DNA of 64,000 nucleotides from Massilia soli. GTDB lineage: Bacteria; Pseudomonadota; Gammaproteobacteria; Burkholderiales; Burkholderiaceae_D. Positions 1-64,000 of this stretch are shown here, in pieces. Position 1 is the stretch's first letter. Every line of letters starts with the position of its first letter. Below the pieces are notes generated by a model. The model was given only the letters and a program-made list of their open reading frames with translations, ran no database searches and was not told where the DNA came from. A program made the translations under genes and the position numbers. The stretch lies in the NCBI RefSeq assembly GCF_016809835.1, contig NZ_JAFBIL020000002.1:186001-250000 (forward strand). The letters are read 5' to 3'.

Positions 1-439
1 GGTGTGCGTACGGCCCGTCCTGGCCGAAGCCGGTCACCGAGCAGTAGACGATGTCCGGATTGACTTCCTTCAGGCTGTCGTAATCGAGGCCGTAACGTTT
101 CAGCTGGCCGACCTTGTAGTTCTCCAGTACGACGTCGGCGTCGCGCGCCAGTTCGCGCAGGATCGCCTGGCCCTCGCTGCTGGCGATGTCGACGGTCACG
201 GATCGCTTGCCGCGGTTGGCGGCGAGGTAGTACGCCGCTTCGGTTGTGTTGTTGCCGTCGGCATCTTTCGCGTACGGCGGGCCCCAGGCGCGGGTGTCGT
301 CGCCGACGCCGGGACGCTCGATCTTGATCACGTCGGCGCCGAGGTCGGCCAGGTTCTGCGAGCACCACGGGCCGGCCAGTACGCGCGACAAATCAAGCAC
401 GCGGATATGGTCCAGCGCCTTCGGGGTTTCTTGTGTCAT
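1..439 (-). CDS. CaiB/BaiF family CoA-transferase, C-terminally truncated by window edge
   Basis: Family III CoA-transferase, which moves CoA between an acyl-CoA and a free acid. The visible 146 N-terminal residues have the family signature: a start reading RVLDLSRVLAGPW, then LADLGADVIKIERP, then a GDDTRAWGPPY stretch and VLENYKVGQL. The catalytic Asp region and the C-terminal half lie outside the window. The start is the ATG at 439, with a poor ribosome binding site. The gene follows the antiporter gene on the same strand after 31 bases, so the two could be co-transcribed. The acyl substrate cannot be told from this fragment. Confidence 0.88.
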   Translation of the reverse strand, partial: MTQETPKALDHIRVLDLSRVLAGPWCSQNLADLGADVIKIERPGVGDDTRAWGPPYAKDADGNNTTEAAYYLAANRGKRSVTVDIASSEGQAILRELARDADVVLENYKVGQLKRYGLDYDSLKEVNPDIVYCSVTGFGQDGPYAH

Positions 440-470
440 AAGGTCGGGTTCTGGTTGCGATCGGGTCAGA

Positions 471-2243
471 TTATAGCTGCGATTGCGGCTGCCGCAGTTG
501 GGCATCCCGCGTCAGCGTGGCGCTGAACAGGTCGCGTTCGTCGTCGATGATGCGGTCGATGTCCTGTTCCTCGATACCGATGGTCGTCAGGACCGATGCC
601 GATAGCTGCAGGCTCGCTTCCAGCGTTTCCGGCACCACGGTCGTGGCGCCGGCCTGCTTGAGCGCCAGCGCATGGCGGGCGTCGCGCGAGCGTGCCAGCA
701 GCGGCACGTCGGGGAACTCGCGGCGGATCCCGCGCACTGCCTGCAGCGCCGCGATCGGATGGTCCATCGTCAGCACGATGGCCGGTGCCGAGCCGGCATC
801 GACGCGGCGCAGCAGTTCGGTGCGCGACGCGTCGCCAAAGAATACCGGCAAGTTGAGAGCGCGCATCTTGGCGACCAGCTTGGCATTGTTCTCGAACGCC
901 ACAAACGGAATGTTCTGTGCGGTCAGCAGTTTGCCGAGCTGCTGGCCGACCCGGCCGTATCCGGCAATGATGATGCGTTTGCGCACCTGTTCCAGCGCCA
1001 CGCCATCCTGGGCCGCGAGCAGCGTGTCTTCGTGGTGCTCCCAGCGGTCGCCGATCATGCGGCCAAGGCGCGTGAGCATCGGCGTGATGAACAGGGTCAG
1101 GCCGACCGTGAGCACCACGAGCTGGCCGAGTTCGGGCGCGACCAGGTTGCCGGCGATCGCATAGGCGATCGCGATAAAGGCAAACTCGCCGCCTTGGGCG
1201 AGCATCAGTCCGCCTTCGATCGCGCGGCCGCGACCGAGGCCGCCGAAGCGGAACAAGGCGGCCACCACGCCGGCCTTCAGCGCGACCAGGCCGAGCACGG
1301 CAGACGCCAGCCAGAGCGGATTGAGCGCAATTTGGCGAACGTCCATGCCCATGCCGACCGTCATGAAGAACAAGCCCATCAGCAAGCCCTTGAAGGGCTC
1401 GATCATCATTTCGATTTCATGTTTGAACTCGGTTTCGGCCAGCAGCAGGCCGGCGATCAGCGCGCCCAGCGCCATCGACAGGCCGGCCATCGCGGACAAG
1501 CCGGCGATGCCCAGCGTCGCCAGCAGGATCAGGGCCATGAATACATCTGGCTGGCGCTGGCGGGCGAAGGTGCGGAACAGCGGATGCAGCAGGCGGCCGC
1601 CGACCAGGTAGATCAGCGTGACGGCAATGGCGGCCTTGAGCATGGCGCCGGCGATCAGCCAGGTCGGGTCGGCGCCGGTGCTCTGGCTCATCGCGCCGAT
1701 CAGGATCAGCAGGGGCACCACGGCCAGGTCCTGCAGCATCAGCACGGAAAACCCGGCAAGGCCGAGCGGCGTCGTTGAGGTATGGCTCTCGTTCATCAGC
1801 TGCATCACCACCGCGGTGGACGACAAGGACAGCACGAAGCCGAGGATGATCGCGGTCTCGACCGGGTGGCCGAGCAGCAGCACCGCACCGCCGATCAGGG
1901 CCGCGCACAGGCCCACCTGGGCGACGCCGGCGCCAAATACCCATTTGCGTAGCGCCCAGAGGCGCGCGGCCGACAGTTCCAGCCCGATCATGAACATCAG
2001 AAATATCACGCCCAGTTCGCCAAGCAGTTTGATGCCGTCGGAATTCGGGAAGGTCAGGTAACTGAGCCAGGGGACGTCGTTGGCGAACAGGGCCAGTCCG
2101 AACGGACCGAGCAGGGCGCCGACAGCGAGGAAGCCGAGGACCTGGCTGATGCGGAATCGCTGCAGCAGTGGAATGAGGATGCCCGCAAGGGTCAGGAACA
2201 GAAGTATCTCCCGCAGGAACGGGAAGGCATGTTGCTCTTGCAC
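471..2243 (-). CDS. CPA2 family cation:proton antiporter with RCK (TrkA-N) domain
   Basis: Inner-membrane monovalent cation/proton antiporter of the KefB/KefC/YbaL type, 590 residues. The first 390 residues are about a dozen hydrophobic segments. A QD pair at 171-172 matches the conserved ion-site motif of CPA2 transporters. A cytoplasmic Rossmann nucleotide-binding domain follows, with GYGRVG at 428-433. The start is a GTG with a GAGG about nine bases upstream. Family members exchange K+ or Na+ for H+ and are gated by nucleotides. Which ion is moved, and whether glutathione adducts gate it as in KefC, is not shown, so no symbol is given. Confidence 0.9.
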   Translation of the reverse strand: MQEQHAFPFLREILLFLTLAGILIPLLQRFRISQVLGFLAVGALLGPFGLALFANDVPWLSYLTFPNSDGIKLLGELGVIFLMFMIGLELSAARLWALRKWVFGAGVAQVGLCAALIGGAVLLLGHPVETAIILGFVLSLSSTAVVMQLMNESHTSTTPLGLAGFSVLMLQDLAVVPLLILIGAMSQSTGADPTWLIAGAMLKAAIAVTLIYLVGGRLLHPLFRTFARQRQPDVFMALILLATLGIAGLSAMAGLSMALGALIAGLLLAETEFKHEIEMMIEPFKGLLMGLFFMTVGMGMDVRQIALNPLWLASAVLGLVALKAGVVAALFRFGGLGRGRAIEGGLMLAQGGEFAFIAIAYAIAGNLVAPELGQLVVLTVGLTLFITPMLTRLGRMIGDRWEHHEDTLLAAQDGVALEQVRKRIIIAGYGRVGQQLGKLLTAQNIPFVAFENNAKLVAKMRALNLPVFFGDASRTELLRRVDAGSAPAIVLTMDHPIAALQAVRGIRREFPDVPLLARSRDARHALALKQAGATTVVPETLEASLQLSASVLTTIGIEEQDIDRIIDDERDLFSATLTRDAQLRQPQSQL

Positions 2244-2361
2244 TGGGTCGGGCCTCTTGATGGTGGATCGTCGAGGGCGCGCAAAATGACGGACACCCCG
2301 ATATCTATTCTATAACGTCGACCGGGGGAAGAGGCTTGGAAAAAGTTCAGGGCGCAATTCG

Positions 2362-2440
2362 GCGGATGGGGCCTGCGGCCTGATCCGCCCTACGCTTCGC
2401 CACGGGCGGCAGGGCGGATAAGCACGCAGTGCGCATCCGC
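2362..2440. repeat. Tandem REP-like hairpins
   Basis: Two imperfect palindromes of the same family lie between the antiporter and glycosidase genes. The first pairs GGCGGAT (2362-2368) with ATCCGCC (2384-2390) around a GGCC/GGCC inner stem. The second pairs GCGGAT (2414-2419) with ATCCGC (2435-2440) around GCAC/GTGC. The arrangement resembles REP pairs of other Proteobacteria. The stretch 2244-2471 holds no gene. Confidence 0.6.
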
Positions 2441-2471
2441 GTGCATCACGTCGACGCCGAATGGCTGGGAT

Positions 2472-4724
2472 TTACCTGGCCACCGGCGCCGGATAACACG
2501 CCACCTCATCCTGCATCGGCTCGCCGCGCTGCATCAGGAACCTGCCCAGCGCATCATCGAGCGTCGGCAGCAGCATCGCTCGTTCGCTATGCAGCGCCGT
2601 GTACAGCGGCCGCGGCGCCGCATAGGCAATCATTGACCCCGGCTGCGCTTCGAGCCGGCCCGCATCCACGCCGGCCAGTCCGGCCGCCTTGTTGGCCAGC
2701 TCCACCCAGCTGATCGGATGGCCGTTGGTCAGGTGCCACACGCCACATTCGCGGTCGATCATCAAGTCCAGGCAGGTGTTGACCAGGTCCGGCACATAGG
2801 TCGGCGAGACCACGATGTCGCTGGCCGCCTTGAAGGCCGCGCCGCCGCCCAGTGCATGCAACGCCTGGTTGACGAAATTGTGCTGGTCCCACGGTCCGAA
2901 GAACGAACTGGTGCGTACGACCAGCGCGCCCGGATGCCGTTCCAGCACCGAGGTTTCAGCCTGCACCTTGCTCTTGCCATAGATATTGATCGGCGACACC
3001 CGGTCACTCTCGACATACGGGTCATTCTGGCGCCCGTCGAACACCAGGTCGCTGGAGAAGGTGGTCAGGTGTACGCCGTGGCGTGCGCATGACGCCGCCA
3101 GCACCGCGGGGCCATGGGCATTTTCGCGGAAGCAGCGTTCGATATCGGTCTCGGCATCGTCGACCCGCACATAGCCCGACGCATTGACCACCGCCCATGG
3201 CTTGTAGCGGTCCATCGCGCGCTCGACCGAATCAGGGTCGGCAATGTCCATGTCGTGGCGGCCAAGCAGCTGGTAGGCCAGGCTGCGCTCGCGGCACAGC
3301 CGTGCGAACGCGCGCCCCAGCGTGCCGGTCGCGCCGGTGATCAGGATAGGGCGCACCTGTTTGCCTACCAGGCGATGGCCATCGGCGGAGATCGAGGTCA
3401 GCGCCAGCGGCGTGGCGACCGGCTGGCACACGAAGCGCTCGGTGCGGCGCCACCATCCCTGGCCGCGCAATACCGGGTGCGACAGCGGCGTACCGTCGGC
3501 CAGCTCGCGCATCATGTGCGCCAGGGCGGTTGGACGCGGCTCGGGCGAGCGCACATCGAACGGCCCCGATTCGTAATAGCCGTGGTTGCGTGTGACGAGA
3601 CTGTTCCAGTCGAACGAGCCGAGCAGCGCCCAGACCGTGATCGCGCGGATATCCACGCCGTTGAGCTGGGCCTGCTTGCCGGCTTCCCAGATTTCGAGCA
3701 GCCAGCGCAGCTGGTCTTCGCGGTTGGCGTCGATGTGCGCCTCGGTGACGGCCAGCGGAATCTGATAGCGGTCCCATGCTTCTTGCAGGAGCGGGCCGAT
3801 GCCGGCCGTTGGCGTTGCCAGCACGCGTGCGCACTCGATATCCGCGCAGGGCACGCCAGCGATGTTGCCGCGGTGGTGCTCCGGGTAGCGCTCGGGCCGG
3901 TGATCGAGCCAGCGCTCGCTGGTAACGTAATAATTGACGCCGATGATGTCGGGAGGGCAGGGATGATCGCGGAACCAGAGAATCTCGGTCTCCGGGATGC
4001 CGCTGTCGATCAGGTAGTTCCATAAGGCGTGGTCCGGGCCAACCATGCCGCACAGCAGGTCCCAGCCCAGCCAGCGCCGTTCGTTGTAGAACGCGGCGGC
4101 GTCGGCCATCTCGCGGGTGCTGTAGGTTTTTCCGAGGTCATCGGTCTGCACCAGCTTGGCGTCCGGATTGTGCTTGCGAATCTCCTGCATCGACAGCACC
4201 ACGCCGCGGCACTGGATCAGCAAGGCTTTCAGGAACGTCAGGTCGTCGCGGCCGTGGGGATACCAGAGGCCATACAGGCCGGAGAAGCGCGCGGTGGTGA
4301 GCGGCTCGTTGACCGGGGTGTAGTACTCGACCCACGGATAGCGCTGGGCGACGGCGCCGGCGTAGTCGGCCAGCTGCGGCGCGAAGGCCGGGTCGACCAG
4401 GCTGGTGTGGCGCGGGCCGCTGCCGTGGTGCACCAGGCCGACGATCGGGTTGATGCCGGCGTCGCGCAGCGCCGGCAGGCGCTCGTCGGGCCATTCCCAG
4501 TCGGCATCGGCGATGCCGTTGGGCGCGGTGCGTTCCCACAGGATCGGGTAGCGGATCGCGCGGATGCCGAGCGCGGCAAACTGGGCAATGTCGTCGAGCC
4601 GGTGGGCGTGGCCATTGCGGTCCATCTGGCTGTGATAATCGTCGTAGACGCGATTGACTGTGCATTCGAGGCCGCCCCACAATTGGAGCGGCGCGCTTGG
4701 TTCAAGCTTGTTAGTGTTATTCAT
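2472..4724 (-). CDS. Glycosyl hydrolase family 1-like / RmlD-like sugar-nucleotide reductase fusion
   Basis: A 750-residue two-domain protein. Residues about 12-420 look like a GH1-type (beta/alpha)8 glycosidase: TPVNEP places the likely acid/base Glu at 140 and VTEAH the likely nucleophile Glu at 328. Residues about 458-745 form an RmlD-type extended SDR domain with GATGTLG at 464-470 and YGKSK (Tyr582, Lys586), as in dTDP-4-dehydrorhamnose reductase. No signal peptide is visible, so it is probably cytoplasmic. The two activities suggest a role in sugar or glycan metabolism, but the substrate is unknown. The start is an ATG at 4724 with a weak binding site. The gene stands alone, with REP-like hairpins downstream. 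Confidence 0.85.
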   Translation of the reverse strand: MNNTNKLEPSAPLQLWGGLECTVNRVYDDYHSQMDRNGHAHRLDDIAQFAALGIRAIRYPILWERTAPNGIADADWEWPDERLPALRDAGINPIVGLVHHGSGPRHTSLVDPAFAPQLADYAGAVAQRYPWVEYYTPVNEPLTTARFSGLYGLWYPHGRDDLTFLKALLIQCRGVVLSMQEIRKHNPDAKLVQTDDLGKTYSTREMADAAAFYNERRWLGWDLLCGMVGPDHALWNYLIDSGIPETEILWFRDHPCPPDIIGVNYYVTSERWLDHRPERYPEHHRGNIAGVPCADIECARVLATPTAGIGPLLQEAWDRYQIPLAVTEAHIDANREDQLRWLLEIWEAGKQAQLNGVDIRAITVWALLGSFDWNSLVTRNHGYYESGPFDVRSPEPRPTALAHMMRELADGTPLSHPVLRGQGWWRRTERFVCQPVATPLALTSISADGHRLVGKQVRPILITGATGTLGRAFARLCRERSLAYQLLGRHDMDIADPDSVERAMDRYKPWAVVNASGYVRVDDAETDIERCFRENAHGPAVLAASCARHGVHLTTFSSDLVFDGRQNDPYVESDRVSPINIYGKSKVQAETSVLERHPGALVVRTSSFFGPWDQHNFVNQALHALGGGAAFKAASDIVVSPTYVPDLVNTCLDLMIDRECGVWHLTNGHPISWVELANKAAGLAGVDAGRLEAQPGSMIAYAAPRPLYTALHSERAMLLPTLDDALGRFLMQRGEPMQDEVACYPAPVAR

Positions 4725-4850
4725 GAATTCAGCCGGTTGGTTATTCGGAAGTTTCCGCGCGCCGCGGCGCCTTGTTTTTATTGGGAAACTTAATAATTTA
4801 GAGGCCCTTCAAAAGTCGAAAGTTCGCTTGCCGGCATTGGTGTTCTGTTC

Positions 4851-4879
4851 TTGACAGACAGCGTCTACTCTGTAACGAT
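4851..4879 (+). promoter_or_regulatory. Predicted sigma70 promoter of the trpS leader
   Basis: A consensus -35 (TTGACA) lies at 4851-4856. The -10 is weaker, best read as TAACGA at 4873-4878 with a 16-base spacer. Transcription would then start around 4885, almost at the leader ATG at 4886. That would explain why no convincing ribosome binding site precedes that ATG. Confidence 0.5.
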
Positions 4880-4885
4880 GCTGGG

Positions 4886-4930
4886 ATGAATCTATTCCGC
4901 TCACAAATTGCTATCTGGTGGCGTCGCTGA
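4886..4930 (+). CDS. trpS leader peptide with tandem Trp codons (14 aa)
   Basis: A short ORF reads MNLFRSQIAIWWRR and stops with TGA at 4928-4930. Two consecutive TGG codons (4916-4921) lie just before the stop, followed about 36 bases later by an intrinsic terminator hairpin and then trpS. This is the classical layout of a ribosome-mediated attenuator. When charged tRNA-Trp is scarce, a ribosome should stall on the Trp codons and favour readthrough into trpS. The peptide itself is expected to have no function. The ORF, codons and order are seen directly; the regulatory role is inferred. The start may be leaderless or weakly initiated. Confidence 0.65.
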   Translation: MNLFRSQIAIWWRR

Positions 4931-4966
4931 CAGCGCGCGGCCGTTCCACAGCAATGTGATGCTTTT

Positions 4967-4996
4967 AAACGCCGCCTCGATTTGGGCGGCGTTTTT
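4967..4996 (+). terminator. Attenuator terminator hairpin before trpS
   Basis: A perfect 10-bp stem (AAACGCCGCC at 4967-4976 with GGCGGCGTTT at 4985-4994) closes an 8-base loop and runs into a short T tract. It lies 38 bases before the trpS start and would stop transcription there unless disrupted. GGTGGCGT at 4917-4924, which includes the Trp codons, can also pair with 4969-4976 (one G-U), so the terminator arm has an alternative partner. A small CGCT/AGCG hairpin (4925-4935) overlaps the leader stop codon. Confidence 0.75.
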
Positions 4997-5034
4997 GTTG
5001 GCGCGGCACATCGGGGCAATCCAGAGGATTTACG

Positions 5035-6057
<1,023 letters not shown>

Positions 6058-6144
6058 CAAACAGTGTGCGACGCCATTGCGTATTAGCAACATGCATTCG
6101 ACTGATGCGCTCTTTTAGATGGTTATCTATGGCATAGTAGCGCT

Positions 6145-6345
6145 ATGAAAGCACTTAAAAGTAAGCTCGCATCCCAACTACTCGCTGACCCAATGGCTGG
6201 CAACCAGTTCCGTGAGTTTTTGGTAGGCCAAAAGGCTAACAGCTCGGTGCGCCAAGGCGCGACGGGCCAGTTTGTCGTTCGAGGCAAGAGCGGCGCCCTT
6301 CAGGTGATGGCCACCGTCGTGCCGAAGGCTGCCAAGGCAGCCTAG
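6145..6345 (+). CDS. Small hypothetical protein (66 aa)
   Basis: I do not recognise this protein. It is short and basic, with an amphipathic N-terminal half, no signal peptide and a C-terminal stretch rich in Val, Ala and Lys. It lies 11 bases upstream of a membrane-protein gene on the same strand, so the two are probably transcribed together. Its DNA is AT-richer than its neighbours, which suggests both arrived together. A start ATG is clear, but there is no strong ribosome binding site. Confidence 0.5.
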   Translation: MKALKSKLASQLLADPMAGNQFREFLVGQKANSSVRQGATGQFVVRGKSGALQVMATVVPKAAKAA

Positions 6346-6356
6346 TCCCCGAGCTA

Positions 6357-7127
6357 ATGAACGTAGCTCTCCCGGCACTGATCGTATTCATAATACTGCT
6401 TCCCGGATTTATCTTTCGTAGCGGCTTAAAACGTGCAGAGCGAACCTCAGTCGATTTTTCTCCGTTTGGACGAGCGGTAGCCGAGTCAGTTGTTTGGGCA
6501 GTGCTGATTCACCTTGCTCTGCTTTCGCTTTCTTCCGCTGTTTTTGCTCGTCAGTTTGAGCCGACGATATTGATGAACTTGCTATCGTCAGCACCCGTCA
6601 TACAAGCACAGGCGGTGCAACTTGTCGGGGCTGAGTTTGCTTCGATAGCTCGTTATATCGTCTTTGTACTGCTTTTATCCCACGCCATCCCCATTGTCGT
6701 GCGCACTGCAATTAGTCGATTCAGGTTGGACCGCGATAGCGCGGCTTTCAGTGCTATTTTCCGGTTCCACGACGCGCCTTGGTACTACTTGCTGACGGGT
6801 GCAGATTTTGCGGAGGACGAGCAGCCTGACATGGTTATCGTCTCGGCAATCGTTGAAGTAGCAAAAGAAGCCGTCCTGTACGTTGGCGTCCTTGATGACT
6901 TTTATTTCGACTCGGAAGGACAACTTGATCGCTTGATACTTCAGAAAGTGTCGAGGCGACCGCTGGCCTCCGATAAGCCTTTGGACGGGAATGGATCAGA
7001 TCGGTTTTATCCTATCGATGGCGATAACTTTGTTCTCCGCTATAGCGAGGCCATCACCCTGAATGTCCAGTATGTCAAGCTAACCGCGCTCGAACCCCAA
7101 GGCGCCTCGGTGAATGCCGGTCGGTAG
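6357..7127 (+). CDS. Membrane-anchored protein of unknown function (possibly DUF6338-like)
   Basis: A 256-residue protein with a hydrophobic N-terminal segment (about 5-22) containing LLPGF, more hydrophobic segments near 45-65 and 95-118, and a C-terminal cytoplasmic-looking half with acidic patches and RFYPIDGDNF near the end. The layout of N-terminal membrane segments plus a soluble tail resembles DUF6338 proteins, but I recognise this only loosely. Base composition is clearly lower in GC than the flanking trpS and alaS regions, pointing to horizontal acquisition. It forms a likely two-gene unit with the 66-residue gene upstream. Function is unknown. Confidence 0.7.
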   Translation: MNVALPALIVFIILLPGFIFRSGLKRAERTSVDFSPFGRAVAESVVWAVLIHLALLSLSSAVFARQFEPTILMNLLSSAPVIQAQAVQLVGAEFASIARYIVFVLLLSHAIPIVVRTAISRFRLDRDSAAFSAIFRFHDAPWYYLLTGADFAEDEQPDMVIVSAIVEVAKEAVLYVGVLDDFYFDSEGQLDRLILQKVSRRPLASDKPLDGNGSDRFYPIDGDNFVLRYSEAITLNVQYVKLTALEPQGASVNAGR

Positions 7128-7194
7128 CGGATTAGGCTGAACGAAGCATCGAGTATGCAGGGTGATTTATTGCAATTTGGTGAGCGAACTAAAT

Positions 7195-7605
7195 TTACTT
7201 GATCCGCTTCACCCGCAGTGATTGGCGCAATCCTTCAATTTCGATATACATCGCGCCCACCGCGCCACGCGCGACGGTCGCTTTCAAATCCTTGCCGGCG
7301 ATGAAGCCATTGCCGTCGTCGACAATTTGCCAGACCTGCCCATTGGCCAGCTTGATGCGCTGGTCGCTTTCCCAGCCAGTGAACGATCCCGGAATCACGC
7401 TCTGTATTGTTTCGATATCCGGCTTCACGGTCAGGCCAAACGCTTTCTCCGCCACTTCGCGCTTCTGCTCCGCGCTCGGCTTCTTCACCGCGTCGTAACA
7501 CGCCAGCCGCTGGCTATCGGCGCCGATATCGCGGCAACGGAAAAACGCCGCTTCATCGGCCAGCGCGGGTCCGGAGGCAAGCAGCAGGGCAATCAATAAT
7601 TTCAT
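7195..7605 (-). CDS. Exported hypothetical protein (136 aa)
   Basis: A secreted or periplasmic protein with a clear signal peptide (residues 1-16, cleavage after ALA). The mature part has CRDIGADSQRLACYD, the cysteine and CYD pattern seen in several small exported proteins, including some annotated near type VI secretion genes. It also has a C-terminal beta-rich segment with NGQVWQIVDDG and a basic end. No secretion genes lie nearby, so that link should not be assumed. The gene is convergent with the AT-rich pair on its 3' side. Function is unknown. Confidence 0.75.
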   Translation of the reverse strand: MKLLIALLLASGPALADEAAFFRCRDIGADSQRLACYDAVKKPSAEQKREVAEKAFGLTVKPDIETIQSVIPGSFTGWESDQRIKLANGQVWQIVDDGNGFIAGKDLKATVARGAVGAMYIEIEGLRQSLRVKRIK

Positions 7606-7720
7606 GTGGGGTTCTCAGGTGGCAGGAAGGATTGCACCGGAGTATTCCATGCGCGAGTGGCATGGTCAAGAACGCACTACCCCGCACGCGGCGGGGTAGT
7701 GTAATTCGCCGCCGCGTGAC

Positions 7721-8158
7721 TTAGTCGCGCAGGTCGGCAGGTACCTTGCCGCCATTCGCCGCAAGGCGGTTCATGACCTGGCGGTGCAGCCAGATATTCA
7801 TCGACGCCGAATCGCCGGTGTCGCCCTTGTAGTCCAGCTCTTGCGCCAGTTCCTTGCGCGACTGCAGGCTGCTGTCGAGATTCAGCAGCTTGAGCAGGTC
7901 GACAATGGAGCTGCGCCAGTTGAGCGGCTGGCCGGCCGACTGCGCCATCTTGTTGAGGATGGCTTCAACGTCGACCATTTCCATTGGCGCCGCCGGCGGA
8001 GCGGTGGCAGGGCGCGGCGCCGCTTGCGGCGAGGTCTGCTGGGCGGTTTGGGTCGGCTGCGACTGCATCGAGCCTGGCGTGGCCTGTGGCTTGGCTTGCG
8101 CCGCTGCCGGGTGCGACGAAGGGAAGATCTTGCGGAAAATATTGCTGAGGATACCCAT
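7721..8158 (-). CDS. DUF3597 family protein
   Basis: A 145-residue protein matching the DUF3597 pattern: an N-terminal MGILSNIFRKIF, a long Gln/Pro/Ala-rich linker (about 18-58), and a conserved C-terminal helical domain with DVEAILNKMA, LNWRSSIVDLLKLL and ELDYKGDTGDSASMN. The function is unknown; LysM-linked homologues suggest an envelope role. A GGAG site precedes the ATG. It lies 30 bases downstream of the DUF937-like gene on the same strand, probably in one transcript. Confidence 0.85.
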   Translation of the reverse strand: MGILSNIFRKIFPSSHPAAAQAKPQATPGSMQSQPTQTAQQTSPQAAPRPATAPPAAPMEMVDVEAILNKMAQSAGQPLNWRSSIVDLLKLLNLDSSLQSRKELAQELDYKGDTGDSASMNIWLHRQVMNRLAANGGKVPADLRD

Positions 8159-8188
8159 GATGTTTTATCTCCTGATGGTTAAAGTTGT

Positions 8189-8710
8189 TTAACGACGCAT
8201 GCCCTGTGCAACCTGGCCCAGTACGATGGCGAGCGCGGCGCCGCCGATGGCTTTCACCAGCATCGGGTTGTCCGCGTAAAAGTCGCCCATGCGGTCGACG
8301 ATGCCCGGATTTTCCGTCTCCGCCTTGGCCGCGATTTCCTGCACCTGTTCGGGCGTCATCTGCGCCGCCTGCTCAGGGGTGACGTGCGGCTGGGTGTTGT
8401 TGTTGCCGCCGCCGAAGATGTTGCCGAGCGCGCCGCCGGCAATCGAACTCAGCAAGCCAGGGCCGAGGCCGCTGATCAGCTGGTTGAGCATGCCTGCGCG
8501 CTGGTTGGGATCGCTCTGGCCGAACATCTGGCTGACCATCTGCGGAAACGGTGGCGTCTGGTCCGAACGCAATGCCGCGCTGACGCCTTGCGCAACCTGC
8601 ACCCGCGGCGCATTGCTGGCGACCTGGTCGAAGTCGTCCGCCGCGCGGTCGCTATTGTTCTGAGTGCCGGCCATGTACTGCTGAAGCAGATTTCCTAAAT
8701 CGAAACCCAT
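8189..8710 (-). CDS. DUF937-like Gly/Gln-rich protein
   Basis: A 173-residue protein with a Gln/Asn/Gly-rich middle (GGALGNIFGGGNNN), a helical HVTPEQAAQMTPEQVQEIA segment and a hydrophobic C-terminal segment (KAIGGAALAIVLGQVA). It resembles DUF937-type proteins of unknown function. The reading frame is open upstream to 9010, but I chose the ATG at 8710 because a GGAGG lies eight bases before it and a longer form would run into the divergent gene at 8894. It probably shares a transcript with the DUF3597 gene. Confidence 0.75.
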   Translation of the reverse strand: MGFDLGNLLQQYMAGTQNNSDRAADDFDQVASNAPRVQVAQGVSAALRSDQTPPFPQMVSQMFGQSDPNQRAGMLNQLISGLGPGLLSSIAGGALGNIFGGGNNNTQPHVTPEQAAQMTPEQVQEIAAKAETENPGIVDRMGDFYADNPMLVKAIGGAALAIVLGQVAQGMRR

Positions 8711-8893
8711 ATCGACCTCCACTGTAGGTTGGAAAGAGAACGGGCACTCGGGATCAGGTCCGTGAATGCCGACCTGCAGAGCGTAGGCTGATTCACCATG
8801 CGCCTCTGTTCGGCACTTCACCCACCAGCGGGATAATTGGACAGCGGACTCGGCAAGCCGTAAGCTCTGTATTTCCCAAAGTAAAGAGTTGTT

Positions 8894-9202
8894 ATGATCG
8901 AGCAGCCGATTCCAGTCCTTGCCGTCGTTTACGCCTGCGCCAGCCTGGTGTGCTTCGCGGCCTATGCGATCGATAAACGCGCCGCACGCACGAACCGCCG
9001 CCGCACGCACGAACAGACGCTATTGCTGCTTGGCCTGGCATGCGGTTGGCCGGGCGCCTTCCTGGCCCAGGTCATGCTGCGCCACAAGTCATCGAAGCGT
9101 GCTTTCCAGATCAAATTCTGGTGGACGGTGGTGCTCAATATCGTGCTGGTGGCAGTACTGTTCGCGGCCGGCGCGAATGTGATAACGTTACCGGGTTCCT
9201 GA
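8894..9202 (+). CDS. DUF1294 family membrane protein
   Basis: A 102-residue inner-membrane protein with three hydrophobic segments (about 6-25, 43-60 and 78-96) and the DUF1294 signature: AYAIDKRAAR, then RRTHEQTLLLLGLACGWPGA, then a KSSKRAFQIKFW motif. Some family members carry an N-terminal cold-shock domain, which this one lacks. Its function is unknown. An AGAG lies before the ATG. The glycerophosphodiesterase gene starts 13 bases downstream, so the two are likely co-transcribed. Confidence 0.88.
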   Translation: MIEQPIPVLAVVYACASLVCFAAYAIDKRAARTNRRRTHEQTLLLLGLACGWPGAFLAQVMLRHKSSKRAFQIKFWWTVVLNIVLVAVLFAAGANVITLPGS

Positions 9203-9215
9203 CACTTCATTGACT

Positions 9216-9971
9216 ATGTGGCCCTATCCCAAGGTTGTCGCCCACCGTGGCGGCGGCAAGATGGCTCCCGAAAACACCCTCGCGGCATTGCTGTGCGGGC
9301 TGGAGTATGGCTTCCACGCGGTTGAGTTCGACGTGATGCTGGCGCGCGACGGCGTGCCGGTGGTTGTCCACGATCCTTATCTTGGCCGCACCATCCCCGG
9401 TTCCGGCAATATCTACGACTACGATGCCGCCGAGCTCGTCACCATGGATGCCGGCAGCTGGTTCGCGCCGCGTTTCAAGGGCGAACCGGTGCCCCTGTAT
9501 GTCCAGTTCGTCGATGCCTGCCGACAGCACGGCATCTGGATGAATGTCGAAATCAAGCCGGCCCCGGGCTTCGAGGAGGAAACGGGCAGGGCCGTCGCTA
9601 CCCTGACCCAGGCCCTGTTCGGGCTGCAGATCGCCGCCGACGACCCGCTACAGGTGCCGCTGTTCTCCTCGTTCAGCACGGTCGCGCTGGAGGCAGCCCG
9701 GCTTGCCGCACCCGCGATTCCGCGCGCGTTGCTGCTCGACGACGCGCCGGCCGACTGGCGCGATCAGGCCAAACGGCTCGACGCCGTGGCGATCCACGTC
9801 AACCACAAGAAGCTCACGCGCCAGTTCGCGCGCGACATCAGGGACGCCGGCCTCGGCCTGTTTTGCTACACCGTCAACGACCCGGTGCGGGCGCGCGAGC
9901 TGCTCAGCTGGGGCGTGGACGCGCTTTGCACCGACCGGATCGATATCATCGGGGCAGATTTCGCAGGCTGA
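9216..9971 (+). CDS. ugpQ: Glycerophosphodiester phosphodiesterase
   Basis: Hydrolyses glycerophosphodiesters from phospholipid turnover to glycerol-3-phosphate and an alcohol. The GDPD TIM-barrel signature is complete: VAHRGGG then APENTLAA near the N-terminus, VEFDVMLARDGVPVVVHD, and MNVEIKP for the metal and catalytic residues. About 251 residues with no signal peptide suggest the cytoplasmic UgpQ type. The ATG at 9216 is chosen; an in-frame TTG two codons earlier is possible. It sits between a DUF1294 gene and alaS with no other phospholipid genes nearby. Confidence 0.93.
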   Translation: MWPYPKVVAHRGGGKMAPENTLAALLCGLEYGFHAVEFDVMLARDGVPVVVHDPYLGRTIPGSGNIYDYDAAELVTMDAGSWFAPRFKGEPVPLYVQFVDACRQHGIWMNVEIKPAPGFEEETGRAVATLTQALFGLQIAADDPLQVPLFSSFSTVALEAARLAAPAIPRALLLDDAPADWRDQAKRLDAVAIHVNHKKLTRQFARDIRDAGLGLFCYTVNDPVRARELLSWGVDALCTDRIDIIGADFAG

Positions 9972-9978
9972 CCTACGC

Positions 9979-9984
9979 TATAAT
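9979..9984 (+). promoter_or_regulatory. -10 element of the alaS promoter
   Basis: A perfect TATAAT lies 39 bases upstream of the chosen alaS start. No convincing -35 is visible at the usual distance. Transcription would begin near 9991, which favours the ATG at 10023 over the one at 9999. Confidence 0.5.
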
Positions 9985-10022
9985 CGTTTTTTTATAGCAT
10001 GCTGCCCGAACTCGCCCCCAAC

Positions 10023-12632
<2,610 letters not shown>

Positions 12633-12651
12633 TTATCGTCACCCGCTACGG

Positions 12652-12671
12652 GGCCCGGCGCTTGCCGGGCC
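12652..12671 (+). terminator. GC-rich hairpin after alaS
   Basis: A perfect 8-bp stem (GGCCCGGC with GCCGGGCC) closes a GCTT loop 20 bases after the alaS stop. A T-rich stretch follows only after a short gap (CTCTTTGTTTTC), so it may be a weak intrinsic terminator or simply a repeat. Confidence 0.45.
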
Positions 12672-12807
12672 TAAGCTCTTTGTTTTCAGTTCGTCAACTG
12701 TGGTTGTGATTTAACAACGTCCAAGATAAATATTGGTGCGGTGCGTCATGATCTGGAAATAGGAGTAGTATGCGATTGCGTAACCCAACAAACCTGCAGA
12801 GCAATCG

Positions 12808-13065
12808 ATGAGCGACACCCTACTCGACAGCGAGATCATGGAATACCAGAAAGAACTCGACGCACGAGGCTTGAACTGCCCTTTGCCTATTCTCAAGGCA
12901 AAAAAGGCCCTGGCTGAAATGGAAACAGGCGAAGTCCTGCGGATTATCGCAACCGACTCCGGTTCGGTGCGCGATTTCCAGGCCTTTGCCAAGCAGACCG
13001 GCAATGCCCTCGTATCGCACACCCAAAACGGCCACGAATTTGTATTTTTGATGCGCCGCAAGTAA
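12808..13065 (+). CDS. tusA: TusA-family sulfurtransferase
   Basis: A SirA/TusA-like sulfur-carrier protein of 85 residues. The conserved CPxP signature is seen as ARGLNCPLPILKAKKAL, in which the Cys would carry persulfide. The rest, VLRIIATDSGSVRDF and a basic C-terminus, fits the two-layer alpha/beta fold. Such proteins deliver sulfur for tRNA 2-thiouridine or cofactor synthesis. No partner tus genes lie nearby, so the exact pathway is open. An ATG at 12838 is an equally good start and matches many homologues. Confidence 0.87.
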   Translation: MSDTLLDSEIMEYQKELDARGLNCPLPILKAKKALAEMETGEVLRIIATDSGSVRDFQAFAKQTGNALVSHTQNGHEFVFLMRRK

Positions 13066-13250
13066 AACCGCAACATGGTGCGGGCGCCCGCCCGCATCCA
13101 TCGTGTTTTTCTCCCCCTGACCACCGATTGCAGTGCGGCGCCATGCACGCACGGCATCGGCACGTCCTATGCATATCACGATAGCTGTTGCACTCTTGCC
13201 AATCTTGGCGCAAGCTTGCGGCTCCTCACCGACTTGCACTGGCTATTCCC

Positions 13251-14960
13251 ATGCGCATCAATCTTCGCCCGCGTCACTTCCACCGCCTGAGCATGCTCGC
13301 ATTGTCGCTGTCGGTGATCGGCGCCTGCACGATGCTGCCGCTGGCGGTCGACACCAGCGCCACCGCGCCGGTGCTCGATGGCTACGGCGCGGCCACGCTG
13401 GTACCGTCGCAGGCCAACGACGCCGCACGCGCCCTGTTCGCGCAAGGAATGTCGCAGGCATATGCGTTCAACCGCCCGGAGGCGATCCGCGCCTTCAAGG
13501 CCGCGCTGGCGCAGGATCCGGCATGCGGCTTGTGCGCCTGGGGCGCGGCCGCGATGATGGGTCCCAACATCAACAACAGCAGCCGGGGCGACCTGACCGA
13601 AGCGATCAAATACGCCGACTACGCGGTGCGCCGCAGTGCCGGCGCCTCAGCCCGCGACCGCGACCTGATTGCTGCCCTGGCGCTGCGCTATGGCCACAAG
13701 TCGGCCAGCGCCGTCGCGATCACGTATGCCGCCATCTGCCGCGCAGCGGAGACTGGCCCACGCGCTGATCCGCTCGACCTCGCCTACGCCGCGCAGATGC
13801 GCGAGCTGACGGCGCGCTATCCGCATGATCCCGATGTGCTGATCTTCTACGCCGAAGCCGAAATGGTGGCCACGCGCGGCGGCTGGTGGGACGAGGCAAC
13901 CGGCAAGCCGAAGGGCCGCATCGGCGAAGTGGCCAGCATGGTCGAAGCCGCTCTGGGGAAGCAGCCCGACCACGTTGGGCTGAACCACTACATGATCCAT
14001 GCGGTGGATGCGGTGCCGGTGGCCGCGCGCGCGGTGGCCGCGGCAGACCGCCTCGGCAAGCTGGCGCCGAAGTCGCCGCACTTGCTGCACATGCCGTCGC
14101 ACACCTATGCCAACGTTGGCCGTTACGCCGATGCGACCCGGGTCAACCAGCTTGCGGTGGCGGCCGACCTGGCCTTCTTCGCCGAGCTGAAAAAGCAGGG
14201 CTACAAGGTCAGCATGGATTGGCGCGAGCACAATACGCACTTCCAGTGGTACGGTGCGCTGATGGAAGGGCGCACCGCGCTCGCCATGGAATCGGCGCGC
14301 GCCACCGCGGCGCTGGCAAATGGCGACAGCGTGTGGGCCGACTATATGCGCAGCGTACCGGTGCTGACCTTGCTGCACTTGCAGCGCTGGGATGAACTTG
14401 CCAGCGAGCCGCTGGCTCCGGGCGACAAAGGGGTCTACGCCGTGATCTCGCAGATGGGGCGCGGGATCGCGCAGGCACGCAGCGGCAAGCCCGTTGAAGC
14501 GCGCGCCACGCTGGCCGTCCTCAAACCGAAGGTGGCGGCGCTGGCCGCCAGTCATGCCGGCGCAGGGCGTTTTGCGCAAATGATCCGCGGGGTCGCGACC
14601 AGTTCCGAAGCGCAGCTCGGGGCCGAGATCGCGCTGGCCGATGGCCGTCTCGACGACGCCCTCAAGCTGCAGGCGCAGGCCGCTGAAGCCGGTGCGGCGG
14701 CAGACCGCACCGAGCCGCCGATGCTGGCGGGCGGACCGCGGATTCGCCTCGGCGCGCTGCAGATGCGCGCCGGGCGTTACGCCGAGGCTGAACAAACCTA
14801 CCGCGCCAGCCTGGCACAGCATCCCGCTAACGGCTGGGCTTTGAATGGCCTGGAAAAGGCGCTGGCGGGGCAGGGCAAGACGCTTGAGGCGCAAGCGGTA
14901 CGACGCGACCTGGCAGTGAGCTGGGCGCTGGCCGACGCCAGCGTGCGCGACCCGCAATAA
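13251..14960 (+). CDS. TPR-containing probable lipoprotein
   Basis: About 569 residues. The N-terminus is a signal sequence ending in a lipobox-like IGAC, suggesting outer-membrane or periplasmic anchoring, though the box is not ideal. The rest is helical and Ala-rich with TPR-like repeats: a block around AFNRPEAIRAFKAALAQDP, a central HMPSHTYANVGRYADA segment, and C-terminal RAGRYAEAEQTYRASLAQHP. Proteins of this type are common in Oxalobacteraceae without known function. The ATG at 13251 was chosen to place the signal sequence at the N-terminus. It is separate from the etf operon. Confidence 0.8.
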   Translation: MRINLRPRHFHRLSMLALSLSVIGACTMLPLAVDTSATAPVLDGYGAATLVPSQANDAARALFAQGMSQAYAFNRPEAIRAFKAALAQDPACGLCAWGAAAMMGPNINNSSRGDLTEAIKYADYAVRRSAGASARDRDLIAALALRYGHKSASAVAITYAAICRAAETGPRADPLDLAYAAQMRELTARYPHDPDVLIFYAEAEMVATRGGWWDEATGKPKGRIGEVASMVEAALGKQPDHVGLNHYMIHAVDAVPVAARAVAAADRLGKLAPKSPHLLHMPSHTYANVGRYADATRVNQLAVAADLAFFAELKKQGYKVSMDWREHNTHFQWYGALMEGRTALAMESARATAALANGDSVWADYMRSVPVLTLLHLQRWDELASEPLAPGDKGVYAVISQMGRGIAQARSGKPVEARATLAVLKPKVAALAASHAGAGRFAQMIRGVATSSEAQLGAEIALADGRLDDALKLQAQAAEAGAAADRTEPPMLAGGPRIRLGALQMRAGRYAEAEQTYRASLAQHPANGWALNGLEKALAGQGKTLEAQAVRRDLAVSWALADASVRDPQ

Positions 14961-15056
14961 CGGGGTTCGTGGTAACGTTGAGCAAATTTAGGCGAAATCC
15001 TCTAGCCGAAAATCGCACGATCGTGCTTTAATTCTGTCGAGTTGAGCTTTTTCTCT

Positions 15057-15062
15057 TATAAT
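15057..15062 (+). promoter_or_regulatory. -10 element of the etfBA promoter
   Basis: A perfect TATAAT lies 51 bases before the etfB start. The -35 region is poor. It is the only obvious promoter signal in the 153-base gap before the etf operon. Confidence 0.45.
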
Positions 15063-15113
15063 CTAGGCCACTTTAGTCAGACACCCAATTTCTAATTTCC
15101 CAAAGGCACACCT

Positions 15114-15863
15114 ATGAAAGTCCTGGTACCCGTCAAACGCGTGGTCGACTACAACGTCAAAGTGCGCGTGAAATCCGACGGCAGCGGCGTCGATATCGCC
15201 AATGTCAAAATGTCGATGAATCCATTCGACGAGATCGCGCTGGAAGAAGCGATGCGCCTGAAGGAAGCGGGCAAGGTCACTGAAGTGGTCGCGGTATCGT
15301 GCGGCGTCACCCAATGCCAGGAAACCCTGCGCACCGGCATGGCGATCGGCGCCGACCGCGGCATCCTGGTCGAAACCAGCGCCGAACTCGAGCCGCTGGC
15401 GGTGGCCAAGCTGCTCAAGGCGCTGGCCGACAAGGAGCAGCCGCAGCTGATCATCCTGGGCAAGCAGGCGATCGACGACGACTCCAACCAGACCGGCCAG
15501 ATGCTCGCGGCCATGCTGGACTGGCCGCAGGCGACGTTCGCCTCCAAGGTCGTGCTGGAAGACGGCAAGGTCACCGTGACGCGCGAAGTGGACGGCGGCC
15601 TGGAAACCCTGGCCTTGACGCTCCCTGCGATCATCACCACCGACCTGCGCCTGAACGAGCCGCGCTATGTGACGCTGCCGAACATCATGAAGGCCAAGAA
15701 GAAGCCGCTCGAAACCGTCAAGCCGGAAGACCTGGGCGTTGACGTGACCGCGCGCCTGAAGACCCTCAAGGTCGTCGAGCCAGCCAAGCGTTCGGCCGGC
15801 ATCAAGGTGCCTGACGTGGCGACACTGGTTGCCAAGCTGCGCAACGAAGCCAAAGTTATCTGA
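15114..15863 (+). CDS. etfB: Electron transfer flavoprotein subunit beta
   Basis: Beta subunit of the heterodimeric ETF that takes electrons from acyl-CoA and related dehydrogenases and passes them to ETF:quinone oxidoreductase. It is 249 residues, full length. Typical segments are [18 protein letters not shown], the AMP-binding [16 protein letters not shown] and [18 protein letters not shown], the recognition loop for partner dehydrogenases. An AAGG precedes the ATG. It is followed after 39 bases by etfA and then an acyl-CoA dehydrogenase, so partner and client are encoded together. Confidence 0.97.
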
Positions 15864-15902
15864 TCGCGGCCTGGCCGTTCACACAAAACATTAGGAACAA
15901 TC

Positions 15903-16835
15903 ATGGTCGCATTAGTCATTGCTGAACACGACAACGCCTCCCTCAAGGGAAGCACCCACCACACCGTCACCGCCGCAGCACAGTGCGGCGGCGACGTGCA
16001 CATCCTGGTCGCCGGTTCGAACTGCGGCGCCGCTGCCGCCGAAGCCGCGCAGATCGCCGGCGTCACCAAGGTGCTGGTGGCTGACGCCGCCCACTTCGCC
16101 GATGGCCTGGCCGAAAACGTCGCCGAGCAGGTGCTGGCGCTGGCGTCCTCGTACTCGCACATCCTGGCCCCGGCTACCGCCTACGGCAAGAACATCCTGC
16201 CACGCGTGGCAGCCAAGCTGGACGTCGCGCAGATCTCCGAAATCACCAAGGTCGATTCGCCGGACACGTTCGAGCGTCCGATCTACGCCGGCAACGCGAT
16301 CGCCACCGTGCAGTCGGGCGACAAGGTCAAGGTCATCACCGTACGCACCACCGGTTTCGATTCGGCTGCCGCCACCGGCGGTTCGGCTGCGACCGAAGCG
16401 GTGACGGCGGTTGGCGATTCGGGCAAGTCGAGCTTTGTCGGCCGCGAGCTGGCCAAGTCGGACCGTCCGGAACTGACGGCTGCGAAGATCATCGTCTCCG
16501 GCGGCCGCGGCATGGGCTCGGGCGACAACTTCAAGCTGCTCGAGCCGCTGGCCGACCGCCTCGGCGCCGCCATGGGCGCGTCGCGCGCGGCGGTCGATGC
16601 GGGCTACGTGCCGAACGACTGGCAGGTTGGCCAGACCGGCAAGATCGTCGCGCCATCGCTGTACATCGCCGTCGGCATCTCCGGCGCGATCCAGCACCTG
16701 GCCGGCATGAAGGACTCGAAGACCATCGTTGCGATCAACAAGGATCCGGAAGCGCCGATCTTCTCGGTCGCCGACTACGGCATCGTTGGCGACCTGTTCG
16801 AAGTGGTTCCGGCGCTGGTCAAAGAACTCGGCTAA
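15903..16835 (+). CDS. etfA: Electron transfer flavoprotein subunit alpha
   Basis: Alpha subunit of ETF, which carries the FAD. It is 310 residues. The C-terminal FAD domain has the diagnostic run [20 protein letters not shown] followed by [20 protein letters not shown], and ends [12 protein letters not shown]. The N-terminal domain pairs with EtfB. An AGGAA ribosome binding site is present. It lies in an operon with etfB, and a long hairpin repeat separates it from the acyl-CoA dehydrogenase gene downstream. Confidence 0.97.
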
Positions 16836-16858
16836 GAACAACATAATCGCGATCCATC

Positions 16859-16935
16859 CGTAGGGTGGAAGAGCGCAGCGTTATCCACCGGTTGACAGTG
16901 AATCGGTGGATCGCGCTTCGCTCTTCCACCCTACG
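16859..16935. repeat. Intergenic palindromic repeat between etfA and acyl-CoA dehydrogenase
   Basis: A 77-base palindrome. Perfect 17-base outer arms (CGTAGGGTGGAAGAGCG at 16859-16875, mirrored at 16919-16935) enclose inner arms ATCCACCG (16883-16890) and CGGTGGAT (16904-16911). It lies entirely between the two genes and would form a strong hairpin in the transcript. The CGTAGGGTGGA end is one I recall from dispersed intergenic repeats in many Proteobacteria. Confidence 0.75.
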
Positions 16936-16960
16936 TGACCATTAAAACCAGGAGATCAAA

Positions 16961-18751
16961 GTGAGCTACAACGCCCCACTGAAAGACATGCTGTTCGTGA
17001 TGAACGAGCTGGCCGACATGTCCGCCATCAGCCAGCTGCCAGGCTGCGAAGACGCAACCGCCGACACCGTCGAAGCGGTGCTCGAAGAGAATGCGAAATT
17101 TTGTGGCGGCGTGATCGCCCCGCTGAACCACCCGAGCGACAAGGAGCCAAGCTTCTGGCACGACGGCCAGGTGACGACCTCCAAAGGCTTCAAGGAAGCC
17201 TTCAAGAGCTTCGGCGAAGCTGGCTGGCAGGGTTTGCAGCATCCGGTCGAATTCGGCGGCCAGGGCCTGCCCAAGCTGGTCGCAACGCCATGCATCGAGA
17301 TGCTGCACGCCTCGTCGCTGTCGTTCGCACTGTGCCCGCTGTTGACCGACGGCGCCATCGAAGCGCTGCTGACGGCCGGTACCGACGAACAGAAATCCAC
17401 TTACCTCGAGCCGCTCATCGCCGGCAAGTGGACCGGCACCATGAACCTCACCGAGCCGCAGGCCGGCTCCGACCTGGCCGCGGTGCGCACCCGCGCCGAG
17501 CCGCAAGGCGACGGTACCTACAAGGTTTTCGGCACCAAGATCTTCATCACCTACGGTGAGCACGACATGGCCGAGAACATCATCCACCTGGTGCTGGCGC
17601 GCACGCCGGACGCGCCTGCGGGCGTGAAGGGCATCTCGCTGTTCATCGTGCCGAAGTTCCTGGTCAACGCCGATGGCTCGCTGGGAGCGCGCAACGACGC
17701 GTACTGCGTCTCGATCGAACACAAGCTGGGCATCAAGGCCAGCCCGACCGCGGTGCTGCAGTTCGGCGACCACGGCGGCGCCATCGGCACGCTGGTGGGC
17801 GAAGAGAACCGCGGGCTCGAGTACATGTTCATCATGATGAACGCGGCGCGCTTCGGCGTCGGCATGCAGGGTATTTCGGTCGCCGACCGCGCATACCAGC
17901 AAGCTGCGGCTTTCGCCAAGGACCGCGTGCAGTCGCGCGACCTGGCCGGTTCCGCAGGCCCGGTCGCCATCATCAACCATCCGGACGTGCGCCGCATGCT
18001 GATGTCGATGCGTTCGCAAGTCGAGGCAGCGCGCGCGCTGGCGTATGTCGGCGCGGGCATCAGCGATGTCGCGCACTTCCATCCGGACGCCGACACGCGC
18101 AAGGCCAACCTGGCCGTGTACGAATACCTGGTCCCGGTCATCAAGGGCTGGTCGACCGAGATGTCCGAGACGGTCACGCGCGACGGCGTGCAGGTCCACG
18201 GCGGCATGGGCTTCATCGAAGAGACGGGCGCTGCGCAGCACTACCGCGATTCGAAGATCCTGTCGATCTACGAGGGCACCACCGCGATCCAGGCCAACGA
18301 CCTGGTTGGCCGCAAGACGGTGCGCGACGGCGGCGCTGTCGCCAGGGGCCTGATCGCGCAAGTGCGCGCCACCGAGGCCGAACTGCGTGCCGGCGACAAC
18401 GCCGACTTCACCGCGATTGCGCGCCAGCTGGCCGAGGGCAGCCGCGCGCTCGAGGAAGTGGTCGACTACATGGTCGCCAACATCAAGGGTGACATCAAGG
18501 GCGTGTTCTCGGGCAGCGTGCCGTACCTGAAGCTGGCCGGCATCGTGCTCGGTGGCTGGCAGATGGGACGCGCGGCATTGGCGGCCCAGCGCAAGCTGGC
18601 CGAGGGCGCGGGCGACGCGCAGTTCTACAAAGCCAAGATCGGCACCGCACGCTTCTTCGCCGACCATGTGCTGTCGCAGGCGTCGAGCCTGCGCAGTGCG
18701 ATCGTCGACGGCAGCGCGGGCGTGATGGCGCTGGACGTCGAGCAGTTCTAA
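16961..18751 (+). CDS. Acyl-CoA dehydrogenase, DmdC-like long form
   Basis: FAD enzyme that introduces a 2,3 double bond into an acyl-CoA and hands electrons to ETF. At 596 residues it is the long form with an extra N-terminal domain (about 1-40, starting SYNAPLKDMLFVMNEL) and an extra C-terminal domain, as in 3-methylmercaptopropionyl-CoA dehydrogenase. Visible motifs are NLTEPQAGSDLA and the catalytic YEGTTAIQ (Glu438). The start is a GTG with AGGAG upstream. Adjacent etfBA supports its role as ETF client. Similar genes are annotated broadly as fatty-acyl dehydrogenases, so the DmdC substrate is not proven. Confidence 0.92.
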   Translation: MSYNAPLKDMLFVMNELADMSAISQLPGCEDATADTVEAVLEENAKFCGGVIAPLNHPSDKEPSFWHDGQVTTSKGFKEAFKSFGEAGWQGLQHPVEFGGQGLPKLVATPCIEMLHASSLSFALCPLLTDGAIEALLTAGTDEQKSTYLEPLIAGKWTGTMNLTEPQAGSDLAAVRTRAEPQGDGTYKVFGTKIFITYGEHDMAENIIHLVLARTPDAPAGVKGISLFIVPKFLVNADGSLGARNDAYCVSIEHKLGIKASPTAVLQFGDHGGAIGTLVGEENRGLEYMFIMMNAARFGVGMQGISVADRAYQQAAAFAKDRVQSRDLAGSAGPVAIINHPDVRRMLMSMRSQVEAARALAYVGAGISDVAHFHPDADTRKANLAVYEYLVPVIKGWSTEMSETVTRDGVQVHGGMGFIEETGAAQHYRDSKILSIYEGTTAIQANDLVGRKTVRDGGAVARGLIAQVRATEAELRAGDNADFTAIARQLAEGSRALEEVVDYMVANIKGDIKGVFSGSVPYLKLAGIVLGGWQMGRAALAAQRKLAEGAGDAQFYKAKIGTARFFADHVLSQASSLRSAIVDGSAGVMALDVEQF

Positions 18752-18759
18752 GCTGTCGG

Positions 18760-18798
18760 GGCAGGGCGGACAGGCGCAAAGCGCGTGTCCGCCCTGCC
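18760..18798. terminator. Bidirectional hairpin between convergent genes
   Basis: Perfect 13-base arms GGCAGGGCGGACA (18760-18772) and TGTCCGCCCTGCC (18786-18798) enclose a GCGC-AAA-GCGC inner stem. It sits in the 57-base gap between two convergent genes and could terminate both transcripts, although no T tract follows on either side. Confidence 0.6.
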
Positions 18799-18808
18799 AG
18801 TTCCGGCA

Positions 18809-21247
18809 TCAGCCAGCGTACGGGACGTAGACGAAGCCGTTACCGATAAGGGTGGCCAGCGCGTCGATGTTTTCCTGGCTCTCGCTGATCGCGGCCAGCA
18901 CGTCCGCCTTCGGCGCGCCGTCCTTCACGACCTTGACCCAGTACTCGTAGCCGCCTGCATCGGGCTTTCGGTGCAGTACATTGGTGTACAGCTTTTCGAC
19001 GAACAGTTCCGCAGTCGGATTGTTGCCTCCATACAGATCGGCAAACTCTTTGCTGTTGACAAATCCAGCGGCAACGCCGGCCAGGCTGGCGCCGCCATCC
19101 ATCTGCTTCATCCAATAACCCAGGCCGCCGGTATCGGGGGCGCGGTCGAAGGCCGCCTGGTACAGGCGGAAGGTCTGGCCGCCGCTGCCGCTGATGTCGA
19201 GCGCGACGCTGGCGTCGGCAAATTTGAGGCGTTCAACGTTGGCCAGCGTGTCGACGCCATCCGGGCCGCTGACCGTAAAGCCCGAGCTGGTTTTGGCCAC
19301 CGTGTAGCCGGCCCGATTGCCGCTGAAGATCACCGTATCGAGGCCCGCGCCCGCGTTGACGGTATCGTTGCCCTTGCCGCTGTAAATGGTTTCCGCGGCT
19401 GCGCCGCCATTGACCTTGTCGCCGCGGTCGCTGGCGCGATACACGCCGGAAGCGGGAATCGTCGACGGGCCGACATTATTCAGCACCGAGAAGCCCGAGC
19501 TGCTCGCCTCGATCAGGTCGGGCTTGCCGTCGCCGTTGACGTCGGCGGCGACGATGTGCGCGCCGGTGCTGCTTTCCCAGCTCATGGTGAACTTGCCGAG
19601 GCCGTCATTGAGGAAGACCTTCGAGGTCTCGCTGGCCGTGCCGTCGGCAACGATATCCTGGTGGCCGTCGCCGTTGACGTCGATTGCGGTGGTGGACAGG
19701 AACCAGTTCGCATTCCCCGGGGGGCGCGTCGCGGTGCTCTGCGGCATGCGTGCCTGGGTCTCGTCATGGAACTGGCCGTTGCCGTCGTTGACCAGCAATT
19801 GCAGGTAAGGCGTGGTGTAGAAGTCGCCGTGGCTGCCGCCATTGGTTACTGACAGCACCAGGTCCGGCAAGGCGTCGCCGTTGAGGTTGATCGTTTCGAT
19901 GCCGATCACGATTTCCTTGGCGATTCCGCTGCGCGGGAGGTTGATCAGCGCCGACGACGCAAAGCTGCCGCGTCCATCGTTGAGTAACACCTGGCTCGGG
20001 CTGGCGCTGGCGTCCCAGGTCCCAAGCACGATGTCGTCGTAGCCGTCGTTATTCAGGTCGCGCAGCATCGACCAGGTATTGCCCGGGTTGTAGCCAGCCT
20101 GCGTCAGCGACGCCGGCAACAGCTGCTGCGAAACGACAAACTTGCCGGTGCCGTCATTGATCAGCAACTGGTTGGCGTTGCCGCTCGATTCATTGAGGGC
20201 GTTGACGAACAAGTCGAGGTGGCCGTCCTTGTTGACGTCGCCGACCGACGTGCCATGGTTCTGGCGCAGCGCCTGGGGCAGGTTGGCCGTCGCCACGTTG
20301 ATGGTGCCGGTCGTGCGCGACGACAGGTACAGCGAATTCTGCCCACCAGGAAATGGCGGCGCGTCGACGCCGAAATCCGGTGCGAAGATGTCGGTAATGC
20401 CATCCTTGTTGAAGTCGGCGGCGAAAATGCGCGGCACGTAGTTGATGTTCGGGATGGCGCCAAAAATCTTGGCCGACTGGTCGGTGAAGTTGCCGTTGCC
20501 GTCGCCGGCGAGGATTTGCAGCGGCGAGGCCGTCACGCCCATGTCGTCGGTGTTCGAGCGCACCACCAGGATGTCGAGCTTGCCGTCGCCGTTAAAGTCG
20601 CCGGCACGCAACTGCTGCACGAATTTCATCTCGCCGGCCTTGAGGCTGGTCGGGCTGCGAAGGAACCCGGTGCTGTCGTTGTACATGTCGCGCGACACCG
20701 TGACTTCGTCCGAGTTGGGGCCGGTAAACGAAATAGCCGCCACGCCCTTGGCCGTACTGGTGCCGTTGTCGCCGTTGGCCGTGTGCTTCTTGAGGGTGAA
20801 GGTGTCGCTGGCCTTGTCGTAGGTGATCGTCACCTCGCTCGACTTGACGCCGTACAGCACGACCTTGTCGCCGCCGCCGCCGCCGATGACGGTGTCGTTG
20901 CCACGGTTGAGCCAAAATTCCTCAGGCGCAGCGCTGCCGATGATTTCGTCGTTGAAGTTCGAATCCTGGATGTGGCGGATTCCGACCAGGCGGTCGACGG
21001 TGCCGTAACCATCATGAGCGATGCCGGTGGCGAGGTTCACTTTGATGCCGGCCGGCGAGGTCCAGTAGGCGGCGCCGACAGACATGCCGATGCCTGTGAG
21101 CGTGTCATTGCCCGCTTCGCCGATCAGGTTGCCGGTGCTGGCGGTGATGGTGTCGTTTCCTGCGCCGCCCCATATGTTGCTGTGGTCAGCAATGCCGAGT
21201 GCTTTTTGGTCGATGATGTCGTCGTTGGCGGTGCCGCGATAGTCCAT
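18809..21247 (-). CDS. FG-GAP/VCBS repeat secreted protein with DUF4214 C-terminus
   Basis: A large probably secreted protein of 812 residues. The N-terminal region has RTX-like GGxGND stretches (GGAGNDTI, RGNDTVIGGGGGD). The centre carries many VCBS/FG-GAP repeats of the form DFNGDGKLDI, likely a calcium-binding beta-propeller. Another GKGNDTVNAG block follows, then a C-terminal DUF4214 domain of about 130 residues with FDRAPDTGGLGYWM. There is no N-terminal signal peptide, which fits export by a type I system, but no transporter genes lie in this window. The ATG at 21247 with AGGA seven bases upstream is preferred over a TTG two codons earlier. Confidence 0.85.
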   Translation of the reverse strand: MDYRGTANDDIIDQKALGIADHSNIWGGAGNDTITASTGNLIGEAGNDTLTGIGMSVGAAYWTSPAGIKVNLATGIAHDGYGTVDRLVGIRHIQDSNFNDEIIGSAAPEEFWLNRGNDTVIGGGGGDKVVLYGVKSSEVTITYDKASDTFTLKKHTANGDNGTSTAKGVAAISFTGPNSDEVTVSRDMYNDSTGFLRSPTSLKAGEMKFVQQLRAGDFNGDGKLDILVVRSNTDDMGVTASPLQILAGDGNGNFTDQSAKIFGAIPNINYVPRIFAADFNKDGITDIFAPDFGVDAPPFPGGQNSLYLSSRTTGTINVATANLPQALRQNHGTSVGDVNKDGHLDLFVNALNESSGNANQLLINDGTGKFVVSQQLLPASLTQAGYNPGNTWSMLRDLNNDGYDDIVLGTWDASASPSQVLLNDGRGSFASSALINLPRSGIAKEIVIGIETINLNGDALPDLVLSVTNGGSHGDFYTTPYLQLLVNDGNGQFHDETQARMPQSTATRPPGNANWFLSTTAIDVNGDGHQDIVADGTASETSKVFLNDGLGKFTMSWESSTGAHIVAADVNGDGKPDLIEASSSGFSVLNNVGPSTIPASGVYRASDRGDKVNGGAAAETIYSGKGNDTVNAGAGLDTVIFSGNRAGYTVAKTSSGFTVSGPDGVDTLANVERLKFADASVALDISGSGGQTFRLYQAAFDRAPDTGGLGYWMKQMDGGASLAGVAAGFVNSKEFADLYGGNNPTAELFVEKLYTNVLHRKPDAGGYEYWVKVVKDGAPKADVLAAISESQENIDALATLIGNGFVYVPYAG

Positions 21248-21451
21248 TAACAATTCCTGTCAGATAGTTTTCTTATTGCATATTAGAATCTTGTTGTTCG
21301 TGAATGTCAATTTTCGGGGCGTGTGATTAGGCGTAAAACAGACAGCGATGGCTGTTCGTCAATTTCATCGCGGACTGAAACTTCGCGTCTATAATCGGGA
21401 GCATCCTCAGCCGTAGCGCTGTGTTGCCAGAACTGAAAAGGTTGCCCCGAA

Positions 21452-23416
21452 ATGAACAATGCAAAGTCCCTGCGGGCCGTCCCCGCGCTCCTGCTTGCTA
21501 TGCTTCTGGCAGCCTGTGGCGGCGGAGGCGGCAGTCCCGGCGCCGCCCCTGCACCCGCGCCGGCACCGCTTCCCGCGCCCGTCCCGGTACCGGCGCCGCC
21601 GGCATCCTGCGTGACCCAGGTCGTGGCCGACACAACAGTACAAGCCGGCAAGACCGCAGCCGCCAGCGTCCTGGCCTGCGGAAGTGGCCTCATGGGCGAC
21701 GTCAGCTGGACCCAGGTCAGCGGCCCGGCGATCACGATGCTGTCTGCGCAAAGCCCGACGGTGTCGTTCGACGCGGCCGGTCCCGGCGTTGTCAAACTGC
21801 GCGCCGATGTGCGCCTGGCCAGCGGCGCCACCGAATCGCCCACGGTTGACATCACCGTCGAGCCGCGTGGCGCCGGCAGTTTTGTGACCGTGCGTAGCGA
21901 TCATTCGGTACGGCCGGGAACCGACACGTCGGTGCGTGCCTGGCCAACCCTGGCCGCGGGCGAGAACCTGACGCGCATCGTCTGGACCCAGGTGTCCGGC
22001 CCGACGGTGGAGATGAACACCAGCGACGAGCGGGTGCTGATGTTCCGTGCGCCGACGGTGGCGTCCGACACCGCGCTCAAGTTCCGCGCAACCATGACTA
22101 CCAGCCTCGGCCGGCAGGATGCCGACGATGTGATCATCGCGGTCGAACGCCAGACGCTGGCCAAGGATTCCCTGCTGGACATGACCCAGCGCGTCCACCC
22201 CTACCGCAGCGCCGCGCGCTATGCCGGCGTGCTCAAGCAGTGCACCTACGATGTCGCGCTGTACTACACCGACTCGGTGCGCAACAACTTCTGCAAGGCA
22301 TCCACCTTGCCGCTGCTGCAGGAAGAAGTTGGCCCGGGCGCGGTACCGACCGTGGCGCAGGTGATGGGCCGGGTACTGGTGTCGCACGATTTCCTCGGCG
22401 CCAATTTCGAACAGTTCCTGCTGACGCAAGACCCGCATGGCGACTTCCGCCGCATGCTGGCCGGCACCACCGCAATCGTGCTCGGCTCGCATGTCAGGCC
22501 GAGCTTCTACATGTCGGCGACCGGCGCCATTTACCTCGACGCCAACAACCTGTGGCTGACGGCCGAGCAGCGCGACGTGGTGACGGAAGTGCCGGATTAC
22601 CGGCTCGCCTTCGACGACGAACTGAACTTCAGCTCGTTCGGCCGCCAGGTCCGGGGCAACGACTATGCGCGCCGCGCTCTGCCGTCCACCGAGCGCATGA
22701 CCCGTTCGGTGGACGAGCTGTTGACCGGACTGGGCCGTCTGCTGTACCACGAGCTGGCGCACGCGGCCGACTTCTTCACGCCGGCCCAGCGCACGCTCGA
22801 CCCATCGCTGTCGATCTGGGGCAACGTGGTCGGCCGCATCAGCGGGGGCACGCTGGTGTCCGACGCGCTGTCCACCCGCTATCCGCTGAGCTCGGTGGAA
22901 ATGGCGGGGCTGGGGCAGGTGATGTTCCAGGGTATCAAGGCGACCGAGGTGCAGAAGGCGTACAGCGCCACCGATGTCGGGCGCTTCTTCGGCGCCGACC
23001 TGGCCAACGACGAGTATGCGTATTCGACCCCGCGCGAAGACCTGGCGATGCTCTTTGAAGAGTTCATGATGGTCTATCGCCATGGCATCCGGTATGACAT
23101 CGCGTTCACCAATGCGCTCCGGGACGGCATGCCGAGCAGCCAGGTACTGGTGGCGTGGGGGCAGCGCGGACGCATTGCCGAGGCGGCCATCAAGCCGCGC
23201 ATCAAACTGGTGCTGGCCCAAGTCGCGCCGTGGATCGACCCGGCCGTGGTCGACACCTTGCCGGCGGCGCAACTGATGCGCGTGGGGCAGACCTGGGATG
23301 CCAACCTGGTGTTGGGTGGAAGCTCGGGCTTGTCGGGGATCTCGGCGAGCAAGATCGTGTCGAAGCAGGAAGCGGCGCAACGCCTGCGTGAGGATGCGCG
23401 CAAGCCGCGCGACTGA
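21452..23416 (+). CDS. Lipoprotein with HELAH zinc-peptidase motif
   Basis: A 654-residue lipoprotein: the signal sequence ends in LLAAC with the lipidated Cys at 22, followed by a Gly run and a Pro/Ala linker to about residue 50. Two Ig/PKD-like beta domains follow (about 50-235), each with an I/V-W-TQVSGP motif. The C-terminal half contains HELAH at 433-437, a likely zinc-binding catalytic motif, close to a GLGRLLY helix. The third zinc ligand is not obvious. I do not recognise a named family. It is divergent from the FG-GAP gene. Confidence 0.8.
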   Translation: MNNAKSLRAVPALLLAMLLAACGGGGGSPGAAPAPAPAPLPAPVPVPAPPASCVTQVVADTTVQAGKTAAASVLACGSGLMGDVSWTQVSGPAITMLSAQSPTVSFDAAGPGVVKLRADVRLASGATESPTVDITVEPRGAGSFVTVRSDHSVRPGTDTSVRAWPTLAAGENLTRIVWTQVSGPTVEMNTSDERVLMFRAPTVASDTALKFRATMTTSLGRQDADDVIIAVERQTLAKDSLLDMTQRVHPYRSAARYAGVLKQCTYDVALYYTDSVRNNFCKASTLPLLQEEVGPGAVPTVAQVMGRVLVSHDFLGANFEQFLLTQDPHGDFRRMLAGTTAIVLGSHVRPSFYMSATGAIYLDANNLWLTAEQRDVVTEVPDYRLAFDDELNFSSFGRQVRGNDYARRALPSTERMTRSVDELLTGLGRLLYHELAHAADFFTPAQRTLDPSLSIWGNVVGRISGGTLVSDALSTRYPLSSVEMAGLGQVMFQGIKATEVQKAYSATDVGRFFGADLANDEYAYSTPREDLAMLFEEFMMVYRHGIRYDIAFTNALRDGMPSSQVLVAWGQRGRIAEAAIKPRIKLVLAQVAPWIDPAVVDTLPAAQLMRVGQTWDANLVLGGSSGLSGISASKIVSKQEAAQRLREDARKPRD

Positions 23417-23520
23417 CGATCCGCATGCGGTTAGCATGAGATAAAGTCGGTAATATTGCCTTCTCGACAATTCATCGCGCCCGGGTTACGCTGGCCTTTT
23501 TCGTCAGGATAAGGCCGCAC

Positions 23521-24945
23521 ATGACCATGCTTAACCGGGTGCTCAGCGCCGCATTGTTGTCCATTATCGCGGGTGCGGCCCATGGCGCCGGCTTCGCGCC
23601 GTGTCCGGACGCGGCCACCCGGCCCGAGCTGAACGGCAGCCTGTGCGCCACCGAGCGGGTGCCGGGCGACCCGGCGGGCGCCTCGGGCGGGCCGGCGGCC
23701 GATATCGCGTTGTTCATCCGAAAGTTCCCGGCGATGGGGGCGTCGCGCGGCCAGGCTTGGCTGATCGCCGGCGGTCCAGGCGAGTCAGGGGCGTCGTTCT
23801 ACGGCCTGTTGCCGAAGCTGCGCGAGAGCTTTCCCGGCTTCAACCTCATCGTGCCCGACCATCGCGGCACCGGTTTATCGACCCGCATGTGTCCGGATGA
23901 GGAGGCGGCCGGTTCGACGGGCGGCGCCAGCCTGGACGGGGCGGAGTGGGGCACCTGCTTCGCCAGCCTCAACGCCAACCCCGCATACGCACGCCAGTTC
24001 TCTCAGACCAACGCCGCGCATGACCTGAAGCTGTTGCTGGAGCGCCTACCGGCCAGAGGAAAAACCTATGTCTACGGCGTATCGTACGGCACCCAGCTGG
24101 TGCTGCGCACGGTCGCGCTGGGCGCGGCGAACATCGATGGCGTGGTGCTCGATTCGCTGGTGTCGCTGCAGGACGACGACAAGGCTGACCTGAGCCGGCG
24201 CTCGCTGGTGGCCGATGCGGTGGGGCGCCAGATACTGGCCGGCTGCGACGCCAGCGCGCGCTGCAGCGCCCGCATGGGCGCACCGGTGGAGACCATCTAT
24301 CGCGCGCTGCTGGCGCGCGCCGACAAGGATCCGGCCTTGCTGGCCGCAGTCCCCGGCGGCAACCTGAAACGCTTCTTCGGCAGCCTGCTCGACGTGCCTA
24401 CGGCGGCCTCGCAGATTCCAGCCATGATCAAGGACTTAAACGAAGGCAGGGCCGATACGGTGAAGGCGGTGCTGGCCGACGTGGAGCGGCAGATGGCGCC
24501 CTTGGGCGGGTTCCCGCAAACGCCGCCGTCGATACCGCTGGTGATCGTCATCAGCGGTGCGGAAAACAACCTTCAACCGGGCCGGACAGTGGAGGAAGTG
24601 CGCAAGGAAGAGGCCGGCTTACTGTTCACCAGCAGCCTGCCTGGCGATCTGGTCGGCGCGCCGCTGCCGCTGTACGCGCGCGACGCCTGGTTTGCCCGTC
24701 TCCCTGAGAAGCTGCCGCCGACCTTGGTGATTCACGGCGACCGCGACGGCAAGACGCCGCACGACGCCGCTGTGCGCCACATCGCGGCCCTGCGCAAGGC
24801 GGGGCCGGTGCAGCTGCATACGGCCAGGGAAGGCGGGCATTTCGTGCTGTGGTCGGACAACAGCTGCGCTCGCCACACGGTGGCGAAGTTCGTGCTCGGT
24901 AGCCAGCTGAAAACCGGCTGTGTGAGCGTTGCCTCAAGCCACTAA
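23521..24945 (+). CDS. Secreted alpha/beta hydrolase, tripeptidyl aminopeptidase-like
   Basis: A 474-residue exported hydrolase with a signal peptide (1-21, cleavage after GAAHG or nearby). The alpha/beta-hydrolase triad is visible: GVSYG places the nucleophile Ser at 188, VIHGDRDGKTP gives the Asp, and REGGHFVLW gives the His. The oxyanion region is IAGGPGESG, and the C-terminus resembles the TAP-like domain of tripeptidyl and prolyl aminopeptidases. It likely releases short N-terminal peptides in the periplasm or outside the cell. An AAGG site is present. Confidence 0.88.
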   Translation: MTMLNRVLSAALLSIIAGAAHGAGFAPCPDAATRPELNGSLCATERVPGDPAGASGGPAADIALFIRKFPAMGASRGQAWLIAGGPGESGASFYGLLPKLRESFPGFNLIVPDHRGTGLSTRMCPDEEAAGSTGGASLDGAEWGTCFASLNANPAYARQFSQTNAAHDLKLLLERLPARGKTYVYGVSYGTQLVLRTVALGAANIDGVVLDSLVSLQDDDKADLSRRSLVADAVGRQILAGCDASARCSARMGAPVETIYRALLARADKDPALLAAVPGGNLKRFFGSLLDVPTAASQIPAMIKDLNEGRADTVKAVLADVERQMAPLGGFPQTPPSIPLVIVISGAENNLQPGRTVEEVRKEEAGLLFTSSLPGDLVGAPLPLYARDAWFARLPEKLPPTLVIHGDRDGKTPHDAAVRHIAALRKAGPVQLHTAREGGHFVLWSDNSCARHTVAKFVLGSQLKTGCVSVASSH

Positions 24946-24960
24946 GGTTGACGGCTTTGG

Positions 24961-25422
24961 TCAGCCGTAGGCGCCGCCGGTGTAGAGCAAATCGAACACC
25001 CGCGCGATGGTGCCGATCAGGGTGACCGACCCGATGATCATGGTGGTTACCAGCAGCACCGCCAGGATCCAGCGCGACGACGAGGCCTGGCCCGAGCCGG
25101 GGTTGTATTGCGCGTCGAATTTTTCGTCGGCGCTCACGCCCAGCACCAGCGCCTCGATGAAGGCGACGATATACGAGATGGTGATCGGCAGCAGCTTGAA
25201 GAAGCCGTCGGCCTCGGGCGCCAGGCCGTACACCATGCCGGCTATCGGCAGGCTGCACAGGTGCATCAGCCCGAGCTTGTCGAACGTGCCGCGCAGATAG
25301 AAGCGGTGGACACCCAGGCCGCCGAGGATCAGCGCGAGAAAGGTGGCGAAGGTCTTGTTCTTGTGCGGCGTGGACATGGACTGTGCATTCTTGAAAACAG
25401 GAAAGGTGAAAGTATCGGTCAT
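24961..25422 (-). CDS. TM2 domain-containing membrane protein
   Basis: A 153-residue membrane protein. The TM2 domain signature is visible: NKTFATFLALILGGLGVHRFYLRG, a short loop, then a second segment including LPIAGMVYGL. Two further hydrophobic segments follow (about 84-105 and 118-140). TM2 proteins are of unknown function in bacteria. It is convergent with the hydrolase gene (15-base gap) and divergent from the rpsP operon. The start at 25422 has no strong binding site, and an in-frame ATG at 25377 is possible. Confidence 0.85.
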   Translation of the reverse strand: MTDTFTFPVFKNAQSMSTPHKNKTFATFLALILGGLGVHRFYLRGTFDKLGLMHLCSLPIAGMVYGLAPEADGFFKLLPITISYIVAFIEALVLGVSADEKFDAQYNPGSGQASSSRWILAVLLVTTMIIGSVTLIGTIARVFDLLYTGGAYG

Positions 25423-25561
25423 ATTTCACTTGCTTGCCAGCAGCGCATCCCCGAAGAAGCGGCAGCAACGCGGTGCAGTCTGACGGTACAGGTGGCGGTG
25501 AAGGCCAAAATCAGGGATAATGCTCAATTGGCCCGAACTGCGCGCCTGTTGTCATTAACGC

Positions 25562-25591
25562 TTGCTGCTGTGCGGCATTGCGCGCTATAAT
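25562..25591 (+). promoter_or_regulatory. Promoter of the rpsP-rimM-trmD-rplS operon
   Basis: TTGCTG (25562-25567) and a perfect TATAAT (25586-25591), 18 bases apart, lie about 40 bases upstream of rpsP. Confidence 0.6.
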
Positions 25592-25631
25592 TGTCGGCTT
25601 TTTCCGCCCAGCACAACTTTTTGGAATTATT

Positions 25632-25877
25632 ATGGTCGTTATTCGTTTAGCTCGTGGAGGCGCCAAGAAGCGCCCGTTCTTCAACATCGTTGCAACGGAC
25701 TCGCGCAATCGTCGCGATGGTCGCTTCATCGAGCGTATCGGTTTCTACAACCCGATGGCGTCGGGTCAGGAAGTTGGCCTGCGCATCACCGCAGACCGCC
25801 TGGCTTACTGGCAAGGCGTTGGCGCACAACTGTCGCCAACCGTTGCTCGCCTGGTTGCTAACCAGCCTGCAGCTTAA
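25632..25877 (+). CDS. rpsP: 30S ribosomal protein S16
   Basis: A small ribosomal subunit protein that helps assemble the 30S body. It is 81 residues and starts [17 protein letters not shown], the standard bacterial S16 N-terminus, then [15 protein letters not shown]. The ATG at 25632 is chosen by this match; the frame is open further upstream but that part is not conserved. It is the first gene of a classical operon with rimM, trmD and rplS. Confidence 0.98.
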
Positions 25878-25889
25878 GTCGTTCCTGTT

Positions 25890-26441
25890 TTGAGCAGTTC
25901 GGCAGCACCCGGGGTGCAAGTCCCCGACGACCTGACCCAGGTCGGCTACGTCTCCGGCGCCTTTGGCGTCACCGGTTCGATTCGGGTCACCCCGTTCTCC
26001 GAAGATGCGGATGCGCTGCTGAACATCAAAACCTGGTGGGTGGATAAGCCCAGCCTGCGGACCGTCGAGGTACGGACCGCGAAAATACACGGCGGCGACG
26101 TCGTGGCCCAGTTGGTCGGAACCATCGGGCGGGATGCTGCGGAGGCGCTCAAGGGCGCAGCTGTTTTGGTCTCGCGCGCTGAGTTTCCCGAACTGCCGGC
26201 CGATGAATTCTACTGGACTGACCTGATCGGTCTTGATGTCGTTAACCTGCAGGGTGAACACCTCGGCACGGTGAGCGACCTGATGCACAACGGCGCGCAG
26301 TCGATTCTGCGCGTGGCGCCGGTTTCCACCGACGCCGCTGACAAGGCGCCTGAGCGCCTGATTCCGTTTGTGGACCACTTCGTCAAGACAGTCGACCAGC
26401 AAGCCAAAAAAATTACTGTTGACTGGGGCCTGGATTATTAA
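25890..26441 (+). CDS. rimM: Ribosome maturation factor RimM
   Basis: A 30S assembly factor that binds S19 and helps process the 16S rRNA 3' domain. The N-terminal RimM domain has VGYVSGAFGVTGSIRV, and the C-terminal PRC-barrel domain has LIPFVDHFVKTVDQ, ending KITVDWGLDY, typical of the family. It is 183 residues. The likely start is a TTG at 25890; a GTG at 25914 is possible. It lies 12 bases after rpsP and 23 bases before trmD. Confidence 0.95.
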   Translation: MSSSAAPGVQVPDDLTQVGYVSGAFGVTGSIRVTPFSEDADALLNIKTWWVDKPSLRTVEVRTAKIHGGDVVAQLVGTIGRDAAEALKGAAVLVSRAEFPELPADEFYWTDLIGLDVVNLQGEHLGTVSDLMHNGAQSILRVAPVSTDAADKAPERLIPFVDHFVKTVDQQAKKITVDWGLDY

Positions 26442-26464
26442 GGCCCGGTTGAAGCGGGCGCCAG

Positions 26465-27226
26465 ATGCAGTTTGATGTCGTGAGCTTGTTTCCCGAGATG
26501 TTTGCCGCGTTGACGCAGTCGGGTGTGACCCGGCGCGGACACGAGCAGCAGCGCTGGGGCCTGACGATCTGGAATCCGCGCGATTTCACGAGCGACCGGC
26601 ACCGCACCGTCGATGACCGTCCCTATGGTGGCGGTCCCGGCATGGTAATGCTGGCCAAACCCCTGGAAGCGGCGATCGCGGCGGCAAAGCAGCGCCAGGC
26701 CGAGCTGGGATTGCCCGCCCCGCGGGTGGTGTTCCTGTCGCCGCAAGGCAAGCAGCTGACCCATGAAAAGGTCATGCAGTTGAAGGACGAAGCGGGACTG
26801 GTCTTGCTGTGCGGCCGCTACGAAGGGGTTGACCAGCGACTGCTCGACCGTTGCGTCGACGAGGAAATCAGCCTCGGTGACTTCGTGCTGTCGGGCGGCG
26901 AACTACCGGCGATGGTGCTGATGGATGCGGTAGTGCGTCAATTACCCGGTGTGCTGGGTGACGATGCCTCGGCGATCGAAGACAGTTTCGTCAACGGACT
27001 GCTCGATTCGCCCCATTACACGCGGCCCGAGTCGTACGAAGGCGCCGAGGTGCCGCCTGTTTTAATGGGCGGCAACCACGCGGAGATAGTCAAATGGCGC
27101 CGCCAGCGCATGCTGGAAGCCACACTGAACAAGCGGCCTGATCTGCTTGGCAAGGCGCGCGACGCCGGCCTGCTGACCAAAGCCGATGAGAAGTTTTTGG
27201 CGGGTTTAGAAAAACCCGTGTTGTAG
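26465..27226 (+). CDS. trmD: tRNA (guanine-N1)-methyltransferase
   Basis: Methylates G37 at N1 in tRNAs that read codons starting with C, using S-adenosylmethionine, and prevents +1 frameshifting. It is 253 residues. It has the trefoil-knot SPOUT motifs: [13 protein letters not shown], the catalytic-loop [10 protein letters not shown] and the [17 protein letters not shown] segment. The 3' end contains a CGGGTTT/AAACCCG palindrome just before the stop. It is third in the rpsP operon; 132 bases separate it from rplS. Confidence 0.97.
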
Positions 27227-27233
27227 CAGCACC

Positions 27234-27327
27234 AAACTGTGTGCATGTTGCCCACAGTTTAAACCCCATCCTCTACTGGGCCGACCGGAACAGAATGTTG
27301 CAGGACATTTATACCCGTTCCGGCCAG
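27234..27327 (+). promoter_or_regulatory. Structured trmD-rplS intercistronic leader
   Basis: Two stem-loops occupy the 132-base gap before rplS. The first pairs AAACTGTG (27234-27241) with CACAGTTT (27253-27260). The second pairs CTGG (27276-27279) and CCGGAAC (27285-27291) with GTTCCGG (27317-27323) and CCAG (27324-27327), with a 5-base bulge and an inner AATGT/ACATT stem. Neither is followed by a T tract. They may protect or regulate the rplS portion of the mRNA. Confidence 0.45.
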
Positions 27328-27358
27328 TGCCAGCACGATGGTTATTGGAGTTATAAAA

Positions 27359-27742
27359 ATGAACTTGATTCAACAACTTGAGCAAGAAGAAATTGCCCGT
27401 ATCGGCAAAACTATTCCTGACTTCGCACCAGGCGATACCGTCATCGTCAACGTCAACGTCGTCGAAGGCACCCGCAAGCGCGCCCAGGCATACGAAGGCG
27501 TCGTGATCTCCCGTCGTAACCGTGGCCTGAACTCGAACTTCATCGTTCGCAAGATCTCGTCCGGCGAAGGCGTCGAGCGTACGTTCCAGCTGTATTCCCC
27601 GCTGATCGCTTCGATCGAAGTCAAGCGTCGTGGTGATGTTCGCCGCGCCAAGCTGTACTACCTGCGTGAGCGTTCGGGTAAATCGGCACGTATCAAAGAG
27701 AAACTGCCAAACCGTCGCGCTAGCGCCGCTGCTGCTAAGTAA
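27359..27742 (+). CDS. rplS: 50S ribosomal protein L19
   Basis: Large-subunit protein at the 30S-50S interface. It is 127 residues and starts [16 protein letters not shown], then [20 protein letters not shown] and [15 protein letters not shown], with the usual basic C-terminal [20 protein letters not shown]-like run. The ATG at 27359 follows TTGGAG at a good distance. It is last in the rpsP operon, followed by a strong intrinsic terminator. Confidence 0.98.
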
Positions 27743-27762
27743 TATCGGCCGCTGCACTAGAG

Positions 27763-27793
27763 AAAAGGCATCCCTCACAGGATGCCTTTTTTT
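27763..27793 (+). terminator. Intrinsic terminator after rplS
   Basis: A perfect 11-bp stem (AAAAGGCATCC at 27763-27773 with GGATGCCTTTT at 27780-27790) closes a CTCACA loop, followed by a T tract. It ends the rpsP operon. Confidence 0.9.
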
Positions 27794-27809
27794 CATCTAT
27801 AGTCCCGAA

Positions 27810-28478
27810 ATGCCATTGTCTAAATTTTCCTTCGATCCTGAATCGCTGCCGGTCGACGCCATCGCCGGCGAAGCCGCGCTGGGCCAGGAGCGCATGCTGG
27901 AGGACTGGCTGCGCCAGCGCTTCGCCGCGCCGCCCGACTGGATGCCGGAGCCCGCCGACGAGTCGCTCGCGACGGTGCGCATGGTGGCCGCGTCGGTGCT
28001 GGTGCCGCTGGTGCAGCGCCCCGAGGGCCTGCACCTGCTGCTGACGCGCCGCACCGACCACCTGACCGCGCATGCCGGCCAGATCAGCTTCCCGGGCGGC
28101 CGCGCCGAGCCGGAAGACGCCTCGGCCATCGACACCGCGCTGCGCGAAACCGAAGAAGAGATTGGCCTGGCGCGCAGCCACATCGATGTCATCGGCCTGC
28201 TGCCCGATTACGTCACCAGCAGCGGCTACCGGGTCACGCCGGTCGTCGGGCTGGTGCATCCGCCGTTCGAGCTCACGCTTGACCCGAACGAAGTGGCCGC
28301 CGCGTTCGAAGTGCCGCTCGCATTTTTGATGGACGGCATGAACCACCAGCGCCTGTCGGTCGAATTGCCGCAAGGGGCAGGGCGGCGCCACTTCTACGCG
28401 ATTCCCTACGGCCCCCACTTCATCTGGGGCGCCACTGCCGGCATGCTGCGCAACCTGTTCCACCTGCTGCGCGCTTAA
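27810..28478 (+). CDS. nudL: NUDIX CoA pyrophosphatase
   Basis: A Nudix hydrolase of the CoA/acyl-CoA pyrophosphatase (YeaB/NudL) type, which splits CoA into phosphopantetheine and adenosine 3',5'-bisphosphate. The family-specific LLTRRTDHLTAHAGQISFPG leads into the Nudix box GGRAEPEDASAIDTALRETE then EEIGL, which carries the metal-binding glutamates. It is 222 residues from the ATG at 27810, just after the rplS terminator. The function call rests on these motifs. Confidence 0.9.
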   Translation: MPLSKFSFDPESLPVDAIAGEAALGQERMLEDWLRQRFAAPPDWMPEPADESLATVRMVAASVLVPLVQRPEGLHLLLTRRTDHLTAHAGQISFPGGRAEPEDASAIDTALRETEEEIGLARSHIDVIGLLPDYVTSSGYRVTPVVGLVHPPFELTLDPNEVAAAFEVPLAFLMDGMNHQRLSVELPQGAGRRHFYAIPYGPHFIWGATAGMLRNLFHLLRA

Positions 28479-28562
28479 ATCGGCAATAAGTTTGATTCCG
28501 GCACTGCTCTGCGCTATCGTAGCGGGCATTGCTGTATTGCTTCATACCAAAAAGGACGTTTG

Positions 28563-29522
28563 ATGACATTTCTCTCCATTCTTTGCGCGCTCCTGATCGA
28601 GCAATTGAAGCCTTTGCGCGCAGATAATATGATTTACGCAGAGATCAAAAGCTTCGCAATGCGCATCGAACGGTGGTTCAACGCGGGCGACGCCAGCCAT
28701 GGCCGCCTCGGCTGGATCCTGATGATGGCCGCGCTGATGGTGCCGACGGCCGCCATCTACTGGGCCCTGATGCACTACGACCTGATCTTTGCCGCGTTCG
28801 CCTGGAACGTGCTGATCGTCTACCTGACCCTCGGTTTCCGCCACTACAGCCACTACTTCACCTCGATCCAGCTGGCCCTCAATTCGGGCGACGAAGCCAC
28901 CGCGCGCACCTTGCTGGCCGAATGGGCGCGGGTCGACACGGTTGGCATGGAAACCACCGAAATCATCCGCATTTCGGTCGAGAAATCGCTGATCACCACG
29001 CACCGCAATGTATTTGGCGTGTTCTTTTGGTTCCTGATGCCGCTCGGCCCGGCCGGCGCCGTGATGTACCGGGTGTCGGAATACCTGGCGCGCGCCTGGA
29101 ACGAGCCTGAGCACATGCGCAACGAAGCGTTCGGCCAGTTCGCCGCCAAGGCCTTTTACTGGATCGACTGGGCGCCGGTGCGCCTGACCGCGGTGGCATT
29201 CGCGGTGGTCGGCAACTTCGAGGACGCGATTTACGCCTGGCGCAACTTCGCCCACCGCTGGACCGACGAAGCGCTCGGCATCATCCTGTCGGCCGGCGGC
29301 GGCGCCATGGGCGTGCGCCTGGGCAGCCCGCAGGAGAACGCGGCCAAGCTGCTGCCGCTGGACGCCGCGCTGGTCGACAGCAGCGACAGCGACGGCGACA
29401 TTTTGCCGGGCGAAGAACCCAACCTGCGCGCGCTTCAGAGCACGGTGGGACTGGTCTGGCGGGCCCTGTTATTATGGATGATGTTGCTTTTGCTGGCCTC
29501 CAGCGCAGCCTGGCTGGGCTAA
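28563..29522 (+). CDS. CobD/CbiB family membrane protein
   Basis: A 319-residue integral membrane protein with the CobD/CbiB fold: MTFLSILCALLIEQLKPLR at the start, four to five hydrophobic segments and a conserved LNSGDEATARTLLAEW loop. True CobD makes adenosylcobinamide in cobalamin synthesis. There are no other cob genes here, and the Betaproteobacteria carry this as a stand-alone paralogue, so the cobalamin role is not assured. AAAGGA precedes the ATG. A short hairpin follows the stop. Confidence 0.85.
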   Translation: MTFLSILCALLIEQLKPLRADNMIYAEIKSFAMRIERWFNAGDASHGRLGWILMMAALMVPTAAIYWALMHYDLIFAAFAWNVLIVYLTLGFRHYSHYFTSIQLALNSGDEATARTLLAEWARVDTVGMETTEIIRISVEKSLITTHRNVFGVFFWFLMPLGPAGAVMYRVSEYLARAWNEPEHMRNEAFGQFAAKAFYWIDWAPVRLTAVAFAVVGNFEDAIYAWRNFAHRWTDEALGIILSAGGGAMGVRLGSPQENAAKLLPLDAALVDSSDSDGDILPGEEPNLRALQSTVGLVWRALLLWMMLLLLASSAAWLG

Positions 29523-29535
29523 GGCCGAACGCCGG

Positions 29536-29555
29536 GCAGGGCGTGTGTGCCCTGC
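29536..29555 (+). terminator. Hairpin after the CobD-like gene
   Basis: A perfect 7-bp stem GCAGGGC/GCCCTGC around a GTGTGT loop, just after the stop. The T-run after it is weak. Confidence 0.4.
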
Positions 29556-29594
29556 TTGCGACAGTGAAACTGCGGCATCAACTCTTCTATAAGA

Positions 29595-29600
29595 TATAAT
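29595..29600 (+). promoter_or_regulatory. -10 element before the DUF3579 gene
   Basis: A perfect TATAAT 74 bases upstream of the DUF3579 gene. No clear -35 is visible. Confidence 0.4.
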
Positions 29601-29673
29601 ACTGCCGTTCGGTTCCGAACCCGGCCAGGCGCGCCGGGGATCATCCACGCAGCATTCATGTAGCAGCCGCACT

Positions 29674-30015
29674 ATGGCCGAGTTACCGCTTACCAAGAAA
29701 GAACTTGCTGACGAGTTCTTTATTCTTGGCCTGACCAGTGATGGCAGGCAGTTCCGCCCCAGCGACTGGGCTGAGCGGTTGTGCGGCGTCATGTCCTGTT
29801 TCCAGCCCGAGGGCGGAAAAGGGCGCAATACCCACCTCAAGTATTCCCCCTACGTCTGGCCGACCGTGCTCAACGGTGTAAAGGCAGTCGTGGTCAACAA
29901 TGCGCTGAAGAACCTCGATGCGCTCGCCTACCATTTCGTTGTCAATTTTGCCAAAGACAACGACCTGCAGATCATCGACGCCTGCATCCTTCCCGAGCCC
30001 GGCGAACAGGCCTAA
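29674..30015 (+). CDS. DUF3579 family protein
   Basis: A 113-residue cytoplasmic protein matching DUF3579, widespread in Betaproteobacteria. The signature is FFILGLTSDGRQFRPSDWAER, then a LCGVMSCF segment and SPYVWPTVLNGVKAVVVN. The C-terminus ends in a helical NFAKDNDLQIIDACIL. The function is unknown. It is a single gene between a CobD-like gene and a CBS-domain gene. Confidence 0.88.
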   Translation: MAELPLTKKELADEFFILGLTSDGRQFRPSDWAERLCGVMSCFQPEGGKGRNTHLKYSPYVWPTVLNGVKAVVVNNALKNLDALAYHFVVNFAKDNDLQIIDACILPEPGEQA

Positions 30016-30033
30016 TCGGGCGGCCCCGCCGCT

Positions 30034-30058
30034 TTGAGCCAGATCAAACGAGTTTGAT
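30034..30058 (+). promoter_or_regulatory. FNR/ANR-like box before the CBS-domain gene
   Basis: TTGAG-CCAG-ATCAA (30034-30047) matches the FNR consensus TTGAT-N4-ATCAA at nine of ten fixed positions. An overlapping perfect inverted repeat ATCAAA-CGAG-TTTGAT spans 30043-30058. A TAGCGT at 30069-30074 would be the -10 of a class II promoter with the box near -41.5. This suggests the gene at 30137 is induced when oxygen is low. Confidence 0.6.
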
Positions 30059-30136
30059 GACCCCGCGTTAGCGTAGTCCAGTGCGCGGCCATCGGGGCTG
30101 CGCCTGCATACGCGGTTCGCCGCAGGGGAGCACACC

Positions 30137-30586
30137 ATGCGCGTTGGGGAACTCTGTACCGTTGAAACCATCTACTGCATGCGCGACGAGACCGTCCAGG
30201 GCGCCGCCGCGCTGATGCGCAAGCACCATGTCGGCGACGTCGTCGTCATCGAGCAGCCCAACGGCGAACGCACGCCGGTCGGCATTGTCACCGACCGCGA
30301 CATCGTGGTGTCGGTTATCGCGCTCGGGCTCGATCCGGCCAGCCTGCTGGTCGGCGACATCATGAGCGACGACCTGCTGACCATCATTGAAGACGACGAC
30401 GTCTATGAAACCATCGAGCGGATGCGCTTTCGCGGCATCCGGCGGGTGCCGGTGGTCAACAGCGCCGGGGGCCTGACGGGCATCGTCAGCGTCGACGACC
30501 TGCTCGAGTTCCTGGCCGAGGAGATGGGCGAGCTGTCGCGCATCAGCTCGCACCAACAAGCGCACGAAAAGCGCGTCAAGCAGTAG
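30137..30586 (+). CDS. Tandem CBS-domain protein
   Basis: A 149-residue protein consisting of two CBS domains (about 10-60 and 75-130). Such Bateman modules bind adenine nucleotides and act as sensors. Visible motifs are VGIVTDRDIVVSVIALG at the end of the first domain, and GIRRVPVVNSAGGLTGIVS in the second. A GGGAG lies before the ATG. An FNR-like box about 90 bases upstream suggests oxygen-linked control, as for stand-alone CBS proteins in other Proteobacteria. The regulated target is not visible. Confidence 0.9.
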   Translation: MRVGELCTVETIYCMRDETVQGAAALMRKHHVGDVVVIEQPNGERTPVGIVTDRDIVVSVIALGLDPASLLVGDIMSDDLLTIIEDDDVYETIERMRFRGIRRVPVVNSAGGLTGIVSVDDLLEFLAEEMGELSRISSHQQAHEKRVKQ

Positions 30587-30678
30587 CGTAAAGCCCACAG
30601 ATGGAAAGGGAGCGCTATGCTATCATGTTGCTTTCGGGCATCTTCTATTGCCCTGTATGCATAGCAACGGAGAATCAC

Positions 30679-31464
30679 ATGGCAGGCAGCAGCAGGGTTG
30701 AAGGAATTTCGTTCGCGGGCAAGGTTGTGCTGGTGACTGGCGCCGCCGGCGGCATTGGCCGGGCGGCTGCGCTGGCGTTCGGCCGGGCCGGCGCCTGCGT
30801 GGTCGTGGCCGACACCTCGGTCGATGGCGGCCATGCCACCGCGGCGATGATCGTCGAGGCTGGCGGCAAAGCCCTGTTCGTTGCATGTAATGTCACCCGC
30901 GACGCCGAGGTCGAGGCGCTGATCGACAAGACGGTCTCGTACTACGGCCGGCTTGACTGCGCCTTCAACAATGCCGGCATCGAGGAAGAATACCTGCCGC
31001 TGGCCGAAGCCGACGAAGCGCTGTACGACCGCATCATGAGCGTCAACGTCAAGGGCACCTGGCTGTGCATGAAGTACGAAATTCGCCAGATGCTCAAGCA
31101 GGAAGGCGGCGGCGTCATCGTCAACACGGCGTCGGTGGCCGGTCTGGTCGGGGCGCCGACGCAGGCGATCTACGCGGCGAGCAAGCACGCCGTGGTGGGC
31201 ATGACCAAGACGGCGGCGGTGGAATATGGCCGCGCCGGCATCCGCATCAACAGCGTCTGCCCTGGGCTGATCGACACGCCGCTGCTGGCGCGCGCGCTCA
31301 AGCGCGAACCTGGCCGCGAACAAAAGCTCAAGGACGCCAACCCGATCGGCCGCCTGGGCCAGGCTGGCGACATCGCCGATGCCGCCATGTGGCTGTGTTC
31401 GAGCCACGCCGCCTTCATCACCGGGCACCAGCTGGCGGTCGACGGCGGGCTTAGCGCCATCTGA
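30679..31464 (+). CDS. SDR family oxidoreductase
   Basis: A classical short-chain dehydrogenase of 261 residues. It has the NAD(P)-binding TGAAGGIG motif, NNAGIEEE after the fourth strand, catalytic Ser in NTASVAGL and YAASK (Tyr and Lys). It ends with the usual AFITGHQLAVDGG. The substrate cannot be told. An ATG at 30679 with GGAG upstream is chosen. It is convergent with a flavodoxin-like gene, separated by 10 bases. Confidence 0.92.
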   Translation: MAGSSRVEGISFAGKVVLVTGAAGGIGRAAALAFGRAGACVVVADTSVDGGHATAAMIVEAGGKALFVACNVTRDAEVEALIDKTVSYYGRLDCAFNNAGIEEEYLPLAEADEALYDRIMSVNVKGTWLCMKYEIRQMLKQEGGGVIVNTASVAGLVGAPTQAIYAASKHAVVGMTKTAAVEYGRAGIRINSVCPGLIDTPLLARALKREPGREQKLKDANPIGRLGQAGDIADAAMWLCSSHAAFITGHQLAVDGGLSAI

Positions 31465-31474
31465 GGCGCCGCTC

Positions 31475-32548
31475 CTATTTCGGGCGTGGCGCCTTCAGTG
31501 CTGAATCGGGCTGCGACAGCCGGCCTGCGCGCAGTTCGACCACCGCCCGCGCCACCGCCCGCGCTACATTGCGCACTTCCTCCTGGACATCGGTATCGCG
31601 GTCGAACACTTCGTGGCTCTCGGCGTACGATTCAAAGTAGCCGATAAAACGGTCCAGGCGCGCCATGCGTCCCGCGTCGATCAGCCCCATCCAGTCGAGC
31701 CAGTCCGACAGGCCGCGCCGCGTGCCTTCGATGCCGGCCACGTCGCCGTGCACCACCACGCCGTACACCCGTCCGGCCAGGTGCTTGGGATAATCCCAGC
31801 CAGCCAGCTCGAGTTCTTTCGCGATCTCGGCTTTCTTGCCATGGGTGGACGTCGGATCGGGGTTGCCGCCGTCGGCGCACACGAGGCGGTCGATCATCAG
31901 CTTGAGCGCCGATGGCGCGCTGTACCAGTACACCGGCGTCAGGATGATGACGGCGTGCGCCGCCACCCACTTTTCGTAAATCTCGGCCATCCAGTCATTG
32001 GTCTGGCGCTCGGCATGGTTGGGGTAGCAGCTGCATGGCCAGTGGCACAGCGGCATTGCGGTCGACACGCAAGCCTTGCAGGGGTGGATGTGGCGGTCGT
32101 AGTCGGACGTCAGCAGGCTCAGGTCGAGCAGGTCGGTTTCCATCCCGGCAGCCTCCAGCACCTCCTGGGCCAGTTCGGTCATGCGGAAGCTCTTCGACAT
32201 CTCACCGGGGCAGGTGCCATCGTTGCGCGCTGAGCCATTGATCAGCAGCACGCGCGAGCGGGTAGCGGGGTTTTTCTGGTGCTTGTCGGCGTCGATCAGG
32301 CGGTCGCGGGTGGCGCGCCATTCGACTGACAGGTCATAGTCCGGATCGGCGAAGCCGGGCCCGGCTTTCGCGGTGACGGGCGCCTTGCGGCTGTCGCGGT
32401 AGTTGGACCAGGCGACCTCCTCGACGGCGGCAAGCGCGTCGCCCACCGCCTCGAAGCGCGGATCCATGAAGGAGCGGTGAAACACCAGCCGGAATTCGTC
32501 GCGCCCCAGCTTGTCCGGCGCCTGACCCTTGCGTACATCGACCATCAT
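31475..32548 (-). CDS. Flavodoxin-fold NAD(P)H-dependent oxidoreductase
   Basis: A 357-residue protein with a flavodoxin-like FMN reductase domain. The phosphate-binding loop region is VLLINGSARNDGT (about 108-120), and ILTPVYWYSAPSALKLMIDR is the typical FMN-ring loop. An N-terminal extension of about 100 residues and a C-terminal tail are unlike minimal flavodoxins. A Cys-rich stretch (CKACVSTAMPLCHWPCSCY) lies in the domain. The start at 32548 (GGGAG upstream) is preferred. Function is probably quinone or nitro reduction; this is inferred. Confidence 0.85.
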   Translation of the reverse strand: MMVDVRKGQAPDKLGRDEFRLVFHRSFMDPRFEAVGDALAAVEEVAWSNYRDSRKAPVTAKAGPGFADPDYDLSVEWRATRDRLIDADKHQKNPATRSRVLLINGSARNDGTCPGEMSKSFRMTELAQEVLEAAGMETDLLDLSLLTSDYDRHIHPCKACVSTAMPLCHWPCSCYPNHAERQTNDWMAEIYEKWVAAHAVIILTPVYWYSAPSALKLMIDRLVCADGGNPDPTSTHGKKAEIAKELELAGWDYPKHLAGRVYGVVVHGDVAGIEGTRRGLSDWLDWMGLIDAGRMARLDRFIGYFESYAESHEVFDRDTDVQEEVRNVARAVARAVVELRAGRLSQPDSALKAPRPK

Positions 32549-32673
32549 CTGCTCCCGTTGTTGATGCACAAGTATGCAGTACGGAAGGCAGGCGCAATGT
32601 TAGATGGCGAACCCGAGCGGGCTACGGGCGAAAAAAAAGCGATGTCACCGTTGAGTGGGGAATTGACTCCGTC

Positions 32674-32772
32674 ATTCCCGCGCAGGCGGGAATCGGTACT
32701 GACGCCGTCGCCCCTGCGCAGGCAGGGGTCTATACTCGGCACGATTAGTATGGGCCCCTGCCTGCGCAGGGG
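32674..32772. repeat. Cluster of three REP-like hairpins
   Basis: Three short palindromes: ATTCCCGC/GCGGGAAT (32674-32693) with loop GCAG; CCCCTGC/GCAGGGG (32711-32728) with loop GCAG; and the same stem with loop CTGC (32755-32772), which is the second copy reversed. This inverted pair arrangement is typical of BIME-type REP clusters. Copies of GTCGCCCCTGCGCAGGCAGG are familiar from Oxalobacteraceae intergenic regions. Confidence 0.75.
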
Positions 32773-32937
32773 CGACGTTGGCTTGCATTGCCGATTTCAT
32801 TGTGGCTGTCGCTTCTGAAACGGCACTTGGCTGCCGAGCGAGTCGTGTCAAGCAGATTATTCCGGACAACAGCGGGCGTGCGCGGGCACGACGTGACGGT
32901 GGCCACTCCGCTATCCACATGTAACGGTGACAGGGCG

Positions 32938-32963
32938 AAAAAAAACCTGGCCGCAGCCAGGTT
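32938..32963 (-). terminator. Intrinsic terminator of the TPR gene
   Basis: On the minus strand, AACCTGGC-TGCG-GCCAGGTT (positions 32963-32944) is followed by a run of T. It lies 19 bases after the stop of the TPR gene that ends at 32982. Confidence 0.85.
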
Positions 32964-32981
32964 CTTTAACAGCGCTGAAAC

Positions 32982-34343
32982 TTACTTGGTCGGCGCTGGC
33001 GCAGCTGCCGGCGCAGGCGGCGCCGCCGGTGCCGCAGCCGCCGCCGGGGCCGCCGCTGCACGCGGCGCCGCGTTCAGGTAGGTGATCCAGTACTTCGACA
33101 GGTCGGTCAAGCCATCGTTGCCCTTCAAGCCTTCAAACGCCTTGATCGCATCTGCCTTGCGGCCAGCCTTCGCGTAGGCAATCGCCAGGCGCAGCTTGGA
33201 CTCGTCGGCGCGCTTCAGGCCGCCCTTGGCGATACCTTGCTCCATCAGCGAGATGCCCTTGTCGAACTGGTCCATCGTGACATACGCGTAACCGAGGTTG
33301 ACCAGTCCGGTGCCGTCCTTCGACTTCATCGCGCTCGCTTCGCCGCTGGCGATGTTCTTCGCATCGTCGGCCGCCTGCTTGTTGGCCTTGTCGCGCAATG
33401 CCTTGTGCGGGCCGGCGCTGGTGCCCTTGCCCATCACGCCAGCAGCGTAGCCTTCATCCATCGCCTTTTTGGCTTCGGTCGGGAAACCTGCCAGCAATGC
33501 CAGCTCAGCCATTTCGGAGTACTCGAGCGGATCGAGGGTCGTCATCGCCATGTCCTGCAGGCGCAGCACGTCGAGGCGGAAGCGGTCGTTCCAGGTCGAC
33601 TTGCGCTGCATGCGGCTCAGCAGGTCGGTCCAGAAATCGTCGTTCGGGTGGTGGGCGACCAGCTTTTCCATGGCCATGATGTAAGTTGCATCATCCTTCA
33701 GCTTCGCCGCCGAGCTGCCCAGCAGGCGCAAGTCTTCCAGCTCAGGCACTTTGCCTGCTTTTTCGGCATCGGCGATGATCGGCAGCACTTCGTTCTTGGC
33801 GTTGGCGAAGTCGCCGCTCAGGTAATACGCGCGCACCAGCGGGCCGCGCACTTTCTCGGGCGTGGTGCTTTCCTTCTGGTAGCGCTTCATCCACTCGATT
33901 GCTTTTGGATAGTTCTTCGCGTTGTAGTGATAGTTGCCCAGCGCCTGAACGAAGTCAGCCTGCTCGGTGGCCGGCAAGCGGCCCGAAGTAATCACCGCTT
34001 CCAGCGCGCCCATCGCCATCGCATCGTTGCCGGACGACGAGCCCAGCGCCAGCTTCATGCGGTTGAGCACATAGTCTTCATACGGGGTGCGGTTCGGGAA
34101 CGCTTCTGCTTGAGTGATGCGCTCCTGCATCTCGGCGAATTTCTTGTTCGCCAACATTTCTTTGAACACGTTCGGATCGATCAGCTTGAACATTTCCGGA
34201 CGGACAGTGTCCTTCGCCGGTTCGGCGGCCGGGGCAGCCGCTGGCTTCGCCTGGGCATGCGCGCTGGTCAGCAGGGCAGGCGCGGCATTCAGGCCGATTG
34301 CGGCCAGGAGCAAGCTGATACGAGCAAGACGGAATTGGGACAT
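32982..34343 (-). CDS. Exported TPR protein with Ala/Pro-rich tail
   Basis: A 453-residue exported protein: a signal peptide (1-30, cleavage after TSAHA), a linker rich in Ala and Pro, then helical repeats including a TPR-like KNYPKAIEWMKRYQKE and YVTMDQFDKGISLMEQG, and a C-terminal tail made almost only of Ala and Pro (about 420-453). Such tails can attach to peptidoglycan or other surfaces, but that is inference. AAGGA precedes the ATG. The function is unknown. Confidence 0.8.
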   Translation of the reverse strand: MSQFRLARISLLLAAIGLNAAPALLTSAHAQAKPAAAPAAEPAKDTVRPEMFKLIDPNVFKEMLANKKFAEMQERITQAEAFPNRTPYEDYVLNRMKLALGSSSGNDAMAMGALEAVITSGRLPATEQADFVQALGNYHYNAKNYPKAIEWMKRYQKESTTPEKVRGPLVRAYYLSGDFANAKNEVLPIIADAEKAGKVPELEDLRLLGSSAAKLKDDATYIMAMEKLVAHHPNDDFWTDLLSRMQRKSTWNDRFRLDVLRLQDMAMTTLDPLEYSEMAELALLAGFPTEAKKAMDEGYAAGVMGKGTSAGPHKALRDKANKQAADDAKNIASGEASAMKSKDGTGLVNLGYAYVTMDQFDKGISLMEQGIAKGGLKRADESKLRLAIAYAKAGRKADAIKAFEGLKGNDGLTDLSKYWITYLNAAPRAAAAPAAAAAPAAPPAPAAAPAPTK

Positions 34344-34537
34344 GAATGATCCTTCGACAAATGAACAAAGAGGTGGTGTAACCGGTACTACAACGCGCGA
34401 GTCCGGCAATCGGTGCACAAGGCAGTTTCAGCGACGCCGGTCGCAGAAAGCGCACATTGTGGCATAAAGTAGACAAACCGACCCTGCAATCGTGTGAGCA
34501 AACGTTTCCGCCGCCCGCAACTTCCAACATCGGGAAG

Positions 34538-34605
34538 TTCCAAAATCGGGGACAGACCACCATTTTGGAATCTTCCAAAATGGTGGTCTGTCCCCGATTT
34601 TGGAA
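34538..34605. repeat. Perfect 33-base inverted repeat (68-base hairpin)
   Basis: A 33-base arm (34538-34570) is followed, after a TC spacer, by its exact reverse complement (34573-34605). Each arm itself begins TTCCAAAAT and ends ATTTTGGAA, giving an inner palindrome. The core GGTCTGTCCCC is a motif I recall from REP-type repeats of Betaproteobacteria. The element sits in the 281-base gap upstream of the TPR gene and downstream of the GlcNAc operon. Confidence 0.85.
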
Positions 34606-34624
34606 TATTTTGGAGCAGTGGGGT

Positions 34625-36112
34625 TCAGGCGTTGTCGAAACCGGGGACCGGGACCTGGCCGTTGGCTTCCAGTTCGCCAGCGAGCCAGGCGTCGACTGCG
34701 TCCAGCGCGGGCGCGGCGAAGCCGTAGGTGAGCAGGGCGGGCGCGTCGAAGTCGAGCGCCTGGTAGGGGTTCCACAACGCCAGGTGCAGGTCCGGCTTGA
34801 AGCGCGCGCGCGCGTTCGGGCCGTAACGCACCCGCGAGGTCGAGGCGAGGATCACGAAACGCCCGTCCGCAGGCAGCGTGCTCCAGTCGAACGATTCCGC
34901 ATCGGCGTAAGTCACCGTGTCGACGTCGAAACGCCGCGCCAGTACTTTTGCCAGCACGCCGGCGGTAACGCCGGCTTCGGATACGCCGTCGCTGACGGCA
35001 TCCTGGCGCATCACCAGCCGTACCCTGGCGCCGAGCGGCGGGCGCTGCGGATCGCCGCGCGCGGTGAGGCCGCGCTTCCAGCCTTCGGCCATCACGGCGC
35101 GGTCGTCTTCGTCGGCCGCGTAGTCGCATTGCGCGCAGGCGTAAGTCGCCGTCAGCGACGCCAGTCGTTCGAGCTTGCGTTCGACCTCCGCCATCGCCAG
35201 CTCGCCCGATTCGATCGCCCGTGCGATGGCATCGATCGTTTCTTCTTGCGTGACCGGCGTGCCGAGCGCCATCACCATGTCGGCGCCCGCGACCAGCGCC
35301 AGCACGGCGGCGTGGCCGACGCCGTAGCGTCCCGCGATTGCGTGCATGTCCATGCCGTCGGTGATGATCACGCCCTGGTACTGCCATTGGTCGCGCAGCA
35401 GGTCGCCGAGGATCCGGCGCGACATCGTGGCCGGGTGGTCCGGGTCAAGCGCCGGGTAGACGATATGCGCTGTCATCATCGCCGGCGCGCTGGCCGAGGC
35501 CAGGCGGAACGGCGCGAATTCGAATTGTTCGAGTTCGGCCAGCGGCTTGTCGACCGTCGGCAGGTCGCGGTGCGAGTCGACGTGGGTGTCGCCGTGTCCC
35601 GGGAAGTGCTTGACGCAGCAGGCCACGCCTTCCGATTCGCTGCCTGCCATCCAGGCCATCGCCAGCTCGGTGGCGCGCTGCGGGTCGGCGCCGAACGAGC
35701 GCTCGGCGATCACCGGATTGTGCGGGTTGTTGTTCAGGTCGAGCACCGGAGCGAAGTTCCAGTTGAAGCCGAGCGCCTTGACCGCGCGCGCGACCGCCGC
35801 GCCGGTGCGGTACGCCAGGTCCTCGTCGTCGGCCGCGCCCAGCGCCATCGCCGATGGCGGCGCCGGTACCCAGGTCGAGCGGACCACCGCGCCGCCTTCC
35901 TGGTCAAGCGCGATCAGTGCGCCCGCTCCCATGGCATCAAGCAGGTCGGAGGTCAGGCGCTTGAGCTGCGCGGCGTCGGTCATGTTCTGGCGGAACAGGC
36001 AGGCGCCGCGCACGCTGTTGGCGCGCATGAATTCGGCCGTGGCGTCGTCCAGCACGGGGCCGGGGAAGCGGATCATGATCAGCTGGCCGGCGAGTTTGCG
36101 GTATTGGTTCAA
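34625..36112 (-). CDS. GH3 family beta-N-acetylglucosaminidase
   Basis: A glycoside hydrolase family 3 enzyme, likely releasing terminal GlcNAc from chitooligosaccharides or peptidoglycan fragments. The NagZ-type motifs are visible: KHFPGHGDTHVDSHRDLP (catalytic His-Asp pair) and VIITDGMDM (nucleophile Asp). The N-terminal TIM barrel (about 1-340) is followed by a C-terminal alpha/beta domain (about 350-495), longer than E. coli NagZ. No signal peptide, so probably cytoplasmic. The best start is a TTG at 36112 with a GGAG upstream; an ATG at 36076 is the alternative. Last gene of the GlcNAc operon. Confidence 0.9.
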   Translation of the reverse strand: MNQYRKLAGQLIMIRFPGPVLDDATAEFMRANSVRGACLFRQNMTDAAQLKRLTSDLLDAMGAGALIALDQEGGAVVRSTWVPAPPSAMALGAADDEDLAYRTGAAVARAVKALGFNWNFAPVLDLNNNPHNPVIAERSFGADPQRATELAMAWMAGSESEGVACCVKHFPGHGDTHVDSHRDLPTVDKPLAELEQFEFAPFRLASASAPAMMTAHIVYPALDPDHPATMSRRILGDLLRDQWQYQGVIITDGMDMHAIAGRYGVGHAAVLALVAGADMVMALGTPVTQEETIDAIARAIESGELAMAEVERKLERLASLTATYACAQCDYAADEDDRAVMAEGWKRGLTARGDPQRPPLGARVRLVMRQDAVSDGVSEAGVTAGVLAKVLARRFDVDTVTYADAESFDWSTLPADGRFVILASTSRVRYGPNARARFKPDLHLALWNPYQALDFDAPALLTYGFAAPALDAVDAWLAGELEANGQVPVPGFDNA

Positions 36113-36132
36113 TTGACAGCTCCGTGCCTTGC

Positions 36133-37155
36133 TTAGTTTGTCTTGGTGACTTTGCTGAGGTGGCGCGGACGGTCCGGGTCCATGCCGCGCGCTTCGGCCA
36201 GCTTGGCGGCCATCACATAGAACGCCTGCACCGCGACGATCGGGTCGAGGTCGGGCGTCGGCGCCGTCGGCAGGGTCAGGTCGCGCTCGGCGATGTCGGC
36301 CGGTGCCGCCAGCAGGACGCGCGCGCCGCGCGCGCGCATCTCGGTGGCCAGCTGCACCAGCCCAGCCTGGGTCGGGCCGCGCGTGGCGAAGATCATCAGC
36401 GGATAGCCTTCTTCGATCAGCGCCATCGGGCCGTGCTTGATCTCGGCGCCGGAGAATGCCTCGGCCTGCAGGGCCGAGGTTTCCTTGAACTTGAGCGCCG
36501 ATTCGAGCGCGATCGGGAAGCTGATGCCGCGGCCGACGACCATGATGTTGCGGGCCGGGGCCAGCACCTCGATGGCGGGCGACCAGTCCGCTTGCGCGGC
36601 CAGCGCCAGCGCATCGGGCAGCGCGGCCAGGCCTTGTTTCAGGTCCGGGTCGTTCTGCCATTCCGACACCAGGCGCGCACCGGCGACCAGGCTGGTGATG
36701 AAGCTCTTGGTGGCGGCCACGCTCTGCTCTTTGCCTGCGTGCAGCGGCATCGCCCATTCGGCGGCCTGCGCCAGCGGCGAGCTGATGTCGTTGACCAGGG
36801 CGACGGTGGTCGCGCCGCCGTTGCGGAAATAGCCGGTCGGCTCGACCACGTCGGGGCTTTGGCCGGACTGCGAGATGGCGATCGTCAGCGTGTTGCGCGT
36901 GACCAGCGGCGACTTGTACAGGGTCAGCAGCGACATCGGCAGCGACGCCACCACGCGCCCCATGCGCGCCATGATCAGGTAGGCGCAGTAGTTCGCCGCG
37001 TGGTCCGAGCTGCCGCGCGCGATTGTGAGCGCGGTGTTGAACTGGGTGGTGCGGAGCGTTTGCCCGAGCGCGGCGTAGCGGTCGGCGTCTTGCGACAGTT
37101 GCAGCGCGACGCATTCTGCCGCGGACACGGCCTCTTTAAGCATCATTGAGGTCAC
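36133..37155 (-). CDS. nagBII: SIS-domain glucosamine-6-phosphate deaminase
   Basis: A 340-residue two-SIS-domain protein, related to the isomerase half of GlmS but without the glutaminase. SIS motifs ARGSSDHAA and ISQSGQSPDVV lie in the first domain, and GRGISFPIALESALKFKE with SGAEIKHGPMALIE in the second. It ends DPDRPRHLSKVTKT, the GlmS-type end. As in other nag clusters this form replaces NagB, converting GlcN6P to fructose-6-phosphate and ammonia. The GTG start at 37155 has AAGGAG upstream and overlaps nagA by 20 bases. Confidence 0.9.
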   Translation of the reverse strand: MTSMMLKEAVSAAECVALQLSQDADRYAALGQTLRTTQFNTALTIARGSSDHAANYCAYLIMARMGRVVASLPMSLLTLYKSPLVTRNTLTIAISQSGQSPDVVEPTGYFRNGGATTVALVNDISSPLAQAAEWAMPLHAGKEQSVAATKSFITSLVAGARLVSEWQNDPDLKQGLAALPDALALAAQADWSPAIEVLAPARNIMVVGRGISFPIALESALKFKETSALQAEAFSGAEIKHGPMALIEEGYPLMIFATRGPTQAGLVQLATEMRARGARVLLAAPADIAERDLTLPTAPTPDLDPIVAVQAFYVMAAKLAEARGMDPDRPRHLSKVTKTN

Positions 37156-38248
37156 AGGCTTCTCCTTCGATATAAACAGATTTGATGTTCAGGTTGCGGT
37201 CGAGGACCACAAGGTCGGCGTAGCAGCCGGGCGCCAGGCGCCCGATCTGCGTCTCGCCGAGATAGTCGGCGGCATAGGTGGAGACGCGGCGCGAGGCGTC
37301 GGCCAGGTCGAGGCCGAGCGAGACCAGGTTGCGCAGCGCCTGGTCCATCGTCAGCGTGCTGCCGGCCAGCGTGCCGTCGGGCAGGCGCACCCCGCCCATG
37401 CACTTGTGGACGACCTGGCGGCCCAGCATGTACTCGCCATCCGGCATGCCGGTGGCGGCGGTGGAATCGGTGACGCAGTAAAGGTTCGGAATCGCGCGCA
37501 GCGCGACCTTGATGGCGCCCGGGTGCACGTGCAGCAGGTCGGGAATCAGCTCGGCGTACTGTGCGTGCGCCAGCGCCGCCCCGACCATGCCCGGCTCGCG
37601 GTGGTGCAGGCCGTTCATGGCGTTGAACAGGTGCGTGAAGCCTGCCGCGCCGTGCGCCAGCGCTGCCACGCCGTCGTCGTAAGAGCCCATGGTGTGGCCG
37701 ATCTGCACCCGGATGCCGGCGTCGGCCAGCTCGCGCACCAGCTGCAGGTGGCCTTCCAGTTCGGGCGCCACGGTAATCAGGCGCATTGGCGCGTGTTCGC
37801 CCAGCTTGTTCACTTCGCCGAGCGTGGCCGAGCGCGCGTACGGCGGCTGCGCGCCCAGCTTGCCGGCGTTGATGTACGGGCCTTCAAGGTGCACGCCGAG
37901 GATGCGCGCGCTGCCGGCGACCGGGTTGGCGCAGGCCGCGCCAATCGCTTTGAGCGCCATTACGATGTCCTCGGGCGGCGCGGTCATCGTGGTCGCCAGC
38001 AGGCTGGTGGTGCCGTGCTTCGCATGCATCTTCGCGATGACATGCGGCGCGTCGCCGCCCTGCATGATGTCCTTGCCGCCGGCGCCGTGCACGTGCAGGT
38101 CGACGAAGCCGGGGATGATGTAGTCGTCGCTGTTGAGCCCCGGGTCGGCAGCGCCGCCGTCGATCGCGTCGATCCGTTTGCCGAAGCGGACTTCGCCGCT
38201 GACCCAGCCGCCTGGGGTCAGGATATTGCCCTTGATTGCGTTCCTCAT
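37136..38248 (-). CDS. nagA: N-acetylglucosamine-6-phosphate deacetylase
   Basis: Amidohydrolase that removes acetate from GlcNAc-6-phosphate, 370 residues. Signature motifs are the HVHG near the N-terminus, HLEGPYINAGKLGA, the metal-binding QIGHTMGSYDDG and catalytic DSTAATGMPDGEY. Its start overlaps the kinase stop by four bases (ATGA), and its 3' end overlaps the deaminase start. It is the second step of the pathway in this operon. Confidence 0.95.
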   Translation of the reverse strand: MRNAIKGNILTPGGWVSGEVRFGKRIDAIDGGAADPGLNSDDYIIPGFVDLHVHGAGGKDIMQGGDAPHVIAKMHAKHGTTSLLATTMTAPPEDIVMALKAIGAACANPVAGSARILGVHLEGPYINAGKLGAQPPYARSATLGEVNKLGEHAPMRLITVAPELEGHLQLVRELADAGIRVQIGHTMGSYDDGVAALAHGAAGFTHLFNAMNGLHHREPGMVGAALAHAQYAELIPDLLHVHPGAIKVALRAIPNLYCVTDSTAATGMPDGEYMLGRQVVHKCMGGVRLPDGTLAGSTLTMDQALRNLVSLGLDLADASRRVSTYAADYLGETQIGRLAPGCYADLVVLDRNLNIKSVYIEGEACDLNDA

Positions 38249-39120
38249 TGCACGCCTTTCTCGCTATGCTGTTCGATCATGCGCAGTGCGCCGCTGGCGG
38301 CGTCCCCGTGCGCGGTGACGGTGCGTGCCAGCAGTTCCTCGGGCAGCCAGGCGCGCAGCACCTGTCCGAGTCCGCCGCATAAGGCCAGCGGCAGTTCGGC
38401 GGAGGGGTCGAGGGCGCGCGCGATGGCCGCCACTTCAGCGCCTGCGTCAGCCAGGATCTGGCGCGCGGCCGGGTCGCCGGCATTGGCCACCACGATCGGC
38501 GCCAGCGAAGCGAATGCGGTTTGCGAGGCCTTGCCGAGCCAGACCTGGATGGCGTCGCGATTGCCGCCGCAGGCGTCGATGACGTGCTGCGCAAACGCCG
38601 AATGCGGCTTGCGGCCGTCAAGAACCTGTTCGATGTGATTGATGGCGCGCAGTCCCATCCAGCCGCCGCTTGCTTCGTCGCCGGCGGGGAAGCCCCAGCC
38701 GCCCACTTCGCGCTGCTCGCCGTTCGGCAGCAGGACCTGGCCGACGCTGCCGGTGCCGATGGCGACGATCGCACCAGGCTTGCCCTGATGGGCGCCGATC
38801 AGCGTCGTGAAACCGTCGGTTTCCAGCCGCAGCGCCGAATAACCGGGGTTGGCCGCCACGAACTGCGCGGCCCATTCCTTGTTGTGGACACCGGCCAGTC
38901 CAAGGCCGATCGCCATCGCCGACAGCGGAGGGTGGGCGATGCCGGCCGAGGCGAAGGCTGCTGCGACGGCATCGCCGATCGCCTTCCATGCCTTGTCGAT
39001 GCCGTGGGCGAGACCGGAAGGTCCCCCTTGTGCCTGCGCGATTTCGCCGCCGCCGGCGCGCGCGATGCGCACCCGGGTGCCGGTGCCGCCGCCATCGACG
39101 CCGATGAGATAGTCGATCAT
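38245..39120 (-). CDS. nagK: N-acetylglucosamine kinase (BadF/BadG type)
   Basis: ATP-dependent kinase of the BadF/BadG/BcrA/BcrD ASKHA family, 291 residues. The phosphate-binding motif GVDGGGTGTRVRI lies near the N-terminus, and the second phosphate loop is VAIGTGSVGQ, with GGWGFPAGDEASGGWMG in the hinge. Sugar kinases of this type phosphorylate GlcNAc that enters unphosphorylated or is released inside the cell. It is the first gene of the operon, behind a strong promoter. ATG at 39120 is chosen. Confidence 0.92.
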   Translation of the reverse strand: MIDYLIGVDGGGTGTRVRIARAGGGEIAQAQGGPSGLAHGIDKAWKAIGDAVAAAFASAGIAHPPLSAMAIGLGLAGVHNKEWAAQFVAANPGYSALRLETDGFTTLIGAHQGKPGAIVAIGTGSVGQVLLPNGEQREVGGWGFPAGDEASGGWMGLRAINHIEQVLDGRKPHSAFAQHVIDACGGNRDAIQVWLGKASQTAFASLAPIVVANAGDPAARQILADAGAEVAAIARALDPSAELPLALCGGLGQVLRAWLPEELLARTVTAHGDAASGALRMIEQHSEKGVQ

Positions 39121-39156
39121 ATGATGTGCAATCCTGAACCGCAATGTGATCAGGGC

Positions 39157-39185
39157 ACTATAGGGACGCCAAACTCGGGTGTCAA
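39157..39185 (-). promoter_or_regulatory. Strong sigma70 promoter of the GlcNAc operon
   Basis: On the minus strand, TTGACA (39185-39180) and TATAGT (39162-39157) are separated by exactly 17 bases. Transcription would start near 39150, 30 bases before the kinase ATG. Confidence 0.85.
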
Positions 39186-39187
39186 CA

Positions 39188-39225
39188 GGTATTTAATTGG
39201 TATTATGTTGGTTTGAACTGGTATT
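39188..39225 (-). promoter_or_regulatory. Phased AATACC repeat array before the GlcNAc promoter
   Basis: Directly upstream of the -35, on the plus strand, GGTATT occurs at 39188-39193, 39199-39204 and 39220-39225, and GGTTTG at 39210-39215. The starts are 11, 11 and 10 bases apart, so all four lie on one face of the helix. This looks like a multi-site operator for a regulator of GlcNAc genes. The regulator is not encoded in this window. Confidence 0.55.
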
Positions 39226-39327
39226 GTATTTGGGTGCCGGTAAGTGCGCCAAGCCCTTGATTTTAAAAGGCCGGGCGCAAAATTGGCTTGGTGCGGCGGG
39301 GGAGGTGGTATGGCGCCGCCGCAGCCC

Positions 39328-40683
39328 TTACTGGCGCTCTTCGCGCGCGCCCTTGCGGTCGATGGTGACCAGGCGCGGCTTGTCGAGCTGCGCGGTGCGG
39401 GTCTCGGGTTTCGCGCGCACGTTGACGACGGCAGTGCCCGGACCGTTGACGACGACATCGGCATGGCCGGCGACCAGCGCGCGGGCATTCAGGCTGCCTG
39501 ACCCCGACAGCTGCGCATTGACGCGTTCAACCGTGCCGCTGATGTCGGCGTCTGCCGGCCCGTTCATCTTGATGACCAGGCGTTTTCCCGCCAGCGCTGC
39601 CGCCAGTCCGCCCGAGCCGTGCAGTTCGGCGTCAAGCGTGCCGGCCACCGTGGCCAGTTCGGCAGCGCCAGGGCCGCGGTTGCGCAGCGTGGCGTTGATG
39701 ACCGCAAGGTGCGACGCATCGAGGTCGCCCGATCCGGACAGTTCGGCATGCAGCGCGCCGGTGCTGCCGGCCAGGTCGATATTGCCAGGACCGGACATCC
39801 GCACGCGCACATCGCGCGCGGCCAGGCCGCTGACCGACAAGTCGCCCGAGCCATGCACCTGGCCGTCGAATTTTTTCAGCTTGCCGGCGATGCAGCCATT
39901 ACCCGGGCCATGCAGTTGCGCGCTGGCCGCTTCCACCGCCAGCGAGCAGGCTTCGAGGTCGCCGGAGCCGTGCACTTCAGCGCGCAGGTCGCCGGCGCTG
40001 CCTTCAATGCGCGCGCTGCCGGGGCCATGCAGGTCAACCGTGGCGCTTGCCAGGCGCAGGCGCCGCGCTTCGAGGTCGCCCGAACCGCTGACGCGCGCCG
40101 CAAGGGTGCCGCTGATGTCGGCGATGCTGACGTCGCCGGGGCCGGACATGGTTACGTTGGCGCGCACGGAGCGCATCAGGTGCAGGTCAAGATCGCCGCT
40201 GCCCGAGCTGTCGATCTGCAGTTCGCGCACCGCGCCGCTGGCGCGCACATCGCCCGGCCCGGTTTGCGAGATGACCAGGCGCTCGCCGCTGACCTGGTCG
40301 ATTTCGACATCGCCGCTGCCCGAGTTGACCAGTCTGGCTAGCATCGGCGTGGTGATGTTGATGGTGACGCGTTCGTGCACCTTGTTGATGCTGAAGCTGA
40401 AGCCGCGCCGCTTCACCGGGCGCACCACCAGGGTGTCGCCGCTGACGAAGGCCTCGACGTCGGCCAGGTCCTTGCGTTGGCCGGACATGCTCAGCGCACT
40501 GCGTCCCTGCGCCTTGATGATTACGCGATAAGGGCCGGCCAGTTCGACCGACGTGAAGGCGCCGACCTGGCGCTGCACCGAGACCACTGGCGTGTCGTCA
40601 GGCGCGGCCTGCAGCGAAGGAGCGGCGAGGAGGCCGGCGGCGATGGCGACGGCGAGACTGGTTTGCTTGAGCATCGTTTTCAT
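39328..40683 (-). CDS. Exported DUF2807 beta-repeat protein
   Basis: A 451-residue exported protein with a signal peptide (1-27, cleavage after LQAA). The body is a DUF2807 (putative auto-transporter adhesin head) domain expanded into a long beta-helix. It shows alternating turns ending in SGSGD or HGSGD and in GPG, spaced about 20 residues apart (for instance NSGSGDVEI, QTGPGDVR, DSSGSGDLD, SGPGDVS). This strict alternation across some 300 residues is unusual. The C-terminus is basic. No sigma or anti-sigma partner lies nearby. Function is unknown. Confidence 0.85.
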   Translation of the reverse strand: MKTMLKQTSLAVAIAAGLLAAPSLQAAPDDTPVVSVQRQVGAFTSVELAGPYRVIIKAQGRSALSMSGQRKDLADVEAFVSGDTLVVRPVKRRGFSFSINKVHERVTINITTPMLARLVNSGSGDVEIDQVSGERLVISQTGPGDVRASGAVRELQIDSSGSGDLDLHLMRSVRANVTMSGPGDVSIADISGTLAARVSGSGDLEARRLRLASATVDLHGPGSARIEGSAGDLRAEVHGSGDLEACSLAVEAASAQLHGPGNGCIAGKLKKFDGQVHGSGDLSVSGLAARDVRVRMSGPGNIDLAGSTGALHAELSGSGDLDASHLAVINATLRNRGPGAAELATVAGTLDAELHGSGGLAAALAGKRLVIKMNGPADADISGTVERVNAQLSGSGSLNARALVAGHADVVVNGPGTAVVNVRAKPETRTAQLDKPRLVTIDRKGAREERQ

Positions 40684-40786
40684 GTCTTCTTTTCGTGATG
40701 GGCCTGGGCGAAGCATGAGAATAGGGCAGCATCGCATCCTGCGCGACAGGAAACCGACAGACGTACGAAAACGTGGCCTCAAATGC

Positions 40787-40809
40787 AAAAGCGGCGGATA
40801 AACCGCCGC
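40787..40809 (-). terminator. Terminator of the small exported protein gene
   Basis: On the minus strand, GCGGCGG-TTTAT-CCGCCGC (40809-40791) is followed by TTTT. It lies 37 bases after the stop at 40847. Confidence 0.75.
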
Positions 40810-40846
40810 CTTCGATTCACCGGCGCCGCGCTCGCGGCGCGGGCGC

Positions 40847-41119
40847 TTAGTTCTTGTACTGCTCCAGTTGCACGGCCAGCGTGGTCTTGTGGTTTTTAAC
40901 GAACTCGACGGCTTCGGCCTTGACGGCGGCGCGGTCGGCGCCCGAGGCGCTGCGGATGGTAACGGTCGGCAGGTTGAGCTTGTCGGCACTGACGCTGTTG
41001 GCGGCGGCGGTCGCTGCTGCCGCAGTCACGGCGGCGTTGGCCAGCGGCGCGTCGGCGGCGAATGCGGTACCTGCTGCGACGAACACAACAGCAGCGGCGA
41101 AGAATTTGGTGGCTTTCAT
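40847..41119 (-). CDS. Small exported helical protein (90 aa)
   Basis: A 90-residue exported protein with a signal peptide (1-22, cleavage after TAFA). The mature part is Ala-rich and helical (AAVTAAAATAAANS), then a TVTIRSASGADRAAVKAEAVEFV segment. I do not recognise a family. GGGAG precedes the ATG. It is divergently transcribed from the LysR regulator gene with a 135-base shared promoter region, so the regulator may control it. Confidence 0.7.
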   Translation of the reverse strand: MKATKFFAAAVVFVAAGTAFAADAPLANAAVTAAAATAAANSVSADKLNLPTVTIRSASGADRAAVKAEAVEFVKNHKTTLAVQLEQYKN

Positions 41120-41254
41120 GGTGTTTCTCCCTGTGAGTGAATGGCATCGCGGTATTGCTCGTCCAATGAACCCAGTCTACACATTGCGCAGGCAGCAAAA
41201 AAGGCGAATAATCGCAATGCTCCGTTGCGTATGGCGCAATAATCAAAGGACAAT

Positions 41255-42214
41255 ATGGACAGACTGCAATCAATGCGTGTTTTCGCCAAAGTGGTCGAAA
41301 TGGGCAGCTTCGCCAAGGCGGCGGAGTCGCTCGACCTGTCGGCCACGGTTGTCACACGCAACCTTGCCGATCTCGAGACCCACCTGGGTACCCGGCTGCT
41401 GAACCGCACCACGCGCAAGCTGTCGCTGACCGAATCGGGGCAGGTGTACCTTGCCCGGGTGCGGCAGATTTTGGCGGATATCGATGACGCCGACGCCGAG
41501 GTGTCGTCGCAGTCGCGCAATGCCACCGGCACGCTGCGGATTTACTGCCATCCGGCGTTCGGCCAGGCGCAGCTTGGCCGGCTGCTGCCGCTGTACGCGC
41601 GCGCGATGCCCGATGTGGTGCTTGATGTGACCTTGTCGGACCATGGCGTCGACCTGGTGCAGGAGGGCTTCGACATCGGCATTTTCCTCGGGGTGCAGAA
41701 GTTCGACAGCAGCATGGTGGCGCGCAAGCTGGCCACCTCGAACCTGATCCTGTGCGCTTCCCCGGACTACCTGGCACGCCGCGGCGAGCCGTCCGCGCCG
41801 GCCGACCTGTCAAGCCACGACTGCCTCAACTTCGCGTATGAGCAGGTGCGCCACCACTGGCCGATCCAGTGGGACGACCAGCACGTGAATGTGCCGATCC
41901 ACAGCCGGATGATCTCGAATAACGGCGGCCTGCTGCGCGATGCGTCGCTGGCCGGCATGGGCGTGGCGATCCGCTCGTCGTTCACGATCGAGGACGACCT
42001 GACCAGCGGACGGCTGGTGCAGCTGCTGAAGGGGCATCACCTTGGGCAGACCTCGGTGATGATGGTGTACCCGAGCCGCCGCCTGATGTCGTGGAAAACC
42101 CGCACCTTCATCGACTTCCTGGCCGCCCGCTTCCCGCGCCCGGAATGCGATCCGTGGCTGGCCGACGCCGAGGTCACCGGGCCGGCCGGGCCGTCTTGTT
42201 GGGCCAACCGGTAG
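41255..42214 (+). CDS. LysR family transcriptional regulator
   Basis: A 319-residue LysR-type regulator. The N-terminal winged helix-turn-helix starts MDRLQSMRVFAKVVEMGSF, with TVVTRNLADLETHLGTRLLNRTTR in the recognition region. The substrate-binding domain follows (about 90-290). The sequence resembles the group that often regulates a divergent quinone reductase or small exported gene. It is divergent from the 90-residue exported protein gene. AAAGGA precedes the ATG. The inducer is unknown. Confidence 0.9.
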   Translation: MDRLQSMRVFAKVVEMGSFAKAAESLDLSATVVTRNLADLETHLGTRLLNRTTRKLSLTESGQVYLARVRQILADIDDADAEVSSQSRNATGTLRIYCHPAFGQAQLGRLLPLYARAMPDVVLDVTLSDHGVDLVQEGFDIGIFLGVQKFDSSMVARKLATSNLILCASPDYLARRGEPSAPADLSSHDCLNFAYEQVRHHWPIQWDDQHVNVPIHSRMISNNGGLLRDASLAGMGVAIRSSFTIEDDLTSGRLVQLLKGHHLGQTSVMMVYPSRRLMSWKTRTFIDFLAARFPRPECDPWLADAEVTGPAGPSCWANR

Positions 42215-42294
42215 CGGCAGGGGTGCCCGGGTGTCATAATGGCGGCAATGGCGCGGGCCCGAAGGCGCTGCGCGCGCAAGTGGAGAAAACTGCA

Positions 42295-42480
42295 ATGATT
42301 CGTTATTTGGGGACGCATAAGAACCCGGACGGTGCAACTGTCTACGTATTCCTCGTAAACGGCTTGCAGAAGGAAGTGCGCGAAGGCGCGCTGAAACAGC
42401 ACCCGGGCTGCTACGAAGCCTTGCCCGCTGCGGCCAAAGCCAAGATCGCGGCGAACCGTCAATGGCTGTCCAAGCTGTAG
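42295..42480 (+). CDS. Small hypothetical protein (61 aa)
   Basis: A 61-residue protein starting MIRYLGTHKNPDGATVYVFLVNGLQKEV and ending in a basic helix (KIAANRQWLSKL). I do not recognise a family. The ATG at 42295 follows a GGAG. Its last 19 bases overlap the next gene, suggesting translational coupling. Confidence 0.6.
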   Translation: MIRYLGTHKNPDGATVYVFLVNGLQKEVREGALKQHPGCYEALPAAAKAKIAANRQWLSKL

Positions 42481-42965
42481 CAAGGCGCCGCCTTGCGGCG
42501 CTGGCCGTGGCGCTGGCCGGCTGCGCGCCGCCGCTGCTGCTGGCCGCGCCATCGACCTTCGGCCCGGTGATCGGCAGCGCGCTGCTGTGCCGCAGCCATC
42601 TCGATAACGCATACTTCCACTCCTGGCTTACCACTGCCTTCGGCCCGTCGTACAAGCATGAAGGCGGCGCCTACTGGTTCAAGGCCGAGGGCAGCCTGTG
42701 GGGCGCCCAGGTCACCGACATCATCGTCAGCGATGACACCACCGACCTGGTGTTCGTCGGCGCAGTTGCCGAAACCACGCCCGACAAGCTGGAACAGTCG
42801 ATCCGCTCTGCCTCCGGCGTGCGCCATCTTGCCGCGGACAAGTCGGCCTTCCCGGTGCGCCGCTCGGTCCCGGGCAGCAGCATCGTCTACTTCAACGACA
42901 AGTCCAAGATTTACTGCGCACGCTACAAACCTTTGCATCCAACGCGCCAGCCGCCAGCCAGATAA
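42462..42965 (+). CDS. Exported hypothetical protein (167 aa)
   Basis: A 167-residue protein with an N-terminal signal (twin basic RRR, hydrophobic stretch ending near LLLAAP, also a GC that could be a weak lipobox). The mature part has GSALLCRSHLDN, YKHEGGAYWFKAEG and SSIVYFNDKSKIYC, giving two cysteines that may bond. No family is recognised. It starts within the upstream gene and ends two bases before the ExeA-like gene, so it may be co-transcribed with the ExeA/GspB pair. Confidence 0.65.
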   Translation: MAVQAVARRRLAALAVALAGCAPPLLLAAPSTFGPVIGSALLCRSHLDNAYFHSWLTTAFGPSYKHEGGAYWFKAEGSLWGAQVTDIIVSDDTTDLVFVGAVAETTPDKLEQSIRSASGVRHLAADKSAFPVRRSVPGSSIVYFNDKSKIYCARYKPLHPTRQPPAR

Positions 42966-42967
42966 GC

Positions 42968-44524
42968 ATGTACACCCAATTCTTCAATCTGACCCAGCCG
43001 CCGTTCTCGATCGCACCCGATCCGCGCTACCTGTTCATGAGCGACCGCCATCGCGAGGCGCTTGCGCACCTGCTGTTTGGCGTCGGCAGCGGCGGCGGCT
43101 TCGTGCTGCTGACCGGCGAGATCGGGGCGGGCAAGACGACCGTGTGCCGCTGCTTCCTCGAACAGGTGCCCGAGCACTGCGAGCTTGGCTACATCTTCAA
43201 TCCTCGCCTCAGCGTCGAAGAACTGCTGCAATCGGTATGCGAAGAATTTCATATCGCGCTGCCGGAAAGCGCCAGCGTCAAGGCGTATGTCGATGCGATC
43301 AACCGCTATCTGCTGGACTGCCACGCGCAGGGCAAGAACAATGTGCTGGTCATCGACGAGGCGCAGAACCTGTCGCCCGGCGTGCTCGAACAACTGCGCC
43401 TGCTGACCAATCTCGAAACCAGCGAACGCAAGCTGCTGCAGGTGATCCTGATCGGGCAGCCGGAGCTGCGCACGATACTGGCCGAACCGGGACTTGAGCA
43501 GCTCGCCCAGCGCATCATCGCGCGCTACCATCTTGGCTCCTTGTCGGAAGACGAAACCGGCAGCTATGTCAGTCACCGCATGGCGGTGGCCGGCGCATCG
43601 GGGCCGCCGGCGTTCCCGCCCGCGCTGACGCCGCTGATCCAGCGCCTGTCCAAGGGTGTGCCGCGCCGGATCAACCTTCTGTGCGACCGCGCGCTGCTTG
43701 GGGCTTACGTCGAGGGCACGCACCAGGTAAGCCGCGCGATCCTGCGCAAGGCGGCATCCGAAGTTTTCAGCGAAACCGATACGCCGGCGCCGAAACGCTG
43801 GGCGATGCTGGCCGGGGGAGTGCTCGCTGGCGCTGCGCTCAGTGCCGCCGCCCTGCAGTTAATTCCATCGCAGCCGCGCGGCACACCGGTGGCAGCATCG
43901 CCGGCGGCGCTGCCCGCGAAGCCTGCGGCTGCGCCAACAGGCCATGCGACGCCGGAGCCTGCGCTGCGCGAGCTGGCCGCGCTGTGGGGAGTCGCGCCTG
44001 GCGCCGGCGACCCGTGCGAGGCCGCGCAACAGCAGGAGCTGCGCTGCCACCAGGGCAAGGGCGGTTTGTACGAATTGCGCCAGCTTGACCGTCCGGCGGT
44101 ACTGACCTTGCGCGACGGCCCGCAAGAACGCCACGCGGTGCTGGTTGCGCTGGACGACGACAAGGCGACGCTGGCGGTCGGCGGCGTGCGCCAGCAGGTG
44201 AGCGTCGCGTCGCTGGCGGCGCGCTTCGACGGCAGCTTCACCACCTACTGGCGCGTTCCGCGCGCGTTCCGCGACCACGTCCCGGCGGGCGGCGCGGGCG
44301 CCGATGTCGACTGGATCGCAGCGCGGCTGGCGCAGGTCGAGCGCAGCGCACAGCCGGCACAGGGGCAGCTTTTCGACGCGCCCATGCAGCAGCGCCTGCG
44401 CGCGTTCCAGGCGGCGCAAGGCCTGAAGGCCGACGGCATGGCCGGACCGCGCACCTACATGCGCCTGAACCAATTGGGTGGCGTCGCCGAACCGCGGCTG
44501 CTCGCCAACCGCAAGGAAAAATAA
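42968..44524 (+). CDS. exeA: ExeA/GspA-like AAA ATPase with peptidoglycan-binding domain
   Basis: A 518-residue membrane-bound ATPase that, with its GspB partner, helps place type II secretion secretins in the cell wall. Walker A is GEIGAGKTT (50-58), Walker B is VLVIDEAQN (about 126-134). A transmembrane segment lies at about 278-299, followed by a periplasmic region and a C-terminal peptidoglycan-binding motif near GLKADGMAGPRTYMRL. The gene is directly followed by gspB. No other type II secretion genes lie in this window, so the rest of the apparatus must be elsewhere. Confidence 0.88.
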   Translation: MYTQFFNLTQPPFSIAPDPRYLFMSDRHREALAHLLFGVGSGGGFVLLTGEIGAGKTTVCRCFLEQVPEHCELGYIFNPRLSVEELLQSVCEEFHIALPESASVKAYVDAINRYLLDCHAQGKNNVLVIDEAQNLSPGVLEQLRLLTNLETSERKLLQVILIGQPELRTILAEPGLEQLAQRIIARYHLGSLSEDETGSYVSHRMAVAGASGPPAFPPALTPLIQRLSKGVPRRINLLCDRALLGAYVEGTHQVSRAILRKAASEVFSETDTPAPKRWAMLAGGVLAGAALSAAALQLIPSQPRGTPVAASPAALPAKPAAAPTGHATPEPALRELAALWGVAPGAGDPCEAAQQQELRCHQGKGGLYELRQLDRPAVLTLRDGPQERHAVLVALDDDKATLAVGGVRQQVSVASLAARFDGSFTTYWRVPRAFRDHVPAGGAGADVDWIAARLAQVERSAQPAQGQLFDAPMQQRLRAFQAAQGLKADGMAGPRTYMRLNQLGGVAEPRLLANRKEK

Positions 44525-44528
44525 GCCG

Positions 44529-45191
44529 ATGTCATACATCCTTGAGGCGCTAAAAAAGGCGCAGGCCGAACGCGAACGTGGCTCCGCGCCGACCATCCAT
44601 GCAACCACCATTCACGCGGCGCCGGTGCGCTTCGCAACCAGCCGCAAGCCGCTGCTGATCGGCCTTGGCGCCGGTGCGCTGCTCGCTGGCGTAGCCGCGT
44701 TTGCGATGCTGCGCCAAAGCGCGCCGCAGCAGCAGCCGGTCGTCGTGGCCGCGGCAGCGGCGCCGCAGTCGCCGGTCGCGGCGCCCATGCCGCCGGTCGC
44801 GGCGCCCGTGCCGCCGCCGCCGGCTGTCGTTGAAGCGCCCAAGCCCGCACCCAAGCCTCCTCCGGTGGCAGCGGTGAAACCGCCGCAACCAGAACCGCAG
44901 CCCCAGCCGAAGCCGGACCGTGTCGAAGCGGCGCGGGCGCCTGAACCTGCGCCAATCGAGGACACCACGCCGCCGCTCAGCCAGCTGCCCGAAGCGATCC
45001 AGCGCGAAGTGCCGAAAGTCGCAGTCGGCGGCTACATCTACTCGGCCAACCCGGCTGACCGCCTGCTCCTGATCGACAAGGTGCTGCGGCGCGAAGGCGA
45101 GGAGGTGGCGCCCGGCCTGGTACTGGAACGGCTGCTGCCGAAAGCGGCGGTGATGAACTACCGCGGCTACCGTTACCGCCTCCCTTACTAG
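44529..45191 (+). CDS. gspB: GspB-like general secretion protein
   Basis: A 220-residue inner-membrane protein. It starts MSYILEALKKAQAERERG, the typical GspB N-terminus, has one membrane segment (about 39-58), a long Pro/Ala/Gln-rich periplasmic stretch, and the conserved C-terminal domain with YIYSANPADRLLLIDKVLR and MNYRGYRYRLPY. It forms the partner of the ExeA-like ATPase encoded four bases upstream. Confidence 0.9.
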   Translation: MSYILEALKKAQAERERGSAPTIHATTIHAAPVRFATSRKPLLIGLGAGALLAGVAAFAMLRQSAPQQQPVVVAAAAAPQSPVAAPMPPVAAPVPPPPAVVEAPKPAPKPPPVAAVKPPQPEPQPQPKPDRVEAARAPEPAPIEDTTPPLSQLPEAIQREVPKVAVGGYIYSANPADRLLLIDKVLRREGEEVAPGLVLERLLPKAAVMNYRGYRYRLPY

Positions 45192-45202
45192 AAAGCGCCG
45201 AG

Positions 45203-45724
45203 ATGCACAATGAAACGCCGCCTGGCCAGGTGCTGGGCGTGGTCGGATGGTCCGGCAGCGGCAAGACCACCTTGCTCGAATACCTGGTCGCGCAGCTGGC
45301 TGCGCGCGGGCTGCGCGTCAATGTGGTCAAGCACAGCCACCACGACATTCCACTGGAGCCGCCGCACAAGGATAGTGCGCGCCTGCGGATGGCCGGCGCG
45401 GCGGAGGTGATGATCGCCTCGCCATTCCGGGTCGCCATCATGCGCGAACTGCGCGGCGCCGCCGAGCCGCCGCTGTCCGAGCAACTGCAGCGCCTGGCCC
45501 CGGCCGATTTGACCCTGGTCGAAGGCTACAAGTGGGAGCCGATTGCGAAGCTGGAAGTGCATCGGCCGTCACTGGGGCAGCCGCCGTTGTATCCAGCCGA
45601 TGGCGGCATCGTGGCCGTCGCCAGCGATGCCGCGCGGCCGCCCGGCCTGCGCGAGGGCCTCGAATGGCTCGACCTGAACGACGCGCCGCAAATACTGGCC
45701 TGGCTGATGTGCCGGATGGGCTAA
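45203..45724 (+). CDS. mobB: Molybdopterin-guanine dinucleotide biosynthesis protein B
   Basis: GTP-binding accessory protein of molybdenum-cofactor guanylylation, 173 residues. P-loop GWSGSGKTTLLEYL lies near the N-terminus, followed by VVKHSHHDIP, and DLTLVEGYKWEPIAKLEVHR is the conserved MobB end. It lies 11 bases after gspB with no other moco genes nearby. Such scattered mobB is common. Confidence 0.93.
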   Translation: MHNETPPGQVLGVVGWSGSGKTTLLEYLVAQLAARGLRVNVVKHSHHDIPLEPPHKDSARLRMAGAAEVMIASPFRVAIMRELRGAAEPPLSEQLQRLAPADLTLVEGYKWEPIAKLEVHRPSLGQPPLYPADGGIVAVASDAARPPGLREGLEWLDLNDAPQILAWLMCRMG

Positions 45725-45778
45725 AGTTATCGCGCCTTGCGCCGTTACCGAGGGATAGCCCCACCTACGGAGAATGCC

Positions 45779-45979
45779 ATGGATGTCACTTCAATTGCAA
45801 AATTAGCAACATCGATCGCTGAAACCGGTAATCGCCAGGAAGTCCAGGCCGCGGTAATGAAGCGCGCGATGCAGATCGAAGGCTCGGTCGCGACCCAGCT
45901 GATCGACGCCATCAAGACCGCGCAGCCGGTGCAGCGGCTGCCGTCGAACCTCGGCAATAACATCAATACAACGGCTTGA
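45779..45979 (+). CDS. YjfB-like putative motility protein (66 aa)
   Basis: A 66-residue protein matching the YjfB motility family: [17 protein letters not shown] at the start, a helical central [12 protein letters not shown] and an end with polar residues. Its role in motility is suggested only by the family name. A GGAG precedes the ATG. It is followed by the bufferin locus with a 55-base gap containing a TAAAAT-like -10. Confidence 0.7.
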
Positions 45980-46034
45980 GCCTGCTACAGTCGGAAATCG
46001 CGGTAAAATCCGCCATCCAACTCAGGAGAGCCCC

Positions 46035-46322
46035 ATGAATAAACGTCAAGCAATGATCGCCGCTGCCCTTGCCGGCATGTGCGCAGCTGCAAGCAGCACC
46101 GCTTTTGCCCATAACCATGGCGAAAAAGGCGACAAGGCCGCTGATGTCGAGAAGGAAAAATGCTACGGCGTCGCGAAGGCCGGCGCCAACGACTGCGCCA
46201 GCTCGAATGGCGCGCACAGCTGTGCAGGCCAGGCCAAGACCGACAACGATCCTACCGAGTGGAAAAAAGTCGCCAAGGGCACGTGCGAAAAGCTCGGCGG
46301 CAAGCTGCCAGAGAAAAAGTAA
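46035..46322 (+). CDS. bufA1: Bufferin-type RiPP precursor (DUF2282, BufA1)
   Basis: A 95-residue DUF2282 protein. The signal peptide (1-25) ends TAFA, and the mature part begins [18 protein letters not shown]. Four cysteines (43, 54, 63, 84) sit in the family spacing, with [19 protein letters not shown] and GTCEKLGG motifs. Bufferins are exported peptides in which central Cys residues are converted to thiooxazole-type groups by an MNIO enzyme, giving copper binding. The modification here is inferred from the family. AGGAGA precedes the ATG. The enzyme gene starts nine bases downstream. Confidence 0.88.
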
Positions 46323-46331
46323 TACGCCACC

Positions 46332-47987
46332 GTGACACCCAACCAGCGCGCAGTCTCGGCGCCGGCTCTCCAGGCCGGCGTCGGGCTGCGCGCTCCGCAT
46401 TACCGCGACGTCCTTGAGCAGCGGCCGGCAGTGGGCTGGCTCGAAGTCCATACAGAAAACTTTCTTGAGCGTTCGGGCTGGGACTGGCATGTCCTGACCG
46501 AGCTGCGTCGCGACTATCCGGTCAGCCTGCACGGCGTCGGGCTGGGCCTCGGCTCGGCGCGCGGGTTTTCCGAATCCCATCTTGAGCGAGTGCGCGCGCT
46601 GGTCGCCGCCGTCGAGCCAATGCTGGTGTCCGAGCATCTCTGCTGGGGCGCGGTGGGCGACCGCCACCTGAACGACCTGCTGCCCCTGGCGCTGGACAAG
46701 GCCGCGCTCGACTTGCTGTGCGAGCGGGTAGGGCGGGTGCAGGATGCGCTCGGGCGCCAGATTCTGCTGGAGAACGTCTCGACCTATGTGCGCTTCCGTT
46801 GCGACCAGATGAGCGAAGCGGAATTCATGGCGGCCTTGTCGCGGCGCACCGGATGCCGGCTGCTGCTGGACGTAAACAACCTGTACGTCAACCAGTGCAA
46901 CCACGGCGAGGACGCGCTTGCCGCCATCGCCGCCATCGCACCGGGCAGCGTCGGCGAAATTCACCTGGCCGGGCACATGGTGACCCCGGCGGCCGTCATC
47001 GACCACCATGGGGCCGAGGTGGCGCCCCAGGTGTGGGCGCTGTACCAGGCTGCGCTGGCGCGCTTCGGGCGCGTTCCGACACTGGTGGAGTGGGATACCG
47101 ACGTACCGCCGCTGGCAGTGCTGCTTGGCGAAGCCCGCAAGGCCGACGCGATCGCGGCGGCGTTCGCGCCGCTTGATGCCCCTGTTCCGGTGCCGGCGCT
47201 GGCGGCCACCATCGCGGCACGCGACTGCCTCGCCGACCAGCAGGCCTGGTTCGCCAGGGCGCTGTTCGACCAGGCGGCTGAAGCCGATGTGCTGGCGCAT
47301 TTCAACGACGCCGGTGCGGGCCGCTTCGGCCTGTACCGCGGCAATCTCACGGTCACCTGGGACAAGGTCCTGTCCGCTGCCTACCCGGTCATCCGCCGGC
47401 TTGTCGGCGAAGAATTTTTCACCGCGCTGAGCCGCGCATACGGCATGGCCAGCCCCTCGACCGATGCCGACCTGAACAATTTCGGCGCCGGTTTCGCCGC
47501 TTTCCTCGCGCACTTCGAGCACGTTGCCCAATTTCCCTACCTGCCGGACATGGCGCGCTTCGAATGGGCGCTGCACCGCAATCATTTCGCGCCCGATGGC
47601 GCAGTCGTCACCGCGGCGCAGCTCGCTTCACTCGACCCGCTGCGTTTCGAACGAGCGCGTGCCCGTTTGCATCCTGCCTGCACGATGTTCGAGTCGCCCT
47701 GGGCAATTATTCCGCTCTGGCAGGCGCATCAGGCTGGCACCGAGGCCGCCTTCCCGCAAGACATGGCCGCGCCCTCGTTCGGCATCATCGCCAGGCCGCG
47801 CTGGAAGAGCGAGGTCGCCGCCATCCCCGCCAGCGCCCATGCCGCGTTGATGGTACTGGTCTCGGGCGGCACGTTCGGGGCCGCGCTGGATGCGGCCTGC
47901 GCGCTCGATGAGGACGTCGACGTGCCCGCCCATCTGGCGCAGTGGATCGCGCTCGGTGCGTTCGGTTCGCTGGAAGAGGGATCTTGA
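46332..47987 (+). CDS. bufB-bufC: Fused DUF692 MNIO enzyme and DUF2063 partner (BufB-BufC)
   Basis: A 551-residue fusion. Residues about 14-275 are a DUF692 domain (multinuclear non-haem iron-dependent oxidative enzyme): [64 protein letters not shown] and VEWDTDVP supply the His, Asp and Glu iron ligands. Residues about 300-395 are a DUF2063 domain with [35 protein letters not shown] and [14 protein letters not shown], then a further 150 residues. In most loci these are two genes. A GTG start lies nine bases after bufA1, with little SD. No DoxX (BufD) gene follows; the next gene is convergent. Confidence 0.9.
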
Positions 47988-47990
47988 GGA

Positions 47991-48015
47991 TGCGGCGCCG
48001 GGCCCTGGCGCCGCA
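47991..48015. terminator. GC-rich hairpin after the bufferin enzyme gene
   Basis: A perfect 9-bp stem TGCGGCGCC/GGCGCCGCA around a 7-base loop lies between convergent genes. No T tract follows, so it may be a weak bidirectional terminator. Confidence 0.45.
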
Positions 48016-48034
48016 CGGGACTTGCTGGAACGAT

Positions 48035-48319
48035 TCAGTGGAACGCGCGCAGGATGCGCGCTTCGCCGCTCTGGTCGGCGTGCTGGACTGCGGCGGCATT
48101 GGTCGCTTCGATCATCCGTGACAGCTGGGCGTCTTCGAAGCGCGCCAATTCCTCGGTCGCGGCATTGAGCGCATTGGCGAGCTTGGCGCGTGCGTTCTGG
48201 TAAATCACACTGGTGTACTGGTCGGTGTTCTTGAGTAGTTCCTCCGCATTTGCGATAACGAGTCGCAGGTCTCCGATGAGCCTTTCCTGCGTCTGAGACC
48301 TTTCTTGAGGGCTATTCAT
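48035..48319 (-). CDS. Small DUF883-like helical protein
   Basis: A 94-residue all-helical protein, starting MNSPQERSQTQERLIGDLRLVI. ANAEELLKNTDQYTSVIYQNAR matches the N-terminal part of DUF883/ElaB-type proteins, which usually end in a membrane anchor that binds ribosomes. The C-terminal anchor is missing here, so it may act soluble or be unrelated. GGAGG precedes the ATG. Confidence 0.65.
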   Translation of the reverse strand: MNSPQERSQTQERLIGDLRLVIANAEELLKNTDQYTSVIYQNARAKLANALNAATEELARFEDAQLSRMIEATNAAAVQHADQSGEARILRAFH

Positions 48320-48484
48320 GGCGGCCTCCTCCAACGGTTGATCATGGTTACAATATAAACAAGCAAGAACGGCTGAGTTTGTCTCCGCGCAAATGAATGC
48401 GGGCACTTATTCTTGGGCCAAACACCCGCCAGATTCCCGCCTTGTTCCCTCGTTACCCCGTCAACCGCGACGCGTCGCCAGCGC

Positions 48485-48697
48485 TTACTGCACGCGAATA
48501 CGCACGTCGCCGACACTGACGGTCTGGCCCGAGCGGATCTTCGCGGTCTTGCGCAATTCGCGCTTTCCGTCGACGGCAACAACACCGCTCGCGACCATGT
48601 TCTTTCCGGCGCCACCGCTGTCGCACAAGCCAGCCAGTTTCAGCAGCTGGTTGAGCTCGACGAACTCGCCTTCCAGATCAAAAGTGACGTTTTGCAT
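48485..48697 (-). CDS. Small S4-domain RNA-binding protein
   Basis: A 70-residue protein consisting of an S4 RNA-binding domain in the YbcJ style: FVELNQLLKLAGLCDSGGAG, NMVASGVVAVDGKRELRK and a short beta end. It likely binds rRNA or tRNA. It follows fumC on the same strand by 39 bases. Confidence 0.85.
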   Translation of the reverse strand: MQNVTFDLEGEFVELNQLLKLAGLCDSGGAGKNMVASGVVAVDGKRELRKTAKIRSGQTVSVGDVRIRVQ

Positions 48698-48736
48698 TCT
48701 ATCCTCGATTAAAATTGTTGGTTTTTTGATACTAAA

Positions 48737-50134
48737 TCATGCTGATTGGGCAGGATGGGTCATGTCCATCGGAACGATCCACTGGCCAAATTCCTGCTCC
48801 GTGACGTAGCCCAGCGCCAATGCCGCTTCCTTCAGCGTGGTGCCTTCGTGCTGTGCCTTCTTGGCAATCTGGGCCGCGCGATCATAGCCGATGTGCGGCG
48901 CCAGCGCAGTCACCAGCATCAGCGAGCGCTCCATCAGCTCGCCGATGCGGAGGCGGTTCGGCTCGATGCCGCGCGCGCAATGTTCGTCGAACGAGCGCAT
49001 GCCGTCGCCCAGCAATCGCGCGCTCTGCAAGAAATTGTGGGCGATCATCGGCTTGAACACGTTCAGCTCGAAGTTGCCGGACGCGCCGCCGATGGTGATG
49101 GCGACATCGTTGCCGAACACCTGGCAGCACAGCATCGTCAGCGCTTCGCACTGGGTCGGGTTGACCTTGCCCGGCATGATCGAGCTGCCCGGCTCGTTTT
49201 CCGGAATCGTGATTTCTCCCAGGCCCGAGCGCGGTCCCGACGCCATCCAGCGCACGTCGTTGGCGATCTTCATCAAAGCGGTGGCAAGCGTCTTGAACGC
49301 CCCGTGCGCGGCGACCAGCGCATCGTGGCCAGCCAGCGCGGCGAACTTGTTGGGCGCGCTCTTGAACGCCATCCCGGTGCGCGATCCCAGTTCGGCGGCG
49401 ATGCGCGGCGCGAAATCGGGATGCGCGTTGAGGCCGGTGCCGACCGCGGTGCCGCCGGCGGCAAGTTGCAGCAGGCCCGGCAGCGTCGCCTTGATCATTT
49501 GCTCGGCATACTCGAGGTGCGCGACATAGCCGGAGAATTCCTGGCCCAGGGTCAGCGGTGTCGCGTCCTGCAGGTGGGTGCGGCCGATCTTGACGATGTC
49601 GTCAAACGTGCGCGACTTGACGGCCAGCGTGCTGCGCAGTTGCACCAGCGCCGGCAGCAGGTTCTTGACCACCGCCTGGGCGGCGGCCACATGCATCGCG
49701 GTCGGGAAGATGTCGTTGGATGACTGGCCAAGGTTGACATGGTCGTTGGGGTGCAGCAGGCGCGCCTCGCCGCGTTCGCCGCCCATCAGTTCGGAGCCGC
49801 GGTTGGCCAGCACTTCGTTCATGTTCATATTGCTCTGGGTACCAGAGCCGGTTTGCCAGACCACCAGCGGGAACTCGTCCGGATGCTGGCCTTCGAGTAC
49901 TTCCAGTGCGGCGCGCATGATGGCCTCGGCCTTGTCGGCTGGCAGCAGGCCCAGCGACCGGTTGACAGCGGCCGCGGCGCGTTTGACCTCGGCCAGCGCG
50001 GTGACCAGTTCGGCCGGCATGCGTTCGCTCGAGATGTGGAAATGCTCCAGCGAGCGCTGCGTCTGCGCGCCCCATAAACGGCCTGCCGGCACGGCGATCG
50101 GGCCGAAACTGTCCTTCTCCATCCTGGTTTCCAT
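48737..50134 (-). CDS. fumC: Class II fumarate hydratase
   Basis: TCA-cycle enzyme that interconverts fumarate and L-malate, homotetrameric, iron-free, so useful under oxidative stress. It is 465 residues. Signatures are [15 protein letters not shown], the [14 protein letters not shown] substrate loop and the lyase family signature [15 protein letters not shown]. The ATG at 50134 is used; a second ATG four codons later is possible. AGGA precedes it. Confidence 0.97.
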
Positions 50135-50246
50135 GATGTTTTTCCTGTTATAAAGGGTTTTTGCTAAAGAGTTTACTCCAACGCTCGTTAATGTCGTCAG
50201 GGCCGCAAATTCGCGTTGCCACACTTTAGTCATTGGTCCAGATTTT

Positions 50247-51356
50247 ATGCTTCGTCCTTGCCTCGCTGTTTTCCTACGCGCCGCCGGTATCCTGGCGCTC
50301 AGCGGTTCGCTGGCCAGTGCCTTTGCGGTCGAGCTTGGCGAGGTGGTCGTGCGCTCGCACCTCGGCCAGCCACTGGTGGCCGACATCGAACTGACCAGTT
50401 TTGCCGACGGCGCGATGCTCGACGCGCGCCTTGCCCACCCGGACGTCTTCAAGGGCGCGAACCTTGCCGTCAACCCGGTGCTGTCGAATGCGCGCATGGC
50501 GGTGACGCGGCGCGATGGCCGTCAGTTCCTGCGGATCACATCCGTCACGCCGGTCCAGACCCAGTACGTCCACCTGTTTCTTGACCTGGGCGAGGGCGGG
50601 CGCCGCAATGTGCGCCAGGTCAGCCTGCCGCTGACGCCTGATCCACGCCCGGCGTCACCGCCGCCTGCAGCTTTGCCCGTTGCCGCGCCGGTACAGCCAG
50701 TCGATAGCAAACCGGTCGCGCTTGTTGCGGCGGCTGCGCCCGCGCCGAAACTCGCGCCGCCTGTCGTCAAGCCGGTCGAGAAGCCGGCCGAGAAGCCGGT
50801 CGAGAAGCTGGCCGAGAAGCCGGTCGAGAAGCTGGCCGAGAAGCCCGCCAGCAAGCGGCCACTCGGCGCTGTCCCGGCCGCTGTGCCCGCTGCCTCCTGC
50901 CCGAAACCCCGCTACAGCGACGAGGAGGTGCGGGCCTGCGCAACGCGCGATTACAAGAACGCCATATTGTCAGCCCAGATCGTCGAACTCGAAGAGAAGG
51001 TCAAGGCCTTGCAGGCAGCGCTCGACGCGCCGCCCTTTGCCGCAGCCCCGGTGCTGCCGAAAGCCGTCGCCGCCAAGCCTGCCACGCTGGCGCCGCCGCC
51101 GATTCGCACCGTTGCGCGCAAGAAGGACAAGCCAGCCCCGGTGGAAGAGGGCGGCTTCCCATGGATGTGGCTGGGCGTCGCACTCGCCGCACTCGCCGCT
51201 GCCGCCGCTGTGGCGGCGCTCGTGGTGAAGCGCCGCAAGAAGGTCGATGTCGTCGCCCCGGTGCGGCCTAAGAGCAATATGATGGGTCGGCTGCGCGACG
51301 CGCTCAACCGTGACAAGCGTCCCGGCGAACGGCTTGAGCCGGTGGATGAGGCGTAA
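50247..51356 (+). CDS. FimV-family protein with EKP repeats
   Basis: A 369-residue membrane protein. A signal peptide is followed by the FimV/HubP N-terminal domain (about 28-135: [40 protein letters not shown]). A Pro/Ala linker follows, including six tetrapeptide repeats of the form [VA]EK[PL] encoded by 12-base units at 50775-50846, a short coiled coil ([17 protein letters not shown]), a membrane segment near 310-330 and a cytoplasmic tail. FimV proteins organise cell poles and type IV pili. LysM and TPR parts of full FimV are absent. Confidence 0.82.
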
Positions 51357-51770
51357 ATGGTGCAACTTAGTTAATCTTAAGAAAAAATCAAAAATACTTT
51401 GTGCGTGCTCTGCATGAGCGAAAAATCTGGGCTATACTCTTTTCATGGTCTTTAAGGCCGATAACAGGGCATGGGCCTGGCGCAGCCACCACCGATAGCG
51501 TGGCGCGACAAACAGGTGACCGTTGAAGAAACGCCTGTCCTGGAAGCTGACTGCAAGGCAACGACGTCTCGCAGCCGCCGGATGCAACCGGCAACGAGGC
51601 GACACCAGGAGATACCTGGTGTTCGCTCTCCAGAATTCCTTCCCGTAGCAATCCCATTGTGTGATGCGCCAGCCCCTCCAGGGGCTGTCAGCCGTCGTCC
51701 GGCTTCAGCATGCCTTTCGCCCATAAAAAAAGCGCCCGCAGGCGCTGTCGATGTCTCGGCAGGGAAGGGC
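51357..51770 (+). other. 414-base gene-free stretch with candidate structured RNA
   Basis: No convincing gene. A TATACT at 51433-51438 could be a -10, giving an RNA from about 51445. Four strong hairpins follow: ACAGGTG/CGCCTGT (51512-51538), GTCTCG/CGAGGC (51566-51600) enclosing GCCGG/CCGGC, ACACCAGG/CCTGGTGT (51602-51622) and CAGCCCC/GGGGCTG (51670-51687). The last hairpin lacks a T tract. No known riboswitch or RNA class could be matched by eye. Confidence 0.4.
51725..51746 (-). terminator. Terminator of the FliT-like gene
   Basis: On the minus strand, AGCGCC-TGCG-GGCGCT (51746-51731) is followed by a run of T. It lies 25 bases after the stop at 51771. Confidence 0.85.
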
Positions 51771-52043
51771 TTAGTGCGCCATCACATCCGACAACTGCCA
51801 AGGCTCGGTGACTTCGCGGATGGCGCGGTCGTTCGCCATGATCTGCTTGATCAGGTCGATCTTGCGCAGGCGGGCGGCGCCTGCCAGTTCCGGAACGCCG
51901 GTCTCGACACCGGCAGCTTGTGCTGCACAGGCCTTTTCCATCGCGGCCAAGCCATTCCAGTCGGCGGTTTTTGCGGCGCCTGCCATCTTGGCAGTGAGGC
52001 CAGCAATATTTTCGTACATCGAGAGGACTTCGTTGGAGGTCAT
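51771..52043 (-). CDS. fliT: FliT-like flagellar protein
   Basis: A 90-residue helical protein: SNEVLSMYENIAGLTAKMAGAA, then ADWNGLAAMEKACAAQAAGVE, in the FliT pattern. FliT is the chaperone for the filament cap FliD and binds FlhDC in enterics. No other flagellar genes lie here, so the assignment rests on sequence feel only. AGGTG precedes the ATG, and a terminator follows. Confidence 0.65.
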   Translation of the reverse strand: MTSNEVLSMYENIAGLTAKMAGAAKTADWNGLAAMEKACAAQAAGVETGVPELAGAARLRKIDLIKQIMANDRAIREVTEPWQLSDVMAH

Positions 52044-52162
52044 GGGACACCTGGCCGATAGTGAGCGGATTACCGCGTGTCCCTCTATATCGGTACCCGT
52101 TTAGGAAACTTTAGGCGTTTTTTGAAAAAAATTGAAAATAATTGGCATTGCCGGTTTTATTG

Positions 52163-52993
52163 CTAATTAATCAATTCTTCCAGCCCTGCGCTGAGTTCCG
52201 TCAACGGCGGCATTTCCCCTAGCAACTCGCTTGGCTCGAGACCGAGCATCGCCGCGACTGCCGAGGGCACCTCGCCGGCCACGTCGTCCGGCGCTTCCCT
52301 GGCTTCGTTCAGCTGTGCGCGCCAGGCCGCGAGGTGAATGACCGCTGCCAGCCGGTCAGGAGGCGACCCGAGCAGCGGAGCGGCGACATCGCCGATCGTG
52401 TTGGTAAATACACTCGGGAATTTCCAGCGCTGAGCCAGGCCGGCGCTGACGTCGTAAAAGCTGAAGCCCAGCGCGTCGAGCTCATGGCGCATTCGTGCCG
52501 GATCGTAGGGTCCCGCCAGCTGGTCCAGCCTCTGCGCCTCGGCCGGCATGCCGGCGTGGATGATGACGAGTCCGATCGCATGCATCAGCCCGATGGTGAA
52601 CGCCAGTTCGGCATCGTCGCCCGTTTTGCGCGCAATCCAGCGCGCGCTGCACGCGGTATTGAGGCTGTAGCGCCAGAAGCGGGGCAGGTCGAGGCCGGGC
52701 GGCGGACTCTTGAAGCCATTCACCAGTCCGCTGCTGATGACCAGCGTACGCACCGTCACAAATCCGAGCATGCGTACTGCGTCGTCAACGGTGGCAACGC
52801 TGCGCGAGACATTGTAGTAGGCCGAGTTGGCCAGGCGCAGCAGCTTTGCGCTCAGCACCGGGTCGGCCGACAGCGACCTGGCGATGTGCGCCGCCGGGAC
52901 GCCGGGGTCGTCAAAATGTTGCAGGAGGTCGGCGAGAACCTTGGGCGCGGTCGGCAAGGCCTTGGGATTATGGAGCAGTTCATCCAGCGTCAT
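52163..52993 (-). CDS. HDOD domain-containing protein
   Basis: A 276-residue HDOD protein, a catalytically degenerate HD-type signalling domain. ALPTAPKVLADLLQHFDDPG, then SADPVLSAKLLRLANSAYYN and a VDDAVRMLGFVTVRTLVISS segment are typical. Such proteins act in signalling, motility or cell-cycle control through protein contacts. GGAGA precedes the ATG. It is divergent from the M1 peptidase gene. Confidence 0.9.
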   Translation of the reverse strand: MTLDELLHNPKALPTAPKVLADLLQHFDDPGVPAAHIARSLSADPVLSAKLLRLANSAYYNVSRSVATVDDAVRMLGFVTVRTLVISSGLVNGFKSPPPGLDLPRFWRYSLNTACSARWIARKTGDDAELAFTIGLMHAIGLVIIHAGMPAEAQRLDQLAGPYDPARMRHELDALGFSFYDVSAGLAQRWKFPSVFTNTIGDVAAPLLGSPPDRLAAVIHLAAWRAQLNEAREAPDDVAGEVPSAVAAMLGLEPSELLGEMPPLTELSAGLEELIN

Positions 52994-53218
52994 TACGGCT
53001 CTCCTCGTTGTCGCAGCCACGTTCCCTTGACTATATCGCGCTTTCTCGCGGCGCGGTATAGCCTGTGGCAGCGCCGGCGTATTCCGCGTTTTCTGCATTC
53101 TGGCGCAGGATTTTCGCATCCTGTCGCAATTGCGTGGGTTGCCGCCCGCGCCTTCGCATACAGTGCAGTCTGGGGCGCTGCGGCATGTGGCGCGACCGTA
53201 CAATAATAGAGAGGCGAG

Positions 53219-55846
53219 ATGAGACATCCACACATGAAACAGCTGGCGCTGGCCGCCGCACTGGCGCTGGCCACCTTGCCGGCCCAGGCCGAAGCACCGT
53301 TCTCCTTCGCCGCCACGCCGGGCAAGCTTCCCAAGAACGTGGTGCCGGTGCTCTACACCGCCCACCTCGTCCCCAATCTCTCAGACAATACCTTCAGTGG
53401 GACGCAAACCGTCGACATCGATGTATTGACGCCGGCGTCGCGCATCATGCTCAACGCCGCCGACATGGCGTTCAATGGCGCCACCCTGTCGGGCAAGGGA
53501 ATGACGGAGATTGTCCTGCGCCCGCAAGTGGACGCCAAAGAAGAAACCGTGACCTTCGAGCTGGGCCGCGAGCTTGCCCCGGGCCGCTACCAGCTGTCGC
53601 TGCAGTTCCGCGGGCAAATGAACCGCGAAGCGCGCGGCATGTTCCATATGGATTACAAGGTGGGCAGTGCCAGCAAGAAGATGCTGTCGACCCAGATGGA
53701 ACCGACCGATGCGCGCCGCATGCTGCCAACCTGGGACGAGCCTGCCTTCCGCGCCGCCTACCGGCTGTCGGTCGACGTGCCGGGCAGTTTCAAAGCCTAT
53801 TCGAATACGCCGGTGGACAAGCAGGAAGCGCTCGCCGGCGGCATGCAGCGCATCCATTTCGGCCAGACGCCGAAGATGCCGAGCTATCTGATGGTGCTGG
53901 TCGCGGGCGAACTCGAACGCATCAGCGAGCGCCACAAGGGCGTCGAGATCGGCGTCGTGACCACCGAGGGCAAAAAGGAGACCGGCAGGTTCGCGCTCGA
54001 ATCGACCAAGCGCCTGCTCGGGTACTTCAACAACTACTTCGGCCAGCCTTACCCGCTGCCGAAGCTCGACCAGATCGCCGTGCCGGGCGGCTTCAACGGC
54101 GCGATGGAAAACTGGGGCGGCATCGTCTACAGCGAATCGACGCTGCTGTACGACCCGAAGAAAAGCCCGGACAGCGTGCGCCAGGGTTCCTTCGAGATCA
54201 ACGCCCACGAAGTGGCGCACCAGTGGTTCGGCAACCTGGTCACGATGGCGTGGTGGGACAACCTGTGGCTCAACGAAGGCTTCGCCTCGTGGATGGCCAC
54301 CAAGGCCACCGACCACTTCTATCCCGACTGGCGCCCGTTCCTGCACAGCCTGTCCGAGCGCGACTACGTGATGGAACTCGACGCGCGCAAGACCACGCAT
54401 CCGATCCAGACACCAGTGCTGAACGAAGCGCAGGCGGCGGACGCCTTCGACGCGATCACCTATACCAAGGGCCAGGCTTTCCTGCGCATGCTGGAAGCCT
54501 ACCTCGGCGAGCGCGACTTCCGCAAAGGCATCCGCAGCTACATGGAGAAGCACCAGTACTCGAACACCACGACGGGCGATCTGTGGGCCGCGCTGGAGAA
54601 GGCATCCGGCAAGCCGGTCGAAAAACTGGCGTCCGACTGGACCACCCAGCCGGGCTTCCCGGTACTCAAGGTCGCGCAGAGCTGCGAAGGCGGCAAACGC
54701 AAGGTCACCTTGTCGCAGCAGCAGTTCCGCCTCGATGAACCGGCCAAAGAACAGCGCTTGTGGAACGTGCCGGTGCAGGTCGGTACCGTCGGCGGCAAGG
54801 CGTATTACACGCTGCTGGCAGGGCCGAGTACCACCCTCACGCAGCACGGCTGCGACGCCGCGCTGGTGGTCGATCCGCACAGCGTCGGCTACTTCCGCGT
54901 GCAGTACGACGGCGCCTCGTTCGATGCGCTCGCCAGGCAGTCAGCCCAGCTTCCCGACACCACCCGCTTCAAGCTGCTGTCCGATACCTGGAGCATGGTG
55001 CAGGCCGACCGGCAGGACCTTGGCAGCTACCTGAAGCTGGTGTCGGGCTACCGCGACGAGCCGCGCCTGGTGGTGTGGTCGACCATCCTGGGCCACCTGA
55101 ACACGCTCGACCGCATGGCGCAGGGCGAGCCTGAACAAAAGCTGATCCGCCGCTACCTGGTCGAGACAATCAAGCCGCGCTTTGCCAGGCTTGGATGGGA
55201 AGAGCGTCCAACCGACACGATCGAAGACAAGCAGCTGCGCGCGTCGATGGCCGCAGCCCTGGCACGCGCGGGCGACGCCGAGGCGATCGCGCAGGCGCGC
55301 GCGCGCTTCGCACGCTTCCAGGCCGATCCATCCAGCGTAAGCCCGGAGATGATCGACTTCACGTTCAGCGTGACCGGCCGGTACGCCGACGCCGCGACCT
55401 GGGAAGCCTTGTCGGCCAAGGCGATGACGGCGCAAACCGGGGAAGAGCGCAACCGCTACGGGCGCGCCCTGACCAACGTGCTCGATCCGGCGCTGTCGGC
55501 GCGCACGCTGGACAAGGCGCTGTCGCCCGACCTGCCGCCGCAGCTGGCCACGCAGATCGTGCCAGGGGTCGCGCGCAGCGAGCATATCGACCAGGCCTGG
55601 GCGTTCGCCGTCAACAACCGCGACGCGCTGATCAAGAACGAAGATTCCCTCGGCCGCAATCGCGCGTTCCCGAACATCGTCAGTTCGTCGTCAGAGGTGC
55701 GCCATGCCGACCGGCTTGAAGCCTATGTCCAGGCCAACTTCGGCCCCGACGCGCAGGCCGAGGCCCAGCGTGTGGCCAATGCCATCCGTACGCGCGCTGC
55801 GCAAAAGGCGCTGCTGCTGCCGCAAGTGCGCGCCGCCCTCAACTAA
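53219..55846 (+). CDS. M1 family zinc aminopeptidase, exported
   Basis: An 875-residue exported aminopeptidase. The signal peptide (about 1-24) ends PAQA. GAMEN at 294-298 (exopeptidase motif) and HEVAH at 330-334 with the downstream NEGFASW Glu give the catalytic zinc site. A long C-terminal ERAP1-type helical domain follows. It trims N-terminal residues from peptides, probably in the periplasm. An in-frame ATG at 53234 is an alternative start. It lies 16 bases before the M13 gene, likely one transcript. Confidence 0.95.
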   Translation: MRHPHMKQLALAAALALATLPAQAEAPFSFAATPGKLPKNVVPVLYTAHLVPNLSDNTFSGTQTVDIDVLTPASRIMLNAADMAFNGATLSGKGMTEIVLRPQVDAKEETVTFELGRELAPGRYQLSLQFRGQMNREARGMFHMDYKVGSASKKMLSTQMEPTDARRMLPTWDEPAFRAAYRLSVDVPGSFKAYSNTPVDKQEALAGGMQRIHFGQTPKMPSYLMVLVAGELERISERHKGVEIGVVTTEGKKETGRFALESTKRLLGYFNNYFGQPYPLPKLDQIAVPGGFNGAMENWGGIVYSESTLLYDPKKSPDSVRQGSFEINAHEVAHQWFGNLVTMAWWDNLWLNEGFASWMATKATDHFYPDWRPFLHSLSERDYVMELDARKTTHPIQTPVLNEAQAADAFDAITYTKGQAFLRMLEAYLGERDFRKGIRSYMEKHQYSNTTTGDLWAALEKASGKPVEKLASDWTTQPGFPVLKVAQSCEGGKRKVTLSQQQFRLDEPAKEQRLWNVPVQVGTVGGKAYYTLLAGPSTTLTQHGCDAALVVDPHSVGYFRVQYDGASFDALARQSAQLPDTTRFKLLSDTWSMVQADRQDLGSYLKLVSGYRDEPRLVVWSTILGHLNTLDRMAQGEPEQKLIRRYLVETIKPRFARLGWEERPTDTIEDKQLRASMAAALARAGDAEAIAQARARFARFQADPSSVSPEMIDFTFSVTGRYADAATWEALSAKAMTAQTGEERNRYGRALTNVLDPALSARTLDKALSPDLPPQLATQIVPGVARSEHIDQAWAFAVNNRDALIKNEDSLGRNRAFPNIVSSSSEVRHADRLEAYVQANFGPDAQAEAQRVANAIRTRAAQKALLLPQVRAALN

Positions 55847-55862
55847 CCGACCAAGGACCATG

Positions 55863-57908
55863 ATGAAAACAAGCTGGAAGCCTGCCCGTACCGCCATTGC
55901 GGTGGCCCTGTACGCCACTTTCGCGATCGGCTCGGCGCACGCGCAAACGAGCGCCGCCAAACCTGTGCCTGCCGCATCGATGACGGTGCTGCCGGGCGAC
56001 GACTTCTTCGCCTATGCAAATGCCGGCTGGCTGGCGAACACCGAGATCCCCGCCGACCGCAGCAGCTGGGGCGCAGGCGCCGCGCTGGCCGAAGAGACCA
56101 ATCAACGCATCCGCAACATGATTGAAACGATCGCAGCGGACAAGAACGCCGGCGGCGACGCGCGCATTGTGGCCGACTACTATTCGTCGTTCATGGACGA
56201 AGCGGCGATCGAGGCCAAAGGCGCCGCGCCGCTCAAGCCGGCGCTGGCGAAGATCGACGCCATCAAGGACAAGGCGGCGCTGGTGCGCGCGCTGGGCGCG
56301 TCGGTGCGAGCCGACGTCGACCCGCTCAACGCCACCGACTTCTTCACCGAAAACCTGTTCGGCCTGTGGGTCGCGCAGGGCCTGAACGACCCGGCCCGCA
56401 ATACGCCTTACCTGCTGCAGGGCGGCCTTGGCATGCCCGACCGCGCCTACTACCTGGCCGATAGCCCGCGCATGGCGGAACTGCGCACCAAGTACCAGCA
56501 GCACATCGCCGCGATGCTCACGCTGGCCGGCTATGCCGATGGCGGCGCCCGCGCCGCCAGGGTATTCGCCCTGGAGACCGCGATCGCGCAGTCGCACGCG
56601 CCGCGCGAAGACTCGGCCGATGTACAAAAGGCGAACAACAACTGGAGCGTCAAGGACTTCGCTGCCAGGGCCCCGGGCATCGACTGGAACGCCTTCTTCA
56701 AGGCCGCCGGTCTGGCAGGGCAGGACAAGTTCATCGTGTGGCACCCGAGCGCGATGGCCGGCGCGGCGAAACTGGTCGCCTCGACCGACGTGGCGACCTG
56801 GAAGGACTTCCTCGCCTTCCACGCGATCAACCACAACGCCGCCGTGCTGCCCAAGGCCTTCGCCGACCAGCACTTCGCGTTCTATGGCACCGCCATGTCC
56901 GGCACGCCGCAGCAGTCGCTACGCTGGAAACGCGCGCTGGCGGCGACCAACAATGCCGTCGACGAAGCAGTGGGCAAGCTGTATGTCGAGCGCTTTTTCC
57001 CAGCCGAGAACAAGCAGCGCCTGCAGCAAATGGTGAGCAACATCGTGACCGCATTCAGCAAGCGGGTCGAGAAGCTCGAGTGGATGGCGCCCGCCACCCG
57101 CGCCCACGCGCAGGAGAAGCTGCGCACGCTTTACGTCGGCATCGGCTACCCGGAAAGGTGGACATCGTATGCGGGCCTGAAGGTGGTGCGCGGCGACCCG
57201 CTCGGCAACGCGATGCGGGCCGAGGAATTCGGCTACGCGCAGGCGCTGGCCAAGCTGAAGAAGCCGGTCGACCGCACCGAATGGTCGATGCCGCCGCACG
57301 TCGTCAACGCCGTCAACATGCCGATGCAGAACGCGCTGAACTTCCCGGCGGCGATCCTGCAGCCGCCGTTCTTCGACCCGAAGGCATCCGACGCGGTCAA
57401 CTACGGCGCCATTGGCGCGGTCATCGGCCACGAGATCAGCCATAGCTTCGACGATCAGGGCGCGCAGTTCGACGCCCAGGGCCGCCTGCGCGACTGGTGG
57501 ACCAAGGAAGACCTGGCGCACTTCAAGACCGCATCGGACAAGTTGATCGCGCAGTACTCCGACTACAAGCCTTTCCCTGACCTGGCGGTCAACGGCCAGC
57601 TCACCCTGAGCGAAAACCTGGCCGACCTGGCCGGCCTGGCGGCGGCGTACGACGCCTACAAGGCCACCGGTTCGGACAAGGCATCGATGGTGGACGGCGA
57701 CCGCGAGTTCTTCATCGGCTACGGGAACACCTGGCGCACCAAGATGCGCGAAGGCGCGGCCCGCCAGCGCATCCTGACCGACGGCCACGCGCCGGGCGAG
57801 TATCGTACCGCCACGGTGCGCAATCTCGATGCCTGGTACAAGGCGTTCGACGTCAAGCCGGGCCAGAAGCTGTACCTGGCCCCCGGGCAGCGCGTGCGCG
57901 TCTGGTAG
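55863..57908 (+). CDS. M13 family zinc endopeptidase (neprilysin-like), exported
   Basis: A 681-residue peptidase with a signal peptide (about 1-27, AHA). GDDFFAYANAGWL near the N-terminus is typical of M13. The catalytic zinc motif is HEISH at 523-527, with third ligand in ENLADLAGL and a substrate motif NMPMQNALNFPAAIL. The PepO family cleaves peptides up to about 40 residues. The start at 55863 is preferred: AAGGA is five bases upstream. It is coupled with the M1 gene, so both may degrade imported or secreted peptides. Confidence 0.94.
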   Translation: MKTSWKPARTAIAVALYATFAIGSAHAQTSAAKPVPAASMTVLPGDDFFAYANAGWLANTEIPADRSSWGAGAALAEETNQRIRNMIETIAADKNAGGDARIVADYYSSFMDEAAIEAKGAAPLKPALAKIDAIKDKAALVRALGASVRADVDPLNATDFFTENLFGLWVAQGLNDPARNTPYLLQGGLGMPDRAYYLADSPRMAELRTKYQQHIAAMLTLAGYADGGARAARVFALETAIAQSHAPREDSADVQKANNNWSVKDFAARAPGIDWNAFFKAAGLAGQDKFIVWHPSAMAGAAKLVASTDVATWKDFLAFHAINHNAAVLPKAFADQHFAFYGTAMSGTPQQSLRWKRALAATNNAVDEAVGKLYVERFFPAENKQRLQQMVSNIVTAFSKRVEKLEWMAPATRAHAQEKLRTLYVGIGYPERWTSYAGLKVVRGDPLGNAMRAEEFGYAQALAKLKKPVDRTEWSMPPHVVNAVNMPMQNALNFPAAILQPPFFDPKASDAVNYGAIGAVIGHEISHSFDDQGAQFDAQGRLRDWWTKEDLAHFKTASDKLIAQYSDYKPFPDLAVNGQLTLSENLADLAGLAAAYDAYKATGSDKASMVDGDREFFIGYGNTWRTKMREGAARQRILTDGHAPGEYRTATVRNLDAWYKAFDVKPGQKLYLAPGQRVRVW

Positions 57909-57936
57909 GGCGCACGCGCGCCTGGCCGGCCCCGCG

Positions 57937-60465
57937 TCAGTGGTGCCGGACCGCGAGCGCGTAGCGGTGGATGTTGAGGTCGCCGCCGGGCCAGAAAATA
58001 TTGCGCGAGACCTTGGCCAGCAGCGTCACTGGATTGCCCGACGTGTTGCGGTAGCTGGTGGTGGCCCTGGTGTTGTACGGGTCGGTGCTGGCCTGCGCCA
58101 GTTGCGCGCCGCTGGCGTTAACGATGGCCACAGCCCAGAAATCGGACGCGTAGCTGTCCGAGCGAATCAGGCGGCTGCCGACGAAGTCGAGCGTCAGGCT
58201 GGCGCCTGCCGCCACCTGGATCCGGAAGTAGTGATCGGTCCCGAAGCGCATTTGTCCCAGTGCGCCGGTCGCTGGCGCGTTCAGCGCGTCGGCGCTATCG
58301 ATGGTGGTGTTGGTGCCCGAACTGGTGGCGACCGTCGCCGCGCCGGTCGGCGGTGTGCGGTACCAGACCGGCAATCCATTTGCCGTGCGCACCACCAGGT
58401 TGCCGTCGTTGGTGACCTGCAGCGACGATTCCGGATATTCCCAGGTTCCGGCGTGCCACAGCACCGCTTGCGGCGCGCGCAGCCCGGCCTTTTGCACGAC
58501 CAGGTTGCCGTCCACTTGCATCGCGGCGTAGGCGCCATGGTGGCCGCCGGTGCCGCTGCTCCAGACCGCGGTGCCGGGGTGGCGGTATAGCGCCAGGTTG
58601 CCGTCACCTTGCATCGCCAGCCCGTACCGGCCATCGCACGAGCTGACCGATGATCCGCTGGACAGCTGCCTTCCCGATTCCAGCAGTCCGCACGTGGCGC
58701 CCGCGCTCCACGCCGGGCCGACGTTAATTGCCCGCATTGCATTCCACACCGCCTGTTCTTGCGGCGAGCCCGGGCCGAACAGGTCCTGGCTGGCGGTAAT
58801 CAAGGCCTGGCGCGCTGCCACGTAGTCGCTCATCATCGTGAAGTAGTAGTTCATCGCCCGGTACCAAATGCGGAAGGCGCTGTCGTTGCCGATGCCGGTC
58901 ATCCCGTCCGGCAGGTGGGGCGAGAAGCGCGAGCCGGAGAGCGCGGCGCCGTTGGCCAGAAAATAAAAGGCGCGGTTCATCGGACCGCTGGCCCGGTGCG
59001 GCCCGGCCTGGTGCAGCTTCGGCGTCCATTCGTCGATGCCGCCGGTCAGGCTCGGCTTGTACATGATGCGGTAGTTCGGGACCCTCGCTTCGTCGAGGAT
59101 GGTCCAGTTGCCGCCGGTCTGGGGAATCGTTGCGGCGCCGGACGCAAGGCCGCCGCCGCGCACGTAAAATTCCACCATCGCGCCGAAGATGTCGGAGTTG
59201 GCTTCGTTCAGGCCCCCCGGCTCGGCGGCATACATCAGGTCGCCGGCGAACTGGTTGACGCCGTGCGCCATCTCGTGGGCGACGATGTCGAGCGAGGTGA
59301 GGTTGCGGATGCCGGACTCCGGGCTGCCGTCGCCATAGCGCATGCAGAAGCACGACGGATACCACGCGGCGTTGGCGCCGCCCGATTGCGACTGCGGGTC
59401 GTGGACCACGGCGAAGGTGGCCCAGCCATGGAGGCCGTCGATACCGCTGCGGTTGATGACGTTGCGGTAGAAGTCCCAGCTGGCCTGCATGCCGAAGGCG
59501 ACGTCAACGCCCGCCGTTTGCTGGGTATCCGGGTTGCTCGATCCGGCCGTATAGTTGGCGCCATCGCCCCAGGTATTGGTCTCGTCGCGCATCGCATGGG
59601 AGGCGGCCGGGGTGTCGGCGACGTAGTCGAGCACCAGGTTGTTGGCGTACTGGCCTTCCGGCCGGCCGGGCTGGCCGGCTGCGCCGCGCTGCATGTCGCG
59701 CATCTCGTAGCCGCCGATGGTGCTGTTGGCGTTGATGCTGACCGTGCCGCTGTACTGCGACCTGGCGCCGTCGGCGCGTGCGTGCGCCGTCTGCAGGCTC
59801 GGCCAGCTGTCGAGGACCTCGCCGGAATGGGCGTCGACGATGACTTCCATCGAGACGTCGCCATCGACCCGGTTGCGCGTCTCGAGGTGCACATGGTAGG
59901 CCAGTGCGTTGCGCACCAGGCGCCGCTCCATCATGGTTGCGTCGATGTTGCGCGAGCCGCGGTAGCGGGCGGCGATTGCGCGCCTGGTGACCGGGTAGAC
60001 CAGCAGTTCGGCCTGCGGCGCGACGGTGAAGCCGCCTTGGATGCCGGCCTTGGCGGCCGCGGTGCGGATCGCGGTGCCCTCGGAGACGCGTGGCGCCACA
60101 TCGACCACAGGCGAGTGGTGCAGCGACAGCGAGTACGGCAGCACGCGGTTGCCGGCATCGACATGGCTGACCAGTTGCCCGCCCCAGACCTTCAGCCCGC
60201 GGTAGCGCTGCTGGAAGCGCACGTGGGTGATGCCGAACGGATCGACATCCGAACGGATCGGCACGAACTCGCTATCGGCCCCGATGCCGAGGATGCTGCG
60301 CGACGATTGCAGGGCTTGCGACGCGCGCGCCACCCGCTCGCTGCTGTCGGCGCGAATCCGCGCCACCACCTCTTTCGGCTGCGCCGCAAGCTGCGCCTGC
60401 GCCTGCGCCGCGGCCAACATGCCCAACACGACTACCCCCAAACCCCTGCTGATCGATGTGCCCAT
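57937..60465 (-). CDS. M4 metallopeptidase with B-lectin repeats and PPC domain
   Basis: An 842-residue secreted thermolysin-like protease. Signal peptide (1-24), FTP-type propeptide (about 40-215), catalytic M4 domain with HEMAH at 397-401 and third ligand Glu421 (GGLNEANSD). Residues about 610-705 hold three bulb-type lectin repeats with DGN at 621, 652 and 687. A C-terminal pre-peptidase (PPC) beta-domain (about 715-842) is likely removed on maturation. This domain order is uncommon. It is convergent with the M13 gene. The start ATG at 60465 has GGAGAAG upstream. Confidence 0.9.
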   Translation of the reverse strand: MGTSISRGLGVVVLGMLAAAQAQAQLAAQPKEVVARIRADSSERVARASQALQSSRSILGIGADSEFVPIRSDVDPFGITHVRFQQRYRGLKVWGGQLVSHVDAGNRVLPYSLSLHHSPVVDVAPRVSEGTAIRTAAAKAGIQGGFTVAPQAELLVYPVTRRAIAARYRGSRNIDATMMERRLVRNALAYHVHLETRNRVDGDVSMEVIVDAHSGEVLDSWPSLQTAHARADGARSQYSGTVSINANSTIGGYEMRDMQRGAAGQPGRPEGQYANNLVLDYVADTPAASHAMRDETNTWGDGANYTAGSSNPDTQQTAGVDVAFGMQASWDFYRNVINRSGIDGLHGWATFAVVHDPQSQSGGANAAWYPSCFCMRYGDGSPESGIRNLTSLDIVAHEMAHGVNQFAGDLMYAAEPGGLNEANSDIFGAMVEFYVRGGGLASGAATIPQTGGNWTILDEARVPNYRIMYKPSLTGGIDEWTPKLHQAGPHRASGPMNRAFYFLANGAALSGSRFSPHLPDGMTGIGNDSAFRIWYRAMNYYFTMMSDYVAARQALITASQDLFGPGSPQEQAVWNAMRAINVGPAWSAGATCGLLESGRQLSSGSSVSSCDGRYGLAMQGDGNLALYRHPGTAVWSSGTGGHHGAYAAMQVDGNLVVQKAGLRAPQAVLWHAGTWEYPESSLQVTNDGNLVVRTANGLPVWYRTPPTGAATVATSSGTNTTIDSADALNAPATGALGQMRFGTDHYFRIQVAAGASLTLDFVGSRLIRSDSYASDFWAVAIVNASGAQLAQASTDPYNTRATTSYRNTSGNPVTLLAKVSRNIFWPGGDLNIHRYALAVRHH

Positions 60466-60679
60466 TTTTGTTCTTCTCCACATGAATAAATACGGGACGG
60501 CGGGATCGACGTCCTCGCTCACAAATGCTGAGTTAGTCAGACAGCGCAACGCCGCGGTTGTTCGCGTCATCTGTTAGGTATCGAACAGAGTCCCGTCGAT
60601 AAGGGTTCTATCGTGTACCGGTCACATGCGTTATGTGGCCCTGACGTCAACGATTTACTCACTTAGCGAGGTACTCGAC

Positions 60680-60865
60680 ATGAACAAGGACCAGGTAAAA
60701 GGCAAGGCCAAGGAAGTTGCGGGCAAGGTTCAAAAGAACGTCGGCGATGTTGTCGGCAGCTCGGAGCAGCAGCTCAAAGGCATGAAGAATCAAGCCGAGG
60801 GCAATATCCAGCAAAAAGCTGGCGACGTGAAAGAAGCTGCCAAGACCAACCGCGGAAACCGTTAA
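60680..60865 (+). CDS. CsbD family stress protein 1
   Basis: A 61-residue CsbD protein. It starts MNKDQVKGKAKEVAGKVQKN, has an acidic/basic mix and ends with a QQKAGDVKEAAK repeat. CsbD proteins are general stress proteins of unknown mechanism. It shares upstream sequence elements with the second CsbD gene in this window (see findings). Confidence 0.9.
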   Translation: MNKDQVKGKAKEVAGKVQKNVGDVVGSSEQQLKGMKNQAEGNIQQKAGDVKEAAKTNRGNR

Positions 60866-60925
60866 CGTTCCCGCTTATCGCGACAACCCGCCCGCGGTCA
60901 CACGCGGCGCGGGTAAAATGCATTG

Positions 60926-61549
60926 ATGGACCAACTACACGACATCGCCCAGCGCACGCTGGCGCACTACCAGGACAATGCGCGGGAATTTTTCAATGGC
61001 ACCGTCGGGCACGACGTCAGCCAGAACATCGCCGCGCTGCTCGGCGCCATCGAAGCACCTGCGCCATACACGATTCTCGACCTGGGGTGCGGGCCAGGCC
61101 GCGACCTGAAAACCTTGAAGGGCATGGGGCACCGCGCCATCGGGCTTGACGGCGCCGGCCGCTTCGTCGAGATGGCGCGCGACTACAGCGGCTGCGAAGT
61201 CTGGCACCAGAACCTGCTGCACCTTGAACTGCCCGCAAGCATGTTCGACGGCATCTATGCCAATGCGGTGCTGTTCCACGTGCCGAGCCAGGCGCTGGCG
61301 CACGTACTCAAGCGCCTGTTCGACGCCATCAAGCCGGGCGGGGTGCTGTTTTCATCGAACCCGCGCGGCCACAACCAGGAAGGCTGGAACGGCGAACGCT
61401 ACGGCAGCTACCATGACTACGACTCCTGGGCGCGCTTCGTCACTGCGGCCGGGTTCGCACCACTGCATCATTATTACCGTCCCGAAGGACTGCCGCGTGA
61501 TCAGCAACCGTGGCTGGCCAGCGTCTGGCGCAAACCTGCCGAATGCTAG
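60926..61549 (+). CDS. Class I SAM-dependent methyltransferase
   Basis: A 207-residue methyltransferase of the class I fold. Motif I is ILDLGCGPGRDLKTL, followed by GLDGAGRFVEMAR for the second strand and FDGIYANAVLFHVP for motif IV. Substrate is unknown. It lies between the two CsbD genes on the same strand. ATG at 60926 is chosen; an in-frame TTG lies just before. Confidence 0.9.
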   Translation: MDQLHDIAQRTLAHYQDNAREFFNGTVGHDVSQNIAALLGAIEAPAPYTILDLGCGPGRDLKTLKGMGHRAIGLDGAGRFVEMARDYSGCEVWHQNLLHLELPASMFDGIYANAVLFHVPSQALAHVLKRLFDAIKPGGVLFSSNPRGHNQEGWNGERYGSYHDYDSWARFVTAAGFAPLHHYYRPEGLPRDQQPWLASVWRKPAEC

Positions 61550-61643
61550 CAATGTGCGTGCGCGAACAGAAGAGTTCGATGCAAGCGGATATTCTGAACT
61601 CATCGCATCGGCCATGTGGCCTTGCACCTTTAAGGAGTTCACC

Positions 61644-61823
61644 ATGAACAAAGACCAAGTCAACGGCGCATTGAAAGACCTCGGCGGTAAAATCCAAGAA
61701 GAGACCGGCAAGCTGACCGGTAGCCAAGAGCAGCAGGCAAAGGGCCTGGCGAACCAGGTCGAAGGCAAAACCCAGGAAAAAGTGGGCGATGCAAAAGAAG
61801 TCATCAAGGATGCACTGAACTAA
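61644..61823 (+). CDS. CsbD family stress protein 2
   Basis: A 59-residue CsbD protein, MNKDQVNGALKDLGGKIQEE then a QQAKGLANQVEGKTQEKVG stretch. It is a paralogue of the protein encoded at 60680. AAGGAG precedes the ATG. A bidirectional terminator follows. Confidence 0.9.
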   Translation: MNKDQVNGALKDLGGKIQEETGKLTGSQEQQAKGLANQVEGKTQEKVGDAKEVIKDALN

Positions 61824-61843
61824 ATCGTTCAGTTTCAGCCAAA

Positions 61844-61871
61844 AAAAAGCCGCTTTCCCAAGCGGCTTTTT
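61844..61871. terminator. Bidirectional terminator
   Basis: A perfect 12-bp stem (AAAAAGCCGCTT at 61844-61855 with AAGCGGCTTTTT at 61860-61871) closes a TCCC loop with A and T runs on the two sides. It separates the second CsbD gene from the convergent S9 peptidase gene. Confidence 0.92.
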
Positions 61872-61889
61872 CCGTTGCGCGGCTGGAAA

Positions 61890-64000
61890 TCAGCGCGCGT
61901 CGCTGCCGAGGTGGCGGCGGAAGAATGCTTCGATGGTGCTGTACACGTGACGCTGGCCCGGGCGCGACGAGATGCCGTGCTTGGCGCCAGGATAGGTCAT
62001 CAGGTCGAACTTGATGCCGCGGTTGACCAGTGCGTCGATCAGCTGCGTGGTGTTGCTGAACAGGACGTTATCGTCGGCCATGCCGTGCACCAGCAGCAGC
62101 GGCGACTTCATGCCGTCGAGGTGGGCGAACACGCCGCTGTCCTTGTAGGCCTCCGGATTCGACTTTGGCGTCGCGCCGACGAACTGTTCGGTGTAGTGGG
62201 TGTCGTACAGCGACCAGTCGGTTACCGGCGCGACCGATACGCCGGCGGCGATCTTGTCCGATGCCTGTGCCAGCAGGCGCAGCGTCATGAAGCCGCCGTA
62301 GCTCCAGCCGAATACGCCGACACGCTTCGGATCGACGAAGCTCTGCTTGCCGAGCCATTCGATACCGGTCAGCTGGTCTTCCACTTCATGCTTGCCCAGG
62401 CCGCCGTAGATGGCATCGGTGAAGCTGCGCTCGCGCCGCGACGAGCCGCGGTTATCGAGGCGGAACACCACGAAGCCTTGCTGCGCCATGTACTGGTCGA
62501 AGTTATTGCCCCACTTGCGCGCAACGTGCTGGGCGTGCGGGCCGCCGTAGGTCGACAGATACACCGGATGGCCCTTGCCCGCGTCGAAGCCGGCTGGCTT
62601 GATGATCGAATAGTGCAGCGTATGGCCGCCGTTCCCCGTGAGCGTGCCGTATTCGGTCTTCAGGTGATCGGCCTTGTATTTGCCGTACGGGTGGCTGTCA
62701 TTGAGCTCATTTTTTTCGAGCCATTCAACCAGCGAACCATCGGCGCGGCGGATTGCCACTTGCGGCGGGGTCGCCGGGTCGGAGAACGTGTCGACGAAGA
62801 TCTCGCCGTTGTTGGCGAACGAAGCTTCGTGCCAGCCGTCGGCCTTGGTGATGCGCACCGGCTTGTCGGCGCTGCTGCCATCGAGCTTGAGGGCGTAGAC
62901 CTGCTTGTCGATGATCGCGTCCTTGTTCGAGGCGATGAACACGCGGCCCGATTTCTCGTCGACCGCCAGGATGTTATCGACACCCCATTCGCCGCGCGAG
63001 ATCGGATGCAGCAGCTTGCCGTTCATGTCGTACAGGTACAGGTGATTGCGGCCGGTACGCTCCGACGCCCAGATGAACGCCTTGCGCTTCTTGAGGAACT
63101 TCAGGTCGTCATGGATGGTGGTCCAGGTTGGCGAGGTTTCGGTCAACAGCGGGCGCTGCGCCAGGGTGGCGGCGTCGACCGCGATCAGGTCGAGGCGCTT
63201 CTGGTCGCGCGTCTGGCGCTGGTATACCAGCTGTTTGGCGTCGCTGCTCCAGTCGGCGCGCACCAGGTAGATGTCCTTCTCCGCGCCCAGGTCGATCTTG
63301 CGCTGCTCGCCGGTGACGGGCGAGACGATCATCAGATCGACCAGCACGTTCGGGTCGCCGGCGGCCGGGTAGCGCTGCTCGACGACTTCGGTGCGGTCAG
63401 CGAAGATTTCGAAGCGGCGCACCACCGGCACCGGTGCTTCGTCGTAGCGCTTGTAGGCGATCGCGGAATCGTCCGGCGCCCAGTAATAGCCGGTGCGCTG
63501 GCCCATTTCTTCCTGCGCGATGAATTCGGCTTCGCCATTGTGGATCGTGCCCTTGCCGTCGCTGGTGAGCTGCTTCTCGGCGCCGCTGGCCAGGTCGATC
63601 ACGAACAGGTTCTGGTCGCGCACGAACGACAGGTAGCGGCCCTTCGGCGAAATCTTCGGATCACCCACATTGCCCGATGCGACCTTGCGCGCCGCTTCCG
63701 GCTTGTTCGCGTCGACCAGGTACAGGTTGCCGGCGATCGGCACCAGCAGCTGCTTGCCGTCGGGCGACCAGCTGTAGCTGATGATGCCGTTCAGGCTCGC
63801 GGTGCGCGCGCGTTCGCGGCGCGCTTTTTCTTCAGGCGACAGGGTCTCGTTCGGCACCAGCACTTTGGAGTCGACCAGCCGCTTGGTGGTCTTGTCCTTC
63901 ATGTTGTATTCCCAGAGGTCGAGCTGGAACTGGTTGTCGGGACGGCCGCGCAGGAAGGTCACGCGGGCGCCATCGGGCGATACGCGCAGGTTGCGCACGC
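61890..64000 (-). CDS. S9 family peptidase (dipeptidyl peptidase IV-like), N-terminus beyond window
   Basis: A serine peptidase of the prolyl oligopeptidase family; at least 703 residues are visible and the N-terminus lies past the window end. A beta-propeller of WD-like repeats (SPDGARVTFLRGRP, YSWSPDGKQLLVPI) precedes the catalytic domain. The triad is clear: GWSYGG (Ser), HGMADDNV (Asp) and GAKHGI (His). DPP IV-type enzymes remove dipeptides after proline; the double-Glu motif is plausible but not checked. Export is likely but the signal peptide is not visible. Confidence 0.93.
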   Translation of the reverse strand, partial: VRNLRVSPDGARVTFLRGRPDNQFQLDLWEYNMKDKTTKRLVDSKVLVPNETLSPEEKARRERARTASLNGIISYSWSPDGKQLLVPIAGNLYLVDANKPEAARKVASGNVGDPKISPKGRYLSFVRDQNLFVIDLASGAEKQLTSDGKGTIHNGEAEFIAQEEMGQRTGYYWAPDDSAIAYKRYDEAPVPVVRRFEIFADRTEVVEQRYPAAGDPNVLVDLMIVSPVTGEQRKIDLGAEKDIYLVRADWSSDAKQLVYQRQTRDQKRLDLIAVDAATLAQRPLLTETSPTWTTIHDDLKFLKKRKAFIWASERTGRNHLYLYDMNGKLLHPISRGEWGVDNILAVDEKSGRVFIASNKDAIIDKQVYALKLDGSSADKPVRITKADGWHEASFANNGEIFVDTFSDPATPPQVAIRRADGSLVEWLEKNELNDSHPYGKYKADHLKTEYGTLTGNGGHTLHYSIIKPAGFDAGKGHPVYLSTYGGPHAQHVARKWGNNFDQYMAQQGFVVFRLDNRGSSRRERSFTDAIYGGLGKHEVEDQLTGIEWLGKQSFVDPKRVGVFGWSYGGFMTLRLLAQASDKIAAGVSVAPVTDWSLYDTHYTEQFVGATPKSNPEAYKDSGVFAHLDGMKSPLLLVHGMADDNVLFSNTTQLIDALVNRGIKFDLMTYPGAKHGISSRPGQRHVYSTIEAFFRRHLGSDAR

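Follow-up and report, generated by a model that had tools for sequence, protein, structure and literature searches.

A putative Trp-codon attenuator ahead of a TrpRS-II gene in Massilia-like Oxalobacteraceae

How trpS is regulated in a Massilia-like member of Oxalobacteraceae is the question raised by the stretch of DNA analysed here (64,000 nucleotides, hereafter the window), in which a short reading frame with two adjacent Trp codons, followed by a hairpin, lies between a promoter and this gene, whose product is 98% identical to TrpS of Massilia polaris. A preliminary description of this DNA had suggested that a Trp leader peptide controls trpS by transcription attenuation, and our analyses indicate that this reading was largely right: with a probability of about 0.86, a ribosome-mediated transcription attenuator controls the gene, which belongs to the TrpRS-II class, the layout being conserved in relatives and the structures switching with ribosome position in silico.

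All elements of the proposed attenuator lie on the forward strand. The promoter consists of a TTGACA -35 element (4851-4856) and an AACGAT -10 element (4874-4879) with a 17-nt spacer, and is followed by a leader ORF of 14 codons, MNLFRSQIAIWWRR (4886-4930, stop codon at 4928-4930), for which homologous short ORFs exist in relatives. The ORF is probably leaderless, because its ATG at 4886 is placed only 6 nt past the -10 element. An adjacent pair of Trp codons (4916-4921), recognized by sequence and conservation, constitutes the putative sensor; further downstream, a hairpin (4967-4977 with 4984-4994) carries a T run (4992-4996), which is followed, after 38 bases, by trpS (5035-6057, 340 aa). 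The -35 element, the 14-codon ORF, the position of the Trp pair and the 38-base distance had all been listed in the preliminary description and are present in the sequence, as are the hairpin and its T run, although the helix given there as 10 bp has 11 pairs in the fold. Neither the promoter nor the terminator was listed by a simple consensus scan of the window (the -10 element matches 3 of 6 positions, and the scan requires 4); therefore, the case rests mainly on conservation and comparison. The divergent neighbour on the minus strand (2472-4724) is a 750-aa ORF that, judging its translation by eye, resembles a glycosidase fused to a sugar-nucleotide reductase.

For the RNA from 4886 to 4997, the computed folding energy is -45.9 kcal/mol (z -4.17), and none of 200 dinucleotide shuffles is as good. 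Region 1 (4916-4928), which comprises Trp, Arg and stop codons, pairs in the fold with region 2 (4932-4943), and this 1:2 structure is enclosed by an outer helix whose 5' side (4899-4912) pairs with 4950-4962. Alternatively, region 2 can pair, via GCGGC (4937-4941) and 4943-4945, with region 3 (4968-4975), which is common to the antiterminator (2:3) and the terminator (3:4); the core of the 2:3 pairing joins 4937-4941 to 4971-4975. This is the antiterminator that we propose, and that had earlier been left to be worked out; taken alone, the stretch 4930-4983 is no more stable than its shuffled versions (z -0.81, with 39 of 200 matching it or better). As previously pointed out, the segment over the Trp codons (4917-4924) is complementary to 4969-4976 in the terminator arm and able to pair with it, which had been regarded as a departure from the textbook order. 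The order is nevertheless textbook after all: in the folding of the window, the main partner of this segment is region 2, its possible pairing with the terminator arm is predicted to lose to 1:2, and the arm is rarely paired upstream when no ribosome is present.

The latter was assessed in folds of transcripts ending before region 4, in which the ribosome footprint was blocked and pairing was averaged over six core bases of the terminator 5' arm. In the window, the probability that this arm is paired upstream was 0.06 without a ribosome, rose to 0.89 when one stalled at the first Trp codon and was 0.12 when it had reached the stop. For these three states, the means were 0.32, 0.87 and 0.30 over 72 close sequences; 0.59, 0.36 and 0.27 after shuffling the stretch from the stop to the terminator; and 0.82, 0.98 and 0.18 over 23 more distant rows, which keep the arm paired even without a ribosome, a behavior that counts against the attenuator model. 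Stalled values were stable for footprints of 11-17 nt, and the stop value of the window requires a footprint of at least 13 nt, the arm being still paired at 0.61 with 11 nt and at 0.37 with 12 nt. The stalled value exceeded the stop value by more than 0.5 in 41 of the 72 close rows vs 21 of the 23 distant rows, the difference being weaker in 31 of the close rows; no switching was seen in these folds for L104 and L108, and many rows of Duganella and Rugamonas with a single Trp codon switched less cleanly. The locus L027, which has no Trp codon, was left out of these folds and of the leader alignment, and L117, whose WW leader is plain in its upstream region, was left out of the folds and of the strand-swap test described below. 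In these models, the 1:2, 2:3 and 3:4 structures are mutually exclusive by ribosome position. Folding of the full leader with ribosome masks gave no switching: whenever region 4 was included, the terminator formed in all the states folded, and switching appeared once region 4 was left out of the transcript. Therefore, the antiterminator would have to form ahead of the terminator, as it does in the trp attenuator of Escherichia coli.

From these elements we infer how transcription starts and terminates, in what order the structures form and how charged tRNA-Trp acts on them. The transcript would begin at the leader ATG or next to it and, being leaderless, would be bound directly by a ribosome. 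When Trp-tRNA suffices, the ribosome would pass both Trp codons, reach the stop and cover region 2, upon which regions 3 and 4 would form the terminator and RNA polymerase would halt near 4996. When Trp-tRNA is scarce, the ribosome would stall on the Trp codons and mask region 1, so that region 2 would pair with region 3 while region 4 is still to be transcribed; the terminator would then fail, and trpS would be transcribed.

Conservation was assessed in the best 80 of 354 loci, here termed the named loci. A layout of promoter and short ORF, searched as TTGAC, a spacer of 16-18 nt, a -10 element with A at position 2 and a final AT, and a start codon 4-10 nt further on, precedes trpS in 72 of these best 80; 50 of the leaders are WW, 21 have a single W and one (L027) has no W, and the pattern search found no such element in the other eight of the 80 named loci, seven from Collimonas and one from Glaciimonas. 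The spacing is tighter than the pattern allowed: TTGAC with a spacer of exactly 17 nt occurs in 72 of the best 80, and across 73 rows including the window, the distance from the -10 element to the ATG is 6 nt in 52, 7 nt in 20 and 5 nt in one, with AACCAT (66), AACGAT (4), AAACAT (2) and AATCAT (1) as -10 variants. The leaderless start, raised earlier as a possibility, gains support from this short distance of 5-7 nt in all 73 rows, and Trp leaders of the leaderless type have been reported from S. meliloti (PMC7298713) and S. lividans (PMC8079986).

Regarding the structures, GCGGCC (region 2) and GCCGCC (region 3) are invariant in all 70 distinct aligned leaders; in this alignment, the terminator helix is paired in 95.7% of cells and the outer helix in about 70%, with covariation of the latter not above shuffles. 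Within the family, covariation in the MAFFT alignment was no better than in shuffles (score 0.090 vs 0.088; 142 of 500 shuffles as high), and that of the antiterminator was below them (0.048 vs 0.065), its 2:3 core pairs never varying. The alignment of relatives that had been suggested as a check returned conserved Trp codons, but not compensatory changes exceeding shuffles. Two variants were observed among the close relatives. The Duganella/Rugamonas clade (L009, L010, L011, L025, L045 and others) has one Trp codon followed by Arg codons and the stop, with no WW. In six of ten Janthinobacterium loci (L031, L040, L041, L066, L078 and L079), leader and hairpin are kept and GGCGTAACAGG replaces the T run; therefore, termination there would need another route.

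Beyond the close relatives, 40 upstream regions from other genera or lower identities of the family were chosen by hand, not at random. A W-bearing leader was found in 24 of them, WW in 20 and without adjacent W in four (L104, L107, L108 and L140), and many of the leaders end in HWWRA before the stop, with TATACT just upstream. Another 48 loci were fetched via class and phylum searches (13 further matches of 38-40% were left out), those of the same class and another order being taken to be Gammaproteobacteria, and those of the same phylum and another class Alphaproteobacteria. Of the 48 loci, 28 reach 56% identity with the window protein, and a WW leader stands before 19 of them, a leader with a single W before one (L168) and none before eight; a WW leader was found in none of the 20 loci below 56%. 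Short ORFs ending near a W and lacking WW (e.g., L143, L162 and L164) were taken as chance. Conservation of the Trp codons and the terminator stem, on which the preliminary description had hinged its reading, holds in most close relatives and also before more distant TrpRS-II genes.

Because covariation was not above shuffles, a strand-swap test was made across lineages on the core 1:2 stem, which directly follows the Trp codons and which 75 of the 76 distinct sequences retain, its letters differing across rows (CGCTCT with AGAGCG, TGCTCT with AGAGCA). With strands swapped between rows, the stem formed in 74%, the rate being 42% among the rows that the class and phylum searches contributed and 85% in Oxalobacteraceae rows; given the latter figure, most of the core-stem signal comes from the distant rows, and the alpha/gamma group of this test includes three loci (L163, L166 and L172) that share their family or order with the window. 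A tree was built from 59 TrpRS proteins; in one of its clades (support 99/93), 43 of the 52 rows have the leader, and they are scattered over the deep branches, which suggests, as a reading of the tree, that the leader is ancestral in that clade and was lost in some lines. A search with model R1 gave matches at E 0.01 in 202 of 392 family genomes and, in 229 genomes of the class, the own genome of the window plus 16 weak matches (best 2.8e-4); the more distant leaders were missed by R1 and were found by reading the 40 hand-chosen upstream regions. Five loci (L179, L180 and L182-L184) have WW leaders of gammaproteobacterial type without a clear T-run terminator, and their trpS Shine-Dalgarno lies inside an ATCTCC/GGAGAT hairpin with an open probability of 0.06-0.17.

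The alternative that best survives these data keeps the same Trp leader and sensor, with a mainly translational or Rho-dependent readout in which the hairpin is one arm of the switch. It would suit the six Janthinobacterium hairpins without a T run and the Shine-Dalgarno hairpins of the five loci just mentioned; in the window, however, the hairpin is strong and directly followed by five T, and the Shine-Dalgarno openness of those five loci was unchanged by the ribosome positions folded, with no translational switch seen, so that we consider this readout unlikely.

Less probable still is a free-standing small RNA gene similar to RcsR1, merely preceding trpS and acting in trans. The window contains a match to Rfam RcsR1 (33 bits, E 9.7e-5), and RcsR1 is described as a trans-acting sRNA (PMC5977203); nevertheless, the gathering score of this family (RF02552) is 60, a scan of the whole own genome at E 0.001 came out empty, the element accompanies TrpRS-II genes in many lineages, its T run in the window ends only 38 bases before trpS, and a review puts RcsR1 itself at the trpL attenuator (PMC7143759). 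An sRNA role and an attenuator role could coexist. Below-threshold Rfam matches to anti-hemB, asX2 and snR99 were taken as chance or terminator likeness. Finally, a constitutive promoter with a leftover terminator or a chance ORF, and no regulation, would fit the loss of the leader in Collimonas, Glaciimonas and several hand-chosen regions, where it is hence dispensable, but deserves hardly any credence, as Trp codons, spacing and the competing pairings that exclude one another are all conserved.

Protein comparisons place the attenuated gene in the TrpRS-II class rather than TrpRS-I, its best solved relatives being 1yi8 (E 8e-116) and 2a4m (E 2e-114; named tryptophanyl-tRNA synthetase II), which we take to be Deinococcus radiodurans proteins. 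The own genome holds a second gene, a TrpRS-I of 400 aa (L082; G000 C1:55090-56271), with which the window TrpS shares 42% identity over residues 13-189. No WW short ORF was found upstream of this TrpRS-I gene, nor in any of 20 hand-picked TrpRS-I upstream regions, two of which held only 141 and 162 bases. According to counts tallied from match listings, a TrpS2-type gene occurs in 105 of 195 genomes of the family sample and is the sole match in 45 of these 105; an R1 hit is present in 47 of the 105, with TrpS2 as the only match in 27 of the 47, hits being counted as attenuators only at E <= 1e-10, by E-value alone and whatever their position relative to trpS. Before trpE of the own genome (L142:1245-1376, contig C11), a 28-codon ORF, MFFIKKHNVTQAGSIEAWLWRRWQSWAK (1245-1331), has four Trp codons and is followed by a hairpin and a T run, and is probably a separate Trp attenuator for trpE.

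Compared with known systems, the element shares the 1:2, 2:3, 3:4 pairing logic and the tandem Trp codons in region 1 with the E. coli trp attenuator, which differs in serving a biosynthetic operon and in having a Shine-Dalgarno-led leader, whereas that of the window precedes trpS and is probably leaderless. Trp leaders before trpS are known in Streptomyces and Caulobacter, and the window attenuator is therefore of an already known kind. A leaderless Trp leader peptide precedes trpS in S. lividans (trpL2-trpS; PMC8079986), an attenuator was predicted upstream of S. avermitilis trpS2 (PMC1262725), and an auxiliary TrpRS gene of Streptomyces is reported to be under attenuation (Vecchione and Sello 2010, as cited in PMC4787780). 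These cases resemble the window in the Trp leader peptide and the attenuation of a TrpRS gene, leaderless in S. lividans and auxiliary in the 2010 paper; however, they belong to Actinobacteria, the leader of S. lividans contains a single Trp codon and lacks a U-rich tract (PMC8079986), and sequence kinship with the window is not established. The leader CDS before trpS of Caulobacter crescentus, known from ribosome profiling (PMC4117421), is also a short translated ORF, but a putative leader without a worked-out switch in that source. In S. meliloti, trpL (rnTrpL/peTrpL) encodes a leaderless 14-aa leader with Trp codons before trpE(G) (PMC7298713), and RcsR1 is located at this attenuator according to the review (PMC7143759); it is similar in leader type, in attenuating a Trp gene and in the weak Rfam RcsR1 likeness of the window, and differs in controlling trpE(G), not trpS, and in the trans-acting roles shown for S. 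meliloti. In the open-access literature we found neither a betaproteobacterial trpS attenuator, an earlier prediction elsewhere being possible, nor a wide tie between the WW leader and TrpRS II.

More broadly, and with somewhat less than even confidence, we propose that the WW-leader attenuator goes back to the ancestor of proteobacterial TrpRS-II genes and has been inherited along with them, which would make TrpRS II a self-sensing backup switched on when tRNA-Trp charging fails, be it by starvation, a TrpRS poison or heavy tryptophan use. The readout would be transcriptional here and perhaps translational in some gammaproteobacteria, and the terminated leader RNA and peptide may act in trans like rnTrpL/peTrpL. 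The backup reading is tempered, since TrpS2 is the sole match in some genomes and a second copy in others. For Burkholderiales, our results provide a worked-out, testable attenuator model for an aminoacyl-tRNA synthetase gene, in which a very short peptide, read by the ribosome, serves as the sensor and an RNA switch is expected to raise trpS when loaded tryptophan-tRNA is short; they also predict short leader RNAs and Trp-rich micropeptides overlooked by annotation. Taken together, the TrpRS-II link and the absence of the leader before the sampled TrpRS-I genes suggest why many bacteria keep a second TrpRS, namely as a reserve enzyme whose gene senses the enzyme's own product.
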